Assembly (NCBI RefSeq): GCF_000243155.2
Contig: NC_018017.1
Location: 2,542,001 to 2,606,000, forward strand
Direction: 5' to 3'
Length of the DNA stretch: 64,000 nt
Origin: Desulfitobacterium dehalogenans ATCC 51507
Lineage (GTDB): Bacteria > Bacillota > Desulfitobacteriia > Desulfitobacteriales > Desulfitobacteriaceae
This document shows positions 1 to 64,000 of the stretch, in pieces. How positions within the stretch are numbered: the first letter of the stretch is position 1; each line of letters starts with the position of its first letter. Under the pieces are notes generated by a model, which saw only the letters and a list, made by a program, of their open reading frames with translations, did not search any database and was not told where the DNA came from. Position numbers and translations under genes: made by a program.

Positions 1-818
1 CCATCATCAGTGACAACTTTGTTGCCCATATATATTAAGGCCGGCAAATACCCTCTTTCAGGCTCTCGTTTCCCCACCACATCATTAAAGGAAAATTCAC
101 CACCCGGAGGAAGAATAAGTCCATTAATCGCCTTAGCGGCAAGTCGTACATTGGTAACCCGTTCATAAAAGAAAGAATCAAAATATGTGGTGTAATCCCC
201 TAAGGGATCCTTGATTTTCTCTAATTCAGCGGTGGTGGGGTGAACCTCTATAACCTCAGTGATTAATAGGACAGCCTCTGTTCCATTGCTCTGCTTCAGC
301 TGTTCCCATGATTTGTCTATATTGAGTCTGACTCCCAAACTACCTTCCTCGAGAACGACCTTTCCATTCTCATAATAGACACTAGCCGGCTTACCCGGTT
401 GGTCAATGTCTAAGGCAATATTACGAAGTTGAGCAAAAATCTCTTCCTGATTGAGTCGTTCAGGGGATGGGAGAGTAATAGACATTCTGCGCAAGTACTC
501 GAAAGCGTCAGTCATAATATTCCCGGTAGAAATGATGTATTGACCCGCCAGATAATCTTTTAGATCCTGATAAGTTTGTTCAAGCTCTAAAGGATAAACC
601 TCCTGGTTATAGCCAACAGCCTTTGGTATCACTCCCATAAGGACTTCATATGCTTCTTCCTTTGTCATCCCGCTCAGATCTTTTTCCCAAACAATCAACC
701 CCTCGGGTGCTTTAGAATAACCCGCACCGTAGGTTACTGTAGCCCCCAAGAGAACCGACAGGGCAAGCTGACTAAGCAGAATGACTAAAAGAAAGACCCA
801 TGGTTTCCTTCTCATCAT
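1..818 (-). CDS. VanW-family envelope protein, 3' part beyond window
   Basis: About 272 residues are visible and the C-terminus runs off the window edge. The start is ATG at 818 (a second ATG at 815 is possible). The protein begins with basic residues and one hydrophobic segment (about residues 7-30), so it is probably membrane-anchored with an outside domain. A region of the peptidoglycan-binding-like type follows. From about residue 200 the hallmark VanW stretch appears (RVTNVRLAAKAING, then PPGGEFSFNDVVG). VanW proteins occur beside vancomycin-resistance genes, but most chromosomal copies in Clostridia have no resistance role and their biochemistry is unknown. The PRC-barrel gene lies 14 bp upstream in the same direction, so the two may be co-transcribed. 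Confidence 0.85.
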   Translation of the reverse strand, partial: MMRRKPWVFLLVILLSQLALSVLLGATVTYGAGYSKAPEGLIVWEKDLSGMTKEEAYEVLMGVIPKAVGYNQEVYPLELEQTYQDLKDYLAGQYIISTGNIMTDAFEYLRRMSITLPSPERLNQEEIFAQLRNIALDIDQPGKPASVYYENGKVVLEEGSLGVRLNIDKSWEQLKQSNGTEAVLLITEVIEVHPTTAELEKIKDPLGDYTTYFDSFFYERVTNVRLAAKAINGLILPPGGEFSFNDVVGKREPERGYLPALIYMGNKVVTDD

Positions 819-832
819 AACATAACCACAAC

Positions 833-1603
833 TTAGTTCTTATGAAGTAAGGATGTAATTTCCATTAATTTATTCCGCGTCGTAATCTGACGAATTGTCT
901 CTTCTGTCATAGGTTCACCGGCAGGCAAAATCTCGCCATTATCCAAAACAACATCCTGTACCACTGCTTTGCCTACAAAATATTGTAATTGGCGCTGCTC
1001 GAAAAGATTAAACTCTGTTCCTTCATTTTGCTGTTCTGCTACAGCTTCTTCAACATGAGCAGTGACTTCCTGAGGTACTTGTTCTCCCTCATTACCGACA
1101 CTTACTGGTTCCTTTACCACTTCAACTTTTACTTCACCGGGGCCCCCTTCGATAATTAAAAGTTCCTTACCATAAGTAATGATTTGTTCTCCGGCAACTT
1201 GATGCTCTTCACCATTATTGTCAGCGAACAGACATTGGACAATCTTTCCGGTCTCTTCATCGATGAGAATCTCTTTAACTTCACCAATTAATGTACCTTT
1301 TTTGGTTAATACTTTCGTTCCGATGACCTCTACATTCTGTTTAATCAGTTCTTGAGCGTCATTGTTGCCGGCCACACTTTGAATGACACCGGGATTAGGA
1401 ACTGTCAGGGCAAACTCTCCTAAGCCAACAATATCGGCGTAAGAAATGACTTTCGCTCCGAAATAATCAGAGGGTTGATCCACTACAAAAAAATCCAAAC
1501 TCCCTTTTAGTGGATTTAAAATGACATCTTTTACTGTTCCCACTTGTGTTCCTTCTGATATGCTAATAATTCGTAAACCTTTGATTTCTGCACTTGCCTT
1601 CAT
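833..1603 (-). CDS. PRC-barrel domain protein
   Basis: 256 residues with two PRC-barrel-like repeats, about residues 1-75 (GTVKDVILNP) and 90-155 (GEVKEILIDEETGKI), each the usual small beta-barrel with the motif G-x-V-x-D/E-x-hydrophobic. The rest is an acidic Glu/Val-rich linker and a C-terminal segment that ends in a short helix. PRC-barrels are adaptor folds seen in photosynthetic reaction centre H subunits, RimM and sporulation proteins such as YlmC. The role here is unknown. It sits between a three-TM acidic protein upstream (4 bp gap) and the VanW-like gene downstream (14 bp gap), which suggests one envelope-related transcription unit. Confidence 0.8.
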   Translation of the reverse strand: MKASAEIKGLRIISISEGTQVGTVKDVILNPLKGSLDFFVVDQPSDYFGAKVISYADIVGLGEFALTVPNPGVIQSVAGNNDAQELIKQNVEVIGTKVLTKKGTLIGEVKEILIDEETGKIVQCLFADNNGEEHQVAGEQIITYGKELLIIEGGPGEVKVEVVKEPVSVGNEGEQVPQEVTAHVEEAVAEQQNEGTEFNLFEQRQLQYFVGKAVVQDVVLDNGEILPAGEPMTEETIRQITTRNKLMEITSLLHKN

Positions 1604-1607
1604 CTAA

Positions 1608-2555
1608 TCAATCAATCCTTCCTAAAATTTCCCCTGGAACGGGCAGGTTTTCATTTTCCAGCCATCCCATCAGTTGGGTTCTCCACTCCGGAGGTGCGTT
1701 TTGAATATACTCATTGATATAAGGAGTGACCTTATCCAACGCATCATAAATAGAGGAGCCATTCTTCCAGTGCTCACAGGTTTCAACAATGAGGTAAAAA
1801 GCAATATCATAGGAGGGCTTTTGATCTAACGCCAAGATAAACCATTCGGCAGCCAGGTGGAAACGCTCCTGTTCTTTTGCTTGAAACCCCTTTTCAATCA
1901 GCTCCTGCAGACCGAATTCCTTCATATGTATAAGTGGAGGCTCTGTTTTCTCAAGGGTTTCGGATCCTCCGAGCATTTCCTGGTTCATGCTCTCGAATGC
2001 TTTATCCTCATCCCTTTCATGGGATTTCTCCACTTCATCCCTCTCACGATCCACTTCTATGACATCCTCAGGCTTTTTGATTTCTTCAAATAGAATCGCC
2101 TCAGGTTCCTCTGATTTTTCAGATTCCTCGGGAATAGCATTATTTTCAGAATCGCCGGCTTCTTCCCTAATCCTTTCCTGCCCGTGCTCCGGCCGCAGAA
2201 TCTCAGGTATCTCGATAGCCCTTTCTTCCTCGGGATAGGATATGTTGTCTTGCTCTTTTGCTTCATCCACAGTGAAGTTCTTTTCCTGAGGGATTTTTGA
2301 ACGATTTCTGAGCGCTATTACCCCAGTGGTGAACAGAAGAAAGCCGCAGAGTCCAAGTATCCAATGAAGAAGTTCTTCACGACGCAGAGCGGTAGGGAAA
2401 ACAAGGGCAAAGGTGATCATTAAAAAAGACACCAATGAAGCCTCTAGTTTTCTCAAATTAAATCTATGGGCCATCCGAGTCACGATAATTACAAAGGGAG
2501 CACTGACAAGTATTGCTGTTATCCAATATAACGAAATCTTCTGCTCCCCCCTCAT
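1608..2555 (-). CDS. Unknown membrane protein with acidic linker and helical C-terminal domain
   Basis: Not recognised. The N-terminal 85 residues hold three likely membrane helices (around 8-25, 38-56 and 63-80). Residues 90-205 are an extremely Glu-rich, low-complexity linker. The last 100 residues (ELIEKGFQAKEQERFHLAAEW onward) look like a TPR-type helical repeat: A, Y and hydrophobic spacing, and a phrase like ALDQKPSYDIAFYL. The ATG at 2555 lacks a good ribosome site. The only strong Shine-Dalgarno-like run, GGGGGGAG, lies just inside the frame, six bases before an in-frame ATT, so the true start is uncertain. It heads the run PRC-barrel then VanW, and may be a membrane scaffold. Confidence 0.7.
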   Translation of the reverse strand: MRGEQKISLYWITAILVSAPFVIIVTRMAHRFNLRKLEASLVSFLMITFALVFPTALRREELLHWILGLCGFLLFTTGVIALRNRSKIPQEKNFTVDEAKEQDNISYPEEERAIEIPEILRPEHGQERIREEAGDSENNAIPEESEKSEEPEAILFEEIKKPEDVIEVDRERDEVEKSHERDEDKAFESMNQEMLGGSETLEKTEPPLIHMKEFGLQELIEKGFQAKEQERFHLAAEWFILALDQKPSYDIAFYLIVETCEHWKNGSSIYDALDKVTPYINEYIQNAPPEWRTQLMGWLENENLPVPGEILGRID

Positions 2556-2618
2556 TATCTTATACTATCTCGTATATTCGACATAAACCTAGTTTCTCCT
2601 TCTCGCATACTTCCCAAA

Positions 2619-4013
2619 TCATAGCTGAAGCAGAGTCCACCCCAAGGCACAAAGAATTGCAGCAAGATAAGCCGGTACGGTATATTTCATCAGCCGTTGG
2701 ACCTCCACACCTGCTACTGCAGAAGTCACAGCGACAAATCCCCAGGGAATTAATGCTGCACCGGTCCATATCCCGACCACCTGACCCAGAACAGCTAAGG
2801 GAACTGCGGGTATCTGCGAAACCTGACTTAGGGCTATCGCAATACCTCCCACTAAAGGTAAAGAGGAAAACCCAGACCCATCCAGTGAAGCAAGGATCGC
2901 TATAAAGACGATAAGTCCGACCACGGTCCACTTAGTAAGGGGAATCCATTCCGCAAGAAGGATAGTATAATCATAAAAGAAACCTGGCCCCTCCCGGAGA
3001 AAAACCTGTTCACTCCCCGCTGCCGTTCCCAGAAAAAAGAAACCGGACATTATGATGATCGGAGTAAAGACTCCCATAGCATAACGCAAGCCATCCTTGA
3101 CGTAAATAATAAATTGGCTGAAAGCATCCCTTCCCTCCGTAAGGATTGTGCAAATACATAAGATCAGCAAGGTTACCCCGCCAATTAATCCACTGGCTTC
3201 ATCACCATGAATTTTAAAAATCAAAATCACGATCACTGTCCCCAGATATCCTAAAGCCATAATCCCAGCCAATAAGGGGCCCCGTTCAAAACGAGCCTGC
3301 CGCTCAGTCTTCCCGTTCTTTCTCTTCTCCAGCAGATTTTCAGAGATCCCTTCGGGCTTTTGATTTTCTGCCGAACCAGGTTCTGTCTTTAAAAATAGCT
3401 TTAAGGTGATATACCCAAAACCCGCCCCACAGATTCCACTCAATATGACCACTGGAAAAGATGCTGAAAGCAGTACCCCTATGGGAATCCCAGTGGCTTT
3501 ACTCACTAAGGAAGGCGCTCCCTGAATGATAAAATCACCGGACAGTCCCATCCCTTTTCCAAAAACAGCTAAGCTTACTGCCAGAACAATAGGGTGAATG
3601 CCAATTCTCCCCAGAATCGGAATTACAACGGCACCTAAAAGGGTTAAGGCCGGAGTTGGCCAAATTAAAAGAGTTAATAACCACATGGCTATCCCCACCG
3701 CCCAATAGGCCAGACTCATTGATTTTATCCTCAGTAGAGGCCGCACTAAAATTTGATCGGCCTTGGTCTTTTGCAGTAATTGGGTAAGGGTGACCACAAG
3801 TCCGATCAAGACGATGACTCCGAGCAGATTGCTTGTGGCAAGGATCAGGGCACGAAAAGATATCTGAACTGCCTCGATCCCATTTCGGCTTTCTGCCAAT
3901 CCTACCCCGAATAAACCGACGGCTGCTGGAAGAACAGGTGGCTTACGAAAGATTAATGTTGCAATAATAAGAAGAATAAAAAGTATAAATACCCAATGAG
4001 CTAAGGTAAGCAT
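2619..4013 (-). CDS. Multi-spanning permease, GntP/ion-transporter-like
   Basis: 464 residues with 11-12 hydrophobic segments and a charged cytoplasmic loop near residues 210-240 that splits the protein into two halves. The start is ATG at 4013 after GGGAGGAG. Segment order, the re-entrant-like Gly/Pro-rich stretches (IWPTPALTLLGAVVIPILG; GLSGDFIIQGAPSLVSKATG) and the two-half layout resemble the ion-transporter superfamily that holds GntP gluconate and CitM/DctM organic-acid permeases. The substrate cannot be told from the sequence. It stands alone: the 51-residue gene upstream has its own promoter and terminator. Confidence 0.7.
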   Translation of the reverse strand: MLTLAHWVFILFILLIIATLIFRKPPVLPAAVGLFGVGLAESRNGIEAVQISFRALILATSNLLGVIVLIGLVVTLTQLLQKTKADQILVRPLLRIKSMSLAYWAVGIAMWLLTLLIWPTPALTLLGAVVIPILGRIGIHPIVLAVSLAVFGKGMGLSGDFIIQGAPSLVSKATGIPIGVLLSASFPVVILSGICGAGFGYITLKLFLKTEPGSAENQKPEGISENLLEKRKNGKTERQARFERGPLLAGIMALGYLGTVIVILIFKIHGDEASGLIGGVTLLILCICTILTEGRDAFSQFIIYVKDGLRYAMGVFTPIIIMSGFFFLGTAAGSEQVFLREGPGFFYDYTILLAEWIPLTKWTVVGLIVFIAILASLDGSGFSSLPLVGGIAIALSQVSQIPAVPLAVLGQVVGIWTGAALIPWGFVAVTSAVAGVEVQRLMKYTVPAYLAAILCALGWTLLQL

Positions 4014-4093
4014 GGCTCTCCTCCCTTATCCCCTTAATGTACCACTTGGATAAGGGAAGTATGCGCAAAGGGAGGTTACGGGAATCCGCACCA

Positions 4094-4126
4094 TATAAAA
4101 ATAGACCGCCCCTTTAAGGGACAGTC
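4094..4126 (-). terminator. Rho-independent terminator of the 51-aa gene
   Basis: On the minus strand an 11-bp stem (GACTGTCCCTT / AAGGGGCGGTC, two G-U pairs) is followed by TATTTTTAT. It lies just after the stop of the 51-codon gene. Confidence 0.8.
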
Positions 4127-4150
4127 CATTGTCGATCTTTTCAATTGATT

Positions 4151-4306
4151 TTAAGCTTCTGCGGGTCTGGCGATTTTTCTTGTTCCCTTTGGTGTATTAA
4201 AGGAATTAAAGGTCACATGAAAAATTTGACGACAAGATGCGCAAACAGCGACTCCACAGCTTAATAAAAAGATACCCAAGATTAACATCGCGATCCAACC
4301 TAACAT
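4151..4306 (-). CDS. Small membrane protein, 51 aa
   Basis: A 51-residue ORF, too short for most gene finders but well supported: AGGAGG lies seven bases before the ATG at 4306, a near-consensus promoter at 4395-4423 points into it, and a clean terminator follows at 4094-4126. Residues 3-24 form one hydrophobic helix (LGWIAMLILGIFLLSCGVA). Three cysteines sit at 17, 22 and 25, so the helix end carries a CASC pair. The tail is basic (KGTRKIARP), which puts it on the cytoplasmic side. It could be a single-pass regulator or accessory subunit. I recognise no family. Confidence 0.75.
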   Translation of the reverse strand: MLGWIAMLILGIFLLSCGVAVCASCRQIFHVTFNSFNTPKGTRKIARPAEA

Positions 4307-4394
4307 AATTTCAGCCTCCTTCAGCCTGGTTCTTTAAGTAGTGACAAGGTAGTCTATCTAAACTTCGTTATTAAATTCACTTACTTTCATCCTT

Positions 4395-4423
4395 ATTATA
4401 TGTGAAAACAAATTCATTGGCAA
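4395..4423 (-). promoter_or_regulatory. Sigma-A promoter for the 51-aa gene
   Basis: On the minus strand TTGCCA, 17 bases, TATAAT. The leader to the ATG at 4306 is about 85 bases. Confidence 0.75.
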
Positions 4424-4480
4424 GTGAAAGTTCTTATTTTCTTATATTAAAAATAATCTGACTACTCTGCCAATCTCAAA

Positions 4481-4555
4481 TTTCCAAGCGCTTGGGAATT
4501 TGCGAAGAAGCCGTTGCTCAACGAATTTGACAGTTCATATTGGAACGGCTTCTTT
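4481..4555 (-). terminator. Inverted repeats after yigZ
   Basis: An 11-bp stem (AACGGCTTCTT type arms at 4504-4515 and 4544-4555) lies downstream of yigZ, followed by a nearly perfect 24-bp palindrome around CCAAGCGCTTGG (centre near 4489). There is no strong U-run, so this is either a weak terminator for yigZ or an operator upstream of the 51-aa gene promoter. Confidence 0.45.
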
Positions 4556-4570
4556 CTCTCAAAGTAAAAT

Positions 4571-5194
4571 CTATAATTCCGGGCACAAGATATGACCTAT
4601 TTCCCGAGGGATAATTTTCTGATCGGTAAAATCAGCCAGCCACTCTCGAAAACGCTGATTCTCCTCCCAGGGAATGTAGACCTGAAGTTTGACCGTAGCA
4701 AGGAATTCTTCATTGCCGATGGCCCAGGAAAACTGTTTAAACCAATACTTTAACGGTTCGTACCAATCATAGCCTGTCTCAATCTCATAAACGAGATGGG
4801 GCACGAGACGTCCCAGCGCAGCCTTATCCATCAGCTGGCGTGCCGTCCCACCATAGGCACGGGTCAATCCTCCTGCTCCGAGAAGAACTCCCCCAAAATA
4901 CCGAATAACCACAATAAGTACATCCCAGATCTGACGATATTGCAGAACATCAAGAACCGGTCTTCCGCCGGTGCCCTGGGGCTCGCCATCGTCAGTGGAT
5001 TTTTCTAATTTTCCTTGATATAACCGATAAGCATAGACATAGTGCCGGGCATTAGGATAGTTTTGACGTATATCTTGAAGTCTTTGCTCCACTTCCTCTA
5101 TGCTCGACACAGGATAAACGACCCCAATAAAACGGGATTTATCAATGACTTGCTCCCATGTTGAACTATTGAAGACCGTAACATAGCTTTCCAC
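4571..5194 (-). CDS. yigZ: YigZ/IMPACT family protein
   Basis: 207 residues, the usual length. The start is GTG at 5194, eight bases after GGGAG. The signature of the N-terminal UPF0029 domain is clear: the DDGEPQGTGGRPVL block near residue 67 and RYFGGVLLGAGGLTRAYG near 98-115. The C-terminal part is the smaller DUF1949 ferredoxin-like fold. E. coli YigZ and eukaryotic IMPACT share this fold. IMPACT regulates the GCN2 pathway, and the bacterial function is not settled, though ribosome or nucleic-acid binding has been proposed. Followed by terminator-like repeats, so it ends this run of genes. Confidence 0.92.
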   Translation of the reverse strand: MESYVTVFNSSTWEQVIDKSRFIGVVYPVSSIEEVEQRLQDIRQNYPNARHYVYAYRLYQGKLEKSTDDGEPQGTGGRPVLDVLQYRQIWDVLIVVIRYFGGVLLGAGGLTRAYGGTARQLMDKAALGRLVPHLVYEIETGYDWYEPLKYWFKQFSWAIGNEEFLATVKLQVYIPWEENQRFREWLADFTDQKIIPREIGHILCPEL

Positions 5195-5210
5195 GACAAC
5201 TACTCCCGTC

Positions 5211-5597
5211 CTAAAGGCTTTTTGATTGGGTTTTTGTCATGAATTTTTCTACATCGATGATAAAACGCTCATGTGTCCCGGAACCAATGAGCTCTTTTTC
5301 GTCGTATGCTTCTATTTGAAAGACCAAACGACGACGATCGATTTCGATTAACTCAGCATCAGCCCATACCTTCATTCCGAGAGGGGTTGCTGCCGTATGT
5401 TTAATATTCAGAGACACACCAACACTGCTTTGCCCTTCCGCCAAGTTCAATGCACGCACTGCTGCTTCTTCCATCATAGCTACCAGAGCCGGAGTGGCCA
5501 ATACGTCTAACGAGCCGCTGCCCATGGTTTTTGCCGTATTGGTTTGATCCACAATTTTCTCTGCTCTTCCCTTTAAACCCATAGTTAACTCTGTCAT
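5211..5597 (-). CDS. Thioesterase, hotdog fold (FlK-like)
   Basis: 128 residues from the ATG at 5597, chosen because GGGGTG lies six bases ahead. A GTG at 5606 overlaps that ribosome site and is unlikely. The pattern follows the fluoroacetyl-CoA thioesterase FlK family: a Thr in LATPALVAMMEEAA (about residue 35), Glu 43/44 in the central helix, and His in NIKHTAATP (about 67), matching the Thr-Glu-His active site. It would hydrolyse a short acyl-CoA in the cytosol, with unknown substrate. It lies 38-48 bp after menG and 16 bp before yigZ, probably in one transcript. Confidence 0.85.
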   Translation of the reverse strand: MTELTMGLKGRAEKIVDQTNTAKTMGSGSLDVLATPALVAMMEEAAVRALNLAEGQSSVGVSLNIKHTAATPLGMKVWADAELIEIDRRRLVFQIEAYDEKELIGSGTHERFIIDVEKFMTKTQSKSL

Positions 5598-5644
5598 TTT
5601 TATCACCCCGCGAATTTCATCAAGACTATTTTAACATAAAACCA

Positions 5645-6400
5645 TCAAGGAAATTTGGGCTTTCGGCCACTGACAATAGCCACTACTCCCCCGGCCAGAT
5701 TTTGATAGCGGGTCTCCGTCAAGCCGCAGCGAGCAAAGATCTTAGCCAACTCCTGTTGTTCCGGGAATTCTACTGCAGAATCATGCAGATATTGATAGGC
5801 TTTGGCCTTTCCAGCCCAGATCTTTCCCATTAAGGGAACGAGCTTATCAAAATAGAGCCAATACCCCTGCTTAAATCCTGGCATGGTCGGTTTAGCCATA
5901 TCTAAGGAAACTACCATACAGCCCGGTTTAACCACTCGTACCATCTCCTGGATCCCTTTTTCCAAATCAGGCAGATTGCGCAGCCCCCAGCCCACGGTAG
6001 CCCCGTCAAAGGAGTTATCCGCAAAGGGCAGATTCATAGCGTCTCCTTGCCGTAATTCAATGATGGATCGGTAGGGGGAATCCGCTAAATTCTCATCGGC
6101 TTTTTTCAGCATATTCTCAGAGAAGTCCAAGCCCGTTACATGTCCCTGCTCTCCCACGGTCATGGCCAGCTCTAAGGAAAGCGGAGCTGTTCCACAGCAT
6201 ATATCGACCATATTCATACCGGGTTTGGCTTCGACTGTCCGCACCGCTTTTTTTCGCCATCCCTTGTCCAGGCCAAAACTCATGAGAGTATTCATCATAT
6301 CATAGCGTTTGGCAATGGCGTTAAATGTATCTTGTACGTAAGTTGCTTTATCTCTACCGGAAAAATCCATGAGTAAATCCTCGCTTTCATAGCTTTCCAT
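5645..6400 (-). CDS. ubiE: Demethylmenaquinone methyltransferase MenG/UbiE
   Basis: About 251 residues. The start at 6400 is preferred over the ATG two codons upstream because AAGGA is better spaced. SAM-dependent methyltransferase that converts demethylmenaquinone to menaquinone, the last step of menaquinone synthesis at the membrane. Evidence: the family opening FNAIAKRYDMMNTLMSFG, SAM motif I VDICCGTAPLSLELA, then GLDFSENML, QGDAMNLPFADNSFD and the RNLPDLEKGIQEMVRVVKPG block typical of UbiE. The presence of menaquinone agrees with anaerobic respiration. It lies downstream of the asparaginase gene with a 43-bp gap. Confidence 0.95.
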   Translation of the reverse strand: MESYESEDLLMDFSGRDKATYVQDTFNAIAKRYDMMNTLMSFGLDKGWRKKAVRTVEAKPGMNMVDICCGTAPLSLELAMTVGEQGHVTGLDFSENMLKKADENLADSPYRSIIELRQGDAMNLPFADNSFDGATVGWGLRNLPDLEKGIQEMVRVVKPGCMVVSLDMAKPTMPGFKQGYWLYFDKLVPLMGKIWAGKAKAYQYLHDSAVEFPEQQELAKIFARCGLTETRYQNLAGGVVAIVSGRKPKFP

Positions 6401-6443
6401 GATCATCCTTCATTAGGATTGTAATGGATTATCTCTAGCTTGT

Positions 6444-7427
6444 CTACTTTACTCCCCCACGACTTAAAATCTCTTTAAGCCGGCTGTGGGAAACGTTTTG
6501 CCCCAGTGCAATGCTTAGGAGCAAACGAACTTTCTCCGTTGACAGATCGCCTGCAAATAGTGCACCGTGGCGTTGAAGATCTGCTCCGCCGCCGGGATAG
6601 CCATATATCGGAGAAGTGCGCCCGAATAAACAGCGTGAAGTAATAACCACAGGTATATTTCCTGCTGTAATCTTCCCAATGGAGGGGACTACCTCCGGAG
6701 GGAGATTTCCTCGGCCAAACGCTTCAATGACAACGGCCTCTACCTGTGAATCCACCATACACTCCAGCATTCTTCCATCCATACCTGTATAGCCTTTGCA
6801 GATAATAACCTTGGCCAGCTTTCCGGGCAGGTCAAATTTAACAGAGGGCTCAGGTTTGCGGTGCCACAATACCTCGCCATTATCAATACTGCCCAATGAA
6901 CCCATTTCCCCGGAGCTAAAAGCATCCACATGGCTGGTGTGCAGTTTTCTTACATCCCTGGCAGCATGGATCTCTTCATTGAGGGCGATCAGAACTCCCC
7001 GTTCCTTAGCGTGAGGGTCGGTGGCAATTCTCATGGAATTCTGCAAATTGCGGGGGCCATCGGAATCTCTCTCGGAAGCATCTCTTTGGGAGGCAGTGAG
7101 AATGACCGGCCGAGTGTCTTTGACTGTAAGATCCAGAAAATAAGCCGTTTCCTCCAATGTATCCGTTCCGTGAGTTATGATTATCCCCTGGCACTCTGGA
7201 TCCGCAAAGGATTCATTGACTTGATGTGCTAATTGTAGCATCCGCTCAGGATTAAAATTGCAGCTGGCAACATTACTGAATTCTTCTATATCCCAAAAAG
7301 CTTCTTCCCGCAGTTCAGGCATACTTTCCAACAGATCATGACCGGTAACCGCCGGTACTGCCTTGCCAAAGGAATCTTTGCGCATAGCAATCGTGCCTCC
7401 AGTGGCAATGAGTTTAATCTTATTCAT
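6444..7427 (-). CDS. ansA: L-asparaginase, type I-like
   Basis: 327 residues, the normal length for the bacterial asparaginase/glutaminase fold. The two catalytic threonine motifs are present: ATGGTIA (Thr 12) and THGTDTLEETAYF (Thr near 85), with the neighbouring TASQRD block and an HAARDVRKLHTS stretch. No signal peptide, so the enzyme is cytosolic: asparagine + water to aspartate + ammonia. Start ATG at 7427 after GGGAAGG. It precedes menG in the same direction without an obvious terminator. Confidence 0.93.
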   Translation of the reverse strand: MNKIKLIATGGTIAMRKDSFGKAVPAVTGHDLLESMPELREEAFWDIEEFSNVASCNFNPERMLQLAHQVNESFADPECQGIIITHGTDTLEETAYFLDLTVKDTRPVILTASQRDASERDSDGPRNLQNSMRIATDPHAKERGVLIALNEEIHAARDVRKLHTSHVDAFSSGEMGSLGSIDNGEVLWHRKPEPSVKFDLPGKLAKVIICKGYTGMDGRMLECMVDSQVEAVVIEAFGRGNLPPEVVPSIGKITAGNIPVVITSRCLFGRTSPIYGYPGGGADLQRHGALFAGDLSTEKVRLLLSIALGQNVSHSRLKEILSRGGVK

Positions 7428-7558
7428 TTCCTTCCCTCATTTCACAATGTGGCCCAGTGGTATTTTACCCCAAACAGTTCAATAGGTGTACATTTTTTAC
7501 TTATTTTTTTGCTTATTTAATATATTAGAATGGATTTAGAAGAATTTTGCAAATTCTC

Positions 7559-7587
7559 TTGTGCATAAACTTAATTCCATCTATTAT
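7559..7587 (+). promoter_or_regulatory. Probable sigma-A promoter of the ComFB-like gene
   Basis: TTGTGC, 17 bases, TATTAT, 36 bases before the start codon. The -35 box is weak. Confidence 0.5.
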
Positions 7588-7622
7588 GAAGAGAGAATAG
7601 GAACATTATAGGAGGTGGAAAA

Positions 7623-7889
7623 ATGTACGAATTAAAAAACCACACCGAAAATGTGGTGCAGCATGTCCTCAAAGAGTATATGCATAAATTCAAACTACCT
7701 TGTGAATGTGAACGTTGTCAAGCCGATATCAAAGCTCTTGCTTTAAACCAATTGCCGAGCAGGTACTATGTTTCCCTGCGGGGAGAAATACTTACTCATC
7801 TGGAATCGGATTCCTTACCTGACAAAGCCCGGGTTCTTTCCGCTATTGTTCTGGCCGCCAAGCAAGTGGCGGATACACCTTCCCATTGA
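7623..7889 (+). CDS. ComFB-family protein
   Basis: 88 residues, start ATG at 7623 after AGGAGGTGG. It matches the late-competence ComFB family: N-H-T-E-N-V-V at the start, the Cys cluster CECERCQADIKALALNQLP (C-x-C-x2-C) near residues 28-46, and YYVSLRGE. ComFB-like proteins are small zinc-binding dimers. Some bind cyclic dinucleotides, as CdgR/ComFB of cyanobacteria does, and B. subtilis ComFB itself lies in the comF operon but is not required for uptake. It stands alone here, with its own promoter. Confidence 0.88.
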   Translation: MYELKNHTENVVQHVLKEYMHKFKLPCECERCQADIKALALNQLPSRYYVSLRGEILTHLESDSLPDKARVLSAIVLAAKQVADTPSH

Positions 7890-7915
7890 TCCTGATCCCT
7901 TCCTTCAGGCATACT

Positions 7916-8035
7916 CTAGACACTACATACTATAGCCAATACAATAACCAGGAGTTGAATGATCAGCGCAGTGATTTTGAAAGGTGAGTCGGCCGTAAAC
8001 TGAACCTGGATTGGCACACTATTTAAATCCTCCAT
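7916..8035 (-). CDS. Small membrane protein, 39 aa
   Basis: A 39-residue ORF with AGGAGAG five bases before the ATG at 8035. The first 20 residues are acidic to neutral (MEDLNSVPIQVQFTADSPF) and residues 21-38 form one hydrophobic helix that ends at the stop, a tail-anchored layout. No homolog comes to mind. It is divergent from the Crp/Fnr gene at 8171 (135 bp apart), and convergent with the ComFB-like gene. The ribosome site and the clean N-terminal/TM layout are the only support. Confidence 0.6.
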   Translation of the reverse strand: MEDLNSVPIQVQFTADSPFKITALIIQLLVIVLAIVCSV

Positions 8036-8170
8036 ATCAACTCTCCTTTAAAAATTTTGTTATATATTCTTCCCTACCTAAAGCTGTATGAAAATCTATC
8101 TAACCTATTATTATTCTATTCCGAGATACCCTGTGAAAATCTTATTTGAACCAAAGTGAGGTATCCTTTT

Positions 8171-8845
8171 TTGCTTGACCCACAAATTCTTAGACAGTTT
8201 AGTTTGTTTTCCTCCCTTTCCGATGAGGATTTGATTCCTCTACTGTCTCAATTCCGAACCCGCAAATATAGAAAAGGCCAAATCCTTTTTATTGAAGGAG
8301 AAATTGGCTCTCAAGTCTATTTTATCTTAAATGGCCAAGTCAAGCTCAGCAAAACCTTACCTAATGGAGATGAACAAATTCTTGATTGGTGCGGTCCTAA
8401 TGACACTCTTGCCGAGATTCTCTTATTGGAGCCAGGGTCCTATCCAGCCACAGCGGAAGTACTTAAAGAAAGCACGCTCCTCGTGCTTTCCAATCAGGGG
8501 ATGGTTAAAATTCTCGAGAATCACCCTCGTCTGGCCGTTGCCCTTATTCGTAAGCTTAATATGCGTTTACGCATGAATCAAGAGTTTATCCGGATATTAA
8601 CCAGTCGGTCCACTGCGGGGATTTTGGCTATGTTGTTGCTCAGACTGGCTAAGCCGGCCTTATCACCGGGAGAGCCTATCTACTACGATGCCACATTAAC
8701 CAATAAGGACTTAGCCAGTATGATTGGCACTTCACGTGAGCTGGTCAACCGTGCCCTCAATCAGTGGAAAAAATCGGGGATCCTCCGCCTCAATGGGGAG
8801 CGAATGGAAATCCTTCGCCCTCATGAATTAGCGGACTGGCCATGA
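8171..8845 (+). CDS. Crp/Fnr-family transcription regulator
   Basis: About 224 residues from the TTG at 8171, chosen because GTGAGGT lies eight bases ahead; a GTG at 8156 sits inside that site and has none of its own. An N-terminal cyclic-nucleotide-binding-type beta barrel (FRTRKYRKGQILFIEGEIGSQ; LNGQVKLSK) is joined by a long dimer helix to a C-terminal winged helix (LTNKDLASMIGTSRELVNRAL). Only one cysteine is seen in the sensor domain, so it is not an Fe-S FNR. Desulfitobacteria carry many such paralogs, including the halo-aromatic sensor CprK, so the effector here is unknown. Its 3' end overlaps the convergent gene by 18 bp. Confidence 0.9.
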   Translation: MLDPQILRQFSLFSSLSDEDLIPLLSQFRTRKYRKGQILFIEGEIGSQVYFILNGQVKLSKTLPNGDEQILDWCGPNDTLAEILLLEPGSYPATAEVLKESTLLVLSNQGMVKILENHPRLAVALIRKLNMRLRMNQEFIRILTSRSTAGILAMLLLRLAKPALSPGEPIYYDATLTNKDLASMIGTSRELVNRALNQWKKSGILRLNGERMEILRPHELADWP

Positions 8846-9697
8846 GGAAAGGGCTCGAGGACTTGTGACTTTTTCCAGCTCAAAGGAGTGAAGACCATTC
8901 CAAATATCATCCCAAGATAATTCGGGATTGCGCCGCCAAAATATCATGGCGGCTCTTGCTTTTTCTATACTGCTTTCCTGGGGAATTAAACGGAGAAAAC
9001 TTTTTCCTCCCCAGGCTTTCACCCATTCTCCATAACAATGTTGAAATTCGGGGGGATGCTTCTTTAGATGCTTAATGGTAAAAAAGGAGGCAATACCGAT
9101 GAGAATGGCATCCTCATTTCCCCGTTGAAAGGATTGACCATCTAAATCCTGGCCCGCCAAAATAAGCAGACTGTTAAGGAAGTGAACCCGTACCACTTGC
9201 CGCAGAACCTCCGGGCTTAGTTTGAGTATCTCGGCAAGTCTTCCAAGAGTCCTCAAGAAGATTTTCGCACTAGGATCCGTATAAGATAGTGTGGCAAAGG
9301 CTGATAGCGGAAGAGGAAACAAATCCTCTAAGCTGGATTCTGCCAATTTGGATATCAATTCAGTTTCCAATTGAGAGACTCTGTGGTCCTGGTGTTGAAT
9401 CTTTTCCGATGTTTCCCGCAAAAAAGATTCTGCTTCTTTAGGCTGTTCAGGCAGTTCTTCCAACCATTCCCTTAAGCGGGCGCGACGGGGTATAAGTATC
9501 TCCAGCAGGTTTGCCGTCTCCTGATGGAGGTTTTTAAATCCTTTTTTAATGTCCTCGGGATCACGATAAAAACCCCGCATGAGTACTTCAGCCCCATGGG
9601 GTACCTCCATTGTTTCCTCAAAACGAATCACTGCCTCACCATTTCTTTCCGGAAAGCGAAGCCCCATAGCTTGTTCGGCCTCTAGGCGCAATGACAT
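8828..9697 (-). CDS. Unknown soluble protein, 289 aa
   Basis: Not recognised. 289 residues, mostly helical by composition, no signal or membrane segment. Residues 45-130 are charged and could form a coiled coil (RRARLREWLEELPEQPKEA; QDHRVSQLETELISKLAE). The C-terminal half has Trp-rich stretches (EWVKAWGGKSF; IFWRRNPELSWDDIWNG). The start at 9697 shows only a weak ribosome site. It is divergent from the helicase gene at 9839 (about 140 bp between starts) and its end overlaps the Crp/Fnr gene by 18 bp tail-to-tail. Confidence 0.7.
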   Translation of the reverse strand: MSLRLEAEQAMGLRFPERNGEAVIRFEETMEVPHGAEVLMRGFYRDPEDIKKGFKNLHQETANLLEILIPRRARLREWLEELPEQPKEAESFLRETSEKIQHQDHRVSQLETELISKLAESSLEDLFPLPLSAFATLSYTDPSAKIFLRTLGRLAEILKLSPEVLRQVVRVHFLNSLLILAGQDLDGQSFQRGNEDAILIGIASFFTIKHLKKHPPEFQHCYGEWVKAWGGKSFLRLIPQESSIEKARAAMIFWRRNPELSWDDIWNGLHSFELEKVTSPRALSSWPVR

Positions 9698-9776
9698 TCA
9701 GACTCCCCCTCTGGCCAGTTCTTGTTTCATCATATGGGCTTATACCCTTCCTCATACCATTTTTTGTACGAAATCC

Positions 9777-9785
9777 TGCTATAAT
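9777..9785 (+). promoter_or_regulatory. Extended -10 promoter for the helicase
   Basis: TGCTATAAT, an extended -10 element, lies 54 bases before the TTG start of the helicase. No good -35 box is seen. Confidence 0.5.
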
Positions 9786-9838
9786 TTGACCCTGGAATAC
9801 GGGTTTGTTAAAATGAGAAAAACCCTGGAAGAAATGAG

Positions 9839-12100
9839 TTGATTTTCGTGTCTGACCGCAGTTATCACGGCTTAGTATTAGATCCATTTCAGGAAGAAGC
9901 CTTAGATGCTATTGACGAGGGGCAATCCGTCATTGTCGCCGCTCCCACTGGTACAGGAAAGACCCTTGTGGCCGATTATCTTGTAGAAAAAGTCATGACC
10001 GAAGGACGTCGGATTATTTATACTGCTCCCATTAAAGCTTTGAGCAACCAAAAGTTTAAAGACTATAAGAAGCTCTTTGGTATTGATCGGGTCGGTATCT
10101 TAACAGGGGATGTTGTGCTGAACTCCGAAGCTCCCCTAATCATTATGACCACCGAGATTTTCCGCAATCAAGTGATAACCAACGATCCCGCTTTAGAATC
10201 GGTGTCCTACATCATCTTTGATGAGATTCATTGGCTTAACGATGAAGAGCGGGGCACAGTCTGGGAGGAATCCATTATCTTGGCTCCTCCCCATATGAAA
10301 TTATTAGGCCTCAGTGCCACCATCGCCAATGCCCAGCAATTGGTGGATTGGATCGGAACCATACGTCAGGAAGATGTGGCATTAATCCAGGAAAACCGTC
10401 GTATCGTGCCTTTAGAGTACTATTATTTTTCCAGGGATACCGGTCTGGTCAACTACGAAAAGCTCTGGAAATATTATCGCCAACGGATCCAATCCACTCA
10501 ATCTACAGAGGGCAGTTTGTTTACTCCCACGAATCACCTGGATTTAATCAAGGTGATACAAAAACAATACCTTCCTGCCCTTTATTTTGTTTTCAGCCGC
10601 AAACAATGTGCTGATAAGGCTTCTGAACTGGCCTTAATCACCAATTACTTAAACCCCCAAGAAAAAAAACAAGTAGAGGATGCTTTCCTGGAGCATTTCG
10701 GAGAAGAAAGTGAATGGTCCCCCTCCACCAGACTTCTGCGACGGTTAACCGTCAAAGGGATCGCCTTTCACCATGCGGGACTGCTGCCCTCACAAAAAGT
10801 ATTGGTGGAGGAGCTTTTCCTCAAACGCTTAATTCATGTTCTTTACTGCACCGAAACCTTCAGCGTTGGCATCAACTATCCGGTTCGCTCCGTCTGCTTT
10901 GATACACTGAATAAATTTGACGGTCGGAACTTTCGTCCCCTGGCTAATCATGAATTCTTCCAAATGTCCGGACGGGCCGGACGCCGGGGATTGGATGAAC
11001 GGGGCTATTCCTTTGCTTTGGTCGATCTGAATTACATGGAAAAGAGTCCGCCGCCGCGATTTAACATCAATCGTCTGGAACCTCTTACCAGCCAATTTAA
11101 ATTGAGCTATAACACGGTCCTCAATCTTCAGGCCACCCTTTCCTATGAGCAAATCCAGATTTACTTTCAGAAGAGCTTTGCCGCCCATAGCAATCTGCAA
11201 ACCCACGGTCATTTAATTGCCGAACTGGCTCAGCTGGAAGAACAATTTAACGGGAAAGGAGAGCATGTCTGCCAGCACATGGACTCTTTTGCCTGCCCCG
11301 TGAAGTATCTGCCGAAAAAGAAAGAGCTTGATCGCCTCAAACGGGCTTACCAAGCCTTAGGACCTCGCCGCCAAAATCGGGTCTACGGCCGGGAAATGGC
11401 TCGCAAAATCAAAAACTGGGAAAAACTCTTGGCTACAACCCCGCAAAAATGTCCCAACGCCAAGCTGGCTCTTTGCGAGGAGGAAAGCAAACAGCGGAAA
11501 AAACTGCAGCAAAACATGATTGAAATTCGTAAAGAGTTGAAAACTTTGCCGGATCAGGACTTCTTCTTCAATGAATTTCAGTTTAAAAAGAATCAATTGA
11601 TCCAAATGGGGTATATACGGGAGGGCGAGCTGCTTCCCCGTGGCGAATGTGCCCGTCATATTTATGTTCAGGAATTATTGGTCACTGAGCTGATTTTTTC
11701 TGGTATTTTGGATACCTTGGACGATGACCAATTGAACGGCTTATTATCGGCCATTGATTTTGAGGCGCGGAAGAACGATTATTTTCAAAGGCTCCCCGTA
11801 TTGGATTGGGCTCCGCTGCAAGATTTAGTTCGTTATATTCAAAGTGTCTGCGGCCCGGAATCCGTCCGCTATGATCCTCGGGTAACGGTCATCGTCTATT
11901 CTTGGAGTCAAGGGCTTTCCTTTGCAGAAGTTCAGCGCTTGTCCAATCTGGATGAAGGGGATATTATCTCGGTCATTCGCCGCACCATCGACCTTCTTCG
12001 TCAGATGAGAGATGCGGTTAAGGAACCTGCTTTACTTCAGCGCTTGAAGCTTTGCATGGATAAGCTGGATCGGGATGAAGCTGCCGTCCTTGCTTTGTAA
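9839..12100 (+). CDS. Ski2-like DEAD/DEAH-box helicase
   Basis: 753 residues, start TTG at 9839 with GGAAG seven bases ahead. ATP-dependent RNA (or DNA) helicase of the Ski2/Mtr4/HelY group. Motifs in order: Q-like DPFQEEAL, I APTGTGKT (about residue 36), Ia APIKALSNQK, II DEIH, III LSATIAN, then FHHAGLLP and VI MSGRAGRRGLDERG. After the helicase core, an insert near 478-545 holds two C-x7-C pairs (CQHMDSFAC and CPNAKLALC), which could bind a metal or Fe-S cluster. The end is the helical DSHCT-like domain. A 9-codon ORF (9813-9842) ends across the TTG start (ATGAGTTGA), so coupling of translation is possible. Confidence 0.9.
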   Translation: MIFVSDRSYHGLVLDPFQEEALDAIDEGQSVIVAAPTGTGKTLVADYLVEKVMTEGRRIIYTAPIKALSNQKFKDYKKLFGIDRVGILTGDVVLNSEAPLIIMTTEIFRNQVITNDPALESVSYIIFDEIHWLNDEERGTVWEESIILAPPHMKLLGLSATIANAQQLVDWIGTIRQEDVALIQENRRIVPLEYYYFSRDTGLVNYEKLWKYYRQRIQSTQSTEGSLFTPTNHLDLIKVIQKQYLPALYFVFSRKQCADKASELALITNYLNPQEKKQVEDAFLEHFGEESEWSPSTRLLRRLTVKGIAFHHAGLLPSQKVLVEELFLKRLIHVLYCTETFSVGINYPVRSVCFDTLNKFDGRNFRPLANHEFFQMSGRAGRRGLDERGYSFALVDLNYMEKSPPPRFNINRLEPLTSQFKLSYNTVLNLQATLSYEQIQIYFQKSFAAHSNLQTHGHLIAELAQLEEQFNGKGEHVCQHMDSFACPVKYLPKKKELDRLKRAYQALGPRRQNRVYGREMARKIKNWEKLLATTPQKCPNAKLALCEEESKQRKKLQQNMIEIRKELKTLPDQDFFFNEFQFKKNQLIQMGYIREGELLPRGECARHIYVQELLVTELIFSGILDTLDDDQLNGLLSAIDFEARKNDYFQRLPVLDWAPLQDLVRYIQSVCGPESVRYDPRVTVIVYSWSQGLSFAEVQRLSNLDEGDIISVIRRTIDLLRQMRDAVKEPALLQRLKLCMDKLDRDEAAVLAL

Positions 12101-12150
12101 AATGCATAATAATGCCAGGAAAAGCTCATAATTGGTTTGAGGTGATAAAT

Positions 12151-12474
12151 TTGAGAGATCAATTCTATCTTAGACCCGAACCAAAACCCCCACAAAATCG
12201 TCAAAATGCTGACCTTGACTCTGCAGCCGATGCTCAACCTGAGATGACTTCTGATGTAAACGCAGGTCAGGATACCCCGGCACTCAGCTATCCTATGACC
12301 ATGCCCGGTCCTGAAAGACATCCTGGCGATACTGCAGAACCAAGCTCCAATGAGGCCAAAGCAACGGATAATGGCGAATTTGAGCCGGTGCAGACCGACA
12401 TGGATATGTCCGTATATCAAAACGACGAAGAACCTGGATCTAGCTATGAACTCCCTTCCGATACAATCAGTTAA
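12151..12474 (+). CDS. Unknown disordered acidic protein, 107 aa
   Basis: Start TTG at 12151, six bases after GAGGTG; an ATG at 12112 in the same frame has no ribosome site. 107 residues rich in Pro, Asp, Glu, Ser and Asn, with no hydrophobic core, so probably disordered. It starts with a short motif RDQFYLRPEPKPPQN. No family recognised. It lies 50 bp after the helicase and may be co-transcribed. A long inverted repeat follows. Confidence 0.6.
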   Translation: MRDQFYLRPEPKPPQNRQNADLDSAADAQPEMTSDVNAGQDTPALSYPMTMPGPERHPGDTAEPSSNEAKATDNGEFEPVQTDMDMSVYQNDEEPGSSYELPSDTIS

Positions 12475-12530
12475 CTCGCTTTAGCACTGAAGGAAAACTC
12501 GTTTTTATAATTTCATCGATGCTCTTTGAT

Positions 12531-12579
12531 TTAAGAGGCCCTTCTGATCTGATAAAACAGATTAGAAAGGGCCTCTTAA
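12531..12579 (+). terminator. Long hairpin after the 107-aa gene
   Basis: Arms of about 21 bases (TTAAGAGGCCCTTCTGATCTG and its near complement, one bulged base) with a six-base loop ATAAAA. No U-run follows on either strand, so it may be a terminator of unusual type or an RNA processing/stability hairpin. Confidence 0.45.
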
Positions 12580-12641
12580 ATGCGCATTCCCAACACCTCA
12601 AAGGAATATCTAAATCCTGTAAATTGTAAATAATCCCCTGA

Positions 12642-12670
12642 TTGATGCTTTAAGCCGCCCGTAGTATAAT
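12642..12670 (+). promoter_or_regulatory. Sigma-A promoter of the psp operon
   Basis: TTGATG, 17 bases, TATAAT, 119 bases before the pspA start. I looked for a SigW-type box (TGAAAC...CGTA), the regulator of the B. subtilis counterpart, and saw none. Confidence 0.75.
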
Positions 12671-12789
12671 ATTTGTAAACAGACATTATACACTTTAAAA
12701 CCATACCATGAGCGACGCTTAATGCGGTTTCAGGCTTAAACTTTGGCATGTCATCATACTATTCTATTTATTTGATGGAGGAATGGCGA

Positions 12790-13467
12790 ATGAGTATTCT
12801 GGCGAGATTTAAAGAGATTATGTCAAGCAATATCAACGCCCTGCTTGATAAAGTGGAAGATCCGGAAAAGATGATTGATCAGTGTCTACGGAACCTGAAC
12901 AGCGATCTGGGCAAGGTCAAATCGGAAACCGCCACCATTATGGCGGAGGAACAGCGCGCTAAAAGAGAACTGGATGAATGCACTGAAGACATTGCAAAAA
13001 TGCAGTCTTATGCTGTCAAGGCGTTGGAAGCGAACAACGAAGTGGATGCAAAAAAGTTTCTGGAGCATAAGGCCTCTTTGAATTCCAAGCTGGCCGGGCT
13101 GCAGGAAGCGTACAATCTTGCTCAGGCGAACGCTGCCCACATGCGGGAAATGCATGATAAGCTGGTTTCGGATATCGGTGAGCTTGAGTCCCGAAGAGAT
13201 ATGATTAAGGGCAAGCTGGCCGCCGCGAAGACCCAGGACCGCATGAACAAAATGATGTCCTCGGTCTCGGATGCCAACGCTTCAATCGCCGGCTTTGAGC
13301 GGTATGAGGCACTGGCGGACAAGGCCCTGGATAAGGCTAAAGCCATGGCTGAGCTGAACAAGTCATCGCAGTCTTCCATTAAGGATCTGGCGGCAAAATA
13401 TGATGCACAGCCTGATGCCAGCATTGATGATGAGCTTGCTGCATTAAAAGCCAGCTTAAATAAGTAA
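12790..13467 (+). CDS. pspA: PspA/IM30 family protein
   Basis: 225 residues from the ATG at 12790 (GGAGG eight bases ahead; an upstream in-frame start at 12748 has none). ESCRT-III-like membrane-stabilising protein that coats the inner face of stressed membrane. The N-terminal amphipathic helix (SILARFKEIMSSNINALLDKV) and the following DPEKMIDQCLRNL are typical of PspA/Vipp1, and the rest is long coiled coil, ending in acidic DDELAALKASL. First gene of a pspA-ydjG-ydjH-ydjI cluster as in B. subtilis (ydjFGHI). A terminator directly after it probably makes PspA the most abundant product. Confidence 0.93.
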   Translation: MSILARFKEIMSSNINALLDKVEDPEKMIDQCLRNLNSDLGKVKSETATIMAEEQRAKRELDECTEDIAKMQSYAVKALEANNEVDAKKFLEHKASLNSKLAGLQEAYNLAQANAAHMREMHDKLVSDIGELESRRDMIKGKLAAAKTQDRMNKMMSSVSDANASIAGFERYEALADKALDKAKAMAELNKSSQSSIKDLAAKYDAQPDASIDDELAALKASLNK

Positions 13468-13473
13468 TTATGG

Positions 13474-13520
13474 GAAGAAGCTGCCTTAGAAGAAATCATC
13501 CAAGGCGGCTTCTTTTTGTT
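13474..13520 (+). terminator. Terminator between pspA and ydjG
   Basis: Stem AAGAAGCTGCCTT / AAGGCGGCTTCTT (one G-U pair) at 13475-13514, followed by TTTTTGTT. It is inside the operon, so it likely passes only part of the transcripts on to ydjGHI. Confidence 0.75.
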
Positions 13521-13585
13521 CGTGCCCAAAAGACTTGAGCTATGTTTTGTGGAAAGACAGGGAGCTGAAAGGAGCAGACGCACTT

Positions 13586-14647
13586 ATGGTCGTACATTAT
13601 AAATGCCCGAATTGCGGAGCCGATATGGCATTTGACAGTACAAGCGGTATGCTGCATTGTGACAGCTGCGGCACAAACCAGAGCATCGAAGATATACAAA
13701 AGCAGGGAGATGCTCAAAACCAAGGAGCTGCATCCTCCAGAGGACACACCCCTTGGAACGAGGACGAAGTCAATCAATACCACTGCCAGAATTGCGGCGC
13801 AGTGCTGATGACCGACAAAGATACTGTAGCAACTTCGTGCAGCTTTTGCGGTGCGGCAGTTGTTTTGAATGACCGCCTTAAAGGCAGTCTTGCCCCCGCA
13901 AAGGTCATTCCCTTTTCGATCGGCCGCCAGCAGGCCCAGGAGGCCTTTAAAAAATGGTGCCGAAAGGGTTTGCTCACGCCCAAGGAGCTGATGTCTGCCA
14001 ACCGCATCAAGAGCATCACCGGCATCTATGTGCCCTTCTGGCTGTATGATCTCAATGGTTGGGGGGAAGCCACGGCGGAATGCACCAAGGTGAGGGTTTA
14101 CTCGGACGCTGACTATACCTACACGGAAACCAGCTTTTTTCATGTGCACCGCGCTGTTGACCTGAATTATAGTCAAGTACCTGTGGATGCCTCGCAGAAA
14201 ATGGACGATGCTCTGATGGATAAGCTGGAACCCTATGATTATGGTAACTTAAAGGATTTCAGGATGCCCTATCTAGCCGGTTTTCTCGCTGAAAAGTATG
14301 ACTATGACAACCGGGATCTGTTCCCCCGGGTGCGCACCAGAGTGGAGCGCTATGTTTCCGATTATATCAGCTCCACGATTAGCGGTTATACCACCACCAA
14401 CTTTATCAGCAAGAATATCAACATTATTGAAAAAAAGGCCGATTACGCCCTTTTCCCCGTGTGGATGGTTCGGTATGACTATGGACAAAAGGAATATGTC
14501 TTTGCCATGAACGGCCAGACCGGCAAAATCGTCGGTAAGCCCCCCCTCAGTCCGGGAAAAATTGCAGCATGGTTCGCCAGCATCAGCACAGCATCCTTTG
14601 TCATCATAAAAATCATTGCCATGTTGATGGAAGGAGGGGTTTTATAA
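13586..14647 (+). CDS. ydjG: YdjG-like double zinc-ribbon membrane protein
   Basis: 353 residues from ATG 13586 (AAAGGAG 11 bases ahead; the frame is open further up but the zinc ribbon begins right here). Two zinc ribbons: Cys 7, 10, 25, 28 (CPNCG...CDSCG) and a second near residues 63-85 (CQNCG...CSFCG). A beta-rich domain follows (GIYVPFWLYDLNGWG), and one C-terminal membrane helix (about 330-350). It matches B. subtilis YdjG, partner of YdjH in the PspA/YdjI membrane-stress complex. The stop overlaps the next start by one base (TAATG). Known of the family: YdjG-YdjH recruit YdjI. The role here is inferred from that. Confidence 0.85.
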   Translation: MVVHYKCPNCGADMAFDSTSGMLHCDSCGTNQSIEDIQKQGDAQNQGAASSRGHTPWNEDEVNQYHCQNCGAVLMTDKDTVATSCSFCGAAVVLNDRLKGSLAPAKVIPFSIGRQQAQEAFKKWCRKGLLTPKELMSANRIKSITGIYVPFWLYDLNGWGEATAECTKVRVYSDADYTYTETSFFHVHRAVDLNYSQVPVDASQKMDDALMDKLEPYDYGNLKDFRMPYLAGFLAEKYDYDNRDLFPRVRTRVERYVSDYISSTISGYTTTNFISKNINIIEKKADYALFPVWMVRYDYGQKEYVFAMNGQTGKIVGKPPLSPGKIAAWFASISTASFVIIKIIAMLMEGGVL

Positions 14648-15534
14648 TGGGAAAAAGAGCGGTAAAGCTTGCTCTACTTTTGGTCATCATGCTGTATGCC
14701 GTCTGTCCGACCGGCGTGACGGCAGCCTTGCAGGAGCAAAGGGTTTTTGATAGCGCACAGCTTTTCACTGAAGATGAGCGCGCATCGCTGGAGGAAACCA
14801 GCAAGCAATACGGTTCGGAAAGCGACATCGATATTGTCATTGTGACAACGAATGATCTGGGCGAAAAAACCCCGCAGCTCTATCTGGAGGAGTTCTATGA
14901 TGCCAACGGGGCCGATGAGAACGGCGTGTACCGTTCGGCGGCGCTGCTGCTGCTCAATATGACACCCGGTGCGCGCAGTGTGGAAATTCAAGGCTATGGC
15001 AGGTTGCAAACCTATCTGAACAATCAACGGATCGAATCTATCTTGGATGACATTACGCCGCTGCTTGCTGACGGAAATTACTATGACGCCATGCTCGGAT
15101 ATATTGAACAGGCTGCTTCTTATATGCAGCAGGAGGTCCAAGGTTCCCCCGGCGTAAACCCTGGCGGCTCTACCCACTATGACCCGCCCAGGAGCGAAGG
15201 TACCGGATATACTGAACAGGAGGACTCGATCTTCTTCAATACCCTTTTCCAGCTTAGCCTGGCGGTGGTGATCGGTGCTGCAGTGGTGAGCATAATGGCT
15301 GCCCGCTCCGGCGGCAGGGTCACGACCAACAATCGCACCTATCTTGACCCTGCACATTCCCGTCTTCTCGCGCACAGTGACCAGTATATCCGAACCTCCG
15401 TTACCAAAGTAAGACGGCCGAAAAAGGACGAGCACAATAACAACAGCGGCTTTGGTGGTGGCGGAGGCGGCTTCGGCGGCGGAGGGATCTCTCCGGGAGG
15501 TCATTCCCACAGCGGCGGCGGTCGAAGCTTCTAA
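14647..15534 (+). CDS. ydjH: YdjH-like TPM-domain membrane protein
   Basis: 295 residues from ATG 14647 (GGAGG upstream inside ydjG). A signal-like hydrophobic N-terminus (7-25) precedes an extracytoplasmic TPM domain (about 30-165: VFDSAQLFTEDERASLEE; SDIDIVIVTTNDLG; VEIQGYGRLQTYL). A membrane helix lies near 205-222, and the tail is Gly/Ser/His-rich (FGGGGGGFGGGG ... GGGRSF), ending as TPM proteins often do. TPM domains were found in thylakoid and sporulation proteins, some as phosphatases. In B. subtilis YdjH works with YdjG on the membrane. Confidence 0.85.
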   Translation: MGKRAVKLALLLVIMLYAVCPTGVTAALQEQRVFDSAQLFTEDERASLEETSKQYGSESDIDIVIVTTNDLGEKTPQLYLEEFYDANGADENGVYRSAALLLLNMTPGARSVEIQGYGRLQTYLNNQRIESILDDITPLLADGNYYDAMLGYIEQAASYMQQEVQGSPGVNPGGSTHYDPPRSEGTGYTEQEDSIFFNTLFQLSLAVVIGAAVVSIMAARSGGRVTTNNRTYLDPAHSRLLAHSDQYIRTSVTKVRRPKKDEHNNNSGFGGGGGGFGGGGISPGGHSHSGGGRSF

Positions 15535-15580
15535 CATTGAATTAAAGGCACGATTTTAGAATAGAAAGGATGCAAAATAA

Positions 15581-16573
15581 ATGGGATTTTTTTCCGGACA
15601 GTTTTCCAATGTTGTGGAGTGGGAAGAATTTCGCGAGGACATGATCTTCTGGAAATGGCACAACCGCGAAATCAAAAGAGGCAGTAAGCTGATTATTCGC
15701 CCGGGACAGGACGCTATTTTCCTTTTTAACGGCAGGATAGAAGGCATTTTTAAGGACGAAGGAGATTATGACATCGAGTCCCAGATTGTCCCGTTTTTGT
15801 CCACCCTCAAGGGATTTAAATTCGGGTTCAATTCGGGGATGCGCGCAGAGGTTCTGTTTGTCAATACCAAGGAATTCACGGTAAAATGGGGTACCAAAAG
15901 TGCCATCAACATTCCGGTGCCGCAGCTTCCCGGTGGCATGCCCATCCGCGCTAACGGAACGTTCACTTTCAAGGTCAATGATTATGTTAAATTGATTGAT
16001 AAAATTGCAGGCGTAAAGGATTCGTTTCTGGTCGAGGATGTCAAGCTTCGCATCATGGCGATGCTTGACCAGCTTCTGATGAAATGGATTGTCAAGGAAG
16101 GCAAGGATATGTTCAATCTACAGTCCAACTCCTTCGCTATTGCCAACTGCCTGAAAACTGATCTGGATATGCAGATTTATGATATGGGCATCACGGTAAC
16201 CGAGTTTACCATCATGAGCTTTACCTATCCGGAAGAAATTCAGCAGATGATTGCAAAAACCGCATCCCATACCATGATTGGTGATATGGGACGCTATCAG
16301 CAGGTGTCCGTGCTGGACGGAATTTCCGGCGGGAGAGGACAAGGCGGCAGCGCCGCATCCGATATGGCCGGCATGGTCATCGGGATGCAGATGGCCAATG
16401 AAATGATGCGGGATATGAGCAATCCCAAGCAGGAACAGGTACAAGAGAAGGACAGCTCCGCGCCGAAGGGTGGCAGCGAACCCGGTTTAAAAAAGCCGAA
16501 CTTCTGCCCGAACTGCGGACAAAAGACCGAGGGCGCTAACTTTTGCTCCAACTGCGGTCAGAAGTTGGTCTGA
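15581..16573 (+). CDS. ydjI: YdjI-like SPFH-domain protein with zinc ribbon
   Basis: 330 residues, ATG 15581 after AAAGGATG. An SPFH/virion-core-like domain spans about residues 5-230 (FFSGQFSNVVEWEEF; LIIRPGQDAIFLFNGRIEG; VEDVKLRIMAMLDQLL). A Gly/Met-rich linker follows and then a C-terminal double CxxC ribbon (CPNCGQK...CSNCGQK). B. subtilis YdjI is the protein that places PspA at the membrane together with YdjGH. It closes the operon, with a strong terminator 25 bp on. Confidence 0.9.
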   Translation: MGFFSGQFSNVVEWEEFREDMIFWKWHNREIKRGSKLIIRPGQDAIFLFNGRIEGIFKDEGDYDIESQIVPFLSTLKGFKFGFNSGMRAEVLFVNTKEFTVKWGTKSAINIPVPQLPGGMPIRANGTFTFKVNDYVKLIDKIAGVKDSFLVEDVKLRIMAMLDQLLMKWIVKEGKDMFNLQSNSFAIANCLKTDLDMQIYDMGITVTEFTIMSFTYPEEIQQMIAKTASHTMIGDMGRYQQVSVLDGISGGRGQGGSAASDMAGMVIGMQMANEMMRDMSNPKQEQVQEKDSSAPKGGSEPGLKKPNFCPNCGQKTEGANFCSNCGQKLV

Positions 16574-16598
16574 TACGGTTCGGTGATAAAATTAACGC

Positions 16599-16629
16599 AA
16601 AAAGCCTGTCACATATGACAGGCTTTTTT
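16599..16629 (+). terminator. Terminator of the psp operon
   Basis: Stem AGCCTGTCA / TGACAGGCT with a short loop, preceded by A-run and followed by TTTTTT. Confidence 0.9.
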
Positions 16630-16728
16630 GGCATATCAGACTCACATACGGCTTAAGCTACGCTTACGGGTCCTTTTAGCTTAAACATCCTGGAAAGATA
16701 CTGGAACAGACACTTGAAAAACCACTCA

Positions 16729-17024
16729 AGGATTTTCCTTTAAGGCAAAGAACGGATTCTAAGCGAGCAGGTAAGCAATCTTCGCAAAAAGACTGCAGCG
16801 GAGTCGGGTTGGAAACAGGACGTTTCCAACCGGCTATGAGAACAAGTGCGAAAGCAGTGCTTTCGAGGAGCCGATTTTAGCCACGAAACCCGGGTGAGGG
16901 TTTCGCCCAAGCCGCCACGCCACAGAGATTACTTAGCGGCGCAGGTGCACCCGACGCAGCGGAGGTCTTGAGCGATTAGATTACTCCGCGCAGCCTATGG
17001 AGTGAACGCCGAAAGCAAAATCCT
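16729..17024. repeat. Structured dispersed repeat, copy A (296 bp)
   Basis: Copy A of a dispersed element. Its ends are near-complementary 13-mers (AGGATTTTCCTTT / AAAGCAAAATCCT). Inside are nested long-range pairs and four local hairpins: GGTTGGAAAC/GTTTCCAACC, CGGCT...AGCCG with inner CGAAAGCA/TGCTTTCG, CGAAACCC/GGGTTTCG, and GCCGC/GCGGC. It shares most of its sequence with the copy at 47379-47649, and its right third with 43811-43893. I find no convincing ORF in it. It lies in the gap between the psp operon terminator and the rubredoxin gene. Confidence 0.85.
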
Positions 17025-17040
17025 GGAGAATTAGCTCACA

Positions 17041-17114
17041 GGTCTTTTTCAGGGTAGCCGCTCATGCCGCTGTCACTGCACCAGCAAAGATGAAAAGTGT
17101 GTCCGGGTCAGGTG
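17041..17114. repeat. Repeat tail module next to copy A
   Basis: A second repeated unit of about 70 bp that begins GGTCTTTTTCAG and holds ATGCCGCTGTCACTGCACCAG and GTCCGGGTCAGG. Related sequences stand at 46952-47006 and 47275-47347. Confidence 0.65.
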
Positions 17115-17127
17115 ATTCTGGTATGTA

Positions 17128-17292
17128 TTATCCTTCGTATACTTCAAACTGATCTTTGCCTACGCCGCAGGTGGGGCATACCCAATCATCCGGGATATCC
17201 TCAAAAGCTGTACCAGGCGCTACTCCGGAATCCGGATCTCCTACTTCAGGATCATAGACATACTGACAGATGCTGCATACATACTTTTTCAT
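17128..17292 (-). CDS. rub: Rubredoxin
   Basis: 54 residues, a complete classic rubredoxin too short for many gene finders. The ATG at 17292 is seven bases after GGGAGG (a second ATG lies one codon upstream). One Fe is bound by four cysteines: CSIC (6, 9) and CPTCG (39, 42), with the standard [18 protein letters not shown] and DIPDDWVCP elements. A soluble one-electron carrier, in anaerobes used with oxygen- or peroxide-reducing enzymes or other oxidoreductases. It stands alone, and no partner gene is adjacent. Confidence 0.97.
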
Positions 17293-17339
17293 CATAATTC
17301 CTCCCTTTCATCGTTTCGTTAGATTCAACTTTTGATTTT

Positions 17340-17385
17340 TATCCTCTGAGAGGATAAGTCAACTTAACTCCATCTGGAGTAAGTT
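17340..17385 (-). other. Two hairpins upstream of rubredoxin
   Basis: TATCCTC-TGA-GAGGATA (17340-17356) and a 25-bp near-palindrome AACTTA-CTCCA-TC-TGGAG-TAAGTT (17361-17385). They lie between the 17437-17889 gene and rubredoxin. Without a U-run they may be operators or weak terminators. Confidence 0.4.
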
Positions 17386-17436
17386 TCCTTTATATTATGT
17401 CCATTACCTTTTTCACCATTCCGATAATAAGGAAGG

Positions 17437-17889
17437 CTAGATTGAATTTCCATAAAATGAAATCCCGTACCGGTTCCACATGTACTTGCGGAAAGTCTCG
17501 GCACATTGGCAAGGAGACTCATGCTCGCAAAAACCAACTTCCAGCTTTCCTAACAGATGATGATAGAGGATATGAACATTTATATAAACATGCTGGGATA
17601 CCCTGCGCGCTTTAAGATATTGCCTGAAAGTCAGGACAAATCCCGCCAACAGCAAGCTATTGATCAAGAATGAGAGCTCCGGATATTTGGGAAACATCAT
17701 ACCCCAAAGACTGAGAAAACCAAACAAAATAACGGCCATCAGGGAGGCAATTTCCCGATGCCTTAACCTCTGCAATTCACTATGTCTTCTTAAAAACTCT
17801 TTAAGGACCCCTCGGATATGTATAGGCACGCTATTTGATTCTGCAGTATTTAAAACCTTTGATGGCACTTGCTGAACAAATACTCCCAT
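17437..17889 (-). CDS. Unknown two-TM membrane protein
   Basis: 150 residues, start ATG at 17889 after GGGAG. A cytoplasmic basic N-terminal 45 residues (GVLKEFLRRHSELQRLRHRE) precede two membrane helices (about 47-66 and 72-90). The conserved-looking C-terminus has Cys/His (CEHESPCQCAETFRKYMW). No family is recognised. It lies 19 bp after the HAD gene, so they are probably in one unit. Confidence 0.65.
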   Translation of the reverse strand: MGVFVQQVPSKVLNTAESNSVPIHIRGVLKEFLRRHSELQRLRHREIASLMAVILFGFLSLWGMMFPKYPELSFLINSLLLAGFVLTFRQYLKARRVSQHVYINVHILYHHLLGKLEVGFCEHESPCQCAETFRKYMWNRYGISFYGNSI

Positions 17890-17908
17890 TCCAGCTCCCT
17901 CTCTCTAA

Positions 17909-18601
17909 CTAGAGACTTCCTTCCCGGATCTTTTGGGTCAAATCAGAAAGTTCCCCTTTATAGGTTGTATCAATCTCCACAGGATCGCCCACATAAAATG
18001 TCTTCATCCCAATCTCTTGAGCAACCAAATCCTCTACCGGATGATTACCAACCATGATACATTCACTTGGCTGCAAACGGAGATTCTGAGCCAATTCGGC
18101 ATAGAAACCGGTGTGAGGCTTACAGTAATGAAAAGATTCCATGGATGGAATGAGGTCAAAGGTTTGAGGAGATAACTCAGCCCAACGAATCCGCTCTTCT
18201 ATGGCTATGAGCGGCATAACCGGATTAGCCGCAATGGCTACCGCATACCCTTTTTCTAAAGCAGCTTCTACAGCTTCTTTGCCATAGGGATTTAACTTGA
18301 CTAAACAACGCAAGGCCGGAAAGTCGGTGGTGTAGAATGCTTCAAAGATAGGCCATAATGTATTATAAGTCAACCCAGTCGCTTTCGTAAAATCAGCAAA
18401 AAAAACTTGAAGATTGGTTTTTCCCTCCAGAGGTTGTTTAATCATTACCTCAGTAGACTTGCTGACTTGTTTGGCAAATTTATCAGGGGAAATATATTGT
18501 TTAAATCGTGGAGCCAAAAGTCCTATGTAGTTTTTCATGAATTCTTCCTGATCCATTAAGGTCAGAGTTCCATCTAAATCAAAGAGAATGGCTTTTATCA
18601 T
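17909..18601 (-). CDS. HAD-superfamily hydrolase
   Basis: 230 residues, ATG 18601 after GGAGGAACT. Nucleophile motif FDLDGT (Asp 8 and Asp 10), a helical cap (about 20-90), and a C-terminal GNHPVEDLVAQEIGM with the acidic pair for magnesium. A phosphatase of the phosphoglycolate-phosphatase-like subclass. The substrate is not known. Its neighbour downstream is the two-TM gene. Confidence 0.85.
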   Translation of the reverse strand: MIKAILFDLDGTLTLMDQEEFMKNYIGLLAPRFKQYISPDKFAKQVSKSTEVMIKQPLEGKTNLQVFFADFTKATGLTYNTLWPIFEAFYTTDFPALRCLVKLNPYGKEAVEAALEKGYAVAIAANPVMPLIAIEERIRWAELSPQTFDLIPSMESFHYCKPHTGFYAELAQNLRLQPSECIMVGNHPVEDLVAQEIGMKTFYVGDPVEIDTTYKGELSDLTQKIREGSL

Positions 18602-18686
18602 AGTTCCTCCCAGAGCCCTGTTTATCGATTAGTTCTATTTTACCACAAAATCTGCATTTCTAGGAAATATTAACTTATTAATTTAA

Positions 18687-18716
18687 GGGAAGCACGCTAT
18701 GAGAGCAGTGCTTCCC
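18687..18716 (-). terminator. Terminator after lutBA fusion
   Basis: Stem GGGAAGCAC / GTGCTTCCC with a 12-base loop, followed on the minus strand by TTAAATTAA. It ends the 27-18.7 kb operon. Confidence 0.7.
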
Positions 18717-18730
18717 TCTTATCTCCAAAA

Positions 18731-20884
18731 TTACTTTTTGTTTTGGCGTTTTTCTAAGAGCAACTCGGCGGTGTGCTTCACCTTAACTTTGAGGTCCGTT
18801 TGATCCAATCCGCCGTTAATCTGCATTAAGCATCCCGGGCAATCCACAGCGACAACATCCGCCCCGGTCGCTTCAATATTGCGAAGCTTTCTTTCCAGAA
18901 TCGGTCCGGACATCTCCGGGAATTTAATGGAATAGGAGCCTGCAAATCCACAACAACGATCCGACTCATTCATCTCTGTCAGCTCAACGCCTTTGATATT
19001 GGAGAGGATATTCCGGGGTTCCTGAATGACACCCATTTTCCGTCTTAAGTGACAGGAGTCATGATAAGTCACCTTTAAAGGTACTCCGTCTCCCCCTTCC
19101 TCAAGGCCGCCTAAGACCGTCAGAAGCTTGGAGAAGTCCATGGATTTCTTACTAAGTTCTTCAGCACGTTTGAGCATTGCCGGATCGTCGGCAAGAAGTT
19201 CTTTGAAACTGTCAATCAAGGCATGAGTACAGGTGGGGCAAGCAGAAACCACATAATCCACCTTTTCCGCATCCATGGCCTCGATGTTCATAATCGCCGA
19301 TTTGCGGGCATTTTGACGATCGCCCATGTAAGACGCGGGAGCCCCACAACAGGACTGGCCTTCAGGGAAGGTTACTTTATACCCTTTTTCATTGAGAACC
19401 TTTACGACCCCTTCACCAATTTTGGGATAGACAAAGTCCACAAGACAACCGCCAAAAAAGGCAATGGTGCCTTTAGGATTCTTAACATCTTGGTTCATCT
19501 TCTTGATAACATCTCTAAAAGGAACATCCACAATTGTTGGCAAGCTTCTCTTCTCAGTCAGTCCTGACAAGAAGAAGGGTAAATGACGAATGGTGGGCTG
19601 ACCTTTAGAAAAGGGCAGCTGGGCTTTGGAAGCCACTCTCAATAAAGAATGGAAGAGGCGTCGGTTAGAGACCACATCCAGAATGAATTTCTGAGTCATG
19701 GGCAAGCCCTTTTTATCACCGACTCGATTCCGGATCTCCAGGATCATTCCCGGGATATCCAGTTTACCGGCACATACTTCAGTACACTTACCGCATTGAA
19801 GACAAAGGTTTTGCGGATTTTCGGCATCCTTTTCCGAGTTCAGGAACGCAGTGAGAATGGTGCCGATGCCCCCGGTATAAATATGGCCGTAGACATGCCC
19901 GCCCACCAGTTGGAAAGCAGGGCAAACATTTAAGCAGGCAGCGCAGCGGATACACTGGAAAACCTGCTTGAACTGCTCATCAGCATACATTTTCCGGCGT
20001 CCATTATCCATCAGAATAATATGAAATTCTTTATCCTCAAGGGAACCATCGGGATAATAAGTGGGATTAGGGCCTGTAATCATGGTTACGTAGCTGGTAA
20101 TTTGCTGGGCTGTGCCATTCCGGGGCAGGGTCTGCAGGATATACCCCGCATCTTCAAATTTGGGGACAAATTTCTCTATCCCTACCAGAAAAACATGGAC
20201 ACGGGGCCAAGTAGATGTCAAGCGGGCATTTCCCTCATTGGTCATCATCATCAGGGTTCCTGTTTCGGCCACCGCGATATTAGCTCCCGATATTCCCATA
20301 TCGGCCTCGACGAATTTCTTACGCATTTCCTGCCGGGCAGTCTTCACCAATTTGGTGATGACCGGATCACTGGTATAGCTCAGATTATTATTGAAGGTGT
20401 CTGCCACCTGCTCTTTGGTCATGTGGATAGCAGGCATAACCATGTGGGAAGGTCTCTGCCCTGCTAACTGGACGATCCATTCCCCCAAATCCGTCTCTTG
20501 AACATCAAAGCCTTCCTTGAGCAGAGCCGCATTGAGATGGATTTCTTCCGAAGCCATGGATTTGGATTTCACAATATTTTTGACCTTTTGCTGTTTGGCC
20601 AATTCAATAATATACTTTTTGGCATCCTCACCTGTTTCGGCATGAAACACCTTTGCTCCCCGGGAGGTGGCCGCCTTCTCAAACTGCTCAATCATCTCAT
20701 CCAGATGATTGGCAGCATAGCCTTTGGCTTCTACGACTTTTTCACGGAGAGTATCAAAATCATACCCTTGATAAGCCTGCTCCCGGTTTTTGCCATAGAC
20801 ATCCCCGAAACGGCCTAAAGCTCCTCTAAGGATATCATTATCTAAGGCATTCTCGATCTCTTGTTTAAAACGCGCATCAGCCAT
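18731..20884 (-). CDS. LutB-LutA fusion: LUD + ferredoxin + two CCG domains
   Basis: 717 residues, longer than a normal LutB (about 475). Order: LUD domain (about 60-300: KSKSMASEEIHLNAAL; AETGTLMM), two 4Fe-4S motifs (CIRCAACLNVCP near 312 and CLQCGKCTEVC near 360), then two CCG domains (SCCGAP near 515 and CCGFAGSY near 645) of the LutA/GlcF/HdrB kind. LutA and LutB thus are one chain. In B. subtilis LutABC oxidises L-lactate to pyruvate, and CCG subunits also work in glycolate oxidase. It overlaps lutC by eight bases. In this operon glycolate or lactate is the likely donor. Substrate is inferred. Confidence 0.88.
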   Translation of the reverse strand: MADARFKQEIENALDNDILRGALGRFGDVYGKNREQAYQGYDFDTLREKVVEAKGYAANHLDEMIEQFEKAATSRGAKVFHAETGEDAKKYIIELAKQQKVKNIVKSKSMASEEIHLNAALLKEGFDVQETDLGEWIVQLAGQRPSHMVMPAIHMTKEQVADTFNNNLSYTSDPVITKLVKTARQEMRKKFVEADMGISGANIAVAETGTLMMMTNEGNARLTSTWPRVHVFLVGIEKFVPKFEDAGYILQTLPRNGTAQQITSYVTMITGPNPTYYPDGSLEDKEFHIILMDNGRRKMYADEQFKQVFQCIRCAACLNVCPAFQLVGGHVYGHIYTGGIGTILTAFLNSEKDAENPQNLCLQCGKCTEVCAGKLDIPGMILEIRNRVGDKKGLPMTQKFILDVVSNRRLFHSLLRVASKAQLPFSKGQPTIRHLPFFLSGLTEKRSLPTIVDVPFRDVIKKMNQDVKNPKGTIAFFGGCLVDFVYPKIGEGVVKVLNEKGYKVTFPEGQSCCGAPASYMGDRQNARKSAIMNIEAMDAEKVDYVVSACPTCTHALIDSFKELLADDPAMLKRAEELSKKSMDFSKLLTVLGGLEEGGDGVPLKVTYHDSCHLRRKMGVIQEPRNILSNIKGVELTEMNESDRCCGFAGSYSIKFPEMSGPILERKLRNIEATGADVVAVDCPGCLMQINGGLDQTDLKVKVKHTAELLLEKRQNKK

Positions 20885-21452
20885 TGCTTACACCCTCCCC
20901 TGTCTCTTCATCAATAAATATTGCGATCAATTGCTCAGGACCGTGAACGCCGATGGTCAGGACCCGTTCAATATCTGAAGTCCGGCTGGGACCTGTGATA
21001 AAACCAACAAATCCTGGAATTCTGGGCTCCTTATGAACTGTAGCTAAGGCAGTCATAATATCAGGCAACAAGGTAGAGGTCTGAACCAAGGCGATATGTA
21101 TTGGAGTAAATGAGGAGCAAAGCCGTTCATTCACATCCTCTGCATATTGGACTAATGTCCCTAGTTCAGCAATAGCCCATTTCATCTCGGTTATCCCTGC
21201 ACCGACAGTAGGAGTAACTTCCGGATAACGCTCTGTATATACAGTTATCCCTCGATCGGAAAGCTTCTCAGGCAGGCTCATTGCTTTAGCTATGGGGGAA
21301 TTGACCATGGCTACGCTTTCAATTTCTTTTTCTTTCACTATCTGGGCAATTAATTCTTCAGCATCTTTGAGCGTTTTTGCACGATAACACTCGCCAGACA
21401 CAGCTTGGAGCTTAGTCTGAAAACGCTCATATAAAAAATTCATGTCTCCCAT
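20877..21452 (-). CDS. lutC: LutC-like LUD protein
   Basis: About 191 residues. Start ATG 21452 with AGGGG eight bases ahead; a GTG three codons upstream is less likely. LUD fold: EIESVAMVNSPIAKAMSLPEKL, AIAELGTLV, FITGPSRTSDIERVLTIGVHGPE, the last being the LutC/YkgG signature. The third subunit of lactate-utilisation complexes. Its start follows the malic enzyme gene by 249 bp, which include that gene's terminator, so it may have its own promoter, though none was clear. Its end overlaps the LutBA fusion by eight bases, which indicates coupling. Confidence 0.9.
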   Translation of the reverse strand: MGDMNFLYERFQTKLQAVSGECYRAKTLKDAEELIAQIVKEKEIESVAMVNSPIAKAMSLPEKLSDRGITVYTERYPEVTPTVGAGITEMKWAIAELGTLVQYAEDVNERLCSSFTPIHIALVQTSTLLPDIMTALATVHKEPRIPGFVGFITGPSRTSDIERVLTIGVHGPEQLIAIFIDEETGEGVSNG

Positions 21453-21610
21453 CAGGCACACCCCTTCTTCTTTCTCTCTCTAAAAACTTGGGCCCACATT
21501 TACTAATATTATTTGGTCAGGCCACCATGCCAATATGTTACTGCAAAATACAGAAAATTTCAATGTCTTTTTAAAATTTATTATTTAAACCCGAATTAAA
21601 TTTGTATATA

Positions 21611-21651
21611 GAAAAGCAGGAAGAGATGGTATGGACCCATCTCTTCCTGCT
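21611..21651 (-). terminator. Terminator after malic enzyme
   Basis: A 15-bp stem AGCAGGAAGAGATGG / CCATCTCTTCCTGCT, followed on the minus strand by TTTTC. Confidence 0.85.
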
Positions 21652-21701
21652 CAAAGGTTTTTAGATTATAGTGGTTTATGGGAAAATAAGAAATTTAATT
21701 T

Positions 21702-22958
21702 TTATTTATATTGGTTTGCTAATCTCTTTTTGAGATTTTCAGCTACTTCTTGAGGATCCATGGGACGTCTGGCAATACCGGAATCCATTGCCGCTTTAGC
21801 GACTGCCGCAGCTACTGCAGGAGCAACCTCAGGATTGAAGGTGCTGGGAATGATGTAGTCTGCACTAAGTTCTTCATCTTTTACGATGTCGGCAATGGCA
21901 TAAGCAGCTGCAACTTTCATGGCATCATTAATATCGGTTGCCCGAACATCAATAGCTCCGCGGAACATTCCCGGGAAGGCCAGAACGTTGTTGATTTGAT
22001 TGATGACATCAGAACGTCCGGTGGAAATTACTTTGGCGCCGGCTGCAAAGGCTCTCTCAATAGGCCAGATTTCCGGTATTGGATTAGCCTGGCAGAAGAC
22101 GATGGGATCTTTAGCCATGGAACGAATCATATCTTCATTGAGGACATTAGCTGCAGAGATTCCGATAAAAGCATCTGCTCCTACTAAAGCACCGGCAAGA
22201 TCTCCGCTGTATTTCTCTGGGTTGGTTGCTTTGGCAATCTCTTCTTTCCAACGGTTCATACCTTCAGCACGACCCTCGTAAATAGCACCTTTTGTATCGC
22301 ACATGATAACATTTTTCAGGCCCATGCTCATAAGAAGCTTGATGATAGCGATGCCGGCTGCACCTGCACCATTGGCGACAACTTTAATGTCTTCGATTTT
22401 CTTGCCCACAACTTTTAGAGCATTGATCAAGCCAGCTAAGGTTACTACAGCGGTTCCGTGTTGATCATCGTGAAAGATCGGGCCTTTGAAGATTCCGCGG
22501 GTTTTAAGTTTTTCTTCGATATCAAAGCACTCTGGAGCTTTGATATCTTCCAAGTTAACGCCACCGAAGGTGGGTGCGGTTAATTCAACGATCTCAACAA
22601 TTTTATCCACATCTGTAGTGTTTACGCAAAGAGGAAATGCGTCAACATCTCCAAACGCTTTGAAGAGAAGTGATTTTCCTTCCATAACAGGCATGGATGC
22701 CGCGGCACCCAGATTGCCAAGGCCTAATATAGCCGTTCCATTAGAAACAATGCTGACATAGTTGGCATGATTGGTGTAGATATCAAGATTTTCTAGATTT
22801 TCGGCAATTTCCTTGACAGGCTCTGCCACTCCTGGAGAGTAGGCAAGTGTAAGGTCATCCCGGTCTTTGGCTGGGACAGTAACACGTACTTCAAGTTTAC
22901 CCGGTTGCACTTTGTGGAATTCTAAAGCCTCTTCACGTAAGTTTTTAATACGACTCAT
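21702..22958 (-). CDS. NAD-type malic enzyme
   Basis: 418 residues, the size of the short bacterial malic enzymes. Converts malate + NAD(P) to pyruvate + CO2 + NAD(P)H. The N-terminal domain has AYSPGVAEPVKEI and SNGTAILGLGNLG, the active-site region KIVEIVELTAPTFGGVNLEDI, the HDDQHGTAVV metal/catalytic block near 160, and a Rossmann GAGAAGIAI near 192. It lies after mcl in the malyl-CoA cluster, where it would remove the malate released from malyl-CoA, giving pyruvate for reoxidation to acetyl-CoA. A hairpin without a U-run separates it from mcl. Confidence 0.93.
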   Translation of the reverse strand: MSRIKNLREEALEFHKVQPGKLEVRVTVPAKDRDDLTLAYSPGVAEPVKEIAENLENLDIYTNHANYVSIVSNGTAILGLGNLGAAASMPVMEGKSLLFKAFGDVDAFPLCVNTTDVDKIVEIVELTAPTFGGVNLEDIKAPECFDIEEKLKTRGIFKGPIFHDDQHGTAVVTLAGLINALKVVGKKIEDIKVVANGAGAAGIAIIKLLMSMGLKNVIMCDTKGAIYEGRAEGMNRWKEEIAKATNPEKYSGDLAGALVGADAFIGISAANVLNEDMIRSMAKDPIVFCQANPIPEIWPIERAFAAGAKVISTGRSDVINQINNVLAFPGMFRGAIDVRATDINDAMKVAAAYAIADIVKDEELSADYIIPSTFNPEVAPAVAAAVAKAAMDSGIARRPMDPQEVAENLKKRLANQYK

Positions 22959-23068
22959 TTAGACATCCCCTCTCATTTTCGATTAAAGGATAGTATATGT
23001 TTTGCCTGAAAATCAATTTAAATGCATAACCTTAGGACATAAAATGAAACGTTGTTTCGAAGTTCTTC

Positions 23069-23109
23069 AATAGTGGCGGTCGCTTCTGAAGAAGCGACCT
23101 GCCACTATT
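23069..23109 (-). other. Long hairpin between mcl and malic enzyme genes
   Basis: AATAGTGGC-G-GTCGCTTC / GAAGCGAC-CT-GCCACTATT with a four-base loop. No U-run follows, so an mRNA processing or stability element is more likely than a terminator. Confidence 0.6.
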
Positions 23110-23143
23110 GAGTTTATGCATGAAGTACGATGTTCATGACCGC

Positions 23144-24031
23144 TTATTTGCCGGCATTTTTAGCATCAATTTCAGCTTGAGACGCTAAGATATCCTTTGC
23201 ATTAAGATAAACAGGGGTGTCTACCATTTTTCCATTTAAGGAAACGGCAGCTTTACCTTTGGCCAGACCTTCTTCTTCAAAGACCTTAACTACATCTTGA
23301 GCCCATTTAACATCAGCAGGATCTGGAGCATACAGTCTGTTGGAAGGTTCAACTTGTCCTGGGTGAATGATCATGCGACCTTCATAGCCCATTTGTTTAC
23401 CTTCGGCAACGTTCTTTTCAAAGGCAGGGATATTGGCGTAATCAACGAAAGGAGCGTCGATAGCAACGATTCCGGCAGCACGGCATGCTACTCCGACTTT
23501 TGAACGGCCATATTGTTGCTCAACCGCTTCATTTGTTATTTTAACACGCATGTCACGGCAATAGTCAACAGCACCAAAGATAGCATTGACATTGCGCTTG
23601 CTGGCTAAGCAGCATTCTTCAGCGTTAGCAATACCTTTAGCAGTTTCAAGAAGCATGGAAATTTTTACAGTTCCAACAGGAATTCCGCGACGCATTTCCA
23701 ACTCTTCCAGTTTCCACTCCAGGCGTTGTACGTCGGCTGCACAACCGGTTTTAGCTAAGGTAACGCCATGGAGGCCAGGCCATACAATAGCTTCTAAGTC
23801 ATCATTAGTTAAGCCGGTTTCCCAGTTATTGAGACGAACAAATACTTGGGCGCCACCAGTGGCACCATATTCTAAATTTTCTCTTACGATCTGACGAGCT
23901 GCTTCTTTTTCCGCAGGTGGTACAGCATCTTCTAAATCGAAGGTAATGATGTCGGCAGGAATTTCAGGTGCTTTAGCCACCATTTTAGGATTGTTTCCGG
24001 GAATGTACATAACGGATCTCATAACAGCCAT
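23144..24031 (-). CDS. CitE-family lyase, probable malyl-CoA lyase
   Basis: 295 residues. HpcH/HpaI (CitE) fold: RSVMYIPGNNPKMVAKA, IITFDLEDAVPPAEK, FVRLNN, MLLETAKGIANAEE, FGAVDYCRDM. CitE itself is the citrate lyase beta subunit, but no citrate lyase alpha or acyl-carrier gene is near, and the neighbours are malate-CoA ligase subunits and malic enzyme, so malyl-CoA lyase (malyl-CoA to glyoxylate + acetyl-CoA, reversible) is the better reading. Direction in the cell is inferred to be toward malyl-CoA when glyoxylate is the substrate. Flanked on both sides by hairpins. Confidence 0.85.
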   Translation of the reverse strand: MAVMRSVMYIPGNNPKMVAKAPEIPADIITFDLEDAVPPAEKEAARQIVRENLEYGATGGAQVFVRLNNWETGLTNDDLEAIVWPGLHGVTLAKTGCAADVQRLEWKLEELEMRRGIPVGTVKISMLLETAKGIANAEECCLASKRNVNAIFGAVDYCRDMRVKITNEAVEQQYGRSKVGVACRAAGIVAIDAPFVDYANIPAFEKNVAEGKQMGYEGRMIIHPGQVEPSNRLYAPDPADVKWAQDVVKVFEEEGLAKGKAAVSLNGKMVDTPVYLNAKDILASQAEIDAKNAGK

Positions 24032-24114
24032 GGTAGATATACCCCCTAATAATTTAATAATATTTCTAAGAGCATTTGCCCCTAGTTGCGAAGTTAATCA
24101 ATGGATTGTCATCA

Positions 24115-24179
24115 GTTATTCGATGGCTGACCGCCACTAAATTATGATGCCACTTAGTGGCGCTAAGTCATCGAATAAC
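24115..24179 (-). other. Hairpin upstream of mcl
   Basis: Outer arms GTTATTCGATG / CATCGAATAAC (11 bp) and inner GCCACTAA / TTAGTGGC (8 bp). It lies between mtkB-like and mcl, with no U-run. Confidence 0.55.
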
Positions 24180-24192
24180 CTACCTTGGTTTT

Positions 24193-24235
24193 CTATTTCG
24201 GTATAGATGGGGATATCCCATCTATACCGAAATAG
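24193..24235 (-). other. 19-bp perfect hairpin after mtkB-like gene
   Basis: Perfect arms of 19 bases at 24193-24211 and 24217-24235 with a five-base loop GATAT. On the minus strand it is followed by AAAACC, not U-rich; the plus strand shows TTTTAA. Confidence 0.65.
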
Positions 24236-24256
24236 TTTTAAGCTTATAAGCTAACC

Positions 24257-25153
24257 TTATTTACCTAATTTTTCTTTTAGGATCAAGGGAATATCTGTCG
24301 GTCTTTCAGCTACAAATCCACCGGCTTGGGTGATTGCTTCCATCTTGCTCTTTGCAGAACCGCGGCCACGCTCAACGATATTAGAAGCATGGGAGAAGCG
24401 TTGACCTTCCGGAGCCCAGGCACCGGCTACATAGATTACAAAAGGCTTGGTGAATTTACCGGCTGCGATAACTTCAGCACATTCTTCTTCCTGGGATCCA
24501 CCGATTTCTGCGTAAACCGCTACGCCATGGGTATCAGGGTCTTCTTCAAAGAAGGGCAAGAGATCAGCCATGGAGGTACCAAGAACAGGCTCTGTTCCGG
24601 TGTGAATGACAGTACTGACGCCAAATCCACCTTCTCTAAGCACCCAGGGAATAGTTCCTGATTGCCCGCCGCTGCGTGAAAATACACCGATGTGACCTTT
24701 TTGGAAGAATTTATTAGCCCACTCCACGTTGCCGCCAAGCCATCCGACTACGGCTTCTCCCGGAGTGAGAATACCAATGGAACCCGGTCCAATCAATCTT
24801 GAACCTTTAGCCTTTGCATAAGCGATCATTTCCATAATGTCATGAATAGGAGTGCCTTCTACGCAGGGAATAATATTCTTAACCCCAGCGTCGGCGGCTT
24901 CCATAACAGCTGTTTTCAAAGCACTTCCCGGTACGAAAATTACACTGAAGTCGATATCACCCTGTTCGCGGACAATTTCCTTAACAGTATTAAATACCGG
25001 AACACTGTGAACTTCTTGTCCTGATTTTCCGGGACTTGTTCCACCGATCAGATTCGTACCATAGTCTTTCATATACTTTGTCCGCACCGAACCTTCCCGT
25101 CCGGTAATTCCTTGGACAATCACTTTGGTCTCATTATTGATCAAAATGCCCAT
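24257..25153 (-). CDS. Malate-CoA ligase alpha-type subunit (SucD-like)
   Basis: 298 residues, the usual SucD length. CoA-binding Rossmann domain (TKVIVQGITGREGSVRTKYM), then TSPGKSG and VPGSALKTAVMEA. The ligase domain has SRSGGQSGTIPWVL and GTSMADLLPFF; the phosphorylated His is in FSHASNI near 260. It is in the SucD/MtkB group: NDP-forming CoA ligase. In this context the pair likely links malate and CoA (malate thiokinase), not succinate. The N-terminus carries the unusual GREGSVRT. A small ferredoxin-like gene stands between it and the beta-type subunit. Confidence 0.85.
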   Translation of the reverse strand: MGILINNETKVIVQGITGREGSVRTKYMKDYGTNLIGGTSPGKSGQEVHSVPVFNTVKEIVREQGDIDFSVIFVPGSALKTAVMEAADAGVKNIIPCVEGTPIHDIMEMIAYAKAKGSRLIGPGSIGILTPGEAVVGWLGGNVEWANKFFQKGHIGVFSRSGGQSGTIPWVLREGGFGVSTVIHTGTEPVLGTSMADLLPFFEEDPDTHGVAVYAEIGGSQEEECAEVIAAGKFTKPFVIYVAGAWAPEGQRFSHASNIVERGRGSAKSKMEAITQAGGFVAERPTDIPLILKEKLGK

Positions 25154-25234
25154 CTTTATCCCTCATTTAAACAAATTGCTAGTTTACCTAGGGTAACTTT
25201 TCTGTAGAGTTTGTCGTGCAAATCGTTCCTTCAA

Positions 25235-25522
25235 TCAGGCACGTTTTGCAATATATTCGTCCAAACCGGTTACAGGAACTTCAATCGTAATTGCATTATT
25301 GCCGCGGAATTTACAAGCAAATTCACAGGCCAGACATTCCGTACCAAGACGAAGAACTTCTTCCTCAGTACGATGAGCTACTGAAGCTTTGCCTTGATCG
25401 TCTATTCCAAGCAACCCTCTCGCATACTTTTTGCAGGCGTCTGCACATGCTTTTGTTTGGCATGTATCACACTTGCTGGTATCGATTGTGATTTTGCAAC
25501 TTTTTTCAGCGAATTCCAGCAC
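25235..25522 (-). CDS. Ferredoxin-like cysteine-rich protein, 95 aa
   Basis: 95 residues, GTG start at 25522. Eight cysteines, seven of them in two groups: C-x2-C-x4-C-x3-C at 18, 21, 26, 30 and C-x2-C-x3-C at 63, 66, 70, with one more at 9. That is the pattern of a two-cluster ferredoxin, though it is not the classic 2[4Fe-4S] spacing. It sits exactly between the two CoA-ligase subunit genes (10 bp after the first), so it should be made in equal amounts and may be a subunit. No CoA ligase is known to me to need such a protein. Function unknown. Confidence 0.75.
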   Translation of the reverse strand: MLEFAEKSCKITIDTSKCDTCQTKACADACKKYARGLLGIDDQGKASVAHRTEEEVLRLGTECLACEFACKFRGNNAITIEVPVTGLDEYIAKRA

Positions 25523-25531
25523 GTTATTTCC

Positions 25532-26809
25532 CTACTTTCCTTGAGCTTCTTTCTCAGCCCGATAGTCTTTGCTCAGGGCTAAGAGTCTTTCACCAATGAA
25601 CTTCGTATCGGTTACATATTCTTTTCCATAAATCTCAATTCTTTTTCCCGGTCCGTCACTGGTCATAAGATCAGCCAGGCCCGTTCTAAGAATTTCCAGA
25701 GATTCATCTTCCCGGTTACCACAAAGCAGGAGAACACAAGGCAGTCCTGGTTTTTGGGTCGGAAGGATTTCACGAAGAACTTTGACTATGGCATGAGCAT
25801 GATGCCATTGTTCTTGGTTGGCCATCATGAAGCCCCCAAGGAGATATCCGTCAATATTGGGTTGAGAAAGTACCGATTTGGCTACACGATAGATTTTGGA
25901 GGCTACAGGGTTACCACTGGTGTCAGCATAGTTGGCCGGCTTCAGACCCACTTGATTGAGGGCGTCCAAGCCCATCATGGCAGAACCGCCGCCGATGGGA
26001 TGATAGCCAATGTATCCGGGGCTGACTTCATCATATCCCATATTCATTAGGAAGCCGGTACCACGGGCATCCGTTTCTTCAATGCTCCAACCGATGTAGT
26101 CCAACTCAGTGGGCTCACCAGGCAGATCGCGGGCAATGTCAAAACCGAACTCTGGATGACGACCTACTGAACTGTTGTCGATTTCCATCTTACAGTCAGC
26201 ACAGATGAGGTTTCCATTCCCTGTCATAACGAAGGGGTTAATCTCAAGCGTCATGCAATCGTATTTCTTATAAGTTTGAGAAAGTTTCGTCAAAAATTTA
26301 GCAAACTTTGTTAATTCTTCCGGAGCAACTCCTGCTTTAGCAGCCAAGTCCACTGCATCATAAGTCTGAAGTCCATTGATCGGGTCCACATTGATCTTCA
26401 GCAATTGCTCTTCCGGAACACTTTCGATATCCATACCGCCTTCAAGACTAAACATAAGCATTGGCGAGCGGGCTTCTCTTGCTCCGTTAACAACAAAAGA
26501 GCAATAGAATTCTTTTTTGATATCCAGCTTTTCTTCCACAAGAACTGTGCGCACCGGTAGACCTTTAACTGTTTTGGAGAGAATTTCAGCAGCAGCTGCT
26601 GCTGCTTCATCAGGAGTGTTAACCAGTTTAACAATTCCTGCTTTACCACGACCACCCGCTTGTACTTGACCTTTTACTGCAACAGGCCCGCCAATCCATT
26701 CAGCAATTTCTTTTGCTTCCTCGGGGGTCGATGCCGGACGACCCTTGGGTACCGGCATTCCTGCTTTTGCAAGCCATTCTTTACCTTGATACTCTAGAAA
26801 TCTTGCCAT
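25532..26809 (-). CDS. Malate-CoA ligase beta-type subunit (SucC-like)
   Basis: 425 residues, about 35 longer than E. coli SucC. ATP-grasp domain at the start (FLEYQGKEWLAKAGMPVPKG; VKGQVQAGGRGKAG) and EEKLDIKKEFYCSFVV, then the MTLEINPFVMTGNG metal site, the DCKMEIDNS block and a CoA-ligase domain (GGGSAMMGLDALNQVG). ATG 26809 after AAGGGA. The first gene of the operon. With the SucD-like partner it forms the ligase. Distinguishing malate from succinate is not possible from the sequence by eye; the assignment rests on the lyase and malic enzyme genes downstream. Confidence 0.85.
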   Translation of the reverse strand: MARFLEYQGKEWLAKAGMPVPKGRPASTPEEAKEIAEWIGGPVAVKGQVQAGGRGKAGIVKLVNTPDEAAAAAAEILSKTVKGLPVRTVLVEEKLDIKKEFYCSFVVNGAREARSPMLMFSLEGGMDIESVPEEQLLKINVDPINGLQTYDAVDLAAKAGVAPEELTKFAKFLTKLSQTYKKYDCMTLEINPFVMTGNGNLICADCKMEIDNSSVGRHPEFGFDIARDLPGEPTELDYIGWSIEETDARGTGFLMNMGYDEVSPGYIGYHPIGGGSAMMGLDALNQVGLKPANYADTSGNPVASKIYRVAKSVLSQPNIDGYLLGGFMMANQEQWHHAHAIVKVLREILPTQKPGLPCVLLLCGNREDESLEILRTGLADLMTSDGPGKRIEIYGKEYVTDTKFIGERLLALSKDYRAEKEAQGK

Positions 26810-26932
26810 GCATAAATCCCTTCCATACTGTTTTTTCTGTACCAGAGACGTTCTTAGCGTGATTAAAGAAGTCCCTCACCCCTTCCCTTGACTCTACTTC
26901 AAATCAATGATTTTCGTTTGAGCACCATGGAT

Positions 26933-27001
26933 AGGATTAGGTATACAAAGGTTTGAGTTTTACATATTGAAACACAGTTTCATTTTCCTTTGTATAATCC
27001 T
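26933..27001 (-). promoter_or_regulatory. Large inverted repeat in the leader of the malyl-CoA operon
   Basis: Arms AGGATTaggTATACAAAGG and CCTTTGTATAATCCT (one arm has three extra bases) at 26933-26951 and 26987-27001, enclosing GAAAC-ACA-GTTTC. The right arm begins next to the -10 box at 27002, so it spans about +1 to +65. This could be an operator for a repressor or an RNA switch. Confidence 0.6.
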
Positions 27002-27030
27002 ATTATCTATGGAACAGACCCTTAAGTCAA
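27002..27030 (-). promoter_or_regulatory. Sigma-A promoter of the malyl-CoA operon
   Basis: On the minus strand TTGACT, 17 bases, GATAAT. The transcript leader to the ATG at 26809 is about 185 bases. Further upstream (27090-27150) are palindromes GTTTTA-G-TAAAAC and GTTTTA...TAAAAC, possible activator sites. Confidence 0.8.
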
Positions 27031-27354
27031 CATTTTTGTGTATAAATTAGATAAGATAATCTATTAAGAATATTTCGACTTCCATTTTCATAGGGTATTT
27101 CGTGTTTCGTTTTAGTAAAACATCGTTTTACCATTTAAAACACTATGTATCTAATTCTATATTCGCAACAAAATTCCTGCAAAGAAATCAAAAAATTATT
27201 ATACCTCCTGAAGGTCAGACCGCTATAATATGAGAACATCTTTCCTCTTTTATTAGGATCTAAGAGTCAAGAGGATTCATCATCCCAAGTATCATATTGA
27301 ATGAATCAAGCTCATATAATTCTTCAGAGATTGTCTTATATTAGGAGGTTATGC

Positions 27355-28113
27355 ATGCGTCAAGTTCAATATGATTTGGAAGTTCTCTATGTCTATAAAC
27401 TTTATCATTTCTTTTCTTTACTTATCTTCTTTTGTCCGGCCAGTTTGATCTTGGGCTGGCGTTTTGGTCACATCATCGGGTTCTCAGCCTTCATCATTGG
27501 CTTTCTTATTTCCTATTTTTTAATGATGCACAAAAAAAGTTTCCCCACTCCAGATAAAAAGACCATTGCTCAAAAAATGGCAAAGGAAATCACTCAGGAT
27601 TCTACACCCCTAGCAATTTCCCATTTTTCTAGTCAACTTTATTTCTATTTCAATGAGGCAAGGCAAGCCATTGTCTTATTAGAGAAGTATCAAAACACTC
27701 ATGATCCTCTTGTGTGCGCAACCCTTGCCGACATTCTCTTGCGTGAGGGCCGTCCCAAGCATGCCTTAAGGATAATCCACGACAACCCTCACTATACTTC
27801 AGATCCTCTTTTGCTTTGTGTACTGGGTCATGTCCTACGGCAAATGAATAAGTGGGATGCCGCCATCAAGATTTATGAACTGAGTCTGGCCCTGGCCCGA
27901 AAGTCTGGATTTCCTTTTAATGGGGCCAATCGTTTCACTCAGTTTCTGCTTACCTTAAGTTATACAGCCACGCTTCATCATTCCCTTGGAGATTGTTATG
28001 CCGTTTTGAAGGAGTATCCTCAAGCGAAAAAACACTACTTATTGGGGAATATTCGTATCTTTGATATTTCTCTTTGGAGAACTATCAAGGTCCCTACTAC
28101 TCATCCAGCATAA
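27355..28113 (+). CDS. Two-TM protein with TPR-like domain
   Basis: 252 residues from the ATG at 27355, five bases after AGGAGGT; an earlier in-frame ATG at 27301 lacks a site. Two membrane helices lie near residues 20-40 and 45-62 (short loop). From residue 80 on, helical TPR-like repeats (SQLYFYFNEARQAIVLLEKY; ADILLREGRPKHALRII; LGHVLRQMNKWDAAIKIYELSL; LGDCYAVLKEYPQAKKHYLLG). The TPR part faces the cytoplasm by the positive-inside rule. A -10-like TATAAT stands at 27224. Divergent from the malyl-CoA operon. Function unknown. Confidence 0.75.
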   Translation: MRQVQYDLEVLYVYKLYHFFSLLIFFCPASLILGWRFGHIIGFSAFIIGFLISYFLMMHKKSFPTPDKKTIAQKMAKEITQDSTPLAISHFSSQLYFYFNEARQAIVLLEKYQNTHDPLVCATLADILLREGRPKHALRIIHDNPHYTSDPLLLCVLGHVLRQMNKWDAAIKIYELSLALARKSGFPFNGANRFTQFLLTLSYTATLHHSLGDCYAVLKEYPQAKKHYLLGNIRIFDISLWRTIKVPTTHPA

Positions 28114-28295
28114 ATTTACACAAAAACACTATTTTTCATCATTCTTTATCTAATTAAACGGCTTGGCTTCTCCTAATTACAACACTTTTCACGGAAGGGA
28201 TTTTTTATAATAGAGACAAGTTGAGGATAGTACAGATTTCTCTAAAATATTTTCCTTTTGTCTATAGAATAAGTATTAGGAAGGTGAAATTGGTT

Positions 28296-28514
28296 ATGTT
28301 GTCATCTCATGAAGATGCCTTAGAATTTATTCGTGAATTCGAATCTTCTTGTCGTGAAGTTTTGATTGCTCAGGGTACAAGTGAACATGATTTGGCCAAT
28401 GCTTACCTTGAGTTACAGTGGAAATTTCTGCGCATGATACTTGACGACGGAGGAATCTTGTCACACCGCTCGAACCGAGGGATTTGCTTCAACAAATCCT
28501 CTTCTATTGCCTGA
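28296..28514 (+). CDS. Unknown small protein, 72 aa
   Basis: 72 residues from ATG 28296 (GGAAGG 11 bases ahead; TTG at 28290 is an alternative). Mixed charge, one predicted helical region (HEDALEFIREFESSCREVL; HDLANAYLELQWKFLRMILDD). No signal or membrane helix. A TATAAT sits at 28206. The stop is one base from the convergent GNAT gene. No family recognised. Confidence 0.55.
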   Translation: MLSSHEDALEFIREFESSCREVLIAQGTSEHDLANAYLELQWKFLRMILDDGGILSHRSNRGICFNKSSSIA

Positions 28515-28515
28515 T

Positions 28516-28968
28516 TTATAACTTCAGCATCAAAGCATTTTCATCACAATTAGGGAATTTTACACAATGAATGCACTCTTTCCATACTTTATGGGGCATA
28601 TCTTCTTTATTTATCATGGTAAAACCGCAACGTTCAAAAAAACCGGGTTGATAGGTTAGAGTAAAGACTCTTGGGCACAGGATGGTTCGTGCATCATCCA
28701 ATAGGGCATTAACAAGACTTCTGCCTACTCCTCTACCCTGATAGTCTTCTAACACGGCGAGAGCCCGTATCTCAGCCAGATCATCCCAGATAATGTGCAG
28801 GGCTCCTGTGCCAATAATCTTATCCTGTTCTTCGACGACTAAGAACTCTCTGAGACATTCATAGAGTGAGTTCCGGGACCGGGGAAGCATCAAGCCCTGA
28901 TCAGCAAAGTGATTGATCAGTGACATCATAGCTTCTACATCCATTAAATTTGCTCTTCGTAAATTCAT
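28516..28968 (-). CDS. GNAT acetyltransferase, short ArgA-like
   Basis: 150 residues. GNAT core: acetyl-CoA loop YQGRGVGRSLVNALLDDA (motif A Q-x2-G-x-G/A) near residues 79-96 and the preceding IIGTGALHIIWDDLAEIRALAV. The C-terminus PHKVWKECIHCVKFPNCDENAL fits the short N-acetylglutamate synthase group in bacteria that carry a C-x2-C...C signature. So it could make N-acetylglutamate for arginine synthesis. This is inferred from the C-terminal motif; no arg gene lies nearby. Confidence 0.85.
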   Translation of the reverse strand: MNLRRANLMDVEAMMSLINHFADQGLMLPRSRNSLYECLREFLVVEEQDKIIGTGALHIIWDDLAEIRALAVLEDYQGRGVGRSLVNALLDDARTILCPRVFTLTYQPGFFERCGFTMINKEDMPHKVWKECIHCVKFPNCDENALMLKL

Positions 28969-29101
28969 ATCTTTCCCTCCATTTATTTGTATAATTATAC
29001 GATATATTTAATATTTATTACAGAGTTTTTTTAATGTTTGTTTTCAGGTCCATTTACCCATAAGTAACGGAAATTATCCCAGATAGCTTTGGGATATGAA
29101 C

Positions 29102-29149
29102 AGTGCAGAACCCCTATGTTGATTGGAACACAGGGGTTCTGCACTCTTT
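29102..29149 (-). terminator. Hairpin after the 29163-30398 gene
   Basis: A 13-bp perfect stem AGTGCAGAACCCC / GGGGTTCTGCACT with an 18-base loop. On the plus strand CTTTTGTTT follows; on the minus strand, the direction of the neighbouring gene, no U-run follows. Confidence 0.5.
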
Positions 29150-29162
29150 TGTTTCGGCTAAA

Positions 29163-30398
29163 TTAAGAGTATTCATCCATGATTCTCTCTCGGTAGGGAG
29201 AGCTCCGGCAAACCAACTCATTCAGTCCTTCCTCTTGCCAGTTACTTGGCAAAATCCAGACCTGATATCTTTCTGGATATTTCAGCCAAGAAAGCCAAAG
29301 TCTCAGTTCTTCTTCAAAGTCCTTCAAGGTAAGCCAATGAATCCGCATATCCCATGAAGTGTTGGGTTTTGTTTTGTCAGGATGGAGTAAGGTGCTCTTT
29401 TCCAAAACACTGGACAGAAGAATGGCTTGACTGGCTTGTGTCAATGGTTTATCCAGGATCGGGCAGATGACACTGATTTGACCATTTCCTTCGAAATAAT
29501 GCCATTGACCCAGATCCGATATCCAGGATTCACTTCGATCCTTAGGCAACCACGGCCAATCTTTGGGTGCCCCCCATAAAGAAGAAAGTACTCCACCGCC
29601 TTGATAAAGCCATGAAGACAGTTGATCTTTCGGCTTGAGTTGTCCCTTTCGCTCCTTCTCTTCTATATCCTCCAGAATTTGCAGGATAGCTGCACAGAAT
29701 TCGTTATTCAACTCCCCTGAAGCATCTACCCAGCCTTGACGCAGAAGGGACTGAGCCTTTTCTCCATTTTTCAGCCCTTTAACTTTTGTCGTAAATTCAA
29801 ATTTTTTACCTTTTCGTTTTATCTCAGCAATCTCTATATTTCCCCACATATAGGAAATGCTTTGAGGTTTTAATTCGCATCGTACCCCTCGATCGGCAAG
29901 CTTGTCAAAAAAACTTTTGACTACAAAGAGCTGATGCTGGGCTACCGGGTTTAATTCTTGCCTCCATTTCAGCCAGTTGGGCCTGCGTTCCCCCACTGAA
30001 ATTCGCTTCTGAGCGCCTGACGGCGCCTCAGGTATTAAATAGAGGCTGGGGGATAAACGTTCTCTCCAATACACCGCTTTGGCATTGATGAGACCTCCTA
30101 TTTTCGATAAAGCATGCAATAAAAAGGGTGAAAAATCAGGCGCAACAAAATATATAACCGTTCGTGCCCCATTGCTCAAACGGTTCGCCCAAAGCATGCC
30201 GGCTAATAAAAATTCCTCTTCTTTCAGCAGGGTTTGGCTTACCACGATGCCAACACGCAATGCAGTCTCTCCACCAAAGAAATAATTATACTGCTGGGGA
30301 AGGCGCAAATCTTTTCTTTTTTCGACAGGACACTCCTGCCAGTTTTGGGCAATAAAAACATCCGGATGCTGCTCCCAGATTTCAAGCCAATTATTCAC
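29163..30398 (-). CDS. Unknown soluble protein, 411 aa
   Basis: Not recognised. 411 residues, no signal or membrane helix, many tryptophans (GTLxxW-like pieces such as LGQWHYFEGNGQISVICPIL and HWLTLKDFEEELRLWLSWLKY). The N-terminal part has a Rossmann-like strand pattern (ALRVGIVVSQTLL; GARTVIYFVAPDFSPFL). The C-terminal third is acidic-aromatic. It could be a nucleic-acid or protein-binding factor, but nothing specific supports that. Followed by a 13-bp hairpin. The P1 peptidase gene lies 65 bp upstream. Confidence 0.65.
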   Translation of the reverse strand: MNNWLEIWEQHPDVFIAQNWQECPVEKRKDLRLPQQYNYFFGGETALRVGIVVSQTLLKEEEFLLAGMLWANRLSNGARTVIYFVAPDFSPFLLHALSKIGGLINAKAVYWRERLSPSLYLIPEAPSGAQKRISVGERRPNWLKWRQELNPVAQHQLFVVKSFFDKLADRGVRCELKPQSISYMWGNIEIAEIKRKGKKFEFTTKVKGLKNGEKAQSLLRQGWVDASGELNNEFCAAILQILEDIEEKERKGQLKPKDQLSSWLYQGGGVLSSLWGAPKDWPWLPKDRSESWISDLGQWHYFEGNGQISVICPILDKPLTQASQAILLSSVLEKSTLLHPDKTKPNTSWDMRIHWLTLKDFEEELRLWLSWLKYPERYQVWILPSNWQEEGLNELVCRSSPYRERIMDEYS

Positions 30399-30463
30399 AA
30401 TGATCCTCCCTTAACTTTTGTCACACTACATATTTACGCTCAAACCGGGGATATCATGACATC

Positions 30464-31534
30464 TTAAGGAGAATTTAGTCCCATCCAGCATAATACCTCT
30501 TCAATCGGAAGAGCCTCGCGCACATGTCCATCCCGTCCTTCCATTGACGTAGCATAGAACATGGAATTCCAGATACTTTCAGCGGTTATTTCGACCACCG
30601 CTTTAAAAAAGGGATCCAACTCCCAGTCACTGATAGAATTCTTAAGTTCCAACCCATTGTTGTTAACCATTAAGCAAAATTCCCCGCTCCCCATCCGTGA
30701 TATCCCGCCTGTCCTGCCTAATCCCAACGGGGCCCTTGCCGCCAGCATATCCAATTGCCGGCGACTGAGAGGGGCGTTGGTCACACCCACTAAAATAAGG
30801 GAGCCCGGAACCTGGCAGAGAATCTCATCATGGTTCATCCTTTTCATCATTAAACCTACAGGAACTCCATTGATGAGCATATCCTCTAACTGTCCAAAAT
30901 TGGTCAAGGCCAACATACCCACCCTATATTCCTTATCGTTGACGGGGACCATACGTGAAGCACTTCCAATTCCTCCCTTCAATTGAAATAAGGACATTCC
31001 GACTCCCGCCCCGACACCCCCCTGGACTATCGGTCCCGTTGCCACACGGTTCAGGGCTAAAATACCATCCCAGGGCTTCACATGGCGGCCGCGGATATCA
31101 TTCAGATAGGAGTCATCGCATTCAAAAACCACTAAATTCGGGGTTCGGGCATCATGACCGATCTCCGGATTTTCTTGCAATAAATAAGTCAGCATCCCTT
31201 GGGCTGCATCATAGACACTCAAGGTATTGGTCAAGAGAATGGGAGAATTAAGCAGGCCGGTCTCTTGTATATAGGGTATACCCAGAGACTTTCCAAAGCC
31301 GTTGATGACATGAATTCCCGCCCAGCAGGGTTCACGGTAGATATTTCCCGGGTGAGGACGAATGGCTGTAATACCGGTACGGACAGGGCCCATACTAGGA
31401 ATGAGCGGCCCGTAACCTTTGATTAAGGAAACATGACCCACCAAAACACCGGGCACATCAGTGATATCGTTATGTAATCCAGGGAGGAGCTCCCCCATCC
31501 ATAAGCCGTAGGATCGGGCACTTCGCCGTTCCAT
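30464..31534 (-). CDS. P1-family (S58, DmpA-like) aminopeptidase
   Basis: 356 residues from ATG 31534 (GGGGTGG just ahead; a GTG further upstream is less likely). N-terminal-nucleophile hydrolase that cleaves itself before the catalytic serine, seen in the stretch GGIGSASR near residue 220, after VQGGVGAGVGMSLFQLKG. Also HNDITDVPGVLVGH and NTLSVYDAAQG, family blocks of DmpA/D-aminopeptidase. Hydrolyses N-terminal residues of short or beta-peptides. The TetR gene lies 80 bp upstream and may control it. Confidence 0.9.
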   Translation of the reverse strand: MERRSARSYGLWMGELLPGLHNDITDVPGVLVGHVSLIKGYGPLIPSMGPVRTGITAIRPHPGNIYREPCWAGIHVINGFGKSLGIPYIQETGLLNSPILLTNTLSVYDAAQGMLTYLLQENPEIGHDARTPNLVVFECDDSYLNDIRGRHVKPWDGILALNRVATGPIVQGGVGAGVGMSLFQLKGGIGSASRMVPVNDKEYRVGMLALTNFGQLEDMLINGVPVGLMMKRMNHDEILCQVPGSLILVGVTNAPLSRRQLDMLAARAPLGLGRTGGISRMGSGEFCLMVNNNGLELKNSISDWELDPFFKAVVEITAESIWNSMFYATSMEGRDGHVREALPIEEVLCWMGLNSP

Positions 31535-31614
31535 TTTTACCACCCCTTGACACTTTATGCACTTCAAGGGATAGATCAGAACAGACTTTTGCTCTCTGCC
31601 CCTTCATAATGATT

Positions 31615-32193
31615 CTAAGCCCTAAGCTTTCGTTCACTCAGTCCCTCAAAAAACAGATTAAGGACATCCTCCATCTCTTTCTCTAAGTTTCCTTCTCCTG
31701 TAACAAACCAATGCAGAAAATGCTGTAACACCATGCCCTCTAGGCTCTCTGCTAAAAAAACAGGATCATAGCGCTTGCTGATTTCACCAATGCGCTGACC
31801 ATGGCTTATAATACCTATAATTCCATAGTGTAATCCTTTATCCAGCTCGGCTTCTTCCCTATGTTTAACAGCTACCCAAGCCAGTTCCTTTTCCCTGGTC
31901 ATGAATTGGGACCAATTCTTGAGCACATGGTCCAAACGCTCCTGAAGGGAGTATCCAGCCTCCCTGCCTGAAGCTATCAACTCCTGATATTTACGTCGGG
32001 AGTATTCCAATACGACGGCTTCCTTGGATTGAAAATAATTATAAAAGGTGCCTTTACCTACATCCGCCAATTGGGTAATCTGCTCCACTGAGGTCTGTTC
32101 ATATCCTTGTTTGTGAAAAAGCTCCATTGCACACTTATAAAGTCGAGTATACGTCTCCAGTTTTTTTCTCTCCCGGCGAGATAACTCAGACAT
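31615..32193 (-). CDS. TetR-family transcription regulator
   Basis: 192 residues from ATG 32193 after AAAGGAGG. The N-terminal HTH (ETYTRLYKCAMELFHKQGYEQTSVEQITQLADVGKGTFYNYF type) is at residues 12-55, followed by helical ligand-binding domain. Target genes unknown. The P1 peptidase downstream in the same direction is one candidate. The HD gene is divergent 230 bp away. Confidence 0.92.
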   Translation of the reverse strand: MSELSRRERKKLETYTRLYKCAMELFHKQGYEQTSVEQITQLADVGKGTFYNYFQSKEAVVLEYSRRKYQELIASGREAGYSLQERLDHVLKNWSQFMTREKELAWVAVKHREEAELDKGLHYGIIGIISHGQRIGEISKRYDPVFLAESLEGMVLQHFLHWFVTGEGNLEKEMEDVLNLFFEGLSERKLRA

Positions 32194-32426
32194 AATCAAT
32201 CCTCCTTTGAACATTCCGCTATCCTATAATTCCTTATTCGCTTAATCCCATTATTTTCCTTCCTCGGAAGAGTTTGTCTGGAATTTTCTTCTATATTGTA
32301 TCCAGGAAGATCTCACCGAGGTAAATGTACAATCACCGGAGTTCGTTGTAAAATAATATGAAAAGCTACTTTCCTGCGATTTCATTCATCTGCGCAGAAC
32401 AAATACTGATATTCCAGGGGGTTTCC

Positions 32427-32912
32427 ATGTTTTATCGTGTCCACCAATTTTGGCAAGCAATACATCCAATCATCCGGGAGGAAGAGTTGGAATGGGCCAT
32501 CACCCTCCTTCCTCCTCATTCTCTCCCATTATTTCAAGCCCAGCCTCTTCCGGAACAGCGTCATGCACTGGATGTGGCACTGGATTTATGGAACTCAGGG
32601 ATTCGGGATTCCCATCTCCTCATCGCAGCTCTTCTTCATGATTGCGGAAAGACAAGATATCCTCTCAAAGTGTGGGAGCGGATTGCTATTGTTTTGCTGC
32701 AAAAGGGGCCTCGCAAAATTTGGAACACCTTAATCTCCTCTCACTTCCCTATCTCTGCTCCCTTGCGGGCGGCTGAAGCCCATCCGGCTTGGGGGGCGGA
32801 AATGGCTTCAGAAATCGGTTTAGATCCTCACATCGTTGAACTCATCGGAGAGCATCATACTCCTCACAGTCAGGAAGGATACTTGCTTTACTTGGCGGAT
32901 AACCGGCATTAA
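32427..32912 (+). CDS. HD-domain protein
   Basis: 161 residues from ATG 32427, GGGGGT just ahead. HD metal-dependent phosphohydrolase fold: HALDVALDLW, HDCGKTRYP (the HD pair near 85), HPAWGAEMASEIGL, and GEHHTP, plus LYLADNRH. Of the small YedJ-like single HD group. Substrate unknown, perhaps a nucleotide. Convergent terminator with the next gene. Confidence 0.85.
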   Translation: MFYRVHQFWQAIHPIIREEELEWAITLLPPHSLPLFQAQPLPEQRHALDVALDLWNSGIRDSHLLIAALLHDCGKTRYPLKVWERIAIVLLQKGPRKIWNTLISSHFPISAPLRAAEAHPAWGAEMASEIGLDPHIVELIGEHHTPHSQEGYLLYLADNRH

Positions 32913-32937
32913 GGGTTAAGCATTAAAGTATAAATAT

Positions 32938-32972
32938 AAAGAGAAGGCTTCTTTCGTTTAAGCCTTCTCTTT
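32938..32972. terminator. Bidirectional terminator
   Basis: A 13-bp stem AAAGAGAAGGCTT / AAGCCTTCTCTTT, loop of nine, flanked by T/A-rich sequence. It overlaps the 3' end of the minus-strand coiled-coil gene. Confidence 0.75.
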
Positions 32973-33266
32973 ATATTCCTCAATTTTTTCCTGCAGCTTG
33001 ACTATTTCCCGATTCTTAGAAAAAATCCATTTGGCAAAACGGGTATTATCCCGTTGCAAACGGATATTTTCCTTTTCCAATTTATGAATAAGAGTTACCT
33101 TTTCCCGCTCTACCTTTTCCAGTAGATTCATAAGGACTCTGCGGCTAACCCTTAGATGCTCCACCCGCTGTTCCAATTCCTCGATTCGCCCTTTTGCAGC
33201 CCTGAGCTCTTCGCGAAGATTTTTAATTTCTTCATGAATCTCCAAGCCTCTGTCCCCCCTAGCCAT
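32958..33266 (-). CDS. Unknown coiled-coil protein, 102 aa
   Basis: 102 residues, almost wholly coiled coil: HEEIKNLREELRAAKGRIEEL and EKVEREKVTLIHKLEKENIRL. Start ATG at 33266 has no site; a TTG at 33245 with GGGGGG eight bases ahead is a likely alternative. It may be a small spore or cell-division-related protein, but nothing shows this. It follows the aminotransferase gene at 36 bp. Confidence 0.6.
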   Translation of the reverse strand: MARGDRGLEIHEEIKNLREELRAAKGRIEELEQRVEHLRVSRRVLMNLLEKVEREKVTLIHKLEKENIRLQRDNTRFAKWIFSKNREIVKLQEKIEEYKEKA

Positions 33267-33302
33267 AGTCTACATAGGTATTCTATGCCAAGGTTGAACT
33301 TT

Positions 33303-34469
33303 TTAATCCTTTGCGGCCAGAAACTCTTGAACTCGCCGAACAGCCTCTTTTAAGACCTCCTGATCCTGAACCATGCCAATCCGTACATACCCCTCTCCAT
33401 ATTCCCCAAAAGCAACACCGGGGACGACAATAACTCCAGCCTCGCGGGCCAGCTCAAAGGCAAAGCTGCGAGAATCCTGTGATGTGGGTACTGGAGCCCA
33501 AATAAACATGGAACCTTGTGGAGTGGGCATGGACCACCCCGCTTGTGCACACCCCTCAACCCAGATATCTCTCCGTTCCTCATAGGCCCGACGGTTCTGT
33601 TCGACATTTTCCTGAGAGGCACTGAGGGCATAGGCACCAGCCTGTAGAGCGGGTTCAAATACCCCATAGTCTATGTTTGATTTTAGTTCAGCCAAGGCGT
33701 CAATGATTTCAGCATTGCCGACCGCAAACCCTAATCTGACCCCTGCCAAATTGTATGTTTTGGAGACAGAGTGGAATTCTATTCCCACTTCTTTAGCACC
33801 CGGAACTTGAAGGAAGCTCACAGGGCGGTAACCATCGAAAGCCAACTCAGAATAGGCGGCATCATGACAAACCACAATATTATTTTTTCGTGCAAAACCA
33901 ACGACCTCTTCAAAAAAGGACAAAGGAGCCACTGCAGCAGTGGGGTTGTTGGGATAATTAAGAAACATAATTTTAGCTTCCTGGGCTACTTGATCCTCAA
34001 TACTTGACAGGTCCGGTAAAAAGCCGTTTTCCTCCCTTAAGGGCAGAGAAACTTTTTCTCCCCCGGCCAAGACCAATCCCGCTGTGTATATGGGATATCC
34101 CGGATCAGGTATTAAAGCCACATCTCCAGGATCGCACAGGGCTAAAAAGATATGAGCAAGCCCATCTTGGGAGCCCATTAAAGGCAGAACTTCCTTTTCA
34201 GGATCCAGATCCACGCCGAAGCGCTCTTTGTACCACCGGGCACATCCTGATCTGAAGTTCTCCGTTCCCCGGGTCAGAGTGTAGCCATAATTCCTGCCAT
34301 TAAGGACTCCTTCAGCCAAGACTTGACGTATCTCTTCTGAGGGGGAGCGATCGGGGCTACCAATGCTGAGATTAATCAGAGTTCTTCCAGCCTTCTCCAA
34401 TTCTTTTCTTAAATCGTCCATTTCCGTAAATACAGATGCTCCTAAACTGCTTAAACGTCGCGCTTTCAA
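33303..34469 (-). CDS. Class I/II PLP aminotransferase
   Basis: 388 residues, the normal length for fold type I aminotransferases. Sequence marks: INLSIGSPDRSPS, GYTLTRGTENFR, DPGDVALIPDPGYPIYTAG, LNYPNNPTAAVAP, the PLP lysine in SVSKTYNLAGVRLG (near residue 236) and GEGYVRIG. It resembles the group of LL-diaminopimelate and alanine/aspartate aminotransferases. Exact substrate not assignable. Probably in one unit with the PHP gene upstream. Confidence 0.9.
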   Translation of the reverse strand: MKARRLSSLGASVFTEMDDLRKELEKAGRTLINLSIGSPDRSPSEEIRQVLAEGVLNGRNYGYTLTRGTENFRSGCARWYKERFGVDLDPEKEVLPLMGSQDGLAHIFLALCDPGDVALIPDPGYPIYTAGLVLAGGEKVSLPLREENGFLPDLSSIEDQVAQEAKIMFLNYPNNPTAAVAPLSFFEEVVGFARKNNIVVCHDAAYSELAFDGYRPVSFLQVPGAKEVGIEFHSVSKTYNLAGVRLGFAVGNAEIIDALAELKSNIDYGVFEPALQAGAYALSASQENVEQNRRAYEERRDIWVEGCAQAGWSMPTPQGSMFIWAPVPTSQDSRSFAFELAREAGVIVVPGVAFGEYGEGYVRIGMVQDQEVLKEAVRRVQEFLAAKD

Positions 34470-34505
34470 AACCTTACCTCCTACCCAATTACCTATGCCG
34501 ACGAT

Positions 34506-35357
34506 TCAGACATGATGCGAACAAGCTAGATTGCGGATTTTTTCCACGATCTCATAGGAAGTTCCCCATCCGCCTAAACGAACACCCGGTTTTCGCTCTT
34601 CCCCATGAAAATCTGAACCACCCGTCATCAGCAATCCATATTCTTTTGCTATGGCTCGGTATTTCTTCTCATCTTCAGAGGTGTGTTCAGAGTGATTCAC
34701 CTCAATCCCCTGCAACCCTACTTTGACCCACTGCTCAATTCCCTTTTCCAATCCATATATCCCGGGATGAGCCAATACAGCAACGCCACCGGCTTCGCGA
34801 ATAAGAATAATTCCCTCTTCCGGAGTTATTTTTAAGCGGGGAACATAGGCCGGTGCTCCGGTTCCTATATAGCGGTCAAAAGCTTCACGAATGGAGTTTA
34901 CCACCCCTTTATTAACAAGAACTTGAGCAATATGGGGTCTCCCCACGGACTCCCCTTTCGTTATTCTTTCGACCTCAGCTTTCTGAATCGGAATACCTAA
35001 ATCCTGCAGTTTTTCAATAATCCTATATACTCTATTGAAGCGTGCTTCCCTTAGCTCGGAAAGCTTATCTTCAAGTATCATTGCTTTGGGATTCATCTCG
35101 TATCCTAGAATATGAACTTCGACGCCAGCCCAATCTGTATTGAGTTCAACTCCTTTGAGGATATCCACATTGAAATGTTTGCCTGCCTGGATGGCCTTTT
35201 CCCAACCGCTTAGGGTATCGTGATCCGTTATTCCTACCGCCTTAAGTCCTAATTCTGCAGCCTGTTTAACCAGCTCCCAGGTCGTAAGTAAACCATCAGA
35301 TGCACTAGTATGACAATGCAAATCAGCTTCCGGGTATCTAAGTTTAACTTCGGGCAT
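34506..35357 (-). CDS. PHP-domain phosphoesterase
   Basis: 283 residues from ATG 35357 after AGAGGT. PHP metal ligands: ADLHCHTSASDG near residue 14 and GITDHDTLSG near 45, a Glu in KGVELNTDW, HILGYE, and C-terminal GSDFHGEERKPGVRLG. Like YciV/TrpH, which are 5'-3' exonucleases or 3',5'-nucleotide phosphatases. Soluble. It precedes the aminotransferase gene by 36 bp. Confidence 0.9.
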   Translation of the reverse strand: MPEVKLRYPEADLHCHTSASDGLLTTWELVKQAAELGLKAVGITDHDTLSGWEKAIQAGKHFNVDILKGVELNTDWAGVEVHILGYEMNPKAMILEDKLSELREARFNRVYRIIEKLQDLGIPIQKAEVERITKGESVGRPHIAQVLVNKGVVNSIREAFDRYIGTGAPAYVPRLKITPEEGIILIREAGGVAVLAHPGIYGLEKGIEQWVKVGLQGIEVNHSEHTSEDEKKYRAIAKEYGLLMTGGSDFHGEERKPGVRLGGWGTSYEIVEKIRNLACSHHV

Positions 35358-35395
35358 GATCTTTACCTCTTTCCAGGGAATATACACTAACTATT

Positions 35396-36343
35396 CTATT
35401 TTAGCACGGTAGAAAGTAAACGCATAAAGTTTTTATACATTATTTTTTCTATTTCCTTACCGCTAAACCCGGCGTGATGCAAAGCCTCAGCTAAATCTCC
35501 ATATTTGTCCGCTCCTTCCAGACCTGCGGGGGTATCATCGATGCCATCAAAATCCGAACCCAAGCCAATCACATCCACCCCCGCCAATTCCGCTATATAT
35601 TGGATATGACGCACCACATCATAAAGGCTGGCTTTGGGCTCTTGAGTTAAGAACCCCGGATAAAAATTCACACCCACAACTCCCCCATTGTGAGCAAGTG
35701 CCTTAAGTTGTTCATCGTTGAGATTACGGGGATGTGGACAAAGGGCATAGGCACAGGAATGAGAGGCCAGGATAGGCTCGGTACTGAGCTTGAGAACATG
35801 CCAGAACCCTGCTTCATTGAGGTGAGATACATCGATAAGCATACCCAGTTCATTCATACGTTGAATGACTTTCTCACCGAATTGGGTCAAGGTGCTTTGG
35901 GTCATTTCCCCTGCGCCATCGGCGATGGCATTTCTCTGATTCCAGGTAAGGCCTAAAGCGCGCACCCCTAATTCATAGATAATATCCAAGAGAAACAGGC
36001 TGTTGCCAAGGATTTCTCCCCCTTCAATACTTAATAAGCATCCCACTTTAGAAGGGTGAAGGTCTGCCAAATCCTTTTTTTGCCTGATCAAAACCACGTT
36101 TTCCGTGTTGGCCTGAATGAATCTATGGAGAGCATGGATAAGCTCCAATCCTCTAAGAGTACCTTTTTCCGGTTTATACTGGCTTTCAATGAAAGCAGCC
36201 ATGAATTGGAGAATCACTTTGCCTTCTTTTGCCCTTTGGATATCCCAATGCCCTCCCTCTTGGGGGGCAGTCAGACTTCTTTTTCCTTCCAAAAAATCGA
36301 GGATACTGTCGCAATGACCGTCTATGACCCAAAAATCCTTCAT
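35396..36343 (-). CDS. Membrane dipeptidase (M19 family)
   Basis: 315 residues. Zn ligands and motifs of renal dipeptidase-like enzymes: DGHCDSILDF near residue 8, SIEGGEIL (bridging Glu), GLTWNQRNAIADGAG, SHSCAYALCPHPRN, and GLGSDFDGID near 258. Hydrolyses dipeptides including D-amino acid ones. No signal peptide, so cytosolic here. It lies 53 bp after the spoVS terminator, and its end is 38 bp before the PHP start. Confidence 0.92.
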   Translation of the reverse strand: MKDFWVIDGHCDSILDFLEGKRSLTAPQEGGHWDIQRAKEGKVILQFMAAFIESQYKPEKGTLRGLELIHALHRFIQANTENVVLIRQKKDLADLHPSKVGCLLSIEGGEILGNSLFLLDIIYELGVRALGLTWNQRNAIADGAGEMTQSTLTQFGEKVIQRMNELGMLIDVSHLNEAGFWHVLKLSTEPILASHSCAYALCPHPRNLNDEQLKALAHNGGVVGVNFYPGFLTQEPKASLYDVVRHIQYIAELAGVDVIGLGSDFDGIDDTPAGLEGADKYGDLAEALHHAGFSGKEIEKIMYKNFMRLLSTVLK

Positions 36344-36360
36344 ACCTTATCCTCCCTAGC

Positions 36361-36398
36361 AAAATCAGAAACACCTGCCGCCTTAAGCCAACAGGTGT
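36361..36398 (-). terminator. Terminator after spoVS
   Basis: Stem ACACCTG / CAGGTGT with a 14-base loop, followed on the minus strand by TTCTGATTTTG. Confidence 0.6.
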
Positions 36399-36449
36399 CC
36401 TGCTTCTAAACCATAATCATTAAAAGTATAATACCCTACCGAACCTTCC

Positions 36450-36710
36450 TTAACGTGGTTCTACAATGAGCTTTATTGCCGTTCGCTCTTCTCCGTCAAT
36501 TTGTATGTCGGTGAAAGCAGGAATACATACAAGATCGACTCCGCTCGGGGCAACAAACCCTCTGGCAATAGCTACTGCCTTTACAGCTTGATTAAGTGCA
36601 CCTGCACCAATGGCCTGCAACTCCGCACCTCCCCTCTCTCGGAGCACTCCAGCCAAAGCACCTGCAACAGAATTTGGGCTTGATTTTGCTGAGACTTTTA
36701 ACACATCCAT
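36450..36710 (-). CDS. spoVS: Stage V sporulation protein S
   Basis: 86 residues, the exact family length; the start at ATG 36710 is fixed by AGGAGGT eight bases ahead. Alba-like small protein: MDVLKVSAKSSPNSVAGALA, GAELQAIGAGALNQAVKAVAIARG and CIPAFTDIQIDGEERTAIKL. Needed for spore coat and septum timing in B. subtilis. A sigma-H-like promoter stands at 36766-36793. It follows ymdB as in Bacillus. Confidence 0.97.
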   Translation of the reverse strand: MDVLKVSAKSSPNSVAGALAGVLRERGGAELQAIGAGALNQAVKAVAIARGFVAPSGVDLVCIPAFTDIQIDGEERTAIKLIVEPR

Positions 36711-36765
36711 GAACGACAACCTCCTGTTCGAATCACTTGACATATATTCCACATACATTAGTTCT

Positions 36766-36793
36766 ATTCTCCAGAAGGTGGAAAAAATCCTCT
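36766..36793 (-). promoter_or_regulatory. Sigma-H-like promoter of spoVS
   Basis: On the minus strand AGAGGATTT, then 14 bases, then AGAAT, which fits a sigma-H pattern (AGGA-xx-T ... GAAT). spoVS is sigma-H dependent in B. subtilis, so the match is in the expected place. Confidence 0.55.
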
Positions 36794-36846
36794 TTTTATC
36801 CGAGAGCTTTCAGACTTTTTTAAATATTTTTTCCTATTGCCAAAAT

Positions 36847-37626
36847 TTACTCCTGCACTCGCTGAATAGCCTTGATTGAACGGGCTTTACCTGTACTCTC
36901 ATCCACATCGATAACCACTGCGTTAAGTTGTATGGGGCCTGCCGCTAATTCAAATTTAGCAGGGAGCTGGGTTAAAAATCGATTAATAATGGTTTCCTTT
37001 TTAACCCCTAAAACAGAGTCCCTGGGTCCGCTCATCCCCACATCCGTAATATAGGCAGTTCCTTGATGCAATAAGCGGGCATCAGCCGTCTGGATATGTG
37101 TATGAGTCCCCAAAACCGCTGAAACTTTACCATCAAGAAACCAGCCCAGAGCCACTTTTTCTGAGGTAGCTTCCGCATGAAAATCGACAATAATGAGAGG
37201 GGTTTCCTGCCGCATCTCATTAATCCAGCGAATGGCGCCACTAAAGGGATCCTCAAGATTATTGAGAAATACTCGACCGGAAAGATTAAGTATTCCGATT
37301 TTCTTGCCCTTTGTTCTTATATAGCCATATCCTTTTCCCGGTGCACCAACAGGGTAATTGGCCGGCCTGATCAAGCGGGCTTCCTGGTCAATAAACTTCA
37401 TGATGCTCCGCTGATCCCAGACATGATTACCCATGGTGATAAACTCGATTCCATAGTCATAGAGCTCTTCAGCTACTTCCTTGGTCAGTCCTTTACCTCC
37501 GGCAGCGTTTTCTCCATTAGCTATGGTTAAGTCAATCCCATACTCTTTTATAAGAGGTTTAAGGAATACCTTAATAGCCTCACGGCCAGGGTTGCCTACA
37601 ATATCGCCAATAAATAGTATATTCAC
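36847..37626 (-). CDS. ymdB: YmdB-family metallophosphoesterase
   Basis: 259 residues from GTG 37626 (TTGGGGA upstream). Calcineurin-like metal site: FIGDIVGNPGREA, NGENAAGGKG, GNHVWDQ, VDFHAEAT, and GTHTHIQTADARLL. Cyclic 2',3'-nucleotide phosphodiesterase in B. subtilis, where it affects biofilm and motility choice. It lies 137 bp before spoVS and 84 bp after the 37710-38222 gene. The neighbourhood rny-ymdB-spoVS agrees with the Bacillus order. Confidence 0.93.
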   Translation of the reverse strand: MNILFIGDIVGNPGREAIKVFLKPLIKEYGIDLTIANGENAAGGKGLTKEVAEELYDYGIEFITMGNHVWDQRSIMKFIDQEARLIRPANYPVGAPGKGYGYIRTKGKKIGILNLSGRVFLNNLEDPFSGAIRWINEMRQETPLIIVDFHAEATSEKVALGWFLDGKVSAVLGTHTHIQTADARLLHQGTAYITDVGMSGPRDSVLGVKKETIINRFLTQLPAKFELAAGPIQLNAVVIDVDESTGKARSIKAIQRVQE

Positions 37627-37709
37627 TCTATAAATCCCCAATCATTCGCCAATCCGCTATAGTATTGATATGCCCAAAAAGAGCCCATCCAAAACCTACC
37701 CACTCAATG

Positions 37710-38222
37710 CTAACTATTATAGACCAAAACCCGTCCTTCTTCCCGAACCGCAATAAACCCTTTCTCTAAGCGGCAGTCGCGAAAGGACTGGAGAATCTGC
37801 CCGATAACTTCCTCCTGAAATGCTTGCTCTTCCTCAGGAATCTCAGTCTCATCATAGATTATGCTCTGAGTTATGTCCCTCACCAAATCAACGATCAGAC
37901 CAATCTCTCTCTCGTTCATACTCTCAACGTCCCGGGTAACGGTTACTAATGCCACACCGCTTTCCAGCTTAAGCTCTATTTCGCAGATCCGCATTGGATA
38001 GCCTTCTATTCTATGATAAGCCCTTAAGGCCTCTCTCAATGTATCCCTAAACTTTTCTCCCTGATTGGAGCCCGCTACTGTAAAGCGGAAAGTCAGGGCA
38101 TGGTCCGGCTGTTGATAACGGACAGAGCATACTTCCGGATAGCGGATTAAAATGGATATCAGCAACCCTACTCCATCAGGTGCACTTCCCCCATCATTAT
38201 AATGGAGGTTCAAACGTCCCAT
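37710..38222 (-). CDS. Conserved unknown protein, 170 aa
   Basis: 170 residues, no membrane segment. Alpha/beta mix: GRLNLHYNDGGSAPDGVGLLISILIRYPEV at the start, and KLESGVALVTVTRDVES, which suggest two beta-alpha-beta units, with a helical acidic tail (IPEEEQAFQEEVIGQIL). The family is not named as far as I know. It lies between rny and ymdB, a place where Clostridia often have such a gene, so a link with RNA turnover is a guess. Confidence 0.7.
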   Translation of the reverse strand: MGRLNLHYNDGGSAPDGVGLLISILIRYPEVCSVRYQQPDHALTFRFTVAGSNQGEKFRDTLREALRAYHRIEGYPMRICEIELKLESGVALVTVTRDVESMNEREIGLIVDLVRDITQSIIYDETEIPEEEQAFQEEVIGQILQSFRDCRLEKGFIAVREEGRVLVYNS

Positions 38223-38337
38223 AGTGTCATCCTCTTTCTAATCAAACTGAATATTTGCTGCTTCTCATCACTCCATAATAATTCGTCAATTTCGGGTAAA
38301 GTCCTGCCAGATGATTTCCTCCTCCATGTTTCTTGTG

Positions 38338-38372
38338 AAAATATAAAGGACAGGCGATGTTCTCACCTGTCC
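38338..38372 (-). terminator. Terminator of rny
   Basis: Stem GGACAGG / CCTGTCC with an 11-base loop, followed on the minus strand by TTTATATTTTC. Confidence 0.85.
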
Positions 38373-38401
38373 GCAATGTTCAAGATTAAACTATTCCATG
38401 A

Positions 38402-39952
38402 TTATTTTGCATAATCCACTGCACGAGTTTCACGAATTACTACAACCTTGATTTGACCTGGATATTCCAATTCATCTTCAATACGCTTACTGATTTCGCG
38501 AGCCACTTTCGGAGCCAGAACATCATCAATTTTGTCCGGTCTTACGATGATCCGAATCTCACGTCCTGCTTGAATTGCATAGGATTTTTCTACACCTTCA
38601 TAGGTGTCGGCAATCTCTTCCAGCTTCTGCAGACGCTTAATATAAGATTCGAGAGTCTCACGACGAGCCCCTGGACGAGCGGCTGAGACTGCGTCTGCTG
38701 CAGCCACTAAGACCGCTTCTATGGTCTTAGCCTCAACATCACCATGATGGGCTTCAATAGCATGAATAACTTCCCAAGATTCCTTATACTTCTTCGCCAG
38801 ATCGACACCGATCTGAACATGAGTCCCTTCAGTATCGTGATCCACAGCTTTTCCTAGGTCATGCAGTAATCCTGCCCGTTTAGCCAGTTGGACATCGGCA
38901 CCCAGTTCGGCAGCCATCAAACCTGCCAAATGGGATACTTCCATAGAATGCTTCAGGACATTTTGACCATAACTGGTCCTAAATTTCAATCGCCCTAAGA
39001 GGCGGATGATTTCAGGATGTAAACCATGAACTCCCGTTTCAAAGGTAGCTTGCTCTCCCTCTTCACGAATATGTTGATCCACCTCTTTTTGAGATTTTTC
39101 AACCATTTCTTCGATGCGGGCCGGGTGAATTCGTCCATCGGCAATGAGCTTCTCCAGGGCAACCCGGGCAACTTCTCTACGAATTGGGTCAAACCCAGAG
39201 AGAATTACAGCTTCGGGAGTATCATCAATAATTAAATCAATCCCTGTTAAGGTCTCAAGAGTACGAATGTTACGTCCTTCCCGTCCGATAATTCGTCCCT
39301 TCATTTCATCACTGGGAAGGGCCACTACAGACACGGTGCTCTCGGCCACGTGATCTGCTGCACAACGCTGGATCGCCAAAGAGATGATGTTTTTAGCCCG
39401 CTTCTCTGCTTCTTCTTTAGCCCTTGTCTCAATATCTTTAATCATAATAGCGGATTCGTAACGAACTTCTTCTTCTACACTTTGCAGCAGAATTTGCTTC
39501 GCTTCTTCAGTGGATAAACCAGAGACACGTTCTAACTCTTGTTTTTCTTTGGCTACAGTTTGCGTCAGGACCTCTTTGAGCTGGTCTACTTCTTCTTCTT
39601 TACGATGAAGATTATCTTCCTTGCGCTCTAAAGACTCCATTTTACGGTCTAAAGACTCTTCTTTTTGGATAACCCGTCTCTCCATCCGCTGAATCTCATT
39701 GCGGCGTTCCCGGGATTCTTTTTCCACTTCATTGCGAATATGCATGACTTCTTCTTTGGCGGCAATGACAGCTTCTCGGCGTTTTGCCTCAGCGGCACCC
39801 TGTGCATTTTCGATGACACGTTTTGCCTCTTCCTCAGCTGATCCAATGAGCTTTTCCGAGGTATTCTTGCGAATAACCCAGCCTATAAAACCACCCACAA
39901 AAAGGGATACCACGACTGCTATAACTATAAAGATCAATTCAGATAGTTCCAA
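38402..39952 (-). CDS. rny: Ribonuclease Y
   Basis: 516 residues from the TTG at 39952, set by AGGAGGTG eight bases ahead. Order: N-terminal membrane helix (about 5-25: [20 protein letters not shown]), long coiled coil (30-190), KH domain ([15 protein letters not shown] near 218) and HD domain ([22 protein letters not shown] near 355, IEAHHGDVE). Membrane-tethered endoribonuclease that starts mRNA decay in Firmicutes. Own promoter at 40200-40228 with a 250-base leader. Length matches B. subtilis RNase Y (520). Confidence 0.97.
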
Positions 39953-40199
39953 GTAATTTTCACCTCCTAAACACATACTTATTTGGTTATCATTCTCCTA
40001 GTTCTCCCTATAAAAACAAAAAGACTGGGACCATGCCAGCTCTTTAAAAGAAAACCTTCAATTTAAGACAAAGAAATTGTCTCTTTTTTCCTACAAACCT
40101 ACACGCCGCTAGTTCGATACCTCCATATAAAATACTAACTACGATGCAATCTATAAGAAAACCTTAAAGGTCTCACTTTAAAAGAAATAGGCTCTTTTT

Positions 40200-40228
40200 A
40201 GTGTAATATCTTTTGAAAAATTTGTCAA
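40200..40228 (-). promoter_or_regulatory. Sigma-A promoter of rny
   Basis: On the minus strand TTGACA, 17 bases, TACACT. The 250-base leader (39953-40199) contains no gene that I can support. Confidence 0.65.
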
Positions 40229-40315
40229 GAACCACATAGAATATAGATGTATAGTACAAGTATTCTAAGAAACGGCGCTCCTCTGTTTTCATTATTATTG
40301 TTGATCCGCATATAT

Positions 40316-40344
40316 GAAAACAGGAAGGACTCTGCCTTCCTGTT
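40316..40344 (-). terminator. Terminator of recA-recX
   Basis: Stem AACAGGAAGG / CCTTCCTGTT with a six-base loop, followed on the minus strand by TTTTC. It overlaps the recX stop by two bases. Confidence 0.85.
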
Positions 40345-40837
40345 ATTCCTCCCTAATCTCTTCAATGATCTGAAAAACCATTTCCTGAGGGTATCCTTTT
40401 TGAATGAGCTTTTGCCCGACTCTTTGCCTTAACATAAATCCTCGGGGAATCTTTTCATAGCTTTTCTTATGTTGATAAGAAGTTTCCCAACGCCGGGATT
40501 CCTCAGTCCAAAGTTTTTGGGCATGTCTTCGACAAAGTTCTGCTTCCTGCCCCAGCAGATAGGTTTCCTGCAAGGCTTGCTCAATTACACCTTCTTCAAT
40601 CCCCCGGCCCTTTAGCTCATAGGTAATTCTCTTTCTGGAGTAATTCATCTGCTTGCTCAGGCAATAAGTACGGGCATACTCCTGATCGCTCAGATAGCCC
40701 CATTCTAAAAGCCGCTCTATAGCAGCTTCGATGTCCTGACTTGGAAATCCCTTCTTCTCCAGCTTTTGGATGAGTTCGCGACGGGTGAGAATCCTTCTCG
40801 ATAAATAGGTTAAGGCGGCATTCAAGGCATCCTTCAT
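40343..40837 (-). CDS. recX: RecX regulator of RecA
   Basis: 164 residues from ATG 40837, one base after the recA stop (TAA G ATG). Three-helix repeats: LNAALTYLSRRILTRRELIQKLEKKGF, and AIERLLEWGYLSDQEYARTY, YSRKRITYELKGRGIEE. It binds RecA filaments and restrains them. Strong translation coupling with recA is likely, and the terminator lies right at its stop. Confidence 0.95.
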   Translation of the reverse strand: MKDALNAALTYLSRRILTRRELIQKLEKKGFPSQDIEAAIERLLEWGYLSDQEYARTYCLSKQMNYSRKRITYELKGRGIEEGVIEQALQETYLLGQEAELCRRHAQKLWTEESRRWETSYQHKKSYEKIPRGFMLRQRVGQKLIQKGYPQEMVFQIIEEIREE

Positions 40838-40838
40838 C

Positions 40839-41879
40839 TTAGATATCTTCAGGCTCCTCCAGGGCATCATCTGCCGCCGGAGCGTTTATGTTGGTAATGC
40901 TTGCCCGGATGCTTTGCTCGATTTCAGCGGCAATATCAGGATGCTGCTTTAAGAACTCTTTGACATTCTCTCTTCCTTGGCCCAACCGCTCACCTTTATA
41001 GGAGTACCAGGCCCCGGACTTATTAATAATATCCAGTTCTGCACCTACATCCACAATACTGCCTTGACGAGAAATACCTTCACCGTACATAATGTCAAAT
41101 TCCGCTTGTTTGAAAGGTGGAGCCACCTTATTCTTAACAACCTTGACTTTGGTACGATTGCCAATCATATCCTGACCTTGCTTCAGTGTGTCCTGACGGC
41201 GTACTTCCAAACGGACGGAAGCATAGAATTTTAAGGCCCGTCCCCCGGTTGTGGTCTCCGGATTGCCAAACATAATTCCCACTTTTTCCCGAATCTGGTT
41301 AATGAAGATAACACAGGTATTACTCTTACTGATGGCGCCGGTTAATTTTCTCAGCGCTTGGGACATTAAGCGGGCGTGTAAACCCACATGAGAATCTCCC
41401 ATTTCCCCTTCAATCTCTGCACGGGGAACAAGAGCCGCCACAGAGTCAATGATGACGACGTCGATAGCTCCACTGCGCACTAAGGCTTCGCAGATCTCCA
41501 GGGCCTGCTCCCCTGTATCCGGCTGGGATACCAGGAGATTATCGATGTTGACCCCTAAAGCCTTGGCATAGACCGGGTCAAGAGCATGCTCCGCATCGAT
41601 AAAAGCAGCAACACCGCCAAGCTTCTGAGCTTCTGCCGCAATATGCAAAGCAACGGTGGTCTTACCGGAAGACTCAGGCCCGTAGATTTCAATAATACGT
41701 CCCCGGGGCACTCCACCCACCCCAAGGGCTATATCAATGGCCAAGCAACCCGTTGGAATGACTTCTACCGCCATTTTAGCGGAAGCCTCCCCCAATCTCA
41801 TAATCGACCCTTTTCCAAATTGTTTTTCGATTTGGCTTAAAGCCATATCCAGGGCTTTTAATTTATCGTTACCGGCCAT
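40839..41879 (-). CDS. recA: Recombinase RecA
   Basis: 346 residues. Recombinase for homologous recombination and SOS signalling. Walker [10 protein letters not shown] near residue 66, [49 protein letters not shown], and the acidic C-terminus. ATG at 41879 after GAGGAGG. The promoter at 41949-41977 is fully consensus, and the LexA box at 41929-41942 covers the start of transcription. recX follows. Confidence 0.99.
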
Positions 41880-41928
41880 CTCGTTTCCTCCTCAAGCGAA
41901 TACTTTTTAATTTTTTCACGGCAAAAAA

Positions 41929-41942
41929 CAAACATCTGTTCG
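41929..41942 (-). promoter_or_regulatory. LexA (SOS) box of recA
   Basis: On the minus strand CGAACAGATGTTTG, which matches the Firmicute SOS pattern CGAACRNRYGTTYG. It lies just after the -10 box. Confidence 0.9.
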
Positions 41943-41948
41943 ATTACC

Positions 41949-41977
41949 ATTATACTTTTGTGCGTGAAGCCTGTCAA
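41949..41977 (-). promoter_or_regulatory. Consensus sigma-A promoter of recA
   Basis: TTGACA, exactly 17 bases, TATAAT: perfect match to the consensus on the minus strand. Confidence 0.92.
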
Positions 41978-42298
41978 TCATTTATTTAGAAGAAAATAAC
42001 AGAGGGGGTTGCCGATCTACTTTTCAGAGTAGCTGCTCCTCATAAAATGCACAAACAGCTCTTTGTGTAGATTCACTCAAATTATCGAAACTCTCCACTC
42101 CGCCTACATAAACATTGGCCGGACCGATTGAGTCTTGAACGAGCAGTAGTGTCGTTTCATCCGAAAGCAAAAGCATCAAGGTCAACAATGATAAACAAAT
42201 CGCTATCCAATTACCTGGCCACACAGCTTCAGAGGCCGCATATGGCAAAAACGACGATTTTTTAAATGAATAGCCGCATAAAAAAGTTAAACCTCGTA

Positions 42299-42307
42299 TG
42301 ATATAAT
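42299..42307 (+). promoter_or_regulatory. Extended -10 upstream of the acetyltransferase
   Basis: TGATATAAT, an extended -10, 116 bases before the leader ORF. The rest of the gap 41978-42298 shows no gene I can support. Confidence 0.45.
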
Positions 42308-42422
42308 GGTATAAGTATAAATCCATAAGCTGAGGATTATATAAGTAACAGTTAACTATTACAATCAGGATATAGAATGCACTATTGTTCTGGTTTCGTT
42401 TAGAAAAGGAGACGATTAATTT

Positions 42423-42512
42423 ATGAAAGAAATTCGAAGAAAAAGGGCGGTAGCTACGTCGCCAATCAATAAATCCGGAGGTGATAACACTACTAAAATA
42501 AAGGAGCAATAA
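42423..42512 (+). CDS. Leader ORF, 29 aa, before the acetyltransferase
   Basis: ATG with GGAGA about nine bases ahead. 29 residues, strongly basic at first (MKEIRRKRAVATSPINKSGG) and then polar. Its last codons contain the ribosome site (AAAGGAG) of the acetyltransferase, and its stop lies three bases before that gene's ATG. This layout is like translation-controlled antibiotic-resistance leaders, but no stem could be proven by eye. Could also be a small protein without regulation. Confidence 0.5.
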   Translation: MKEIRRKRAVATSPINKSGGDNTTKIKEQ

Positions 42513-42515
42513 CTG

Positions 42516-43187
42516 ATGGAAACTATGGATAAAATACAGATTCTCGATCCGAATGAGATCTTTCCTAATGAATATAAAACATCCTGCTTTTTAAAAAATG
42601 TAATCACAGCCCCCAATATTTTTGTAGGGGACTACACCTATTACGATGACGCCGTTGACCCCACCGGCTTTGAGCGCAACAATGTACTGTTCAATTGGCC
42701 AGAGTTTGGAGACAAGCTCATTATCGGCAAATTCTGCGCCCTTGCCAACGGTGTACGGTTTATCATGGGCAGCGCCAACCACCGCATCAGCAGTATCAGC
42801 ACCTATCCGTTCAGCGTCTTTGGCGGCGCATGGACTGAAGCTGCACCGCCCCATCTTTCCCAGCTTCCTTTCAAGGGGGACACCATCATCGGCAACGATG
42901 TGTGGATAGGCCGCGAAAGCGTCATCATGCCCGGTGTAAAAATCGGTAACGGAGCTATTGTCGCCGCTTATTCGGTGGTAGCCAAGGATGTGGAGGCCTA
43001 TACCGTTGTAGGCGGGAACCCGGCAAAGCCTATTAAGAAACGGTTTGACGACGAACTGATCGCTTTGCTGCAAGAGTTGAGATGGTGGGATTTTGAACCG
43101 GAACAGCTTACGGCGTTTATACCCATCCTGTGCGACAGCAATTTGGAATCTGTACGTGCTAAACTGAAAGAAATGCTGAAAAAATAG
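42516..43187 (+). CDS. Vat/CatB-type xenobiotic O-acetyltransferase
   Basis: 223 residues. Left-handed beta helix acetyltransferase of the streptogramin A (Vat) / chloramphenicol (XAT, CatB) family. Marks: GDYTYYDDAVDP, IGKFCALANGVRFIMGSANHR (with the catalytic His of NHR near residue 88), ISTYPF, then the hexapeptide repeat region GNDVWIGRESVIMPGVKIGNGAIVAA and GGNPAKPIKKRF. Acetylates a hydroxyl of the drug in cytosol. Which drug cannot be said. Start ATG 42516, AAAGGAG nine bases ahead within the leader ORF. Confidence 0.9.
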   Translation: METMDKIQILDPNEIFPNEYKTSCFLKNVITAPNIFVGDYTYYDDAVDPTGFERNNVLFNWPEFGDKLIIGKFCALANGVRFIMGSANHRISSISTYPFSVFGGAWTEAAPPHLSQLPFKGDTIIGNDVWIGRESVIMPGVKIGNGAIVAAYSVVAKDVEAYTVVGGNPAKPIKKRFDDELIALLQELRWWDFEPEQLTAFIPILCDSNLESVRAKLKEMLKK

Positions 43188-43234
43188 CTTTCTTCTATCA
43201 GAGATAGCTAAGTCAGCCAATCATATGAAATAAG

Positions 43235-43263
43235 GAAGGCCCGGTAATACCTACCGGGCCTTC
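43235..43263 (+). terminator. Terminator of the acetyltransferase
   Basis: Stem GAAGGCCCGGTA / TACCGGGCCTTC with a short loop; then TTAG. Confidence 0.7.
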
Positions 43264-43355
43264 TTAGCGTGTCAATATTGTATCAATATCGACGTTCTTT
43301 CATGTGTCATTAGTACAAAATAGATGCAGGTAAAATGGTATTCATAATTATGCAT

Positions 43356-43679
43356 TTACAGTTTGTTTGATAGTTTTGTATTTTTTCTATAAACCAAATA
43401 TCCACAAATAACATAAAAAACTAAGACTACAATGCCTATTGGTGTTTCACTGAAAATCTGGCCAGTTTCCTGCGTTCCCATATAAACTAAATGGATTGCT
43501 GGCAGTGCACCCAATAAACTACCCCAGAAATAACTTTTATTAAGAAGAAAGCCGCTAATAAACCATAAGAGTAACCAAACCGCAACAATAGGTGAAATAG
43601 CACTAAAACCACTAAGTGCTACTATTCCATAAAAAAGTGTGAACATAATAGCTGGCATATAGAATAATAATTTTTTCAT
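43356..43679 (-). CDS. Unknown membrane protein, 107 aa
   Basis: ATG 43679 after AGGAGGG. 107 residues with four hydrophobic helices (about 5-25, 31-48, 52-67, 79-97), basic C-terminal tail RKNTKLSNKL. Looks like a small multi-pass protein of the exporter-accessory type. No family is recognised. Stands alone. Confidence 0.65.
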   Translation of the reverse strand: MKKLLFYMPAIMFTLFYGIVALSGFSAISPIVAVWLLLWFISGFLLNKSYFWGSLLGALPAIHLVYMGTQETGQIFSETPIGIVVLVFYVICGYLVYRKNTKLSNKL

Positions 43680-43751
43680 TACTACCCTCCTAAATAAAAT
43701 ATAATATAAAAGTCAAGGCAAAGCAAATGCATCTGTTTTGTCTCAATTTTC

Positions 43752-43810
43752 TAGCGAAGATAAGGGGATTCGAACCCACGACCTCTTATATGCGAAGCAA
43801 GCGCTCTCTC
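43752..43810 (-). other. tRNA-like fragment
   Basis: The minus strand reads GAGCGCTTGCTTCGCATATAA and then GTGGGTTCGAATCCCC, which resemble the D-stem end, an anticodon arm (CGC in the loop) and T-loop of a tRNA-Ala. The T-stem is mispaired outside GGG/CCC, the anticodon stem has two flaws, and no 5' acceptor half is seen. So it is a tRNA relic, not a gene. Repeat copy C begins just beside it. Confidence 0.5.
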
Positions 43811-43893
43811 CACGCAGCGAAGGTCTTGAGCGATTAGATTGCTCCACGAAGCTTATGGAGTGAACGCCGAAAGCAAAATCCTGGAGAATCAGG
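43811..43893. repeat. Structured repeat, copy C (right third only)
   Basis: 83 bp nearly equal to the right end of copies A and B: GCAGCG-A-AGGTCTTGAG, GATTAGATTGCTCC and the terminal AAAGCAAAATCCT, then GGAGAATCAG as in B. The left part is missing and the tRNA-like fragment takes its place. Confidence 0.8.
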
Positions 43894-43917
43894 GCGTATC
43901 CGAAATCCGCTATGCCA

Positions 43918-43965
43918 CAAAAAGGCCGCTGTTCAACGGACTTGCAGTCCATTTTACAGCGGCCT
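43918..43965 (-). terminator. Terminator of the DEAD-box helicase
   Basis: Stem AGGCCGCTG / CAGCGGCCT with a GGACTTGCAGTCC hairpin in the loop, then TTTTTG on the minus strand. Confidence 0.85.
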
Positions 43966-43974
43966 CTTGTTTCT

Positions 43975-45567
43975 TTATCTGGCCTTAGCCGGTTCCACGT
44001 TGACCTTACGGCCTTTGATCATGTTCTGATGCATGCAGCTGAGAACACGGCTGGCGTGTTGTTCCGGGATTTCCACAAAAGTAAATTTATCATAGATGTT
44101 GATCATCCCGATAATATTGCCGGGAATCCCGCTTTCGTCTGCTATCCAACGCACAATGTCCTGAGGACGGACTTGCTGAAGACGGCCGATATTCATAAAG
44201 AGGCGGACCATGCCGGGAGCTGCTCCCGTATTACCAAAGGCAATATCATCTTCCTCTTCAATTCGCTCGTCAACACCCTCCACGGCGAACTTCAAGGCTG
44301 CCGCCGCTACATCCACGGAGTCATACTCCTCCAGCAAGGAGCCCACGATGGAACGATAGGTTCCCAGGTGGCCTCGTTGTAAAATCTTAACAAGATGATT
44401 CTTGAGATTTTCTGCTTGCCGTTCACTGACATCGGCTAAGGTCGGTAATTCTTTGCGTACGATCCGGGTCTTAATCAAGCGTTCGATCAAACGAAGTTGG
44501 CGGTATTCCCGGGAGGAAATCAAAGTAATGGCTTGACCTTTGCGCCCGGCTCTGCCGGTACGTCCGATACGATGGACATAAGACTCCGGATCCTGGGGAA
44601 TATCGAAGTTAATAACATGTGTGACATTATCGATATCCAGTCCCCGGGCTGCCACGTCCGTAGCCACAAGGAGTTCGACCTTGCCATCACGGAACTTCTT
44701 CATGACCCGGTCTCTCTGCTGCTGGCTTAAGTCACCATGCAGAGCATCAGCAAAATACCCTCTTGCCTCCAAAGCAGCTACAAGCTCATCAACCCCTCTT
44801 TTGGTCCGGCAAAAGATGATGGCTTGGCCGATATCTTCCATATCGATAATCCGGCACAGGGCGTCGACTTTAATCTTGTCTCTGGCTTCATAAAAGACTT
44901 GCTCAATCAAAGGAACTGTGAGTTCATCACGGCTTACGGCTACAGATTTTGGTTGACTCATATAATTCTGAGCCAATTTCTTGATTTCCGGCGGCATTGT
45001 AGCGGAGAAAAGCATAACCTGGCGCTCTTCCCTGGGAACCTGCTTAAGGATAGTTTCTATATCTTCAACAAATCCCATATCCAGCATTTCGTCGGCTTCG
45101 TCCAGAACCACCATTTTTACGTACTGTAGTTTTAACGTCCCACGATTTAAATGGTCGAGGATACGGCCCGGAGTTCCTACAACCACTTGGCTGCCAAAAC
45201 GCAGTGCCCGGATCTGGCGGTCTATGGATTGACCTCCATAAATGGGTAAGGGTTTAACATGGCGATATTTTCCGATCTTGCTGATCTCTTCCGACACCTG
45301 AACTGCCAATTCCCGAGTTGGTGTCAAAATAAGGGCTTGAACCGCCTGAAACTTAGGGTTGATTTTTTCACAGATGGGAATCCCAAAGGCAGCTGTTTTT
45401 CCTGTACCGGTTTGGGCCTGTCCAATTAGGTCCACTCCATCTATAGCCACGGGAATCGCTGCTTTCTGAATCGGCGAGGGTTCCTCGAACCCCATTTCCG
45501 ATAATGCTTGGAGAGTTTGTTTGCTCAAACTTATTTCACCAAAAGATTGTAAACGTTCTGCACTCAA
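43975..45567 (-). CDS. deaD: DEAD-box RNA helicase with DbpA-like C-terminus
   Basis: 530 residues from TTG 45567, seven bases after the cinA stop, with AAAGGGG about 11 bases ahead. Q motif FEEPSPIQKAAIP, I AQTGTGKT, DEAD, SAT, RGLDIDNVTHVINFD, HRIGRTGRAGRKG. The C-terminal third ends in a DbpA/DeaD RNA-binding domain (RLFMNIGRLQQVRPQDIVRWI). Unwinds RNA, in ribosome assembly and cold adaptation. Probably co-transcribed with cinA. Could equally be named cshA. Confidence 0.93.
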   Translation of the reverse strand: MSAERLQSFGEISLSKQTLQALSEMGFEEPSPIQKAAIPVAIDGVDLIGQAQTGTGKTAAFGIPICEKINPKFQAVQALILTPTRELAVQVSEEISKIGKYRHVKPLPIYGGQSIDRQIRALRFGSQVVVGTPGRILDHLNRGTLKLQYVKMVVLDEADEMLDMGFVEDIETILKQVPREERQVMLFSATMPPEIKKLAQNYMSQPKSVAVSRDELTVPLIEQVFYEARDKIKVDALCRIIDMEDIGQAIIFCRTKRGVDELVAALEARGYFADALHGDLSQQQRDRVMKKFRDGKVELLVATDVAARGLDIDNVTHVINFDIPQDPESYVHRIGRTGRAGRKGQAITLISSREYRQLRLIERLIKTRIVRKELPTLADVSERQAENLKNHLVKILQRGHLGTYRSIVGSLLEEYDSVDVAAAALKFAVEGVDERIEEEDDIAFGNTGAAPGMVRLFMNIGRLQQVRPQDIVRWIADESGIPGNIIGMINIYDKFTFVEIPEQHASRVLSCMHQNMIKGRKVNVEPAKAR

Positions 45568-45574
45568 TGAATAG

Positions 45575-46822
45575 TTAACCCCTTTCAATATTCAACATAT
45601 AACGGCGAATCCAATCCAGGGCAGCTTGAACAGCCAGCTGACGAATTGAATCACGGCCTCCATGAAACTGAAACTTATGCGCTTTGATACCTTCCGAAGT
45701 AGCTAAGCCAATATAGACTAATCCAACAGGCTTTTCCTGGCTTCCTCCTCCGGGTCCGGCAATTCCAGTAATACTAATGCCAAGATCTGCTTGGGTACGA
45801 TTTCGGATACCTACGGCCATTTCCCGTGCTGTCTCAGCACTGACAGCACCATATTGGCACAAGGTCTGGGAACTCACTCCCAAAAAACCTTCCTTCAGAG
45901 CGTTGGAATAACTGATGACTCCACCCAGATAGAAATCCGAACTTCCAGGCTGTTGGGTAAGCTGTGCACCCAATAGTCCACCCGTACATGATTCCGCCGT
46001 GGCAAGAGTCAACCGATGTTCCTTCAATCCCCTACTGACAAGTTCAAGCATGGTATCCTCATCCGTTCCGAATACCTTATCCCCGAGTCGCTCACGAATC
46101 ACGCTTTCAGCTTGAGCGAGAATCCCTGCGGCTTCATCGGCATTCCCTCTCACCACTAAGCGGATATGCATTTCAGAATGCTTGCAAAGCAAGGTCATGC
46201 TGGGATCATGCCTTCCCATGAAATCTCGGAGTAGCTCTTCCAACTCCGACTCCCCCAAGCCCACAACCTTCATCACTCGAACGTACATTCTCGCAGAATC
46301 TCCTTGAGCTATTCGCTCCAAAAATGGCCATACATAGCTCTTGAACATAGGCTCCATTTCCGATGGAGGGCCCGGCAAGAGGATGATGGTCTTATTATTC
46401 TTTTGGACAATAGCCCCTGGTGCTGTCCCAAAATGATTGGGAAGAATTTGAGATCCTTCAGGAAAGTATGCTTGTTTCTCTTCCGCCTTAGGCATTTCGC
46501 TGCCTCTTATGGCGAAAAACTCTTGAATCTTTTCGTGACTAGGCGGATCAAGAATCATGTTTAATCCAAAAATCTGCGCAATGAGTTCCTTGGAGAGATC
46601 GTCTTCCGTTGGCCCTGTCCCTCCGGTAATCATAAGCAGATCCGATCGTTCTATTCCTTGTAGGATTACCTTTCTCAACCGTTCTTTGTTATCTCCAACC
46701 GTCGTATGGTAATCCACTTCAATTCCTAATTCAGATAACTTTCCTGTAAGATAGTGTGCACTCGTATTTAAGGTCTGTCCTAATAGTATTTCCGTTCCAG
46801 TTGCAACAATTTCAGCTTTCAT
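45575..46822 (-). CDS. cinA: CinA competence/damage-inducible protein
   Basis: 415 residues. Order: N-terminal MoCF-like domain (EIVATGTEILLGQTLNTSAHYL; MITGGTGPTEDDLSKELIAQ) and C-terminal CinA/PncC deamidase domain (TAESCTGGLLGAQLT; GIRNRTQADLGISITGIAGPGGG). Known reaction of the family: nicotinamide mononucleotide deamidation and ADP-ribose pyrophosphatase. In Bacillus it sits before recA. Here a helicase is between. Confidence 0.97.
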   Translation of the reverse strand: MKAEIVATGTEILLGQTLNTSAHYLTGKLSELGIEVDYHTTVGDNKERLRKVILQGIERSDLLMITGGTGPTEDDLSKELIAQIFGLNMILDPPSHEKIQEFFAIRGSEMPKAEEKQAYFPEGSQILPNHFGTAPGAIVQKNNKTIILLPGPPSEMEPMFKSYVWPFLERIAQGDSARMYVRVMKVVGLGESELEELLRDFMGRHDPSMTLLCKHSEMHIRLVVRGNADEAAGILAQAESVIRERLGDKVFGTDEDTMLELVSRGLKEHRLTLATAESCTGGLLGAQLTQQPGSSDFYLGGVISYSNALKEGFLGVSSQTLCQYGAVSAETAREMAVGIRNRTQADLGISITGIAGPGGGSQEKPVGLVYIGLATSEGIKAHKFQFHGGRDSIRQLAVQAALDWIRRYMLNIERG

Positions 46823-46951
46823 GATATTTTATCACTCTCCCTCTACAAACGCAAATATAAGTAGATATTAAAATAATTCCTTTAAATTATTTCTCTTCTT
46901 TCGAAAACTTATCCTCTCTGATAGAGTAAAGTCTTAATCAAATAATTTTCT

Positions 46952-47006
46952 CCATGCCGCTGCCACAGCACCGACAGAGAATGAAAAAGCTATCCGGGTC
47001 GTGTAG
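46952..47006. repeat. Repeat tail module, third copy
   Basis: CCATGCCGCTGCCACAGCACC...GAATGAAAAAGCTATCCGGGTCGTG resembles the modules at 17041-17114 and 47275-47347. The stretch 47007-47274 between has an 11-bp inverted repeat (GCTTTCTTAAC 47052-47062 / GTTAAGAAAGC 47114-47124), with no gene seen. Confidence 0.55.
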
Positions 47007-47274
47007 CTTTACGCACAGTGCTCACTCAGTAGCTCCGGGGCAGGTCAACCCGCTTTCTTAACTGCTCCGCCAAACCTTAGGGCAATACCTGATGTGAACC
47101 ATGGCTACGCAATGTTAAGAAAGCCTCGTTAACCCGACCGCCCTTCCGCTTAAAGAAAGCTTGGCTTATGGTGAGTGAAGCGAAGCAGAAGCCTTAGCTG
47201 CCTTATACACAGTGAAAATCCTTCGCTCTTGTGCATAAAGCTACGCTTCCAGGTCTTTGTTGACTCTGCTTTGG

Positions 47275-47347
47275 GGTCTTTTTCAGAGTAATCGACCATA
47301 CCGCGGGATAGCACCAGCAGAGATGAACGCTTGATCCAGGTCGGGTA
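47275..47347. repeat. Repeat tail module, upstream of copy B
   Basis: GGTCTTTTTCAGAG, CCATACCGCGGGATAGCACCAG, GATCCAGGTCGGGTAG. Similar to the module that follows copy A, but here it is ahead of copy B. Confidence 0.6.
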
Positions 47348-47378
47348 GCTGCGCCGCTCAAGCCCGAAAGGTAGCCCA

Positions 47379-47649
47379 AGGATTTTGCTTTAAGGCAGAG
47401 AACGGATTCTAAGCGAGCAGGTAAGCAATCTTCGCGAAAAGACTGTAGCGGAGTCGGGTTGGAAACAGGACGTTTCCAACCGCCCATTGAGCAGGAGCGA
47501 TTTGGGCACGAAACCCGGGCGAGGGTTTCGCCCAAGCCGCCATGCCACAGAGACTGCTTAGCGGCGCAGGTGGACCCGACGCAGCGGAGGTCTTGAGTGA
47601 TTAGATTGCTCCGCGCAGCTTATAGAGTGAACGCCGAAAGCAAAATCCT
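47379..47649. repeat. Structured dispersed repeat, copy B (271 bp)
   Basis: Terminal complement AGGATTTTGCTTT / AAAGCAAAATCCT (47379-47391, 47637-47649). Nested inner pairs in order: TAAGC/GCTTA, AGCAATCT/AGATTGCT, AAGAC/GTCTT, GTCGGG/CCCGAC. Core hairpins: GGTTGGAAAC/GTTTCCAACC, GCCCA/TGGGC, CGAAACCC/GGGTTTCG, GCCGC/GCGGC. The second hairpin differs in sequence and length from copy A but pairs in both. No credible ORF. Confidence 0.85.
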
Positions 47650-47680
47650 GGAGAATCAGCTTTCGAGCCTTTTTCAGAGC

Positions 47681-47710
47681 AGAAAAAAGAGATCCTGTCT
47701 TCCAGGATCC
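47681..47710 (-). terminator. Terminator of the FtsH-like gene
   Basis: Stem GATCCTG / CAGGATC type (47691-47709), then TCTTTTTTC on the minus strand. Confidence 0.85.
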
Positions 47711-47723
47711 CATGAGTAATGGA

Positions 47724-49205
47724 TTAAGCTGCATTCTCTTCAATAAGCAGGCGAAGTCTTTCTCCATCAAGAACTTCTTCAATTTTTAATACCTGAACTA
47801 CTTTCTCAAGGAGGCCCTTCCTCTCCAGGATAATCTGACGGGTCCTCTCCTCCAATTGTTCAAGTATTTCGCCAGTGACTTGTTGACGCTGTTCAGCACC
47901 TAATTTCGCCACATCCACGACTCCGAGGGTGGACATTCCTGAGGCTAGCATTTTCTCCACCATATGCAGGGCTTGTTCATAATCACCGGCTGCGCCGGTA
48001 CTTCGCGTACCCAGGATGGCTTCCTCGGCTATGGCACCGGCAAGGGCAACCATAATCTGTTCTTCAATCATGGCCTGGGTATAAAGATACAAATCATCTT
48101 TAGGATAGTGACGAACATAGCCCAAAGCATTACCCCGGGAGCGAATAGAGATTTGCGACACTGAATGAGGCCGTACATGTTCGGCAAGCAAGGCATGGCC
48201 CCCCTCATGGATAGCCACCCGCTGTAATTCTTCATCCGTAGGCTTGCGATCCAGTTTTTCTCCTAAGAGAACTTTTTCAACCGCTTCCCGGAAATGAGAC
48301 ATGTTAATTTCCTGAGCATCATTCCTTAGAGCAAAGACTGCCGCTTCATTGGTTACGCTTTCCAAATGAGCACCGGAAAAATTATAGGTTTCTTGGGCAA
48401 TCTGCTCCAGATCCACACAGGGAGCCAAAGGTTTGTTTTTAGTATGAATAGTGAGGATGGCTAAACGCCCTTCTTTATCCGGTAAGTCCACCTTGACCTG
48501 ACGATCAAAACGCCCCGGACGCAAAAGAGCCGGATCCAGTGCTTCTGCACGGTTAGTGGCAGCAATAACTAAAATTTGGGAACCTTGTTCACTGTTTCCC
48601 AGCCCATCCATTTCCACCAGAAGCTGGTTGAGAGTCTGATCGTATTCATGGTGGGAGACATTGCTGCCTCGCTTAGCTCCAAGAATATCCATCTCATCAA
48701 TAAAAATTATTGCCCGATCTTTCTTTTCTTTTTTAGCCGTCTCTCTTGCCTTTTTGAAGAGTTTCCTTACCCGCTCCGCTCCCACACCTGCGTACATTTC
48801 CACAAACTCACTGCCTGAAACGGCTAAGTAAACAGAATCCGTATAACGAGCCGCCGCCTTAGCCAATAAGGTCTTTCCAGTTCCCGGCGGACCGGATAAA
48901 AGGATACCTTTCAGAGGCCGAATCCCCAGTTCCCTCATGCGTTCACTGTATAAGAGAAAGTCCAGGGCCTCCTGCAGTTCTTTTTTAGCGGCATTCTGAC
49001 CGCCTATATCTTCAAAATCAACTGTGCCGCCGGAAATCCGGACCCCTTTTTCAGATCCTCCTACCATAGGTCGGGGGATAAACTTCCAAAACATAACGGC
49101 CAAAAGCACCAAAAATCCAATGGGCAAAACATTATAACCGGAAACCCAAAGATAAAAAAACAATCCTAGTCCAACCCCGGCTGCTATATCTTTAGCCAAT
49201 CCCAT
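47724..49205 (-). CDS. FtsH-like AAA+ zinc protease, short N-terminus
   Basis: 493 residues against about 610-640 in FtsH. Two hydrophobic segments (6-22, 26-42) with almost no loop between, so the usual outside domain is absent. Then AAA+: DIGGQNAAKKELQE, GPPGTGKT near 108, FIDEMDILG, SRH ATNRAEALDPALLRPGRFDRQV, and the zinc site HEGGH (one residue differs from the common HEAGH) near 335, with ATPase-protease linker GNALGYVRHYP and third ligand DYEQA. A membrane protease. The 179-aa anchored protein lies 20 bp upstream. Confidence 0.9.
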   Translation of the reverse strand: MGLAKDIAAGVGLGLFFYLWVSGYNVLPIGFLVLLAVMFWKFIPRPMVGGSEKGVRISGGTVDFEDIGGQNAAKKELQEALDFLLYSERMRELGIRPLKGILLSGPPGTGKTLLAKAAARYTDSVYLAVSGSEFVEMYAGVGAERVRKLFKKARETAKKEKKDRAIIFIDEMDILGAKRGSNVSHHEYDQTLNQLLVEMDGLGNSEQGSQILVIAATNRAEALDPALLRPGRFDRQVKVDLPDKEGRLAILTIHTKNKPLAPCVDLEQIAQETYNFSGAHLESVTNEAAVFALRNDAQEINMSHFREAVEKVLLGEKLDRKPTDEELQRVAIHEGGHALLAEHVRPHSVSQISIRSRGNALGYVRHYPKDDLYLYTQAMIEEQIMVALAGAIAEEAILGTRSTGAAGDYEQALHMVEKMLASGMSTLGVVDVAKLGAEQRQQVTGEILEQLEERTRQIILERKGLLEKVVQVLKIEEVLDGERLRLLIEENAA

Positions 49206-49224
49206 TCCCTCTCCCCCTTCCCAC

Positions 49225-49764
49225 CTATTGGTTCATAGTTTTATAATCCCCTCCGACACTGGGAAGGAATATTCCCTGTCCATGTCTCTCTATAACAGAA
49301 ACCAATTGATTTTCTCCTTTAGTCAAAACGAGATAGATGGCTTCGTTATCCATGGCCAGGCTCATAATCACTCCGGCCTGCTCCGCCTGTGTCGTAAGGG
49401 TTTCCCGCATTTGCGTGAAATTTCCCATGGCCATACCCTCTTGAATAGCAAATTGCATCTGCTGATAGATCTCTTCCAATTCAGGAGTTCGTTGATCCGC
49501 CAGACGAATTGGACGTGCTCCGGAAATAGTCTTCAACTGAGTGCAAATAGTTTGCAGATTACTTACCTGACCGGTATTGACCAACATTTCAGAAGCCCCT
49601 TGTCTATTCAATATCTCAGCAGATATTACCCCTGAAATCTGTTGACTTTCCTTAATTAAAGAACCTTCGAGCCATTTATTTTCATATAAAAGCTTGCCGC
49701 TTAATAATAAGCCAAAAATAAGTATACTTACTAAGCTGATGATGGTGAGCCGCTGCTTCGTCAT
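49225..49764 (-). CDS. Unknown protein with one N-terminal membrane anchor
   Basis: 179 residues, ATG 49764 six bases after GGAGG. One hydrophobic helix at 7-25 (positive before it), the rest outside the membrane or in the envelope: helical (LEEIYQQMQFAIQEGMAMGNFTQMRETL) with beta-like end. Not recognised. It lies directly before the FtsH-like protease with a 20-bp gap, so it could be an adaptor or substrate for it. Confidence 0.7.
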   Translation of the reverse strand: MTKQRLTIISLVSILIFGLLLSGKLLYENKWLEGSLIKESQQISGVISAEILNRQGASEMLVNTGQVSNLQTICTQLKTISGARPIRLADQRTPELEEIYQQMQFAIQEGMAMGNFTQMRETLTTQAEQAGVIMSLAMDNEAIYLVLTKGENQLVSVIERHGQGIFLPSVGGDYKTMNQ

Positions 49765-49935
49765 AAAGCGCCTCCGATCTTTATTTTTATAATCTTATAA
49801 TGCAATACTATCCCAGCGTGTACTCTTATCCGGTTGGTGATGCAAACACGAGTATAACACCAGGTATATACTAATTCACTCCAATATTATAGCACGGATG
49901 ACGGGTTGCACTTATATCCAATTCGTGCCAATAAT

Positions 49936-49980
49936 ACAAAAAACAGCATTGTCTTCCAACCCTTGGAAAACCCTGCTGTT
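49936..49980 (-). terminator. Terminator of pgsA
   Basis: AACAGCA...TGCTGTT outer and CTTCCAA...TTGGAAA inner pairs, then TTTTTTG on the minus strand. Confidence 0.8.
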
Positions 49981-49991
49981 CATTGTTATTT

Positions 49992-50549
49992 CTATTTCTT
50001 CAAAAACTTCATTGATTTTACTAAATAATCCACACCTGAAATAATCGTAAAGAAAAGGGCTACATAGAGAAAGGGCTGCCCTAGATATATATCAAAGAGA
50101 GATAACGGCCAATCATGAAGCAGAATCAGAGAAATAGCCAAGACCTGAGATACGGTTTTGATCTTGCCTAGTTTACTGGCTGCAATCACGGTTCCATCAG
50201 CAGAAGCTATGGCTCTTAATCCTGTCACTGCAAACTCCCGGGCTAGTATGGTCCAGCAAATCCACGCCGGCACATCCCCTAAGTCCACAAGAGCAATTAA
50301 TGCTGCCGAAACTAAAAGCTTATCTGCCAGCGGGTCCATAAATTTCCCAAGGACTGTAACCTGGCCTCTTTTACGTGCAATATAGCCATCCAATCCATCC
50401 GTCGTAGCTGCCAGGATGAATATCATCGCTGCCACAAAATCCTGATGAGGAAAAATCGGCTGACCTTTAGGAAATTGTATGAGTAACAAGGCCATAAATA
50501 TGGGTATTAATATTATCCGCGCTAAGGTGAGTTGATTGGGTAAATTCAC
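49992..50549 (-). CDS. pgsA: Phosphatidylglycerophosphate synthase
   Basis: 185 residues, GTG start at 50549 that overlaps the rimO stop (GTGA), with GAGAGG ahead. Integral membrane enzyme: CDP-diacylglycerol + glycerol-3-phosphate to phosphatidylglycerol phosphate. CDP-alcohol phosphotransferase motif D-G-x2-A-R-x8-G-x3-D-x3-D is seen in TDGLDGYIARKRGQVTVLGKF and MDPLADKLL. Six hydrophobic segments. In Bacillus the gene stands between rodZ-like ymfM and cinA. Confidence 0.96.
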   Translation of the reverse strand: MNLPNQLTLARIILIPIFMALLLIQFPKGQPIFPHQDFVAAMIFILAATTDGLDGYIARKRGQVTVLGKFMDPLADKLLVSAALIALVDLGDVPAWICWTILAREFAVTGLRAIASADGTVIAASKLGKIKTVSQVLAISLILLHDWPLSLFDIYLGQPFLYVALFFTIISGVDYLVKSMKFLKK

Positions 50550-51874
50550 TGCACAACCTCTCCCACTAAATCATAGCTATCTGCTTCCCTAATCTTAACC
50601 TGGACAAAGTCTCCAATCTCAAGTTCTCCTGGGGAATGAACATAGACTAAACCGTCGATTTCCGGAGCATCCCCTTCGCTGCGACCAACCCAGCGTTTAT
50701 CCGGCAATTTTTCTTCGATAAGGACCTTTAGGGTTTGCCCCACCCACCTCTGCTGTTGCTCGTAAGCGATGTCGTACTGCAGTCTCATCAGTTCATCACG
50801 TCGCTGTTCGCGAATCTCCTCTGGCACCTGATCTTCCCTCTTGGCGGCAGGAGTGGATTCTTCTTGAGAATAGGCAAATGCCCCTAAGCGTTCAAAGCGA
50901 ATTCTCTTGGCAAAATCCAAAACAGTTTGAAACTCTTCTTCAGTTTCCCCGGGAAACCCGGTGATCATGGTTGTGCGAAGACGAATATCAGGCATTTCCC
51001 GACGTAATGTTTCAATTAATCCTTCAGCTTCTTGAATAGTACCTCTCCGATTCATTTCAGCTAATACTTTATTATGAGCGTGTTGAAGAGGAAGGTCGAG
51101 ATAACGGCAAACTTTTGGAGTTTCCTTCATAACCGTGATCAGTTCATCAGTGAACAATTCCGGATAACAGTACATGAGGCGGATCCATTCTATTCCTTCA
51201 ATCTTGGCAATCTCTTTGATCAAGGAAGGCAACCTATACTCGCCATAGAGATCTTTTCCATAACGGGTAGTATCTTGAGCGATCAGTAAAACTTCTTTAA
51301 CTCCTTCGGAAGCCATGGCTTCCACCTCACGAAGGATGGACTCTTGTTTTCTGCTACGAAAATGCCCCCGCACATGAGGAATGATGCAATAAGTGCAATA
51401 ATTGTCGCACCCTTCAGCCACCTTGACATAGGCATACTGCTTAGGAGTTAAGCGGACCCTGGGCATAGTTTCATCATAGATAAAGGCCGGGGCCTCAGCA
51501 CTTATCTTCTTAACCTTACTCTTCTCTGCTTCCTCTAGAGTCTGCAGAATCTCTGAGATATTCCCAGTCCCCATGATTCCATCCAGTTCGGGAATCTCAG
51601 CTAAAAGCTCATCTCCGTAACGTTGAGCTAAGCACCCTGTAGCCACAAGAGTCTTGCACTGTCCTTCGCCCTTATATTGAGACATCTGGAGAATTGTATC
51701 GATGGATTCAGCCTTGGCACTTTCAATAAAAGTACAGGTATTAATAATAATAATATCCGCTTGCTCCGGCTCAGTCACGACCTGATATTTTTCCATCATA
51801 TGACCGGTCATGATTTCACTATCGACTTGGTTTTTCGGACATCCTAAAGTCACAATAGCAACTTTTTTATTCAA
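50546..51874 (-). CDS. rimO: Ribosomal protein S12 methylthiotransferase RimO
   Basis: 442 residues from TTG 51874, with GAGGTG six bases ahead; GTG at 51883 lies in that site. Radical SAM enzyme that methylthiolates Asp 88 of S12. N-terminal UPF0004 (VTLGCPKNQVDSEIM, C's near 10, 46, 80), radical SAM C-x3-C-x2-C in CDNYCTYCIIPHVRG near 153 and TRAM domain at the end. Overlaps pgsA by four bases. Promoter at 51953-51982. Confidence 0.95.
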   Translation of the reverse strand: MNKKVAIVTLGCPKNQVDSEIMTGHMMEKYQVVTEPEQADIIIINTCTFIESAKAESIDTILQMSQYKGEGQCKTLVATGCLAQRYGDELLAEIPELDGIMGTGNISEILQTLEEAEKSKVKKISAEAPAFIYDETMPRVRLTPKQYAYVKVAEGCDNYCTYCIIPHVRGHFRSRKQESILREVEAMASEGVKEVLLIAQDTTRYGKDLYGEYRLPSLIKEIAKIEGIEWIRLMYCYPELFTDELITVMKETPKVCRYLDLPLQHAHNKVLAEMNRRGTIQEAEGLIETLRREMPDIRLRTTMITGFPGETEEEFQTVLDFAKRIRFERLGAFAYSQEESTPAAKREDQVPEEIREQRRDELMRLQYDIAYEQQQRWVGQTLKVLIEEKLPDKRWVGRSEGDAPEIDGLVYVHSPGELEIGDFVQVKIREADSYDLVGEVVQ

Positions 51875-51952
51875 TGCTTGCACCTCTGCATAGTATCATT
51901 TTTCTAAGATTACCTTGACTTAAAATCTTTATTTATGTGTAATTACTAATCT

Positions 51953-51982
51953 AGTATAAACTAATATTTCCCCAAGTGTCAA
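51953..51982 (-). promoter_or_regulatory. Sigma-A promoter of rimO-pgsA
   Basis: On the minus strand TTGACA, 18 bases, TATACT. A plus-strand candidate TTGACT-17-TGTAAT (51915-51943) overlaps its transcript and would serve the next gene. Confidence 0.7.
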
Positions 51983-52153
51983 AACTAATTATGGAGAATT
52001 GCCAGTCTTAGGAAAATGATTTTCCAGGTAAAATGTGGTAAACTATAAAGAAGATCTTTTCTACACTTATCTTTTGTTTTCCGTTGGATTAAAGTAGAAT
52101 GATGTGAGTAAGCTCTATGGACTTTCATCAATAATCATTGCGAGGTGCTCGGT

Positions 52154-52750
52154 TTGTTGAACGATACTCTTTCACCTGTGGATCAATGCGGATGTGGGGA
52201 TACAGGTTTTTTAACCTCCCGCACCCTTCCCATCGCCCTGAACCATGGCGCTGGTAAAGTCATCAATGTACCTGTCTATTCCTGTGGAAGTTCCATGTGC
52301 GACGAATATCGCATTCCCTCTGCTGTGGCTTCCCGTCTTGATGAATTAGCCGAAGAAATGGAAGCAAGAGAGGTGCTTTCCATCGTATTCTCCTGGAAAA
52401 CCTCTGGAGAGGATGACACCATCGGATATCAAGATTCACTTATCCAAGGGTTCATCTGGAAGTTCTATCGCCGCTCTTATGAAGATGCTCAAGTTCTCTT
52501 CGTGATAAACGGAGATGCTCTTGTTTTGCAAAGCAAATTAGACCCCTCGGAGTATTATATTCTGAAGCGCCTCGAAGAAAGCAAGGACGGGATTTTCTTT
52601 TCCTTCTCCAAATTTATCGAGGAGGACGAGGAATTAACCTACGAAAAATATATCGAACTCGAACCTTCTTTTCAGAAAGAGCTGGGGACTGTAAAAATGG
52701 AAGAAGTTGAGGACATGCTGATAGAAGAGTTCGGGGAGGTATGTGATTAA
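52154..52750 (+). CDS. YgiT-like zinc-finger protein, 198 aa
   Basis: About 198 residues. Start TTG 52154 or 52157 (GAGGTG six to nine bases ahead). N-terminal MqsA/YgiT-type finger: CGCGDTGF with VINVPVYSCGSSMCDEY, the order seen in YgiT-type fingers. The rest is acidic and helical (LDELAEEMEAREVLSIVF; EEDEELTYEKYIELE). No toxin gene lies beside it, so no sign of a toxin-antitoxin pair. Its end is three bases from the convergent radical SAM gene. Confidence 0.65.
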   Translation: MLNDTLSPVDQCGCGDTGFLTSRTLPIALNHGAGKVINVPVYSCGSSMCDEYRIPSAVASRLDELAEEMEAREVLSIVFSWKTSGEDDTIGYQDSLIQGFIWKFYRRSYEDAQVLFVINGDALVLQSKLDPSEYYILKRLEESKDGIFFSFSKFIEEDEELTYEKYIELEPSFQKELGTVKMEEVEDMLIEEFGEVCD

Positions 52751-52753
52751 GGC

Positions 52754-54676
52754 TCACCCTTTATGCCTGGACTTAACCCTGGATTTTCCCTTTACATCAG
52801 TTCTCTTTTTGCCACGGGACAGAGAGGCAGAAGGAGAGCTTTTTGCGACGGAACCAGGGCTTTTTTTGTGCTGAGAGCGAGGACGGATAAGGCATTGAGA
52901 ACCATAACCGATGAGATCCTCCCGATGGGCCAACTTCAGCGCCTTCTCCACTAAGTCGTAATTCTTAGGATTCCGGTATTGAATTAAGGCTCTTTGCATG
53001 GCCTTTTCTTCCATGGTGCGAGGTACATAAACCTTTTCCATGGTGCGGGGATCCAACCCTGTGTAATACATACAGGTGGATAGACTTCCTGGAGTAGGAA
53101 TAAAGTCTTGAACCTGTTCCGGGTTGACCCCCATATCCCGAACATATTCCGCCAGTTCTATAGCTTCTCTTAAGCCACTGCCCGGATGGGAGGACATGAG
53201 ATAGGGTACCAAATACTGCTTTTTCCCGAGCGTTTCATTGATGTTTTTAAAATCATCAACAAAACGTTCATAGACTTTTTTACCTGGCTTCCCCATCCTC
53301 TTTAATACCTTGTCACTGATATGTTCGGGAGCAACTTTAAGCTGCCCACTCACATGATGCTCACACAGTTCACGCAAAAAGGAAGTATTTTTATCCGCCA
53401 AAACCGCATCATAGCGAATCCCGGAACGGACAAAGACTTTTTTTACTTTAGGCAGACCGCGCAATCTGCGCAGGAGCTCAATATATTCTGTATGATCCAC
53501 ATCCGCCTTGGCGCAAGGGGAAGGAAAGAGACATTGCTTGTTGGAACATGCCCCGCGTTTAAGTTGGGCTTTGCAGGCCGGGCGGCGGAAATTGGCCGTG
53601 GGTCCTCCTACATCATGGATATATCCTTTAAATCGTGGACTCCAGGTCAACTGCTCAGCTTCTCTGACGATGGACTCCGCACTCCGCCCTTGGACGATAC
53701 GTCCCTGATGGAAGGTCAGGGCACAGAAGGAGCACCCTCCATAACATCCCCGGGAGCTGACCAGACTGAATTCTACTTCTTCGATGGCAGGTACCCCGCC
53801 TGCTTTCTCGTAGATAGGATGATAGGTACCTACATAGGGTAGAGCATATACTCCATCCATCTCGGATTGAGTCAAAGGATAGGCCGGAGGATACTGGATA
53901 ATTCCTTCATGCCCATGGCTTTGGTACATCGCTTTGCCATAATAGGGATCCTGCTGGTTATACTGCACCCAGAAGCTTTCCGCATAGTTCCTCTTATCCT
54001 CAACCACATCCTGAAAGGAAGGAAGCTGTATCACTTCTTCCGGAATATCTTTTTTCCAAGGAACCATGGTCCCTCTGACCCCTTGAATCGCATCAATGGG
54101 AATACCGTCTTTTAAGGCATTGGCCACCTCGACAATAGCCTTTTCACCCATCCCAAATACAAGCAAATCTCCTTGACTATCCAAGAGCACGGACCGTTTA
54201 ACCTTATCATTCCAAAAATCATAATGAGCAAATCGTCTTAAAGAGCCTTCAATACCGCCAATAATGACAGGCAACCCCGGAAAAGCTTCACGGACCTTGT
54301 TGGCATAGACAATGGTGGCATGATCGGGACGCAATCCTGCCTTACCTCCCGGGGAATAGACATCTCTATGACGCCGTTTCTTAGCTGCAGTATAATGGTT
54401 AACCATAGAGTCGAGATTCCCACCGGAGACGAGGCAGGCCAGGCGGGGCCTGCCCAAGACTTGAAACGCTTGAACATCACGCCAATTGGGCTGGGCTATA
54501 ATTCCAACTTTATAGCCATGCTTCTCCAGAACACGGGATATTATAGCAATGCCAAAGCTGGGATGATCCACATAGGCATCTCCTGTAATAAGCAGGAAAT
54601 CCAGCTCTTCCCAGCCTCGTTTTTTCATATCCTTCTTAGTAATAGGCAGAAATTGAGGGATTTTAATCGGGCTCAC
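52754..54676 (-). CDS. YgiQ-family radical SAM protein
   Basis: 640 residues. UPF0313 family: [48 protein letters not shown], the radical SAM cluster [18 protein letters not shown] (C-x3-C-x2-C) near 312, and a basic C-terminal tail ([21 protein letters not shown]). Chemistry unknown. The GTG at 54676 overlaps AAGGAG; spacing from that site suits an ATT at 54667, so the start is uncertain. Confidence 0.9.
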
Positions 54677-54687
54677 TCCTTAAAGTA

Positions 54688-54718
54688 GAAAAATCAAAAA
54701 CTCCCACAGTTGTGGGAG
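54688..54718 (-). terminator. Terminator of yajQ
   Basis: Stem CTCCCACA / TGTGGGAG, then TTTTTGATTTTTC on the minus strand. Confidence 0.9.
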
Positions 54719-54730
54719 GTGTGAATTCAT

Positions 54731-55222
54731 TTAACGATAATTGATGAATTGAAGGTCGATACCCAGATCCTGCTTGCGCAACAAGGCGATGACCGCCTGC
54801 AAATCATCCCTGTTCTTACCCGTTACACGGACCTGATCCCCTTGGATAGAACTGGATACTTTGATTTTGCTGTCTTTGATGATCTTGTTGATTTCTTTTC
54901 CTTTATCCTGGGATATTCCCTGAACAAGCTTTACTTCCTGGCGGACCGTATCTCCGGCTGCCGGCTGAACTTTGCCATAGTCTAAGGCTTTAAGGGAGAT
55001 TTGCCGCTTAACGAGTTTACTCTCTAAAATCTCTATGACGTTACGGAGTTTAAAATCGTCATCGGAAACCAAGATGATCTTTTCATCCTGCAGCTCAATG
55101 GAAGATTTACTGTTTTTAAAATCAAAACGCTGTTCAATTTCCTTTTGCGCTTGGTGAATTGCATTGGTTACTTCCTGCATTTCCACTTTAGAAACAATAT
55201 CAAATGATGAATCCTTCGCCAC
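54731..55222 (-). CDS. yajQ: YajQ-family nucleotide-binding protein
   Basis: 163 residues, the full family length. [72 protein letters not shown] and LQFINYR at the end. Two alpha/beta ferredoxin-like halves. YajQ binds cyclic di-GMP in Xanthomonas; the role in Firmicutes is unproven. Monocistronic by its own terminator. Confidence 0.95.
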
Positions 55223-55269
55223 GAATCTCTCTCCTTTTATAGTATGATACCTAAAGTCAGCACAAGATC

Positions 55270-56052
55270 TCAGGGCACTAAGCTGACTTGACTTTCGGTG
55301 TCCTTCTTAAGAATGATATTATGAACCACCTGTCCCTGAGCCCCAAGGCTTGGCCAAGCCTTGCCGTTAAGTGTTACGGTAAGACCACCGGCATTGCCGA
55401 CAGTAACAAGTTCAATTTGCTCCTTTGCTCTCAGCTCTTTAGTGGCCCCCTGGGTAAAGGTTCCTTCAAAAGCAAACTGACCATCTACATTGACCCGAAT
55501 CCAACATGGCTGACTAAATACCAGCTGTGCCACCACATCCTCATTTTCCTGGGCGATAACATTTTGGGGATTTTGCGGAGGGGTTTGGACCGGTGGGGTA
55601 TTCTCCGGTTGTTGGGCTATTTCTTCTTGAGGCGCAGTAGGCAAGGGAGTGATGATATTTTCCGGAGCAATATTGGTACCTTGAGGCTTGCTCAAAGAAG
55701 CGATTCCGATAACGACCACAAGAGCAACTACTCCGGTGATTGCCACAAGAGCGGGCTTAATCCATTGAGGTTTCTTGCGGGGTGGTGGAACAGGCTCAAC
55801 TATCAGCGGTTTTTCCGGTTGTTGCTCTGAGGCATTATAACGTTCCAAAACCTCCTCCGGGCTTATTCCCAAATGCTTGGCATACGTTCTTAAAAACCCT
55901 TTAGTATAGGTGGCGCCAGGTAAAATATGATACGCTTCTTCTTCCAAAGCTTCCAGATAGCGGATTCTGATTTTGGTAACTTCTTCAGCTTGGGTTAAGC
56001 TCCACCCTTTATCCACACGAGCGTTGCGAAGGATTTGTCCCTCTCCTGCCAT
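55270..56052 (-). CDS. rodZ: RodZ-like cytoskeletal/morphology protein
   Basis: 260 residues. HTH_25 at the start ([43 protein letters not shown]), Pro-rich linker, membrane helix near 107-126, then Pro/Gln-rich spacer and C-terminal DUF4115 beta domain ([18 protein letters not shown]). RodZ links MreB with the membrane. In B. subtilis the counterpart ymfM stands before pgsA; here it follows ymfK, 23 bp apart. Confidence 0.93.
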
Positions 56053-56075
56053 GATAAACCCTCCCTCTTTGTGTT

Positions 56076-56861
56076 TTAACTAATATCAAAAGAAGAAAAA
56101 CTAATTGCTACATCGTCAATCCTAATCTCATCTTGAGGTTGATTACGAATCTCAATGATAAAATCAAGTTCTCTCTTAATATGACCATCACGCAAAAAAA
56201 CATCAGGATGCTCGATGATCTTTGGTGTAGGTAATTCCATCACCCGGTTTAATAATTGCCAGTGAGCATCATCTCCACGGGAGGTGCTTGTCATCCCATC
56301 AATCAAAAACACCGAATCCTCGGCTTCGTCCAGCATAAGGGTTGTACGCAAGGTTTGCCGGATTATAGTAGAAGAAAGGAGTATCCATTTTTTGTTGGCG
56401 TAAACGCAAGCGCTGATCGCTGCTTCCGTTTTTCCAACCCGGGGAACCCCTCGGATACCAATGAATTGATTTCCGCCTTCCTTTAAAGTATCCCCTAAAA
56501 AGTCCACAAGCAATCCTAATTCTTCCCTAATAAAATGGTAGGTTGGCGGGTCGCTTTCCGCCATATCCAAACGCTGCCCATGACGTAATGCCAGACGATC
56601 AAAGAGTGTCGGAGATCGGAAAGCCGTTACCTGAATAGAGTCAACATATGCCAAAGCCGAGTTAAGGGCTTGGACTTTGTCCTGGGATGGGTACTGAAGC
56701 AAAAATCCCCGGCGATCTTTCCCAATTCCATTGACGGTCAAAATATTGATCTCAAGCATTCCCAATAATGTGGAGACAGCACCCAGCAAGCCAGGTTTAT
56801 TTTGCTGTATCACGTATTCCAGGTAGAGTTGTTCTTCCGGGTATACCCGACCAGTGATCAA
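56076..56861 (-). CDS. ymfK: YmfK-like protein (DUF3388) with P-loop
   Basis: 261 residues from TTG 56861, with GGAGG six bases ahead, inside the end of mnmH (65-bp overlap). An N-terminal ACT-like region (YLEYVIQQNKPGLLGAVSTLLGMLEIN), then GIRGVPRVGKTEAAIS, a P-loop-like motif, and RTTLMLDEAEDSVFLIDGM. Same family as B. subtilis YmfK, next to ymfM. Function unknown, possibly a nucleotide-binding regulator. Confidence 0.85.
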   Translation of the reverse strand: MITGRVYPEEQLYLEYVIQQNKPGLLGAVSTLLGMLEINILTVNGIGKDRRGFLLQYPSQDKVQALNSALAYVDSIQVTAFRSPTLFDRLALRHGQRLDMAESDPPTYHFIREELGLLVDFLGDTLKEGGNQFIGIRGVPRVGKTEAAISACVYANKKWILLSSTIIRQTLRTTLMLDEAEDSVFLIDGMTSTSRGDDAHWQLLNRVMELPTPKIIEHPDVFLRDGHIKRELDFIIEIRNQPQDEIRIDDVAISFSSFDIS

Positions 56862-57873
56862 GGTAATCCTCCAATTCTTTGATCCCCTTATCAGGATCTT
56901 CATGGCTTATTGAGTAATCATAATCATCGCTGGGATGGTTAGGATAGGAATAAAGAGCGTCGTAATAGTTTAGCATTTCTTCAGTGAACTCTTCTAAATT
57001 CCCTAGTTCAAGCAAAGAATGACACTGAGCAATCTTATTATGTCCCAGGTTTTTCGTCAGACGCCCCAGAGCCGACTTAATCTCAAGGGTGGCATTAGGG
57101 TAGCTGGTGTATTCTTTGATTAAGCGCTCAATCCGGTTATGAATGGAATCATAGACCAAGATCTGGGGACCCGCATTCATAGCTTCATATACACTTGAAG
57201 GCAAATTGATTCTGCCAATTCGCTTACTTTCACATTCGACTATGATGTAAGGAAAATGCTCCACTTCCCTAAGCCGTTCATATAAAGCGGACTCAAAAGA
57301 CTTTTGTGAAGGGGCAGAACCCAAACCAACGGAGCCGAATACAGAGCCCCTATTATTCGCTATATTCTCCAAATCAATGGCCGGATAGCCATCAGCCCTT
57401 AAGCGTTTCAATAGTTCTGTCTTACCTACACCCGTATTTCCCCGCAGCACAACAACTTTAAAGGGAAACTCTTGAGTAAAGTAATCATTAACCAAATGAC
57501 GATAGGCCTTGTATCCCCCTTGTAAACGGTAAACAGACAAGCCCATCAGAGCAAAAACTGTAGCTAAGGATTTGCTTCTCATCCCCCCCCGCCAACAAAA
57601 AAGCGCCACAGGCCGGCCATTTGACCATTGTCTGGCTTGGTTATAAAGCCCATCCAATTTAGGACCGGCTATAGCCAATCCTTGCTCCTTGGCCAAAGCG
57701 GGAGAGATTTGTACATAAGTTGTCCCAATCATAGCTCGTTCTTCATTATTAAATAGAGGCAGATTCAGAGCACCAGGTATTGTGGCCTCCTCATATTCAT
57801 TTTCAGAACGAACATCCAAAAGAACTATATCTTTAATTTTTCGCAATTCTTCAATAGTTATATCATGAATCAT
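56797..57873 (-). CDS. mnmH: tRNA 2-selenouridine synthase MnmH/SelU
   Basis: 358 residues, near the family size. Rhodanese domain with catalytic Cys in FCWRGGMRSKSLATV near 93, N-terminal LLDVRSENEYEEATIPGA, then P-loop NTPase GNTGVGKTELLKRL near 145. Replaces the sulfur of 2-thiouridine in tRNA by selenium with selenophosphate, so the genome should have selD. Its 3' end overlaps ymfK by 65 bases. Promoter at 57909-57937. Confidence 0.93.
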   Translation of the reverse strand: MIHDITIEELRKIKDIVLLDVRSENEYEEATIPGALNLPLFNNEERAMIGTTYVQISPALAKEQGLAIAGPKLDGLYNQARQWSNGRPVALFCWRGGMRSKSLATVFALMGLSVYRLQGGYKAYRHLVNDYFTQEFPFKVVVLRGNTGVGKTELLKRLRADGYPAIDLENIANNRGSVFGSVGLGSAPSQKSFESALYERLREVEHFPYIIVECESKRIGRINLPSSVYEAMNAGPQILVYDSIHNRIERLIKEYTSYPNATLEIKSALGRLTKNLGHNKIAQCHSLLELGNLEEFTEEMLNYYDALYSYPNHPSDDYDYSISHEDPDKGIKELEDYLDHWSGIPGRTTLPGIRDTAK

Positions 57874-57908
57874 TTTATTGCCTCTAAATTATACTATTCT
57901 CCTTTATT

Positions 57909-57937
57909 ATCATAAATCCTCTCGACAAAATGTGCAA
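57909..57937 (-). promoter_or_regulatory. Sigma-A promoter of mnmH-ymfK-rodZ
   Basis: TTGCAC, 17 bases, TATGAT on the minus strand, 36 bases before the mnmH start. Confidence 0.7.
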
Positions 57938-57940
57938 CTA

Positions 57941-60301
57941 TTACCCTATCTCTTCTTCTTCCAAACCAAACTTTTGCTCAAATTGCCCCTTGGTCAGCAA
58001 AACTTCCCGGGGTTTTGATCCTTCATATCCGCCCACGACCCCTTTTTCTTCCAACAGGTCCATCAAGCGGGCCGCCCGGGTGTAGCCGATGCGGAGCCTT
58101 CTTTGCAATAAAGAGACGGAAGCATTCCCTGCTTCGATAAAGAGCAGGGCCGCTTGATGAAACAGCTCATCTCCGGCATCTTCCGCCGGTTTATTCATTC
58201 CCAGCTCAATGTTGGGAATCTCCTGATATTCCGGTTTAGCCTGATTCTGCAGGAAGAGGACCACATTTTCCACTTCCTTGTCAGCCAGGAAGCATCCTTG
58301 CACCCTTATGGGCTTGCTGGCCCCCATAGGATAGTAAAGCATATCCCCGCGGCCTAAGAGTTTTTCCGCCCCGTTCATATCCAATATGGTTCGCGAATCA
58401 ATCTGAGAAGACACAGCGAAAGCAATCCGGGAAGGAATATTGGCTTTGATCAAACCAGTAATAACATCCACCGATGGACGCTGGGTGGCAATCAAGAGAT
58501 GGATTCCCGCTGCCCGTGCCATCTGAGCTAAGCGGCAAATCGAATCTTCCACATCTCCGGGGGCTACCATCATGAGATCCGCCAACTCATCGATAATCAC
58601 CACCACATAGGGAAGGGGCGGCGCATCCTCTTTCTTTTCCTGGGTGCGCAGAAAATTATAGCGTACGATATCCCTTACTCCCGCCGCGGCAAAAAGCTCG
58701 TAACGGGTCTCCATTTCGGTGACAATCCATTTTAAGGCCCCTGCCGCCTTTTTCGGGTCCGTTACCACCGGCGAGATCAGATGAGGGATTCCATTATAAT
58801 TGGTCAGTTCCACCATCTTCGGATCCACCAATAAAAATTTTACCTCATCCGGTCTGGCCTTATACAAAATGCTATTAATCAGAGTATTGACACAGACGGA
58901 CTTTCCCGAACCTGTGGCACCGGCAATTAATAAATGAGGCATTTTAGTTAAATCCGCGACAATAGGACTTCCTGTAATATCTTTTCCCAGAACTACCGTC
59001 AGCTTACTGGGGGAATTCTGAAACTCCGGAGTCTCCAGTACTTCCCGAAAATGCACCGTCGCTATCTCTTTATTAGGCACCTCAATTCCCACTACGGATT
59101 TTCCCGGAACAGGAGCCTCGATACGTACATCGGTAGCGGCTAAGCTCAGAGCGATATCATCGGATAAGTTCGTAATCTTGCTAACCTTGACCCCGGGTGC
59201 AGGCTGAGCTTCATAGCGGGTAATGGCCGGTCCCTGGGTCACATGGGTGACTTTAATCTTAACCCCGAAGCTTTCCAGGGTATCTTCAAGAATCTTCACA
59301 TTATCCGCCAAATCCTTATTAATACGAGGATTTTTCACCTTCATGGTTTTATTAAGAAGAGTAAAATTAGGAAGTTGAAAATCGCCGCTCTCCTTTTGGG
59401 CCAGCCTGGAAACAGGCGTCCCTGTGACCTTGCCCGGAGGAAGATTTTTTTGCTTCTTTTCCTCGGCAAAAGGGAGTACGGTTTGCATCATTGGACTATC
59501 GGAAAGAGGCTTCTCTTCCTCCCCGGTATGGTCCGCCATATCCTGAAGAGTCTTAATAATTACCGGCCGCTCCACCAGTTCAGGTTCCAGCACTTTTAAA
59601 GGCTCCGTTGTCGCTTTTGTCTCTTTCTTCTTGACATTCTTCTTTAAAGGCCTCTTTTCCATGGGCTCTTTAGGAACTACCTCTTCAGGATTCTCTTCAG
59701 AATCCTGAATCACATAGATGAAATCTTCTACATGGTTTTTGACCCAACGTCCTGATTCTTTGCCGGCCTTTTGAACCTGCTGCAGACCTCCGATGAGGGA
59801 ACGGTTCGTTACCAGCAATGCTCCGATGAGTGCTATGACAATGAGCACCACATACCCTCCGGAAATACCCACTGAGCTTTTCAGGGTTATGGCTATCAGT
59901 GCGCCAATTAGTCCTCCTCCGTGACCTGCCATGCCTTCATCGAACATAGTCTCGTGATCAAAAGCCTCAATCCCCGGGAGTTGAAAATGCAATAGTCCTT
60001 CAAAAGCTAACCATAATAAGAGAACTCCCACCGTTCTCCATTGGTTATTTATATGTTTAAGATTCATATAAGCGATTCCCCAAGCACCCAGCATGAGAAG
60101 CAGCCATACCCGGCCGTTGCCGGCCAGCATGGTTAAGCCTTCTTTGATCTTGCCACCTACAACACCATTGCTTCCGGAGTATAGGGCCACAATGCCCAAT
60201 ACCGCCAATCCCAAGGCCACAATGCCTATAAGTTCATGGCGGACATTATCTTTAAGAAAACCCTTTTTCTTTACCGTCATCTTCTTTTTCTTCCTAGCCA
60301 A
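57941..60301 (-). CDS. spoIIIE: DNA translocase FtsK/SpoIIIE
   Basis: 786 residues, the SpoIIIE length (787). TTG start at 60301 after GAGGG. Four N-terminal membrane segments (about 25-170), an acidic/basic linker (200-320), FtsK alpha/beta, then Walker A AGATGSGKSVCVN near 472 and DELADLMMV near 560, and gamma winged-helix domain (LLFIEAGNASVSLLQRRLRIGY). Pumps chromosomal DNA into the forespore or out of a closing septum. Confidence 0.96.
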   Translation of the reverse strand: MARKKKKMTVKKKGFLKDNVRHELIGIVALGLAVLGIVALYSGSNGVVGGKIKEGLTMLAGNGRVWLLLMLGAWGIAYMNLKHINNQWRTVGVLLLWLAFEGLLHFQLPGIEAFDHETMFDEGMAGHGGGLIGALIAITLKSSVGISGGYVVLIVIALIGALLVTNRSLIGGLQQVQKAGKESGRWVKNHVEDFIYVIQDSEENPEEVVPKEPMEKRPLKKNVKKKETKATTEPLKVLEPELVERPVIIKTLQDMADHTGEEEKPLSDSPMMQTVLPFAEEKKQKNLPPGKVTGTPVSRLAQKESGDFQLPNFTLLNKTMKVKNPRINKDLADNVKILEDTLESFGVKIKVTHVTQGPAITRYEAQPAPGVKVSKITNLSDDIALSLAATDVRIEAPVPGKSVVGIEVPNKEIATVHFREVLETPEFQNSPSKLTVVLGKDITGSPIVADLTKMPHLLIAGATGSGKSVCVNTLINSILYKARPDEVKFLLVDPKMVELTNYNGIPHLISPVVTDPKKAAGALKWIVTEMETRYELFAAAGVRDIVRYNFLRTQEKKEDAPPLPYVVVIIDELADLMMVAPGDVEDSICRLAQMARAAGIHLLIATQRPSVDVITGLIKANIPSRIAFAVSSQIDSRTILDMNGAEKLLGRGDMLYYPMGASKPIRVQGCFLADKEVENVVLFLQNQAKPEYQEIPNIELGMNKPAEDAGDELFHQAALLFIEAGNASVSLLQRRLRIGYTRAARLMDLLEEKGVVGGYEGSKPREVLLTKGQFEQKFGLEEEEIG

Positions 60302-60459
60302 AAAACATCCCTCACATCATTCTTTATACTTAGGAAGTCCTCTCACGAGAGCATGGTGAGAAGATTCATCCCGATTCATGCCAAGCTTTATGTATTATTT
60401 ATTTCTACGCAAAGGGAATTTTTCCCTGTTCCACTATGCTTGTCATCTTTAAATTATAA

Positions 60460-60485
60460 CAAAAAATCGGCTCTTAAGCCGATTT
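60460..60485 (-). terminator. Terminator of the TepA-like gene
   Basis: Stem AAATCGGCT / AGCCGATTT, then TTTG on the minus strand. Confidence 0.85.
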
Positions 60486-60495
60486 AATCGTAAAT

Positions 60496-61182
60496 TTAAC
60501 TTTCACGCTTTTCAGCGATTAGCCGCTTTAATTCTTCATGGGCTTCCTTTAGCCCTCCAACAGCATCAATCAGTCCAATTTCTACGGCGTCCTGCCCGAT
60601 TAAAATGGTCCCAATATCCTGCGCTAATTCACCTGTTGCAAACATGAGCTTTTTTAGCTGCTCTTCCGTTATCTTTGAATGTTGGAGGATAAAGCGATTA
60701 ATTCTCTCTTGCATTTTTTGTAAATACTCAAACTGCTGATGGCCATTGATCACTAACCCCGTATAGCGTATGGGGTGCAAAGTCATGGTTCCCGTGGGCG
60801 AGATAAAGCTGCGATCACAGCTTACAGCTATAGGAATTCCAATACTATGCCCGCCCCCCAAAACGATGGAGACACTGGGTTTGCTTAAACTGCTCACCAG
60901 CTCAGATATGGCTAACCCAGCCTCTACATCCCCTCCGGCCGTATTTAAAATCAGCAATATCCCTTCTACCTTTGGATTCTGCTCTACAGCGAACAATTGA
61001 GGAATGACATGTTCATATTTGGTGGCCTTCGACTGAGCGGGAAGAACCTGATGTCCTTCAATCTGACCGACGACGGTCAGACAATAAATGCTCTCTGAAG
61101 GTTCAGGGATACGAATCTGGCCCAGCTCTTTTAAGGTCTGGACCTCCGGATTTATGGGTTCATTTTGATTTTCATTTCTCAC
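60496..61182 (-). CDS. tepA: ClpP/TepA-like serine protease (YmfB type)
   Basis: 228 residues from GTG 61182 (GGAAGGAG eight bases ahead). ClpP-like fold: [36 protein letters not shown] (candidate Ser), [12 protein letters not shown], and [13 protein letters not shown]. Same place as ymfB (tepA) before spoIIIE in B. subtilis. Serine and His are present, so protease activity is plausible but not proven for this group. The upstream frame continues to 61302 with no good start. Confidence 0.88.
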
Positions 61183-61305
61183 AAGGTGCACTCCTTCCGA
61201 CAACGTCTGCATTTCCTTCCCAATTCTCAAAAGACCGATTAACCAGCCTGATACTATTATGGAGATTTGCCCATAAAAAAATGCAGGCCAACCTTCCTGC
61301 ATCCT

Positions 61306-61620
61306 TCATCTTCCTATGATTATAATCCAAGAGCGGCGAATTAAGTCATGAGCCAAGGATGAGCTGACTTTTCCATAATGTCGGAACTCCCTGGATAATC
61401 TGCTGCCAAGGTATTGTCCCATGAAATAAGCAGCCACAAAAAGTAAGAGTGTTAAGGCCCCGGATAATTCCAAATGATTTCTCAGCAGGGCAACAAAAGG
61501 CACCGGAAAATGGACCGCCATAAACCATTGTACGGAAAGCTTCTTTACATTCTCCCGCCAATAACCAAACGGAATATTGAGCAGACAGACGAACATCAAA
61601 TTCAAAACTATGAGAACCAC
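61306..61620 (-). CDS. Unknown membrane protein, about 104 aa
   Basis: Start uncertain: GTG 61620 (AGGGGGAAT six bases ahead) or ATG 61626/61641. About 104 residues with two or three membrane helices (LIVLNLMFVCLLNIPFGYW; ALTLLLFVAAYFMGQYLG). Basic loop SRLSREFRHYGK. The family is not recognised. It lies 123 bp before the TepA-like start and is probably in that unit. Confidence 0.65.
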   Translation of the reverse strand: MVLIVLNLMFVCLLNIPFGYWRENVKKLSVQWFMAVHFPVPFVALLRNHLELSGALTLLLFVAAYFMGQYLGSRLSREFRHYGKVSSSLAHDLIRRSWIIIIGR

Positions 61621-61702
61621 TCCCATTCCCCCTCTACTCATCCCTATGTCGTCCTAACCCAATCTATAACGCCCAAAAACCTGTCTTCTTTGCAAATATC
61701 CT

Positions 61703-61731
61703 TTGACAACTCTAGTCGCTTTTTTTAAGAT
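61703..61731 (+). promoter_or_regulatory. Sigma-A promoter of the ABC-F gene
   Basis: TTGACA, 17 bases, TAAGAT. The start codon is 32 bases on, so the leader is short and leaves no room for an attenuator of the kind found before many resistance ABC-F genes. Confidence 0.7.
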
Positions 61732-61762
61732 AGATGAGTATGAAGATAAAAGGAGTTTTATC

Positions 61763-63319
61763 ATGAGCATATTAAATGTAGAAAATGTAAATCACGGCTT
61801 CGGCGGCCGTAAGATTCTGGAAAATACAACCTTCCGCCTTCTTAAAGGGGAACATGTAGGCTTAGTAGGGGCTAACGGAGAAGGGAAATCAACCTTTCTC
61901 GACATTATCACCGGTAAGCTCATTCCTGATGAAGGCAAAGTAGAATGGTCCAACCGGGTGTCCGTGGGTTATCTGGATCAACACACTGTGTTGACCCAAG
62001 GTAAATCCATTCGCGATGTTCTCAGAGAAGCCTTTCAAAAAATGTTCGAGCTGGAAGCTGAAATGTTGGAGCTCTACAACCGCATGGCCGAAGCTACAGA
62101 AGCGCAGATGAACAAAATGATGGAGGATGTAGGCGAAATTCAAACCATACTTGAGAGCAATGGTTTCTACATGATCGATGCCAAGGTGGAGGAAGTGGCT
62201 AACGGTTTAGGCCTCGGTGAAATCGGCCTGGATAAGGATGTAACGGATTTGAGCGGTGGTCAAAGAACAAAAGTCCTCCTGACCAAGCTTTTACTGCAAA
62301 AGCCTACTATATTAATATTGGACGAGCCCACCAACTATTTAGATGCTGAACATATTATTTGGTTAAGCAATTACTTGAAGAACTACGAGAACGCTTTTAT
62401 TCTGGTATCTCATGATATCCCCTTCTTAAATGATGTGGTCAATGTGATCTATCATGTGGAAAATGCAGACTTAACCCGTTATACCGGAAACTACGAGCAA
62501 TTTATGCAGCTCTATCAAATTAAAAAAGAACAAGAGCTGAAGGCTTATGAAAAGCAACAAAAAGAAGTGGACCGCTTGGAAGATTTTATCGCCCGCAACA
62601 AAGCCCGCATCTCCACCACCGGCCGGGCTAAAAGCCGCCAAAAGCAGTTGGACAAAATGGAGATCCTGGAAAAACCCAAAGAGAAAATCAAGCCCCAATT
62701 TCGGTTTAAGGAGGCCAGAAGCCCTGGCAGAGTCATCTTTGAAGCCGAGGATTTGGTTCTTGGCTATAATGAGCCCCTAACCCGCCCCCTCAGTCTGAAA
62801 CTGGAAAGAGGACAGAAAGTGGCCATCCGTGGGGTCAATGGTTTGGGTAAGACCACCCTGCTTAAAACCTTGCTGGGGATCATTCCGTCTATTAGCGGAG
62901 AAGTCATCTTAGGGGACTATCTTTCCCCCGGTTATTTTGAGCAAGAATCCAATCGCGGCAATACCAATACCCCCATCGAGGAGATATGGCAGGAGTATCC
63001 CGGACTCACGAATTATGAAGTTCGTCAAGCTCTGGCCAAATGCGGACTAACCAATGAGCATATCTCCAATAAGATGATGGTCCTAAGCGGTGGAGAAAGT
63101 GCCAAAGTACGCCTCTGTAAGCTCATGCTGAAAGACATCAATTTCCTCGTTCTGGACGAGCCCACCAACCATCTTGATGTAGATGCCAAGGACGAGCTAA
63201 AGAAGGCCATCAAGGAGTTTAAGGGTACGGTTCTTTTAGTATCCCATGATCCTGACTTCTACAGTGATTGGGTCAGTGATATCTGGAATTTGGAGCAATG
63301 GACCACTAAAATCGTATAA
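61763..63319 (+). CDS. ABC-F family ATPase
   Basis: 518 residues, ATG 61763 after AAAGGAG. Two ABC domains with no membrane part: Walker A GANGEGKST near 37, LSGGQRTK, DEPTNYLD; linker with charged helices (KKEQELKAYEKQQKEVDRLE); second Walker A GVNGLGKTT near 360, LSGGESAK, DEPTNHLD. ABC-F proteins act on ribosomes: some regulate translation, others protect against antibiotics. It is nearest to the YbiT-like housekeeping members by eye; a resistance role is not shown. Confidence 0.93.
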   Translation: MSILNVENVNHGFGGRKILENTTFRLLKGEHVGLVGANGEGKSTFLDIITGKLIPDEGKVEWSNRVSVGYLDQHTVLTQGKSIRDVLREAFQKMFELEAEMLELYNRMAEATEAQMNKMMEDVGEIQTILESNGFYMIDAKVEEVANGLGLGEIGLDKDVTDLSGGQRTKVLLTKLLLQKPTILILDEPTNYLDAEHIIWLSNYLKNYENAFILVSHDIPFLNDVVNVIYHVENADLTRYTGNYEQFMQLYQIKKEQELKAYEKQQKEVDRLEDFIARNKARISTTGRAKSRQKQLDKMEILEKPKEKIKPQFRFKEARSPGRVIFEAEDLVLGYNEPLTRPLSLKLERGQKVAIRGVNGLGKTTLLKTLLGIIPSISGEVILGDYLSPGYFEQESNRGNTNTPIEEIWQEYPGLTNYEVRQALAKCGLTNEHISNKMMVLSGGESAKVRLCKLMLKDINFLVLDEPTNHLDVDAKDELKKAIKEFKGTVLLVSHDPDFYSDWVSDIWNLEQWTTKIV

Positions 63320-63333
63320 ACACCCTGAACAGC

Positions 63334-63360
63334 ATCCTAGCCGTTAGTAACGGCTAGGAT
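63334..63360 (+). terminator. Terminator of the ABC-F gene
   Basis: Stem ATCCTAGCCGTTA / TAACGGCTAGGAT, then ATTTAATTTT on the plus strand. The convergent phosphatase gene ends inside it. Confidence 0.8.
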
Positions 63361-63942
63361 ATTTAATTTTCCCTCCCACTGCCCCCTATGGTTTTGGCTC
63401 AATAGAGTTAAACATCCGTAATTCTGTTTGAAGCTAAATATATCAGGAAGAGGCAGCCCGAGGGCATGACATAAAATCACCCGATTGACCCCGGCGTGCC
63501 CGACAATAAGGCTGGTTTCAGCATCTGATCGGACAATTCTTTCGAATACCGGGATGATGCGAAGGTAACAATGGAGGAAACTTTCCCCCCCGGGAGGGCG
63601 GTAATTAACAATATCCTCACCTCTCTGCCGGTACTCAGCTGGAAACAGCTCCTGTATTTCACTGAAGAGCCTTCCTTCCCATTCTCCCATCTCTATCTCA
63701 TGCAGATCAGGAAGAACGGTTAAGGATAAGGGGTGTGCTTCGGCTATGATAGCAGCGGTCTCCCGTGACCGGCTTAAAGCACTGCAATAGATCCTGTCTA
63801 AAGGAATCTCCCGTAAACGCTCTTTTAAAGAAAAGGCTTGTTTCCTGCCTTCTGCACTTAAGGGAAGATCCTTAATACCTATATACCTTTTATTTTTGCC
63901 CAATCCTATATCACCATGGCGCACAATATAAACTTTTTTCAT
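63337..63942 (-). CDS. Histidine phosphatase-family protein
   Basis: 201 residues. Phosphoglycerate-mutase fold: catalytic RHG at 8-10, YCSALSRSRETA near 53, EIEMGEWEGR near 83, VGHAGVNR near 147. Related to alpha-ribazole phosphatase (CobC) or broad-specificity phosphatases. The ATG at 63942 overlaps an upstream stop (ATGA), so it is probably coupled with the gene ahead of it. Confidence 0.9.
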   Translation of the reverse strand: MKKVYIVRHGDIGLGKNKRYIGIKDLPLSAEGRKQAFSLKERLREIPLDRIYCSALSRSRETAAIIAEAHPLSLTVLPDLHEIEMGEWEGRLFSEIQELFPAEYRQRGEDIVNYRPPGGESFLHCYLRIIPVFERIVRSDAETSLIVGHAGVNRVILCHALGLPLPDIFSFKQNYGCLTLLSQNHRGQWEGKLNILAVTNG

Positions 63943-64000
63943 ACGAGCATCTTTTGGGGTTCTTCATTGTTTATAGAGACAGTTTGCTCCTTCTGAACCT
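63939..64000 (-). CDS. C-terminal end of an upstream gene, partial
   Basis: The one reading frame open across the window edge gives about 19 residues and ends in TGA at 63939-63941, overlapping the ATG of the phosphatase (ATGA). No function can be told. The overlap supports translation coupling. Confidence 0.4.
   Translation of the reverse strand, partial: VQKEQTVSINNEEPQKMLV

Follow-up and report, generated by a model that had tools for sequence, protein, structure and literature searches.

The question raised by this locus is what kind of element keeps a long series of nested, mutually complementary segments in more than one place of a genome. Within the 64,000-nucleotide stretch of Desulfitobacterium dehalogenans ATCC 51507 DNA that was analysed (the window; contig positions 2,542,001–2,606,000), two such copies, A and B, had been noticed in an initial annotation, which proposed either a MITE-like mobile element or a structured RNA. 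The two need not exclude each other: occurrence at new sites points to a mobile repeat, and GGA loops and covarying stems are signs of an RNA product. We read the sequence best as a mobile repeat, scattered through the genome and non-autonomous, that would carry as its conserved payload an RNA with two predicted CsrA sites.

The presence of both copies of the element, here named E, was reproduced by the covariance model R1, which defines their boundaries and was trained solely on relatives and other copies. Copy A spans 16726–17030 on the + strand (159.9 bits, E 9.5e-43) and copy B spans 47376–47655 on the + strand (189.6 bits, E 6.6e-51; 131.2 bits with model R2). A third, partial copy containing only the 3' half of E is located at 43812–43892 on the + strand and shares 93.8% identity with B across 81 bp. 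The segment adjoining it (43760–43812) resembles by eye a tRNA fragment with T-arm and anticodon region on the minus strand; ARAGORN predicts no tRNA anywhere in the window.

Element E folds as one long interrupted helix; a 13-bp terminal stem closes it, and its tip bears a pair of neighbouring GGA-loop hairpins. Both copies fold better than their shuffled counterparts (z of -5.4 for B and -2.6 for A). The complementary terminal 13-mers described at the outset do pair, though imperfectly, with one mismatch in A and one bulge in B. The nested pairs reported for copy B exist as well: covariation bears out AGCAATCT/AGATTGCT, AAGAC/GTCTT, GTCGGG/CCCGAC and the terminal stem, and TAAGC/GCTTA is almost invariant in the close set. 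Alignment A1 covers four genera with 21 members, all lacking the inserted module, and has 59 pairs; changes on both sides have occurred in 26 of them, including 10 of the 13 pairs of the terminal stem. Double-change cells number 85 in A1 against 21.1 +/- 3.5 in shuffles, and 96.6% of the pairing is kept, a value that falls to 30–45% when the partner is slid by 1–3 columns. With remote members added (alignment A2), double changes affect 51 of the 59 pairs and fill 510 cells where shuffles give 152, a result biased toward structure because A2 was fitted to the model. We take the covariation as decisive, and the earlier suggestion of selection on structure is strongly supported by it. Paired positions of A1 contain 67 G-U against 3 A-C, an excess that favours the + strand as the folding strand; in the broader alignment the excess is gone outside the 3' hairpin (31 against 28).

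Hairpin 1 of copy A (16809–16829, + strand) consists of TTGGAAAC, an AGGAC loop and GTTTCCAA; it corresponds to conserved helix 7, and its GGA is invariant in A1. Judged by its sequence, this loop is CsrA-like. Hairpin 1 of copy B (47459–47479, + strand) has the same AGGAC loop, with GGA at 47468–47470. Hairpin 2 of copy B (47482–47507, + strand) is closed by GCCCA/TGGGC, as first described, and has GGA at 47494–47496; it corresponds to helix 8, which covaries with three pairs changed on both sides. For copy A, the CGGCT/AGCCG stem first assigned to hairpin 2 is a local alternative pairing, and the pairing supported by the family, through the covariation of helix 8, is GGCTA/TAGCC (16832–16836/16878–16882). 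Copy A carries module M and, in addition, a hairpin inserted in the loop of hairpin 2 (16832–16882, + strand), and inspection of this loop reveals that GGA is kept at 16867–16869 despite the insertion. In Desulfosporosinus (L038 at 1497–1769, L187 and L176), a folded insert of about 50 nt (GGTCGCC...GGCGAC) is present in a hairpin loop just before the kept GGA, so that insertion of a hairpin into such loops is seen twice, independently.

To our knowledge, the function of the TwoAYGGAY RNA family has had no explanation since 2010. Sequence and structure place element E in this family (RF01731, clan CL00106), of which it is a divergent, high-copy branch, a member by descent though below the curated score. 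RF01731 has no match in the window at gathering or relaxed thresholds, up to E 10, and none across the whole D. dehalogenans genome. A blastn homologue of copy B (L041) scores 48.8 bits against the RF01731 cut-off of 43; other scores in related genomes are 44.8 bits for the second copy at L037 and 37.3 bits at L035. Conversely, R1, built from A1, recovers RF01731 loci within the bacterial family with E values of 1e-7 to 1e-18, and R2 does so for four of the six RF01731 loci taken from other families of Bacillota (E 6e-21 to 1.5e-4), the best match to a distant locus reaching 81 bits (E 6e-21) and including the terminal stem. Because homologues score above the cut-off and our models recover RF01731 loci, membership by descent follows; the initial view that no named family fits is not upheld, and a new RNA family is ruled out by the same homology. 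In copies A and B, too, two hairpins with an AYGGAY-like loop lie side by side, GGA being present in both loops of each. RF01731 itself was found in 51 of 398 Bacillota genomes sampled, frequently in multiple copies. What is new here is a branch that RF01731 misses, that is high in copy number, that has been gained at new sites and that usually occurs in divergent pairs.

Copy B is situated in a composite of about 700 bp which starts near 46950. From an alignment of 28 units of the same genome, its order is half Q, U, Q, linker, E and a TTTTTCAGAG tail (46950–47676, + strand; edges approximate). Element U (47003–47244, minus strand), the divergent partner of E, also belongs to the family and runs on the strand opposite to E; it has a terminal stem GTAGCTTTACGCACA/TGTGCATAAAGCTAC and retains the terminal and middle stems but neither GGA hairpin. 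Next to copy B, U contains an insertion, and there the R1 match is weak (46996–47248, minus strand, 12.1 bits, E 0.041); U reaches 36–44 bits (E 4e-9 to 4e-11) in several other copies of the genome and scores lower in many others. The start of U lies upstream of E in 33 of 44 copies of this genome, most of which end a composite of 370–830 bp. In Desulfosporosinus and others, the place of U is taken by a second true TwoAYGGAY member, with the 5' ends facing each other about 40–300 bp apart. Module M (47508–47571, + strand) is a dispensable structured insert which is missing in many copies, has no match in Rfam and also occurs by itself, as a repeat of 64 bp, in related genomes (L042–L049). The lone module lies within a longer conserved context that resembles another unannotated structured RNA. 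Q (47275–47325 and 46950–46990 in the window) is a GTAG-headed, REP-like hairpin with an imperfect palindrome, present between and at the ends of units.

The genome-wide search for copies that had been proposed places the element at no fewer than 68 distinct sites of the 4,321,753-bp single-contig genome, A and B included, a lower bound obtained by pooling searches that used the complete element, parts of it or the covariance model, each of which scored a limited number of candidates. The family is present in other genera of the bacterial family too: it was found in G002 and G003 (same genus), G009, G010, G017 and g6 (Desulfosporosinus), and a hairpin pattern search finds relatives in Desulfosporosinus and in Bacillota/Clostridiales MAGs. 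Plasmid, phage and viral collections contained no matching copy, and among the titles retrieved on Desulfitobacterium repeats none dealt with repeats of this kind. At the site of copy B, the segment 46917–47712 is missing from G003 (103 bp between the flanks), as well as from G001 and G002, which have unrelated sequence in its place. In G002 the A site shows 11 bp between the terminator and sequence that, in D. dehalogenans, is about 500 bp away from the terminator. Copies A and B have therefore been gained at new sites since the related species split, which means that the repeat moves. Loss in relatives instead of gain is possible for the A site, and less so for the B site, where three relatives are without the copy.

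Other sites are common to D. dehalogenans (G000) and G002 or G003. Copies within the genome have a median best identity of 96% to another copy, and orthologous sites hold different subfamilies; at four shared sites, the G002 copies are closer to non-orthologous D. dehalogenans copies than to the orthologue, as replacement or conversion would predict. At the orthologous sites L133/L063, L134/L026, L135/L064 and L138/L079 of two species, the subfamilies differ, with and without module M. The subfamily mismatch at orthologous sites suggests that copies have been converted, or replaced repeatedly, where they stand.

Each of the 44 copies examined lies between genes: 29 between co-directional, 13 between convergent and two between divergent ones, the neighbouring genes being called by ORF length only. 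For copies A and B, a consensus scan of E and of the interval separating it from U detected nothing promoter-like. Either promoter avoidance or a need for read-through would account for the depletion between divergent genes. It is conceivable that such copies are ordinary cis-regulatory leaders or 3'UTR structures of adjacent genes, a reading with which their intergenic location near genes and the 'Cis-reg' type given to RF01731 by Rfam would agree. However, no preference for the upstream sense orientation is seen (14 sense and 15 antisense relative to co-directional neighbours, with 13 copies convergent), and sites are gained and lost between species, which makes this explanation quite unlikely.

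A more serious competitor is a purely parasitic non-autonomous DNA element of the MITE or BOX kind, in which the fold would serve single-stranded DNA transposition, the RNA would have no role and GGA would be a recombinase recognition site. High copy number, the modular nesting of M and of hairpins, insertion polymorphism and near-absence between divergent genes are all in keeping with it; pneumococcal BOX repeats are also commonest between convergent genes (PMC3049150). Terminal inverted repeats are present as well, in the 13-bp terminal stem of E and the 15-bp stem of U, yet these stems vary in sequence with pairing kept, while the ends recognized by a transposase are fixed. The target duplication and matching transposase expected of a MITE were both sought, and neither was found among the units and loci analysed. 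Across 33 units, the longest words shared by the flanks are no longer for true than for mismatched pairs (6.03 against 6.09), a comparison blind to duplications of 2–4 bp, and no flanking repeat above chance was detected; none of the loci retrieved contains a transposase-bearing copy. The D. dehalogenans genome has no intact RAYT, and the loops match a known RNA–protein site and track csrA. We consider a purely parasitic element possible, though not probable. Mobilisation of a REP/BIME-type repeat by a RAYT (TnpA-REP) through Q, suggested by the GTAG head and imperfect palindrome of this hairpin, is very improbable: IS200-type tnpA is present in the genome only in interrupted form, neither Q nor other element-like repeats lie beside the RAYT-like genes found in G001 and G002, and G003 has elements and no Y1 transposase. 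With no repeat-flanked RAYT gene found, this reading was set aside as unsupported.

The loops themselves resemble sites bound by CsrA, an RNA-binding regulator. In A2, GGA is kept in 37 of 38 copies of hairpin 1 and in all 37 of hairpin 2, and seven of the eight stem pairs of hairpin 1 have changed on both sides while the loop stays fixed. The loop form seen most often, ACA(R)GGAYGU, agrees with RUACARGGAUGU, the consensus obtained for CsrA by SELEX, whose ACA and GGA do not vary (PMC7652899). Hairpins of L151 and L154 read GUACAGGGAUGU, an exact RUACARGGAUGU; copies B and A carry ACAGGACGU, a GGA hairpin loop with flanking ACA...GU, and the ACAGGAC loop of branch E1 is one base shorter than the consensus. 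Binding of CsrA to TwoAYGGAY has been suggested before from motif matching (PMC4333381). The csrA gene (PF02599) is present in the D. dehalogenans genome. Among 35 genomes of the bacterial family with at least 90% completeness, elements are present in 26 of 29 csrA-positive and one of six csrA-negative genomes (Fisher p 9.5e-4, which ignores shared ancestry); 26 genomes have both, one the element only (G064), three csrA only (G011, G015 and G027) and five neither. Shared ancestry and the loss of motility both confound this association.

In three Desulfosporosinus genomes (G033, G065 and G067), a member lies within a flgL-(yviE)-fliW-csrA operon, where it immediately follows flgL and is antisense to the operon genes (L228 1013–1232, minus strand; L229 2759–2983, + strand; L230 2980–3199, + strand), with yviE also between flgL and fliW-csrA in two of them. 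The flagellar gene names were assigned by eye from translations and csrA by PF02599. The three occurrences may represent one event through shared ancestry, and no element is present at the flgL-fliW-csrA operon of D. dehalogenans.

Taken as a whole, we regard as moderately probable the explanation that element E is a divergent high-copy TwoAYGGAY branch, a non-autonomous repeat which is transcribed by read-through and whose RNA binds a CsrA dimer. Such a repeat would spread non-autonomously, and transcripts running on from adjacent genes would produce its RNA, whose two GGA hairpins would occupy the two sites of the CsrA dimer, each transcript offering one docking or decoy site. The divergent-pair layout places one member in the sense orientation whichever side a transcript enters from. 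Several observations speak against this explanation: copies A and B gave no promoter-like site in the consensus scan, the copies show no bias toward sense over antisense of co-directional neighbours, and in the D. dehalogenans genome one of the two strands is without a CsrA site because U has lost its GGA hairpins. That the payload acts as a CsrA decoy, selfish or domesticated, with dozens of predicted sites per genome and a divergent pairing by which read-through from both directions would tend to yield a functional strand, is a tentative idea that we think somewhat unlikely; if true, Bacillota would gain a distributed counterpart of single CsrB-type sRNA genes, and mobile repeats might titrate CsrA in these Gram-positives instead of a single sRNA gene. 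The branch described here, which tracks csrA across the bacterial family with its loops fixed and its stems rewritten, shows that TwoAYGGAY can take the form of a scattered repeat that multiplies and acquires insertions particular to a lineage, and RF01731 overlooks whole genomes of members. The older CsrA hypothesis for TwoAYGGAY becomes directly testable in a non-pathogenic anaerobe.

Compared with known systems, element E shares with TwoAYGGAY RNA the two adjacent GGA-loop hairpins, the long interrupted helix, the same stem order and a multi-copy occurrence that extends to other Bacillota. It differs in that the D. dehalogenans copies escape RF01731, number at least 68, bear inserted modules and mostly pair with a U devoid of GGA hairpins. 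CsrA-sequestering sRNAs of the CsrB/CsrC/RsmY/RsmZ type likewise have several GGA-loop hairpins per RNA, and CsrA binding is predicted for E. However, E has only two sites per copy and many genomic copies, is not a gammaproteobacterial sRNA gene, and has no promoter or terminator of its own that could be found; we know of no homology between them. The REP/BIME repeats of RAYT transposases are also intergenic palindromes in a mosaic, and Q is headed by GTAG, but E is far longer and its genome is without an intact RAYT. Pneumococcal BOX (boxA-boxB-boxC) is similarly dispersed, modular, intergenic and strongly folded, with a dispensable middle module and no transposase of its own (PMC3049150). 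This likeness is one of features; BOX has a target duplication, none being detected for E, whereas E has conserved protein-site loops that are maintained across genera.

Follow-up and report, generated by a model that had tools for sequence, protein, structure and literature searches.

The locus described here raises the question of what a ferredoxin-like protein (Fdx) contributes to a CoA ligase between whose two subunit genes it is encoded. Textbooks treat ATP-forming CoA ligases of this fold as redox-neutral enzymes of two subunits, and ligase chemistry of this type needs no electrons. The window, which is the whole stretch of 64,000 nucleotides of Desulfitobacterium dehalogenans ATCC 51507 that was analysed, belongs to a genome of a single contig (4,321,753 bases) and carries a co-directional run of genes in the order SucC-like, Fdx, SucD-like, CitE-like, malic enzyme, LutC-like and LdhH. 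The features of this run, with the evidence for each in brackets, are as follows.

25532..26809, - strand: SucC-like beta subunit (ATP-grasp) of an ADP-forming CoA ligase (Pfam, AF2 model match)
25235..25522, - strand: Fdx, ferredoxin-like, 95 aa (ORF, conservation, dN/dS, AF2 model with pLDDT 87)
24257..25153, - strand: SucD-like alpha subunit with CoA_binding and Ligase_CoA domains (Pfam, aligned His)
23144..24031, - strand: CitE-like HpcH/HpaI lyase, probable malyl-CoA lyase (Pfam; best PDB match 5ugr)
21702..22958, - strand: malic enzyme, 418 aa (PF00390 and PF03949 over cut-off)
20877..21461, - strand: LutC-like protein with a LUD domain, adjoining in certain relatives only (Pfam)
18731..20884, - strand: LdhH, large subunit of L-lactate dehydrogenase (quinone), adjoining in certain relatives only (NCBIfam)

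The 95-codon Fdx gene is genuine and conserved. Its frame opens with a GTG codon 9 nt past the SucC-like stop, and 81 nt separate its end from the SucD-like start, an arrangement that places it exactly between the two genes as the preliminary description had it. The eight cysteines counted there, seven of them in two groups, were found at positions 9, 18, 21, 26, 30, 63, 66 and 70. A chance or spurious frame was ruled out because dN/dS was low in pairwise comparisons with five relatives (0.037, 0.134, 0.040, 0.037 and 0.094, with no value obtainable from a sixth) and because the gene order is kept. The preliminary description had let its reading stand or fall with a neighbourhood shared by relatives, and in all 53 distinct Fdx ORFs the gene was observed to lie between SucC-like and SucD-like genes on the same strand, mostly 9-10 nt from the SucC stop.

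By its Pfam domains and an aligned histidine of the alpha subunit, the flanking pair fits a succinyl-CoA synthetase-like (ADP-forming) CoA ligase. The beta subunit matches PF08442 with 175.5 bits (cut-off 29.5) while the alpha subunit matches PF02629 with 80.2 bits (22.3) and PF00549 with 34.7 bits (24.5). The histidine of the RFSHAS sequence in the SucD-like protein aligns with that of the GHAGA-type loop of relatives, and we take it to be the histidine of the phospho-histidine loop in the alpha subunit. The AF2 model of the SucC-like protein clearly matches the beta subunit of Thermus SCS (E 2.4e-36) and Hydrogenobacter citryl-CoA synthetase (E 5.3e-32). Scores with the NCBIfam models of succinate-CoA ligase were below cut-off for both beta (241.2 of 370, PRK00696.1) and alpha (270.7 of 336, PRK05678.1), and the SucC-like protein also stayed below the cut-off of the malate-CoA ligase beta model (PRK14046; 175.2 bits, cut-off 604), so that the name sucCD-like is apt and sucCD is not. 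Ordinary succinyl-CoA synthetase was rejected as a confident label on account of the low scores of both subunits and of the adjoining lyase and malic enzyme. It may still be an extra activity, since the SucC-like gene is the sole PF08442 (SucC-type ATP-grasp) match over cut-off in the source genome. Succinyl-CoA synthetase, malate-CoA ligase (MtkAB) and citryl-CoA synthetase (CcsAB) share with the window pair their SucC/SucD-like subunits and Pfam domains, whereas the window pair is set apart by the ferredoxin-like gene between its subunits and by its sub-threshold succinate-CoA and malate-CoA scores. The pair thus appears to be a known kind of enzyme and what is new would be its iron-sulfur partner; a search of the open-access literature found no description of an iron-sulfur subunit or partner for such a ligase.

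Fdx was present in 40 of 61 near relatives and, across the class, in 46 of 82 genomes, and strong matches (E<=1e-25) were obtained in 18 of 393 genomes sampled across the phylum. When SucC homologues from 398 phylum genomes were ranked by score, the top 18 all had an adjoining Fdx; G018 was left out because only the first 106 residues of its SucC, of the Fdx-bearing type, were readable. In the next tier of homologues (about 34-37% identity; 11 loci, L140-L150) SucD comes immediately after SucC, and no Fdx was found in frames of at least 50 codons. Both kinds of ligase, with and without Fdx, occur together in the genomes G189 and G419. The eight representative Fdx-bearing rows of the SucC tree (28 rows, 23 different) form one side of a branch with support of 100/98, and the SucD tree agrees on this group but weakly (65/69). 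By eye, the Fdx-less sister pairs were seen to lie mostly beside a CitE-like gene and also beside MmgE/PrpD-like or TRAP-transporter genes. As most of these Fdx-less loci do adjoin a CitE-like gene, the link to a lyase alone does not call for Fdx.

Seven cysteines (C18, C21, C26, C30, C63, C66 and C70) are invariant in all 40 aligned Fdx relatives, even at 27-30% identity, whereas Cys9 is a cysteine in only eight of the 40. They form the motifs C18-x2-C21-x4-C26-x3-C30 and C63-x2-C66-x3-C70. A 2[4Fe-4S] ferredoxin has eight ligand cysteines in two CxxCxxCxxxC-type motifs, and with seven invariant cysteines Fdx falls short of this. Position 60, three residues before C63, is glycine in 38 of the 40 relatives, invariantly so in the clade of the window's Fdx, and cysteine in the other two (L103 and L104). 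These two most diverged members have two full motifs with all eight ligand cysteines, and the window's clade would then have lost the first cysteine of the second motif by a change from Cys to Gly60, if this is the direction of change. Cysteines of two-cluster ferredoxins are usually assigned to sites by the crossed-ligand rule. Under this rule Cys18, Cys21, Cys26 and Cys70 would hold a complete [4Fe-4S] cluster, while Cys30, Cys63 and Cys66 would form a second site that the glycine leaves with three cysteines, suited to a [3Fe-4S] cluster or to a [4Fe-4S] cluster with one open iron. A fourth ligand from a cysteine of SucC or SucD was ruled out, as the alignments contain no extra invariant cysteine that is common to the SucC and SucD rows with Fdx and absent from those without it.

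No Pfam or NCBIfam model matches Fdx over cut-off; the best Pfam E-value is 0.031 and the best score in the Fer4 family is 14.7 bits (Fer4_6, cut-off 25). Searches by sequence found no convincing solved relative (best E 0.068, unrelated molecules) and no PHROGs match (best E 0.14), and a plasmid search gave no match to the window's Fdx or to that of L104. The best of five AlphaFold models has a pLDDT of 87 (range 61-87) and resembles ferredoxins only modestly, with Foldseek matches to 4ov1 (E 0.061) and then to the [3Fe-4S] ferredoxin 4id8 (E 0.075) and a best VIA Z of 7.4, which is within the range where common arrangements also score. Any likeness to 2[4Fe-4S] and [3Fe-4S]-type bacterial ferredoxins would lie in this predicted fold, with an E-value of 0.061 at best. 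Fdx differs from them in being longer (95 against 65-66 residues), in its seven conserved ligand cysteines, in being found at one locus type only and in having no Pfam ferredoxin model over cut-off. The weak matches to the Fdx profile in the phylum sample (E 3e-6 to 0.01) were other ferredoxins where inspected, including the FixX type and, by eye, a type from benzoyl-CoA-reductase clusters. Over part of its length, the window's Fdx shares 35% identity with a FixX-like protein encoded in an ETF operon. FixX of FixABCX (ETF) is like Fdx in size, in the CxxCx4CxxxC first motif and in a detectable profile match, but the window's Fdx is flanked by ligase subunits with no ETF genes adjoining, and the main Fdx clade has Gly60 where the FixX of L105 has a cysteine.

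The neighbours of the trio were surveyed in 37 loci, some of them short, which reduce to 36 distinct loci since L007 and L053 are the same contig. A CitE-like gene was observed beside the trio in 28 of the 36. The CitE-like lyase of the window contains an HpcH_HpaI domain (PF03328, 153.5 bits, cut-off 25) and its best PDB match, 5ugr, is a malyl-CoA/beta-methylmalyl-CoA lyase; it scores below the NCBIfam equivalogs for citE (205.3 of 443.4) and for haloarchaeal malyl-CoA lyase (79.3 of 500). The malic enzyme reaches 403 bits with PRK12861, below the cut-off of 1178. Its counterparts in relatives are 80-100% identical to it in one group and 56-65% in another (L007-L010, L053, L058 and L096-L102), which suggests that the malic enzyme was replaced within a fixed operon while the trio stayed. 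Neither CitE nor malic enzyme adjoins the trio in L049-L052, L055 and L056, and the pathway link there rests elsewhere or fails.

Redox genes adjoin the trio in 11 of the 36 distinct loci, six with GlcF-, GlcE- and GlcD-like genes directly upstream of SucC and five with LutC-LdhH. In the other 25, several of which are short, the search of the surroundings found no gene for oxidising glycolate or lactate. The three GlcF/E/D-like genes of L003 score below the NCBIfam equivalog cut-offs; LdhH of the window scores 1111 bits against a cut-off of 800. The LutC-like and LdhH genes (18731-21461) follow the operon in the window and in four other loci. The two sets look like interchangeable modules for 2-hydroxyacid oxidation attached to one common core.

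The two most diverged trios have other partners. In L104 (3864-11536) the trio is accompanied by a citryl-CoA lyase scoring over cut-off, by fumarase-like subunits and by a methylaspartate ammonia-lyase, and this cluster looks like a mesaconate/citramalate branch of glutamate fermentation with a citryl-CoA-lyase-type enzyme acting on a CoA thioester. In L103 (5545-10752) it lies beside LeuC/LeuD-like subunits and an HMG-CoA lyase that likewise scores over cut-off, and the ligase substrate there is perhaps a branched hydroxydicarboxylate. Across these loci the ligase could form a hydroxyacid CoA thioester that a lyase then splits.

Glyoxylate oxidation by the malyl-CoA route would fit the window's own cluster. 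According to PMC8092247, Syntrophobotulus glycolicus was proposed to metabolise glyoxylate through malyl-CoA, and the same paper reports this route for Moorella sp. HUC22-1 too. This pathway resembles the window in that its ligase, CitE-like lyase and malic enzyme genes are clustered, whereas an iron-sulfur partner of its ligase was not found reported in the open-access literature. The five genes SucC-Fdx-SucD-CitE-malic enzyme were also observed in the relative G043 (L046), which has only one SucC match at 1e-30, and in the f16/g39 genomes. GlcD-type flavoproteins occur elsewhere in the source genome, none of them over the GlcD cut-off. Malyl-CoA chemistry in glyoxylate/glycolate oxidation appears to be the likeliest setting of the window's cluster in view of the S. 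glycolicus proposal, the five-gene clusters, the sole SucC and the Glc-like genes upstream of it elsewhere, and from this genomic context malate is most likely the ligase substrate.

We propose, with a probability of roughly 0.6, that SucC, Fdx and SucD make up one hydroxyacid-CoA ligase in which Fdx is an iron-sulfur gamma subunit, probably stabilising or redox-gating the enzyme. Fdx would be a dedicated third subunit physically bound to the alpha and beta subunits of the ADP-forming ligase. In the window, the CitE-like lyase would form malyl-CoA from acetyl-CoA and glyoxylate, the ligase would convert malyl-CoA, ADP and Pi to malate, CoA and ATP, and the malic enzyme would convert malate to pyruvate and CO2. 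Since the ligase chemistry is redox-neutral, Fdx would not be a reactant, and the simplest account of so strictly linked an iron-sulfur protein is a non-catalytic subunit that stabilises the complex or may gate it by redox state. The related malate-CoA and succinyl-CoA ligases function as two-subunit enzymes, hence a third is not required by the chemistry. The conserved gene order can also reflect regulation instead of binding.

The preliminary description had left a choice between a third subunit, an electron carrier and a redox switch. A subunit or dedicated partner of the ligase is favoured, because the ligase link holds even where no glycolate or lactate genes were found nearby and with differing lyases, and the carrier has become the weaker option. 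FixX is an electron-transfer protein, and the partial identity of Fdx to a FixX-like protein, its ferredoxin-like predicted fold and the redox genes that adjoin about a third of the trios are what a free carrier would lead one to expect if it served the oxidative steps of the pathway (glycolate/lactate dehydrogenase, malic enzyme or pyruvate oxidation) and owed its position to co-regulation. Such a carrier accounts less well for a gene that sits inside the ligase pair in 53 of 53 cases, that stays there when the pathway partner is a citryl-CoA lyase or an HMG-CoA lyase and when redox genes were not found nearby (25 loci, some short), and whose main clade is without one ligand cysteine; we therefore consider this role unlikely.

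A ligase that needs no electrons and a three-cysteine second site that could make a labile cluster would both suit a redox or oxygen switch, by which Fdx would bind the ligase transiently and shut it when the clusters are oxidised. However, the most diverged Fdx proteins, those of L103 and L104, keep all eight cysteines and a labile site is thus not a family-wide trait, so a switch of this kind seems improbable. Iron-sulfur clusters can also be structural, and in most loci no more than about 10 nt lie between the SucC stop and the Fdx start, which would suit a protein that helps the ligase to assemble or fold, or a subunit of structural use alone with a fold-holding cluster. Sister ligases of the same fold have no Fdx, and we consider this role very unlikely. 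Within the preferred reading of Fdx as a gamma subunit, a more speculative and rather doubtful suggestion is that the Fdx-bearing clade acquired the subunit once and that the open iron left by the change to Gly60 in the malate lineage senses redox state, or even binds the hydroxyacid in the manner of the aconitase iron, linking the ATP that the malyl-CoA route forms at substrate level to the anaerobe's redox state.

If Fdx is such a subunit, dehalogenating, sulfate-reducing and syntrophic anaerobes may have placed an energy-conserving step under redox control, and gene annotations showing an orphan ferredoxin between sucC and sucD would need correction.

The SucC gene of L102 (6222-7484) has an in-frame TAG at codon 80 although the surrounding genes look intact, which may be a sequencing error, a pseudogene or recoding. 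The in-frame TAG at codon 418 of some f16 SucC genes simply represents an earlier stop, and an internal TAG is confined to L102. Finally, genome G013 was found to carry two SucC-Fdx-SucD trios on different contigs (L028 and L053).
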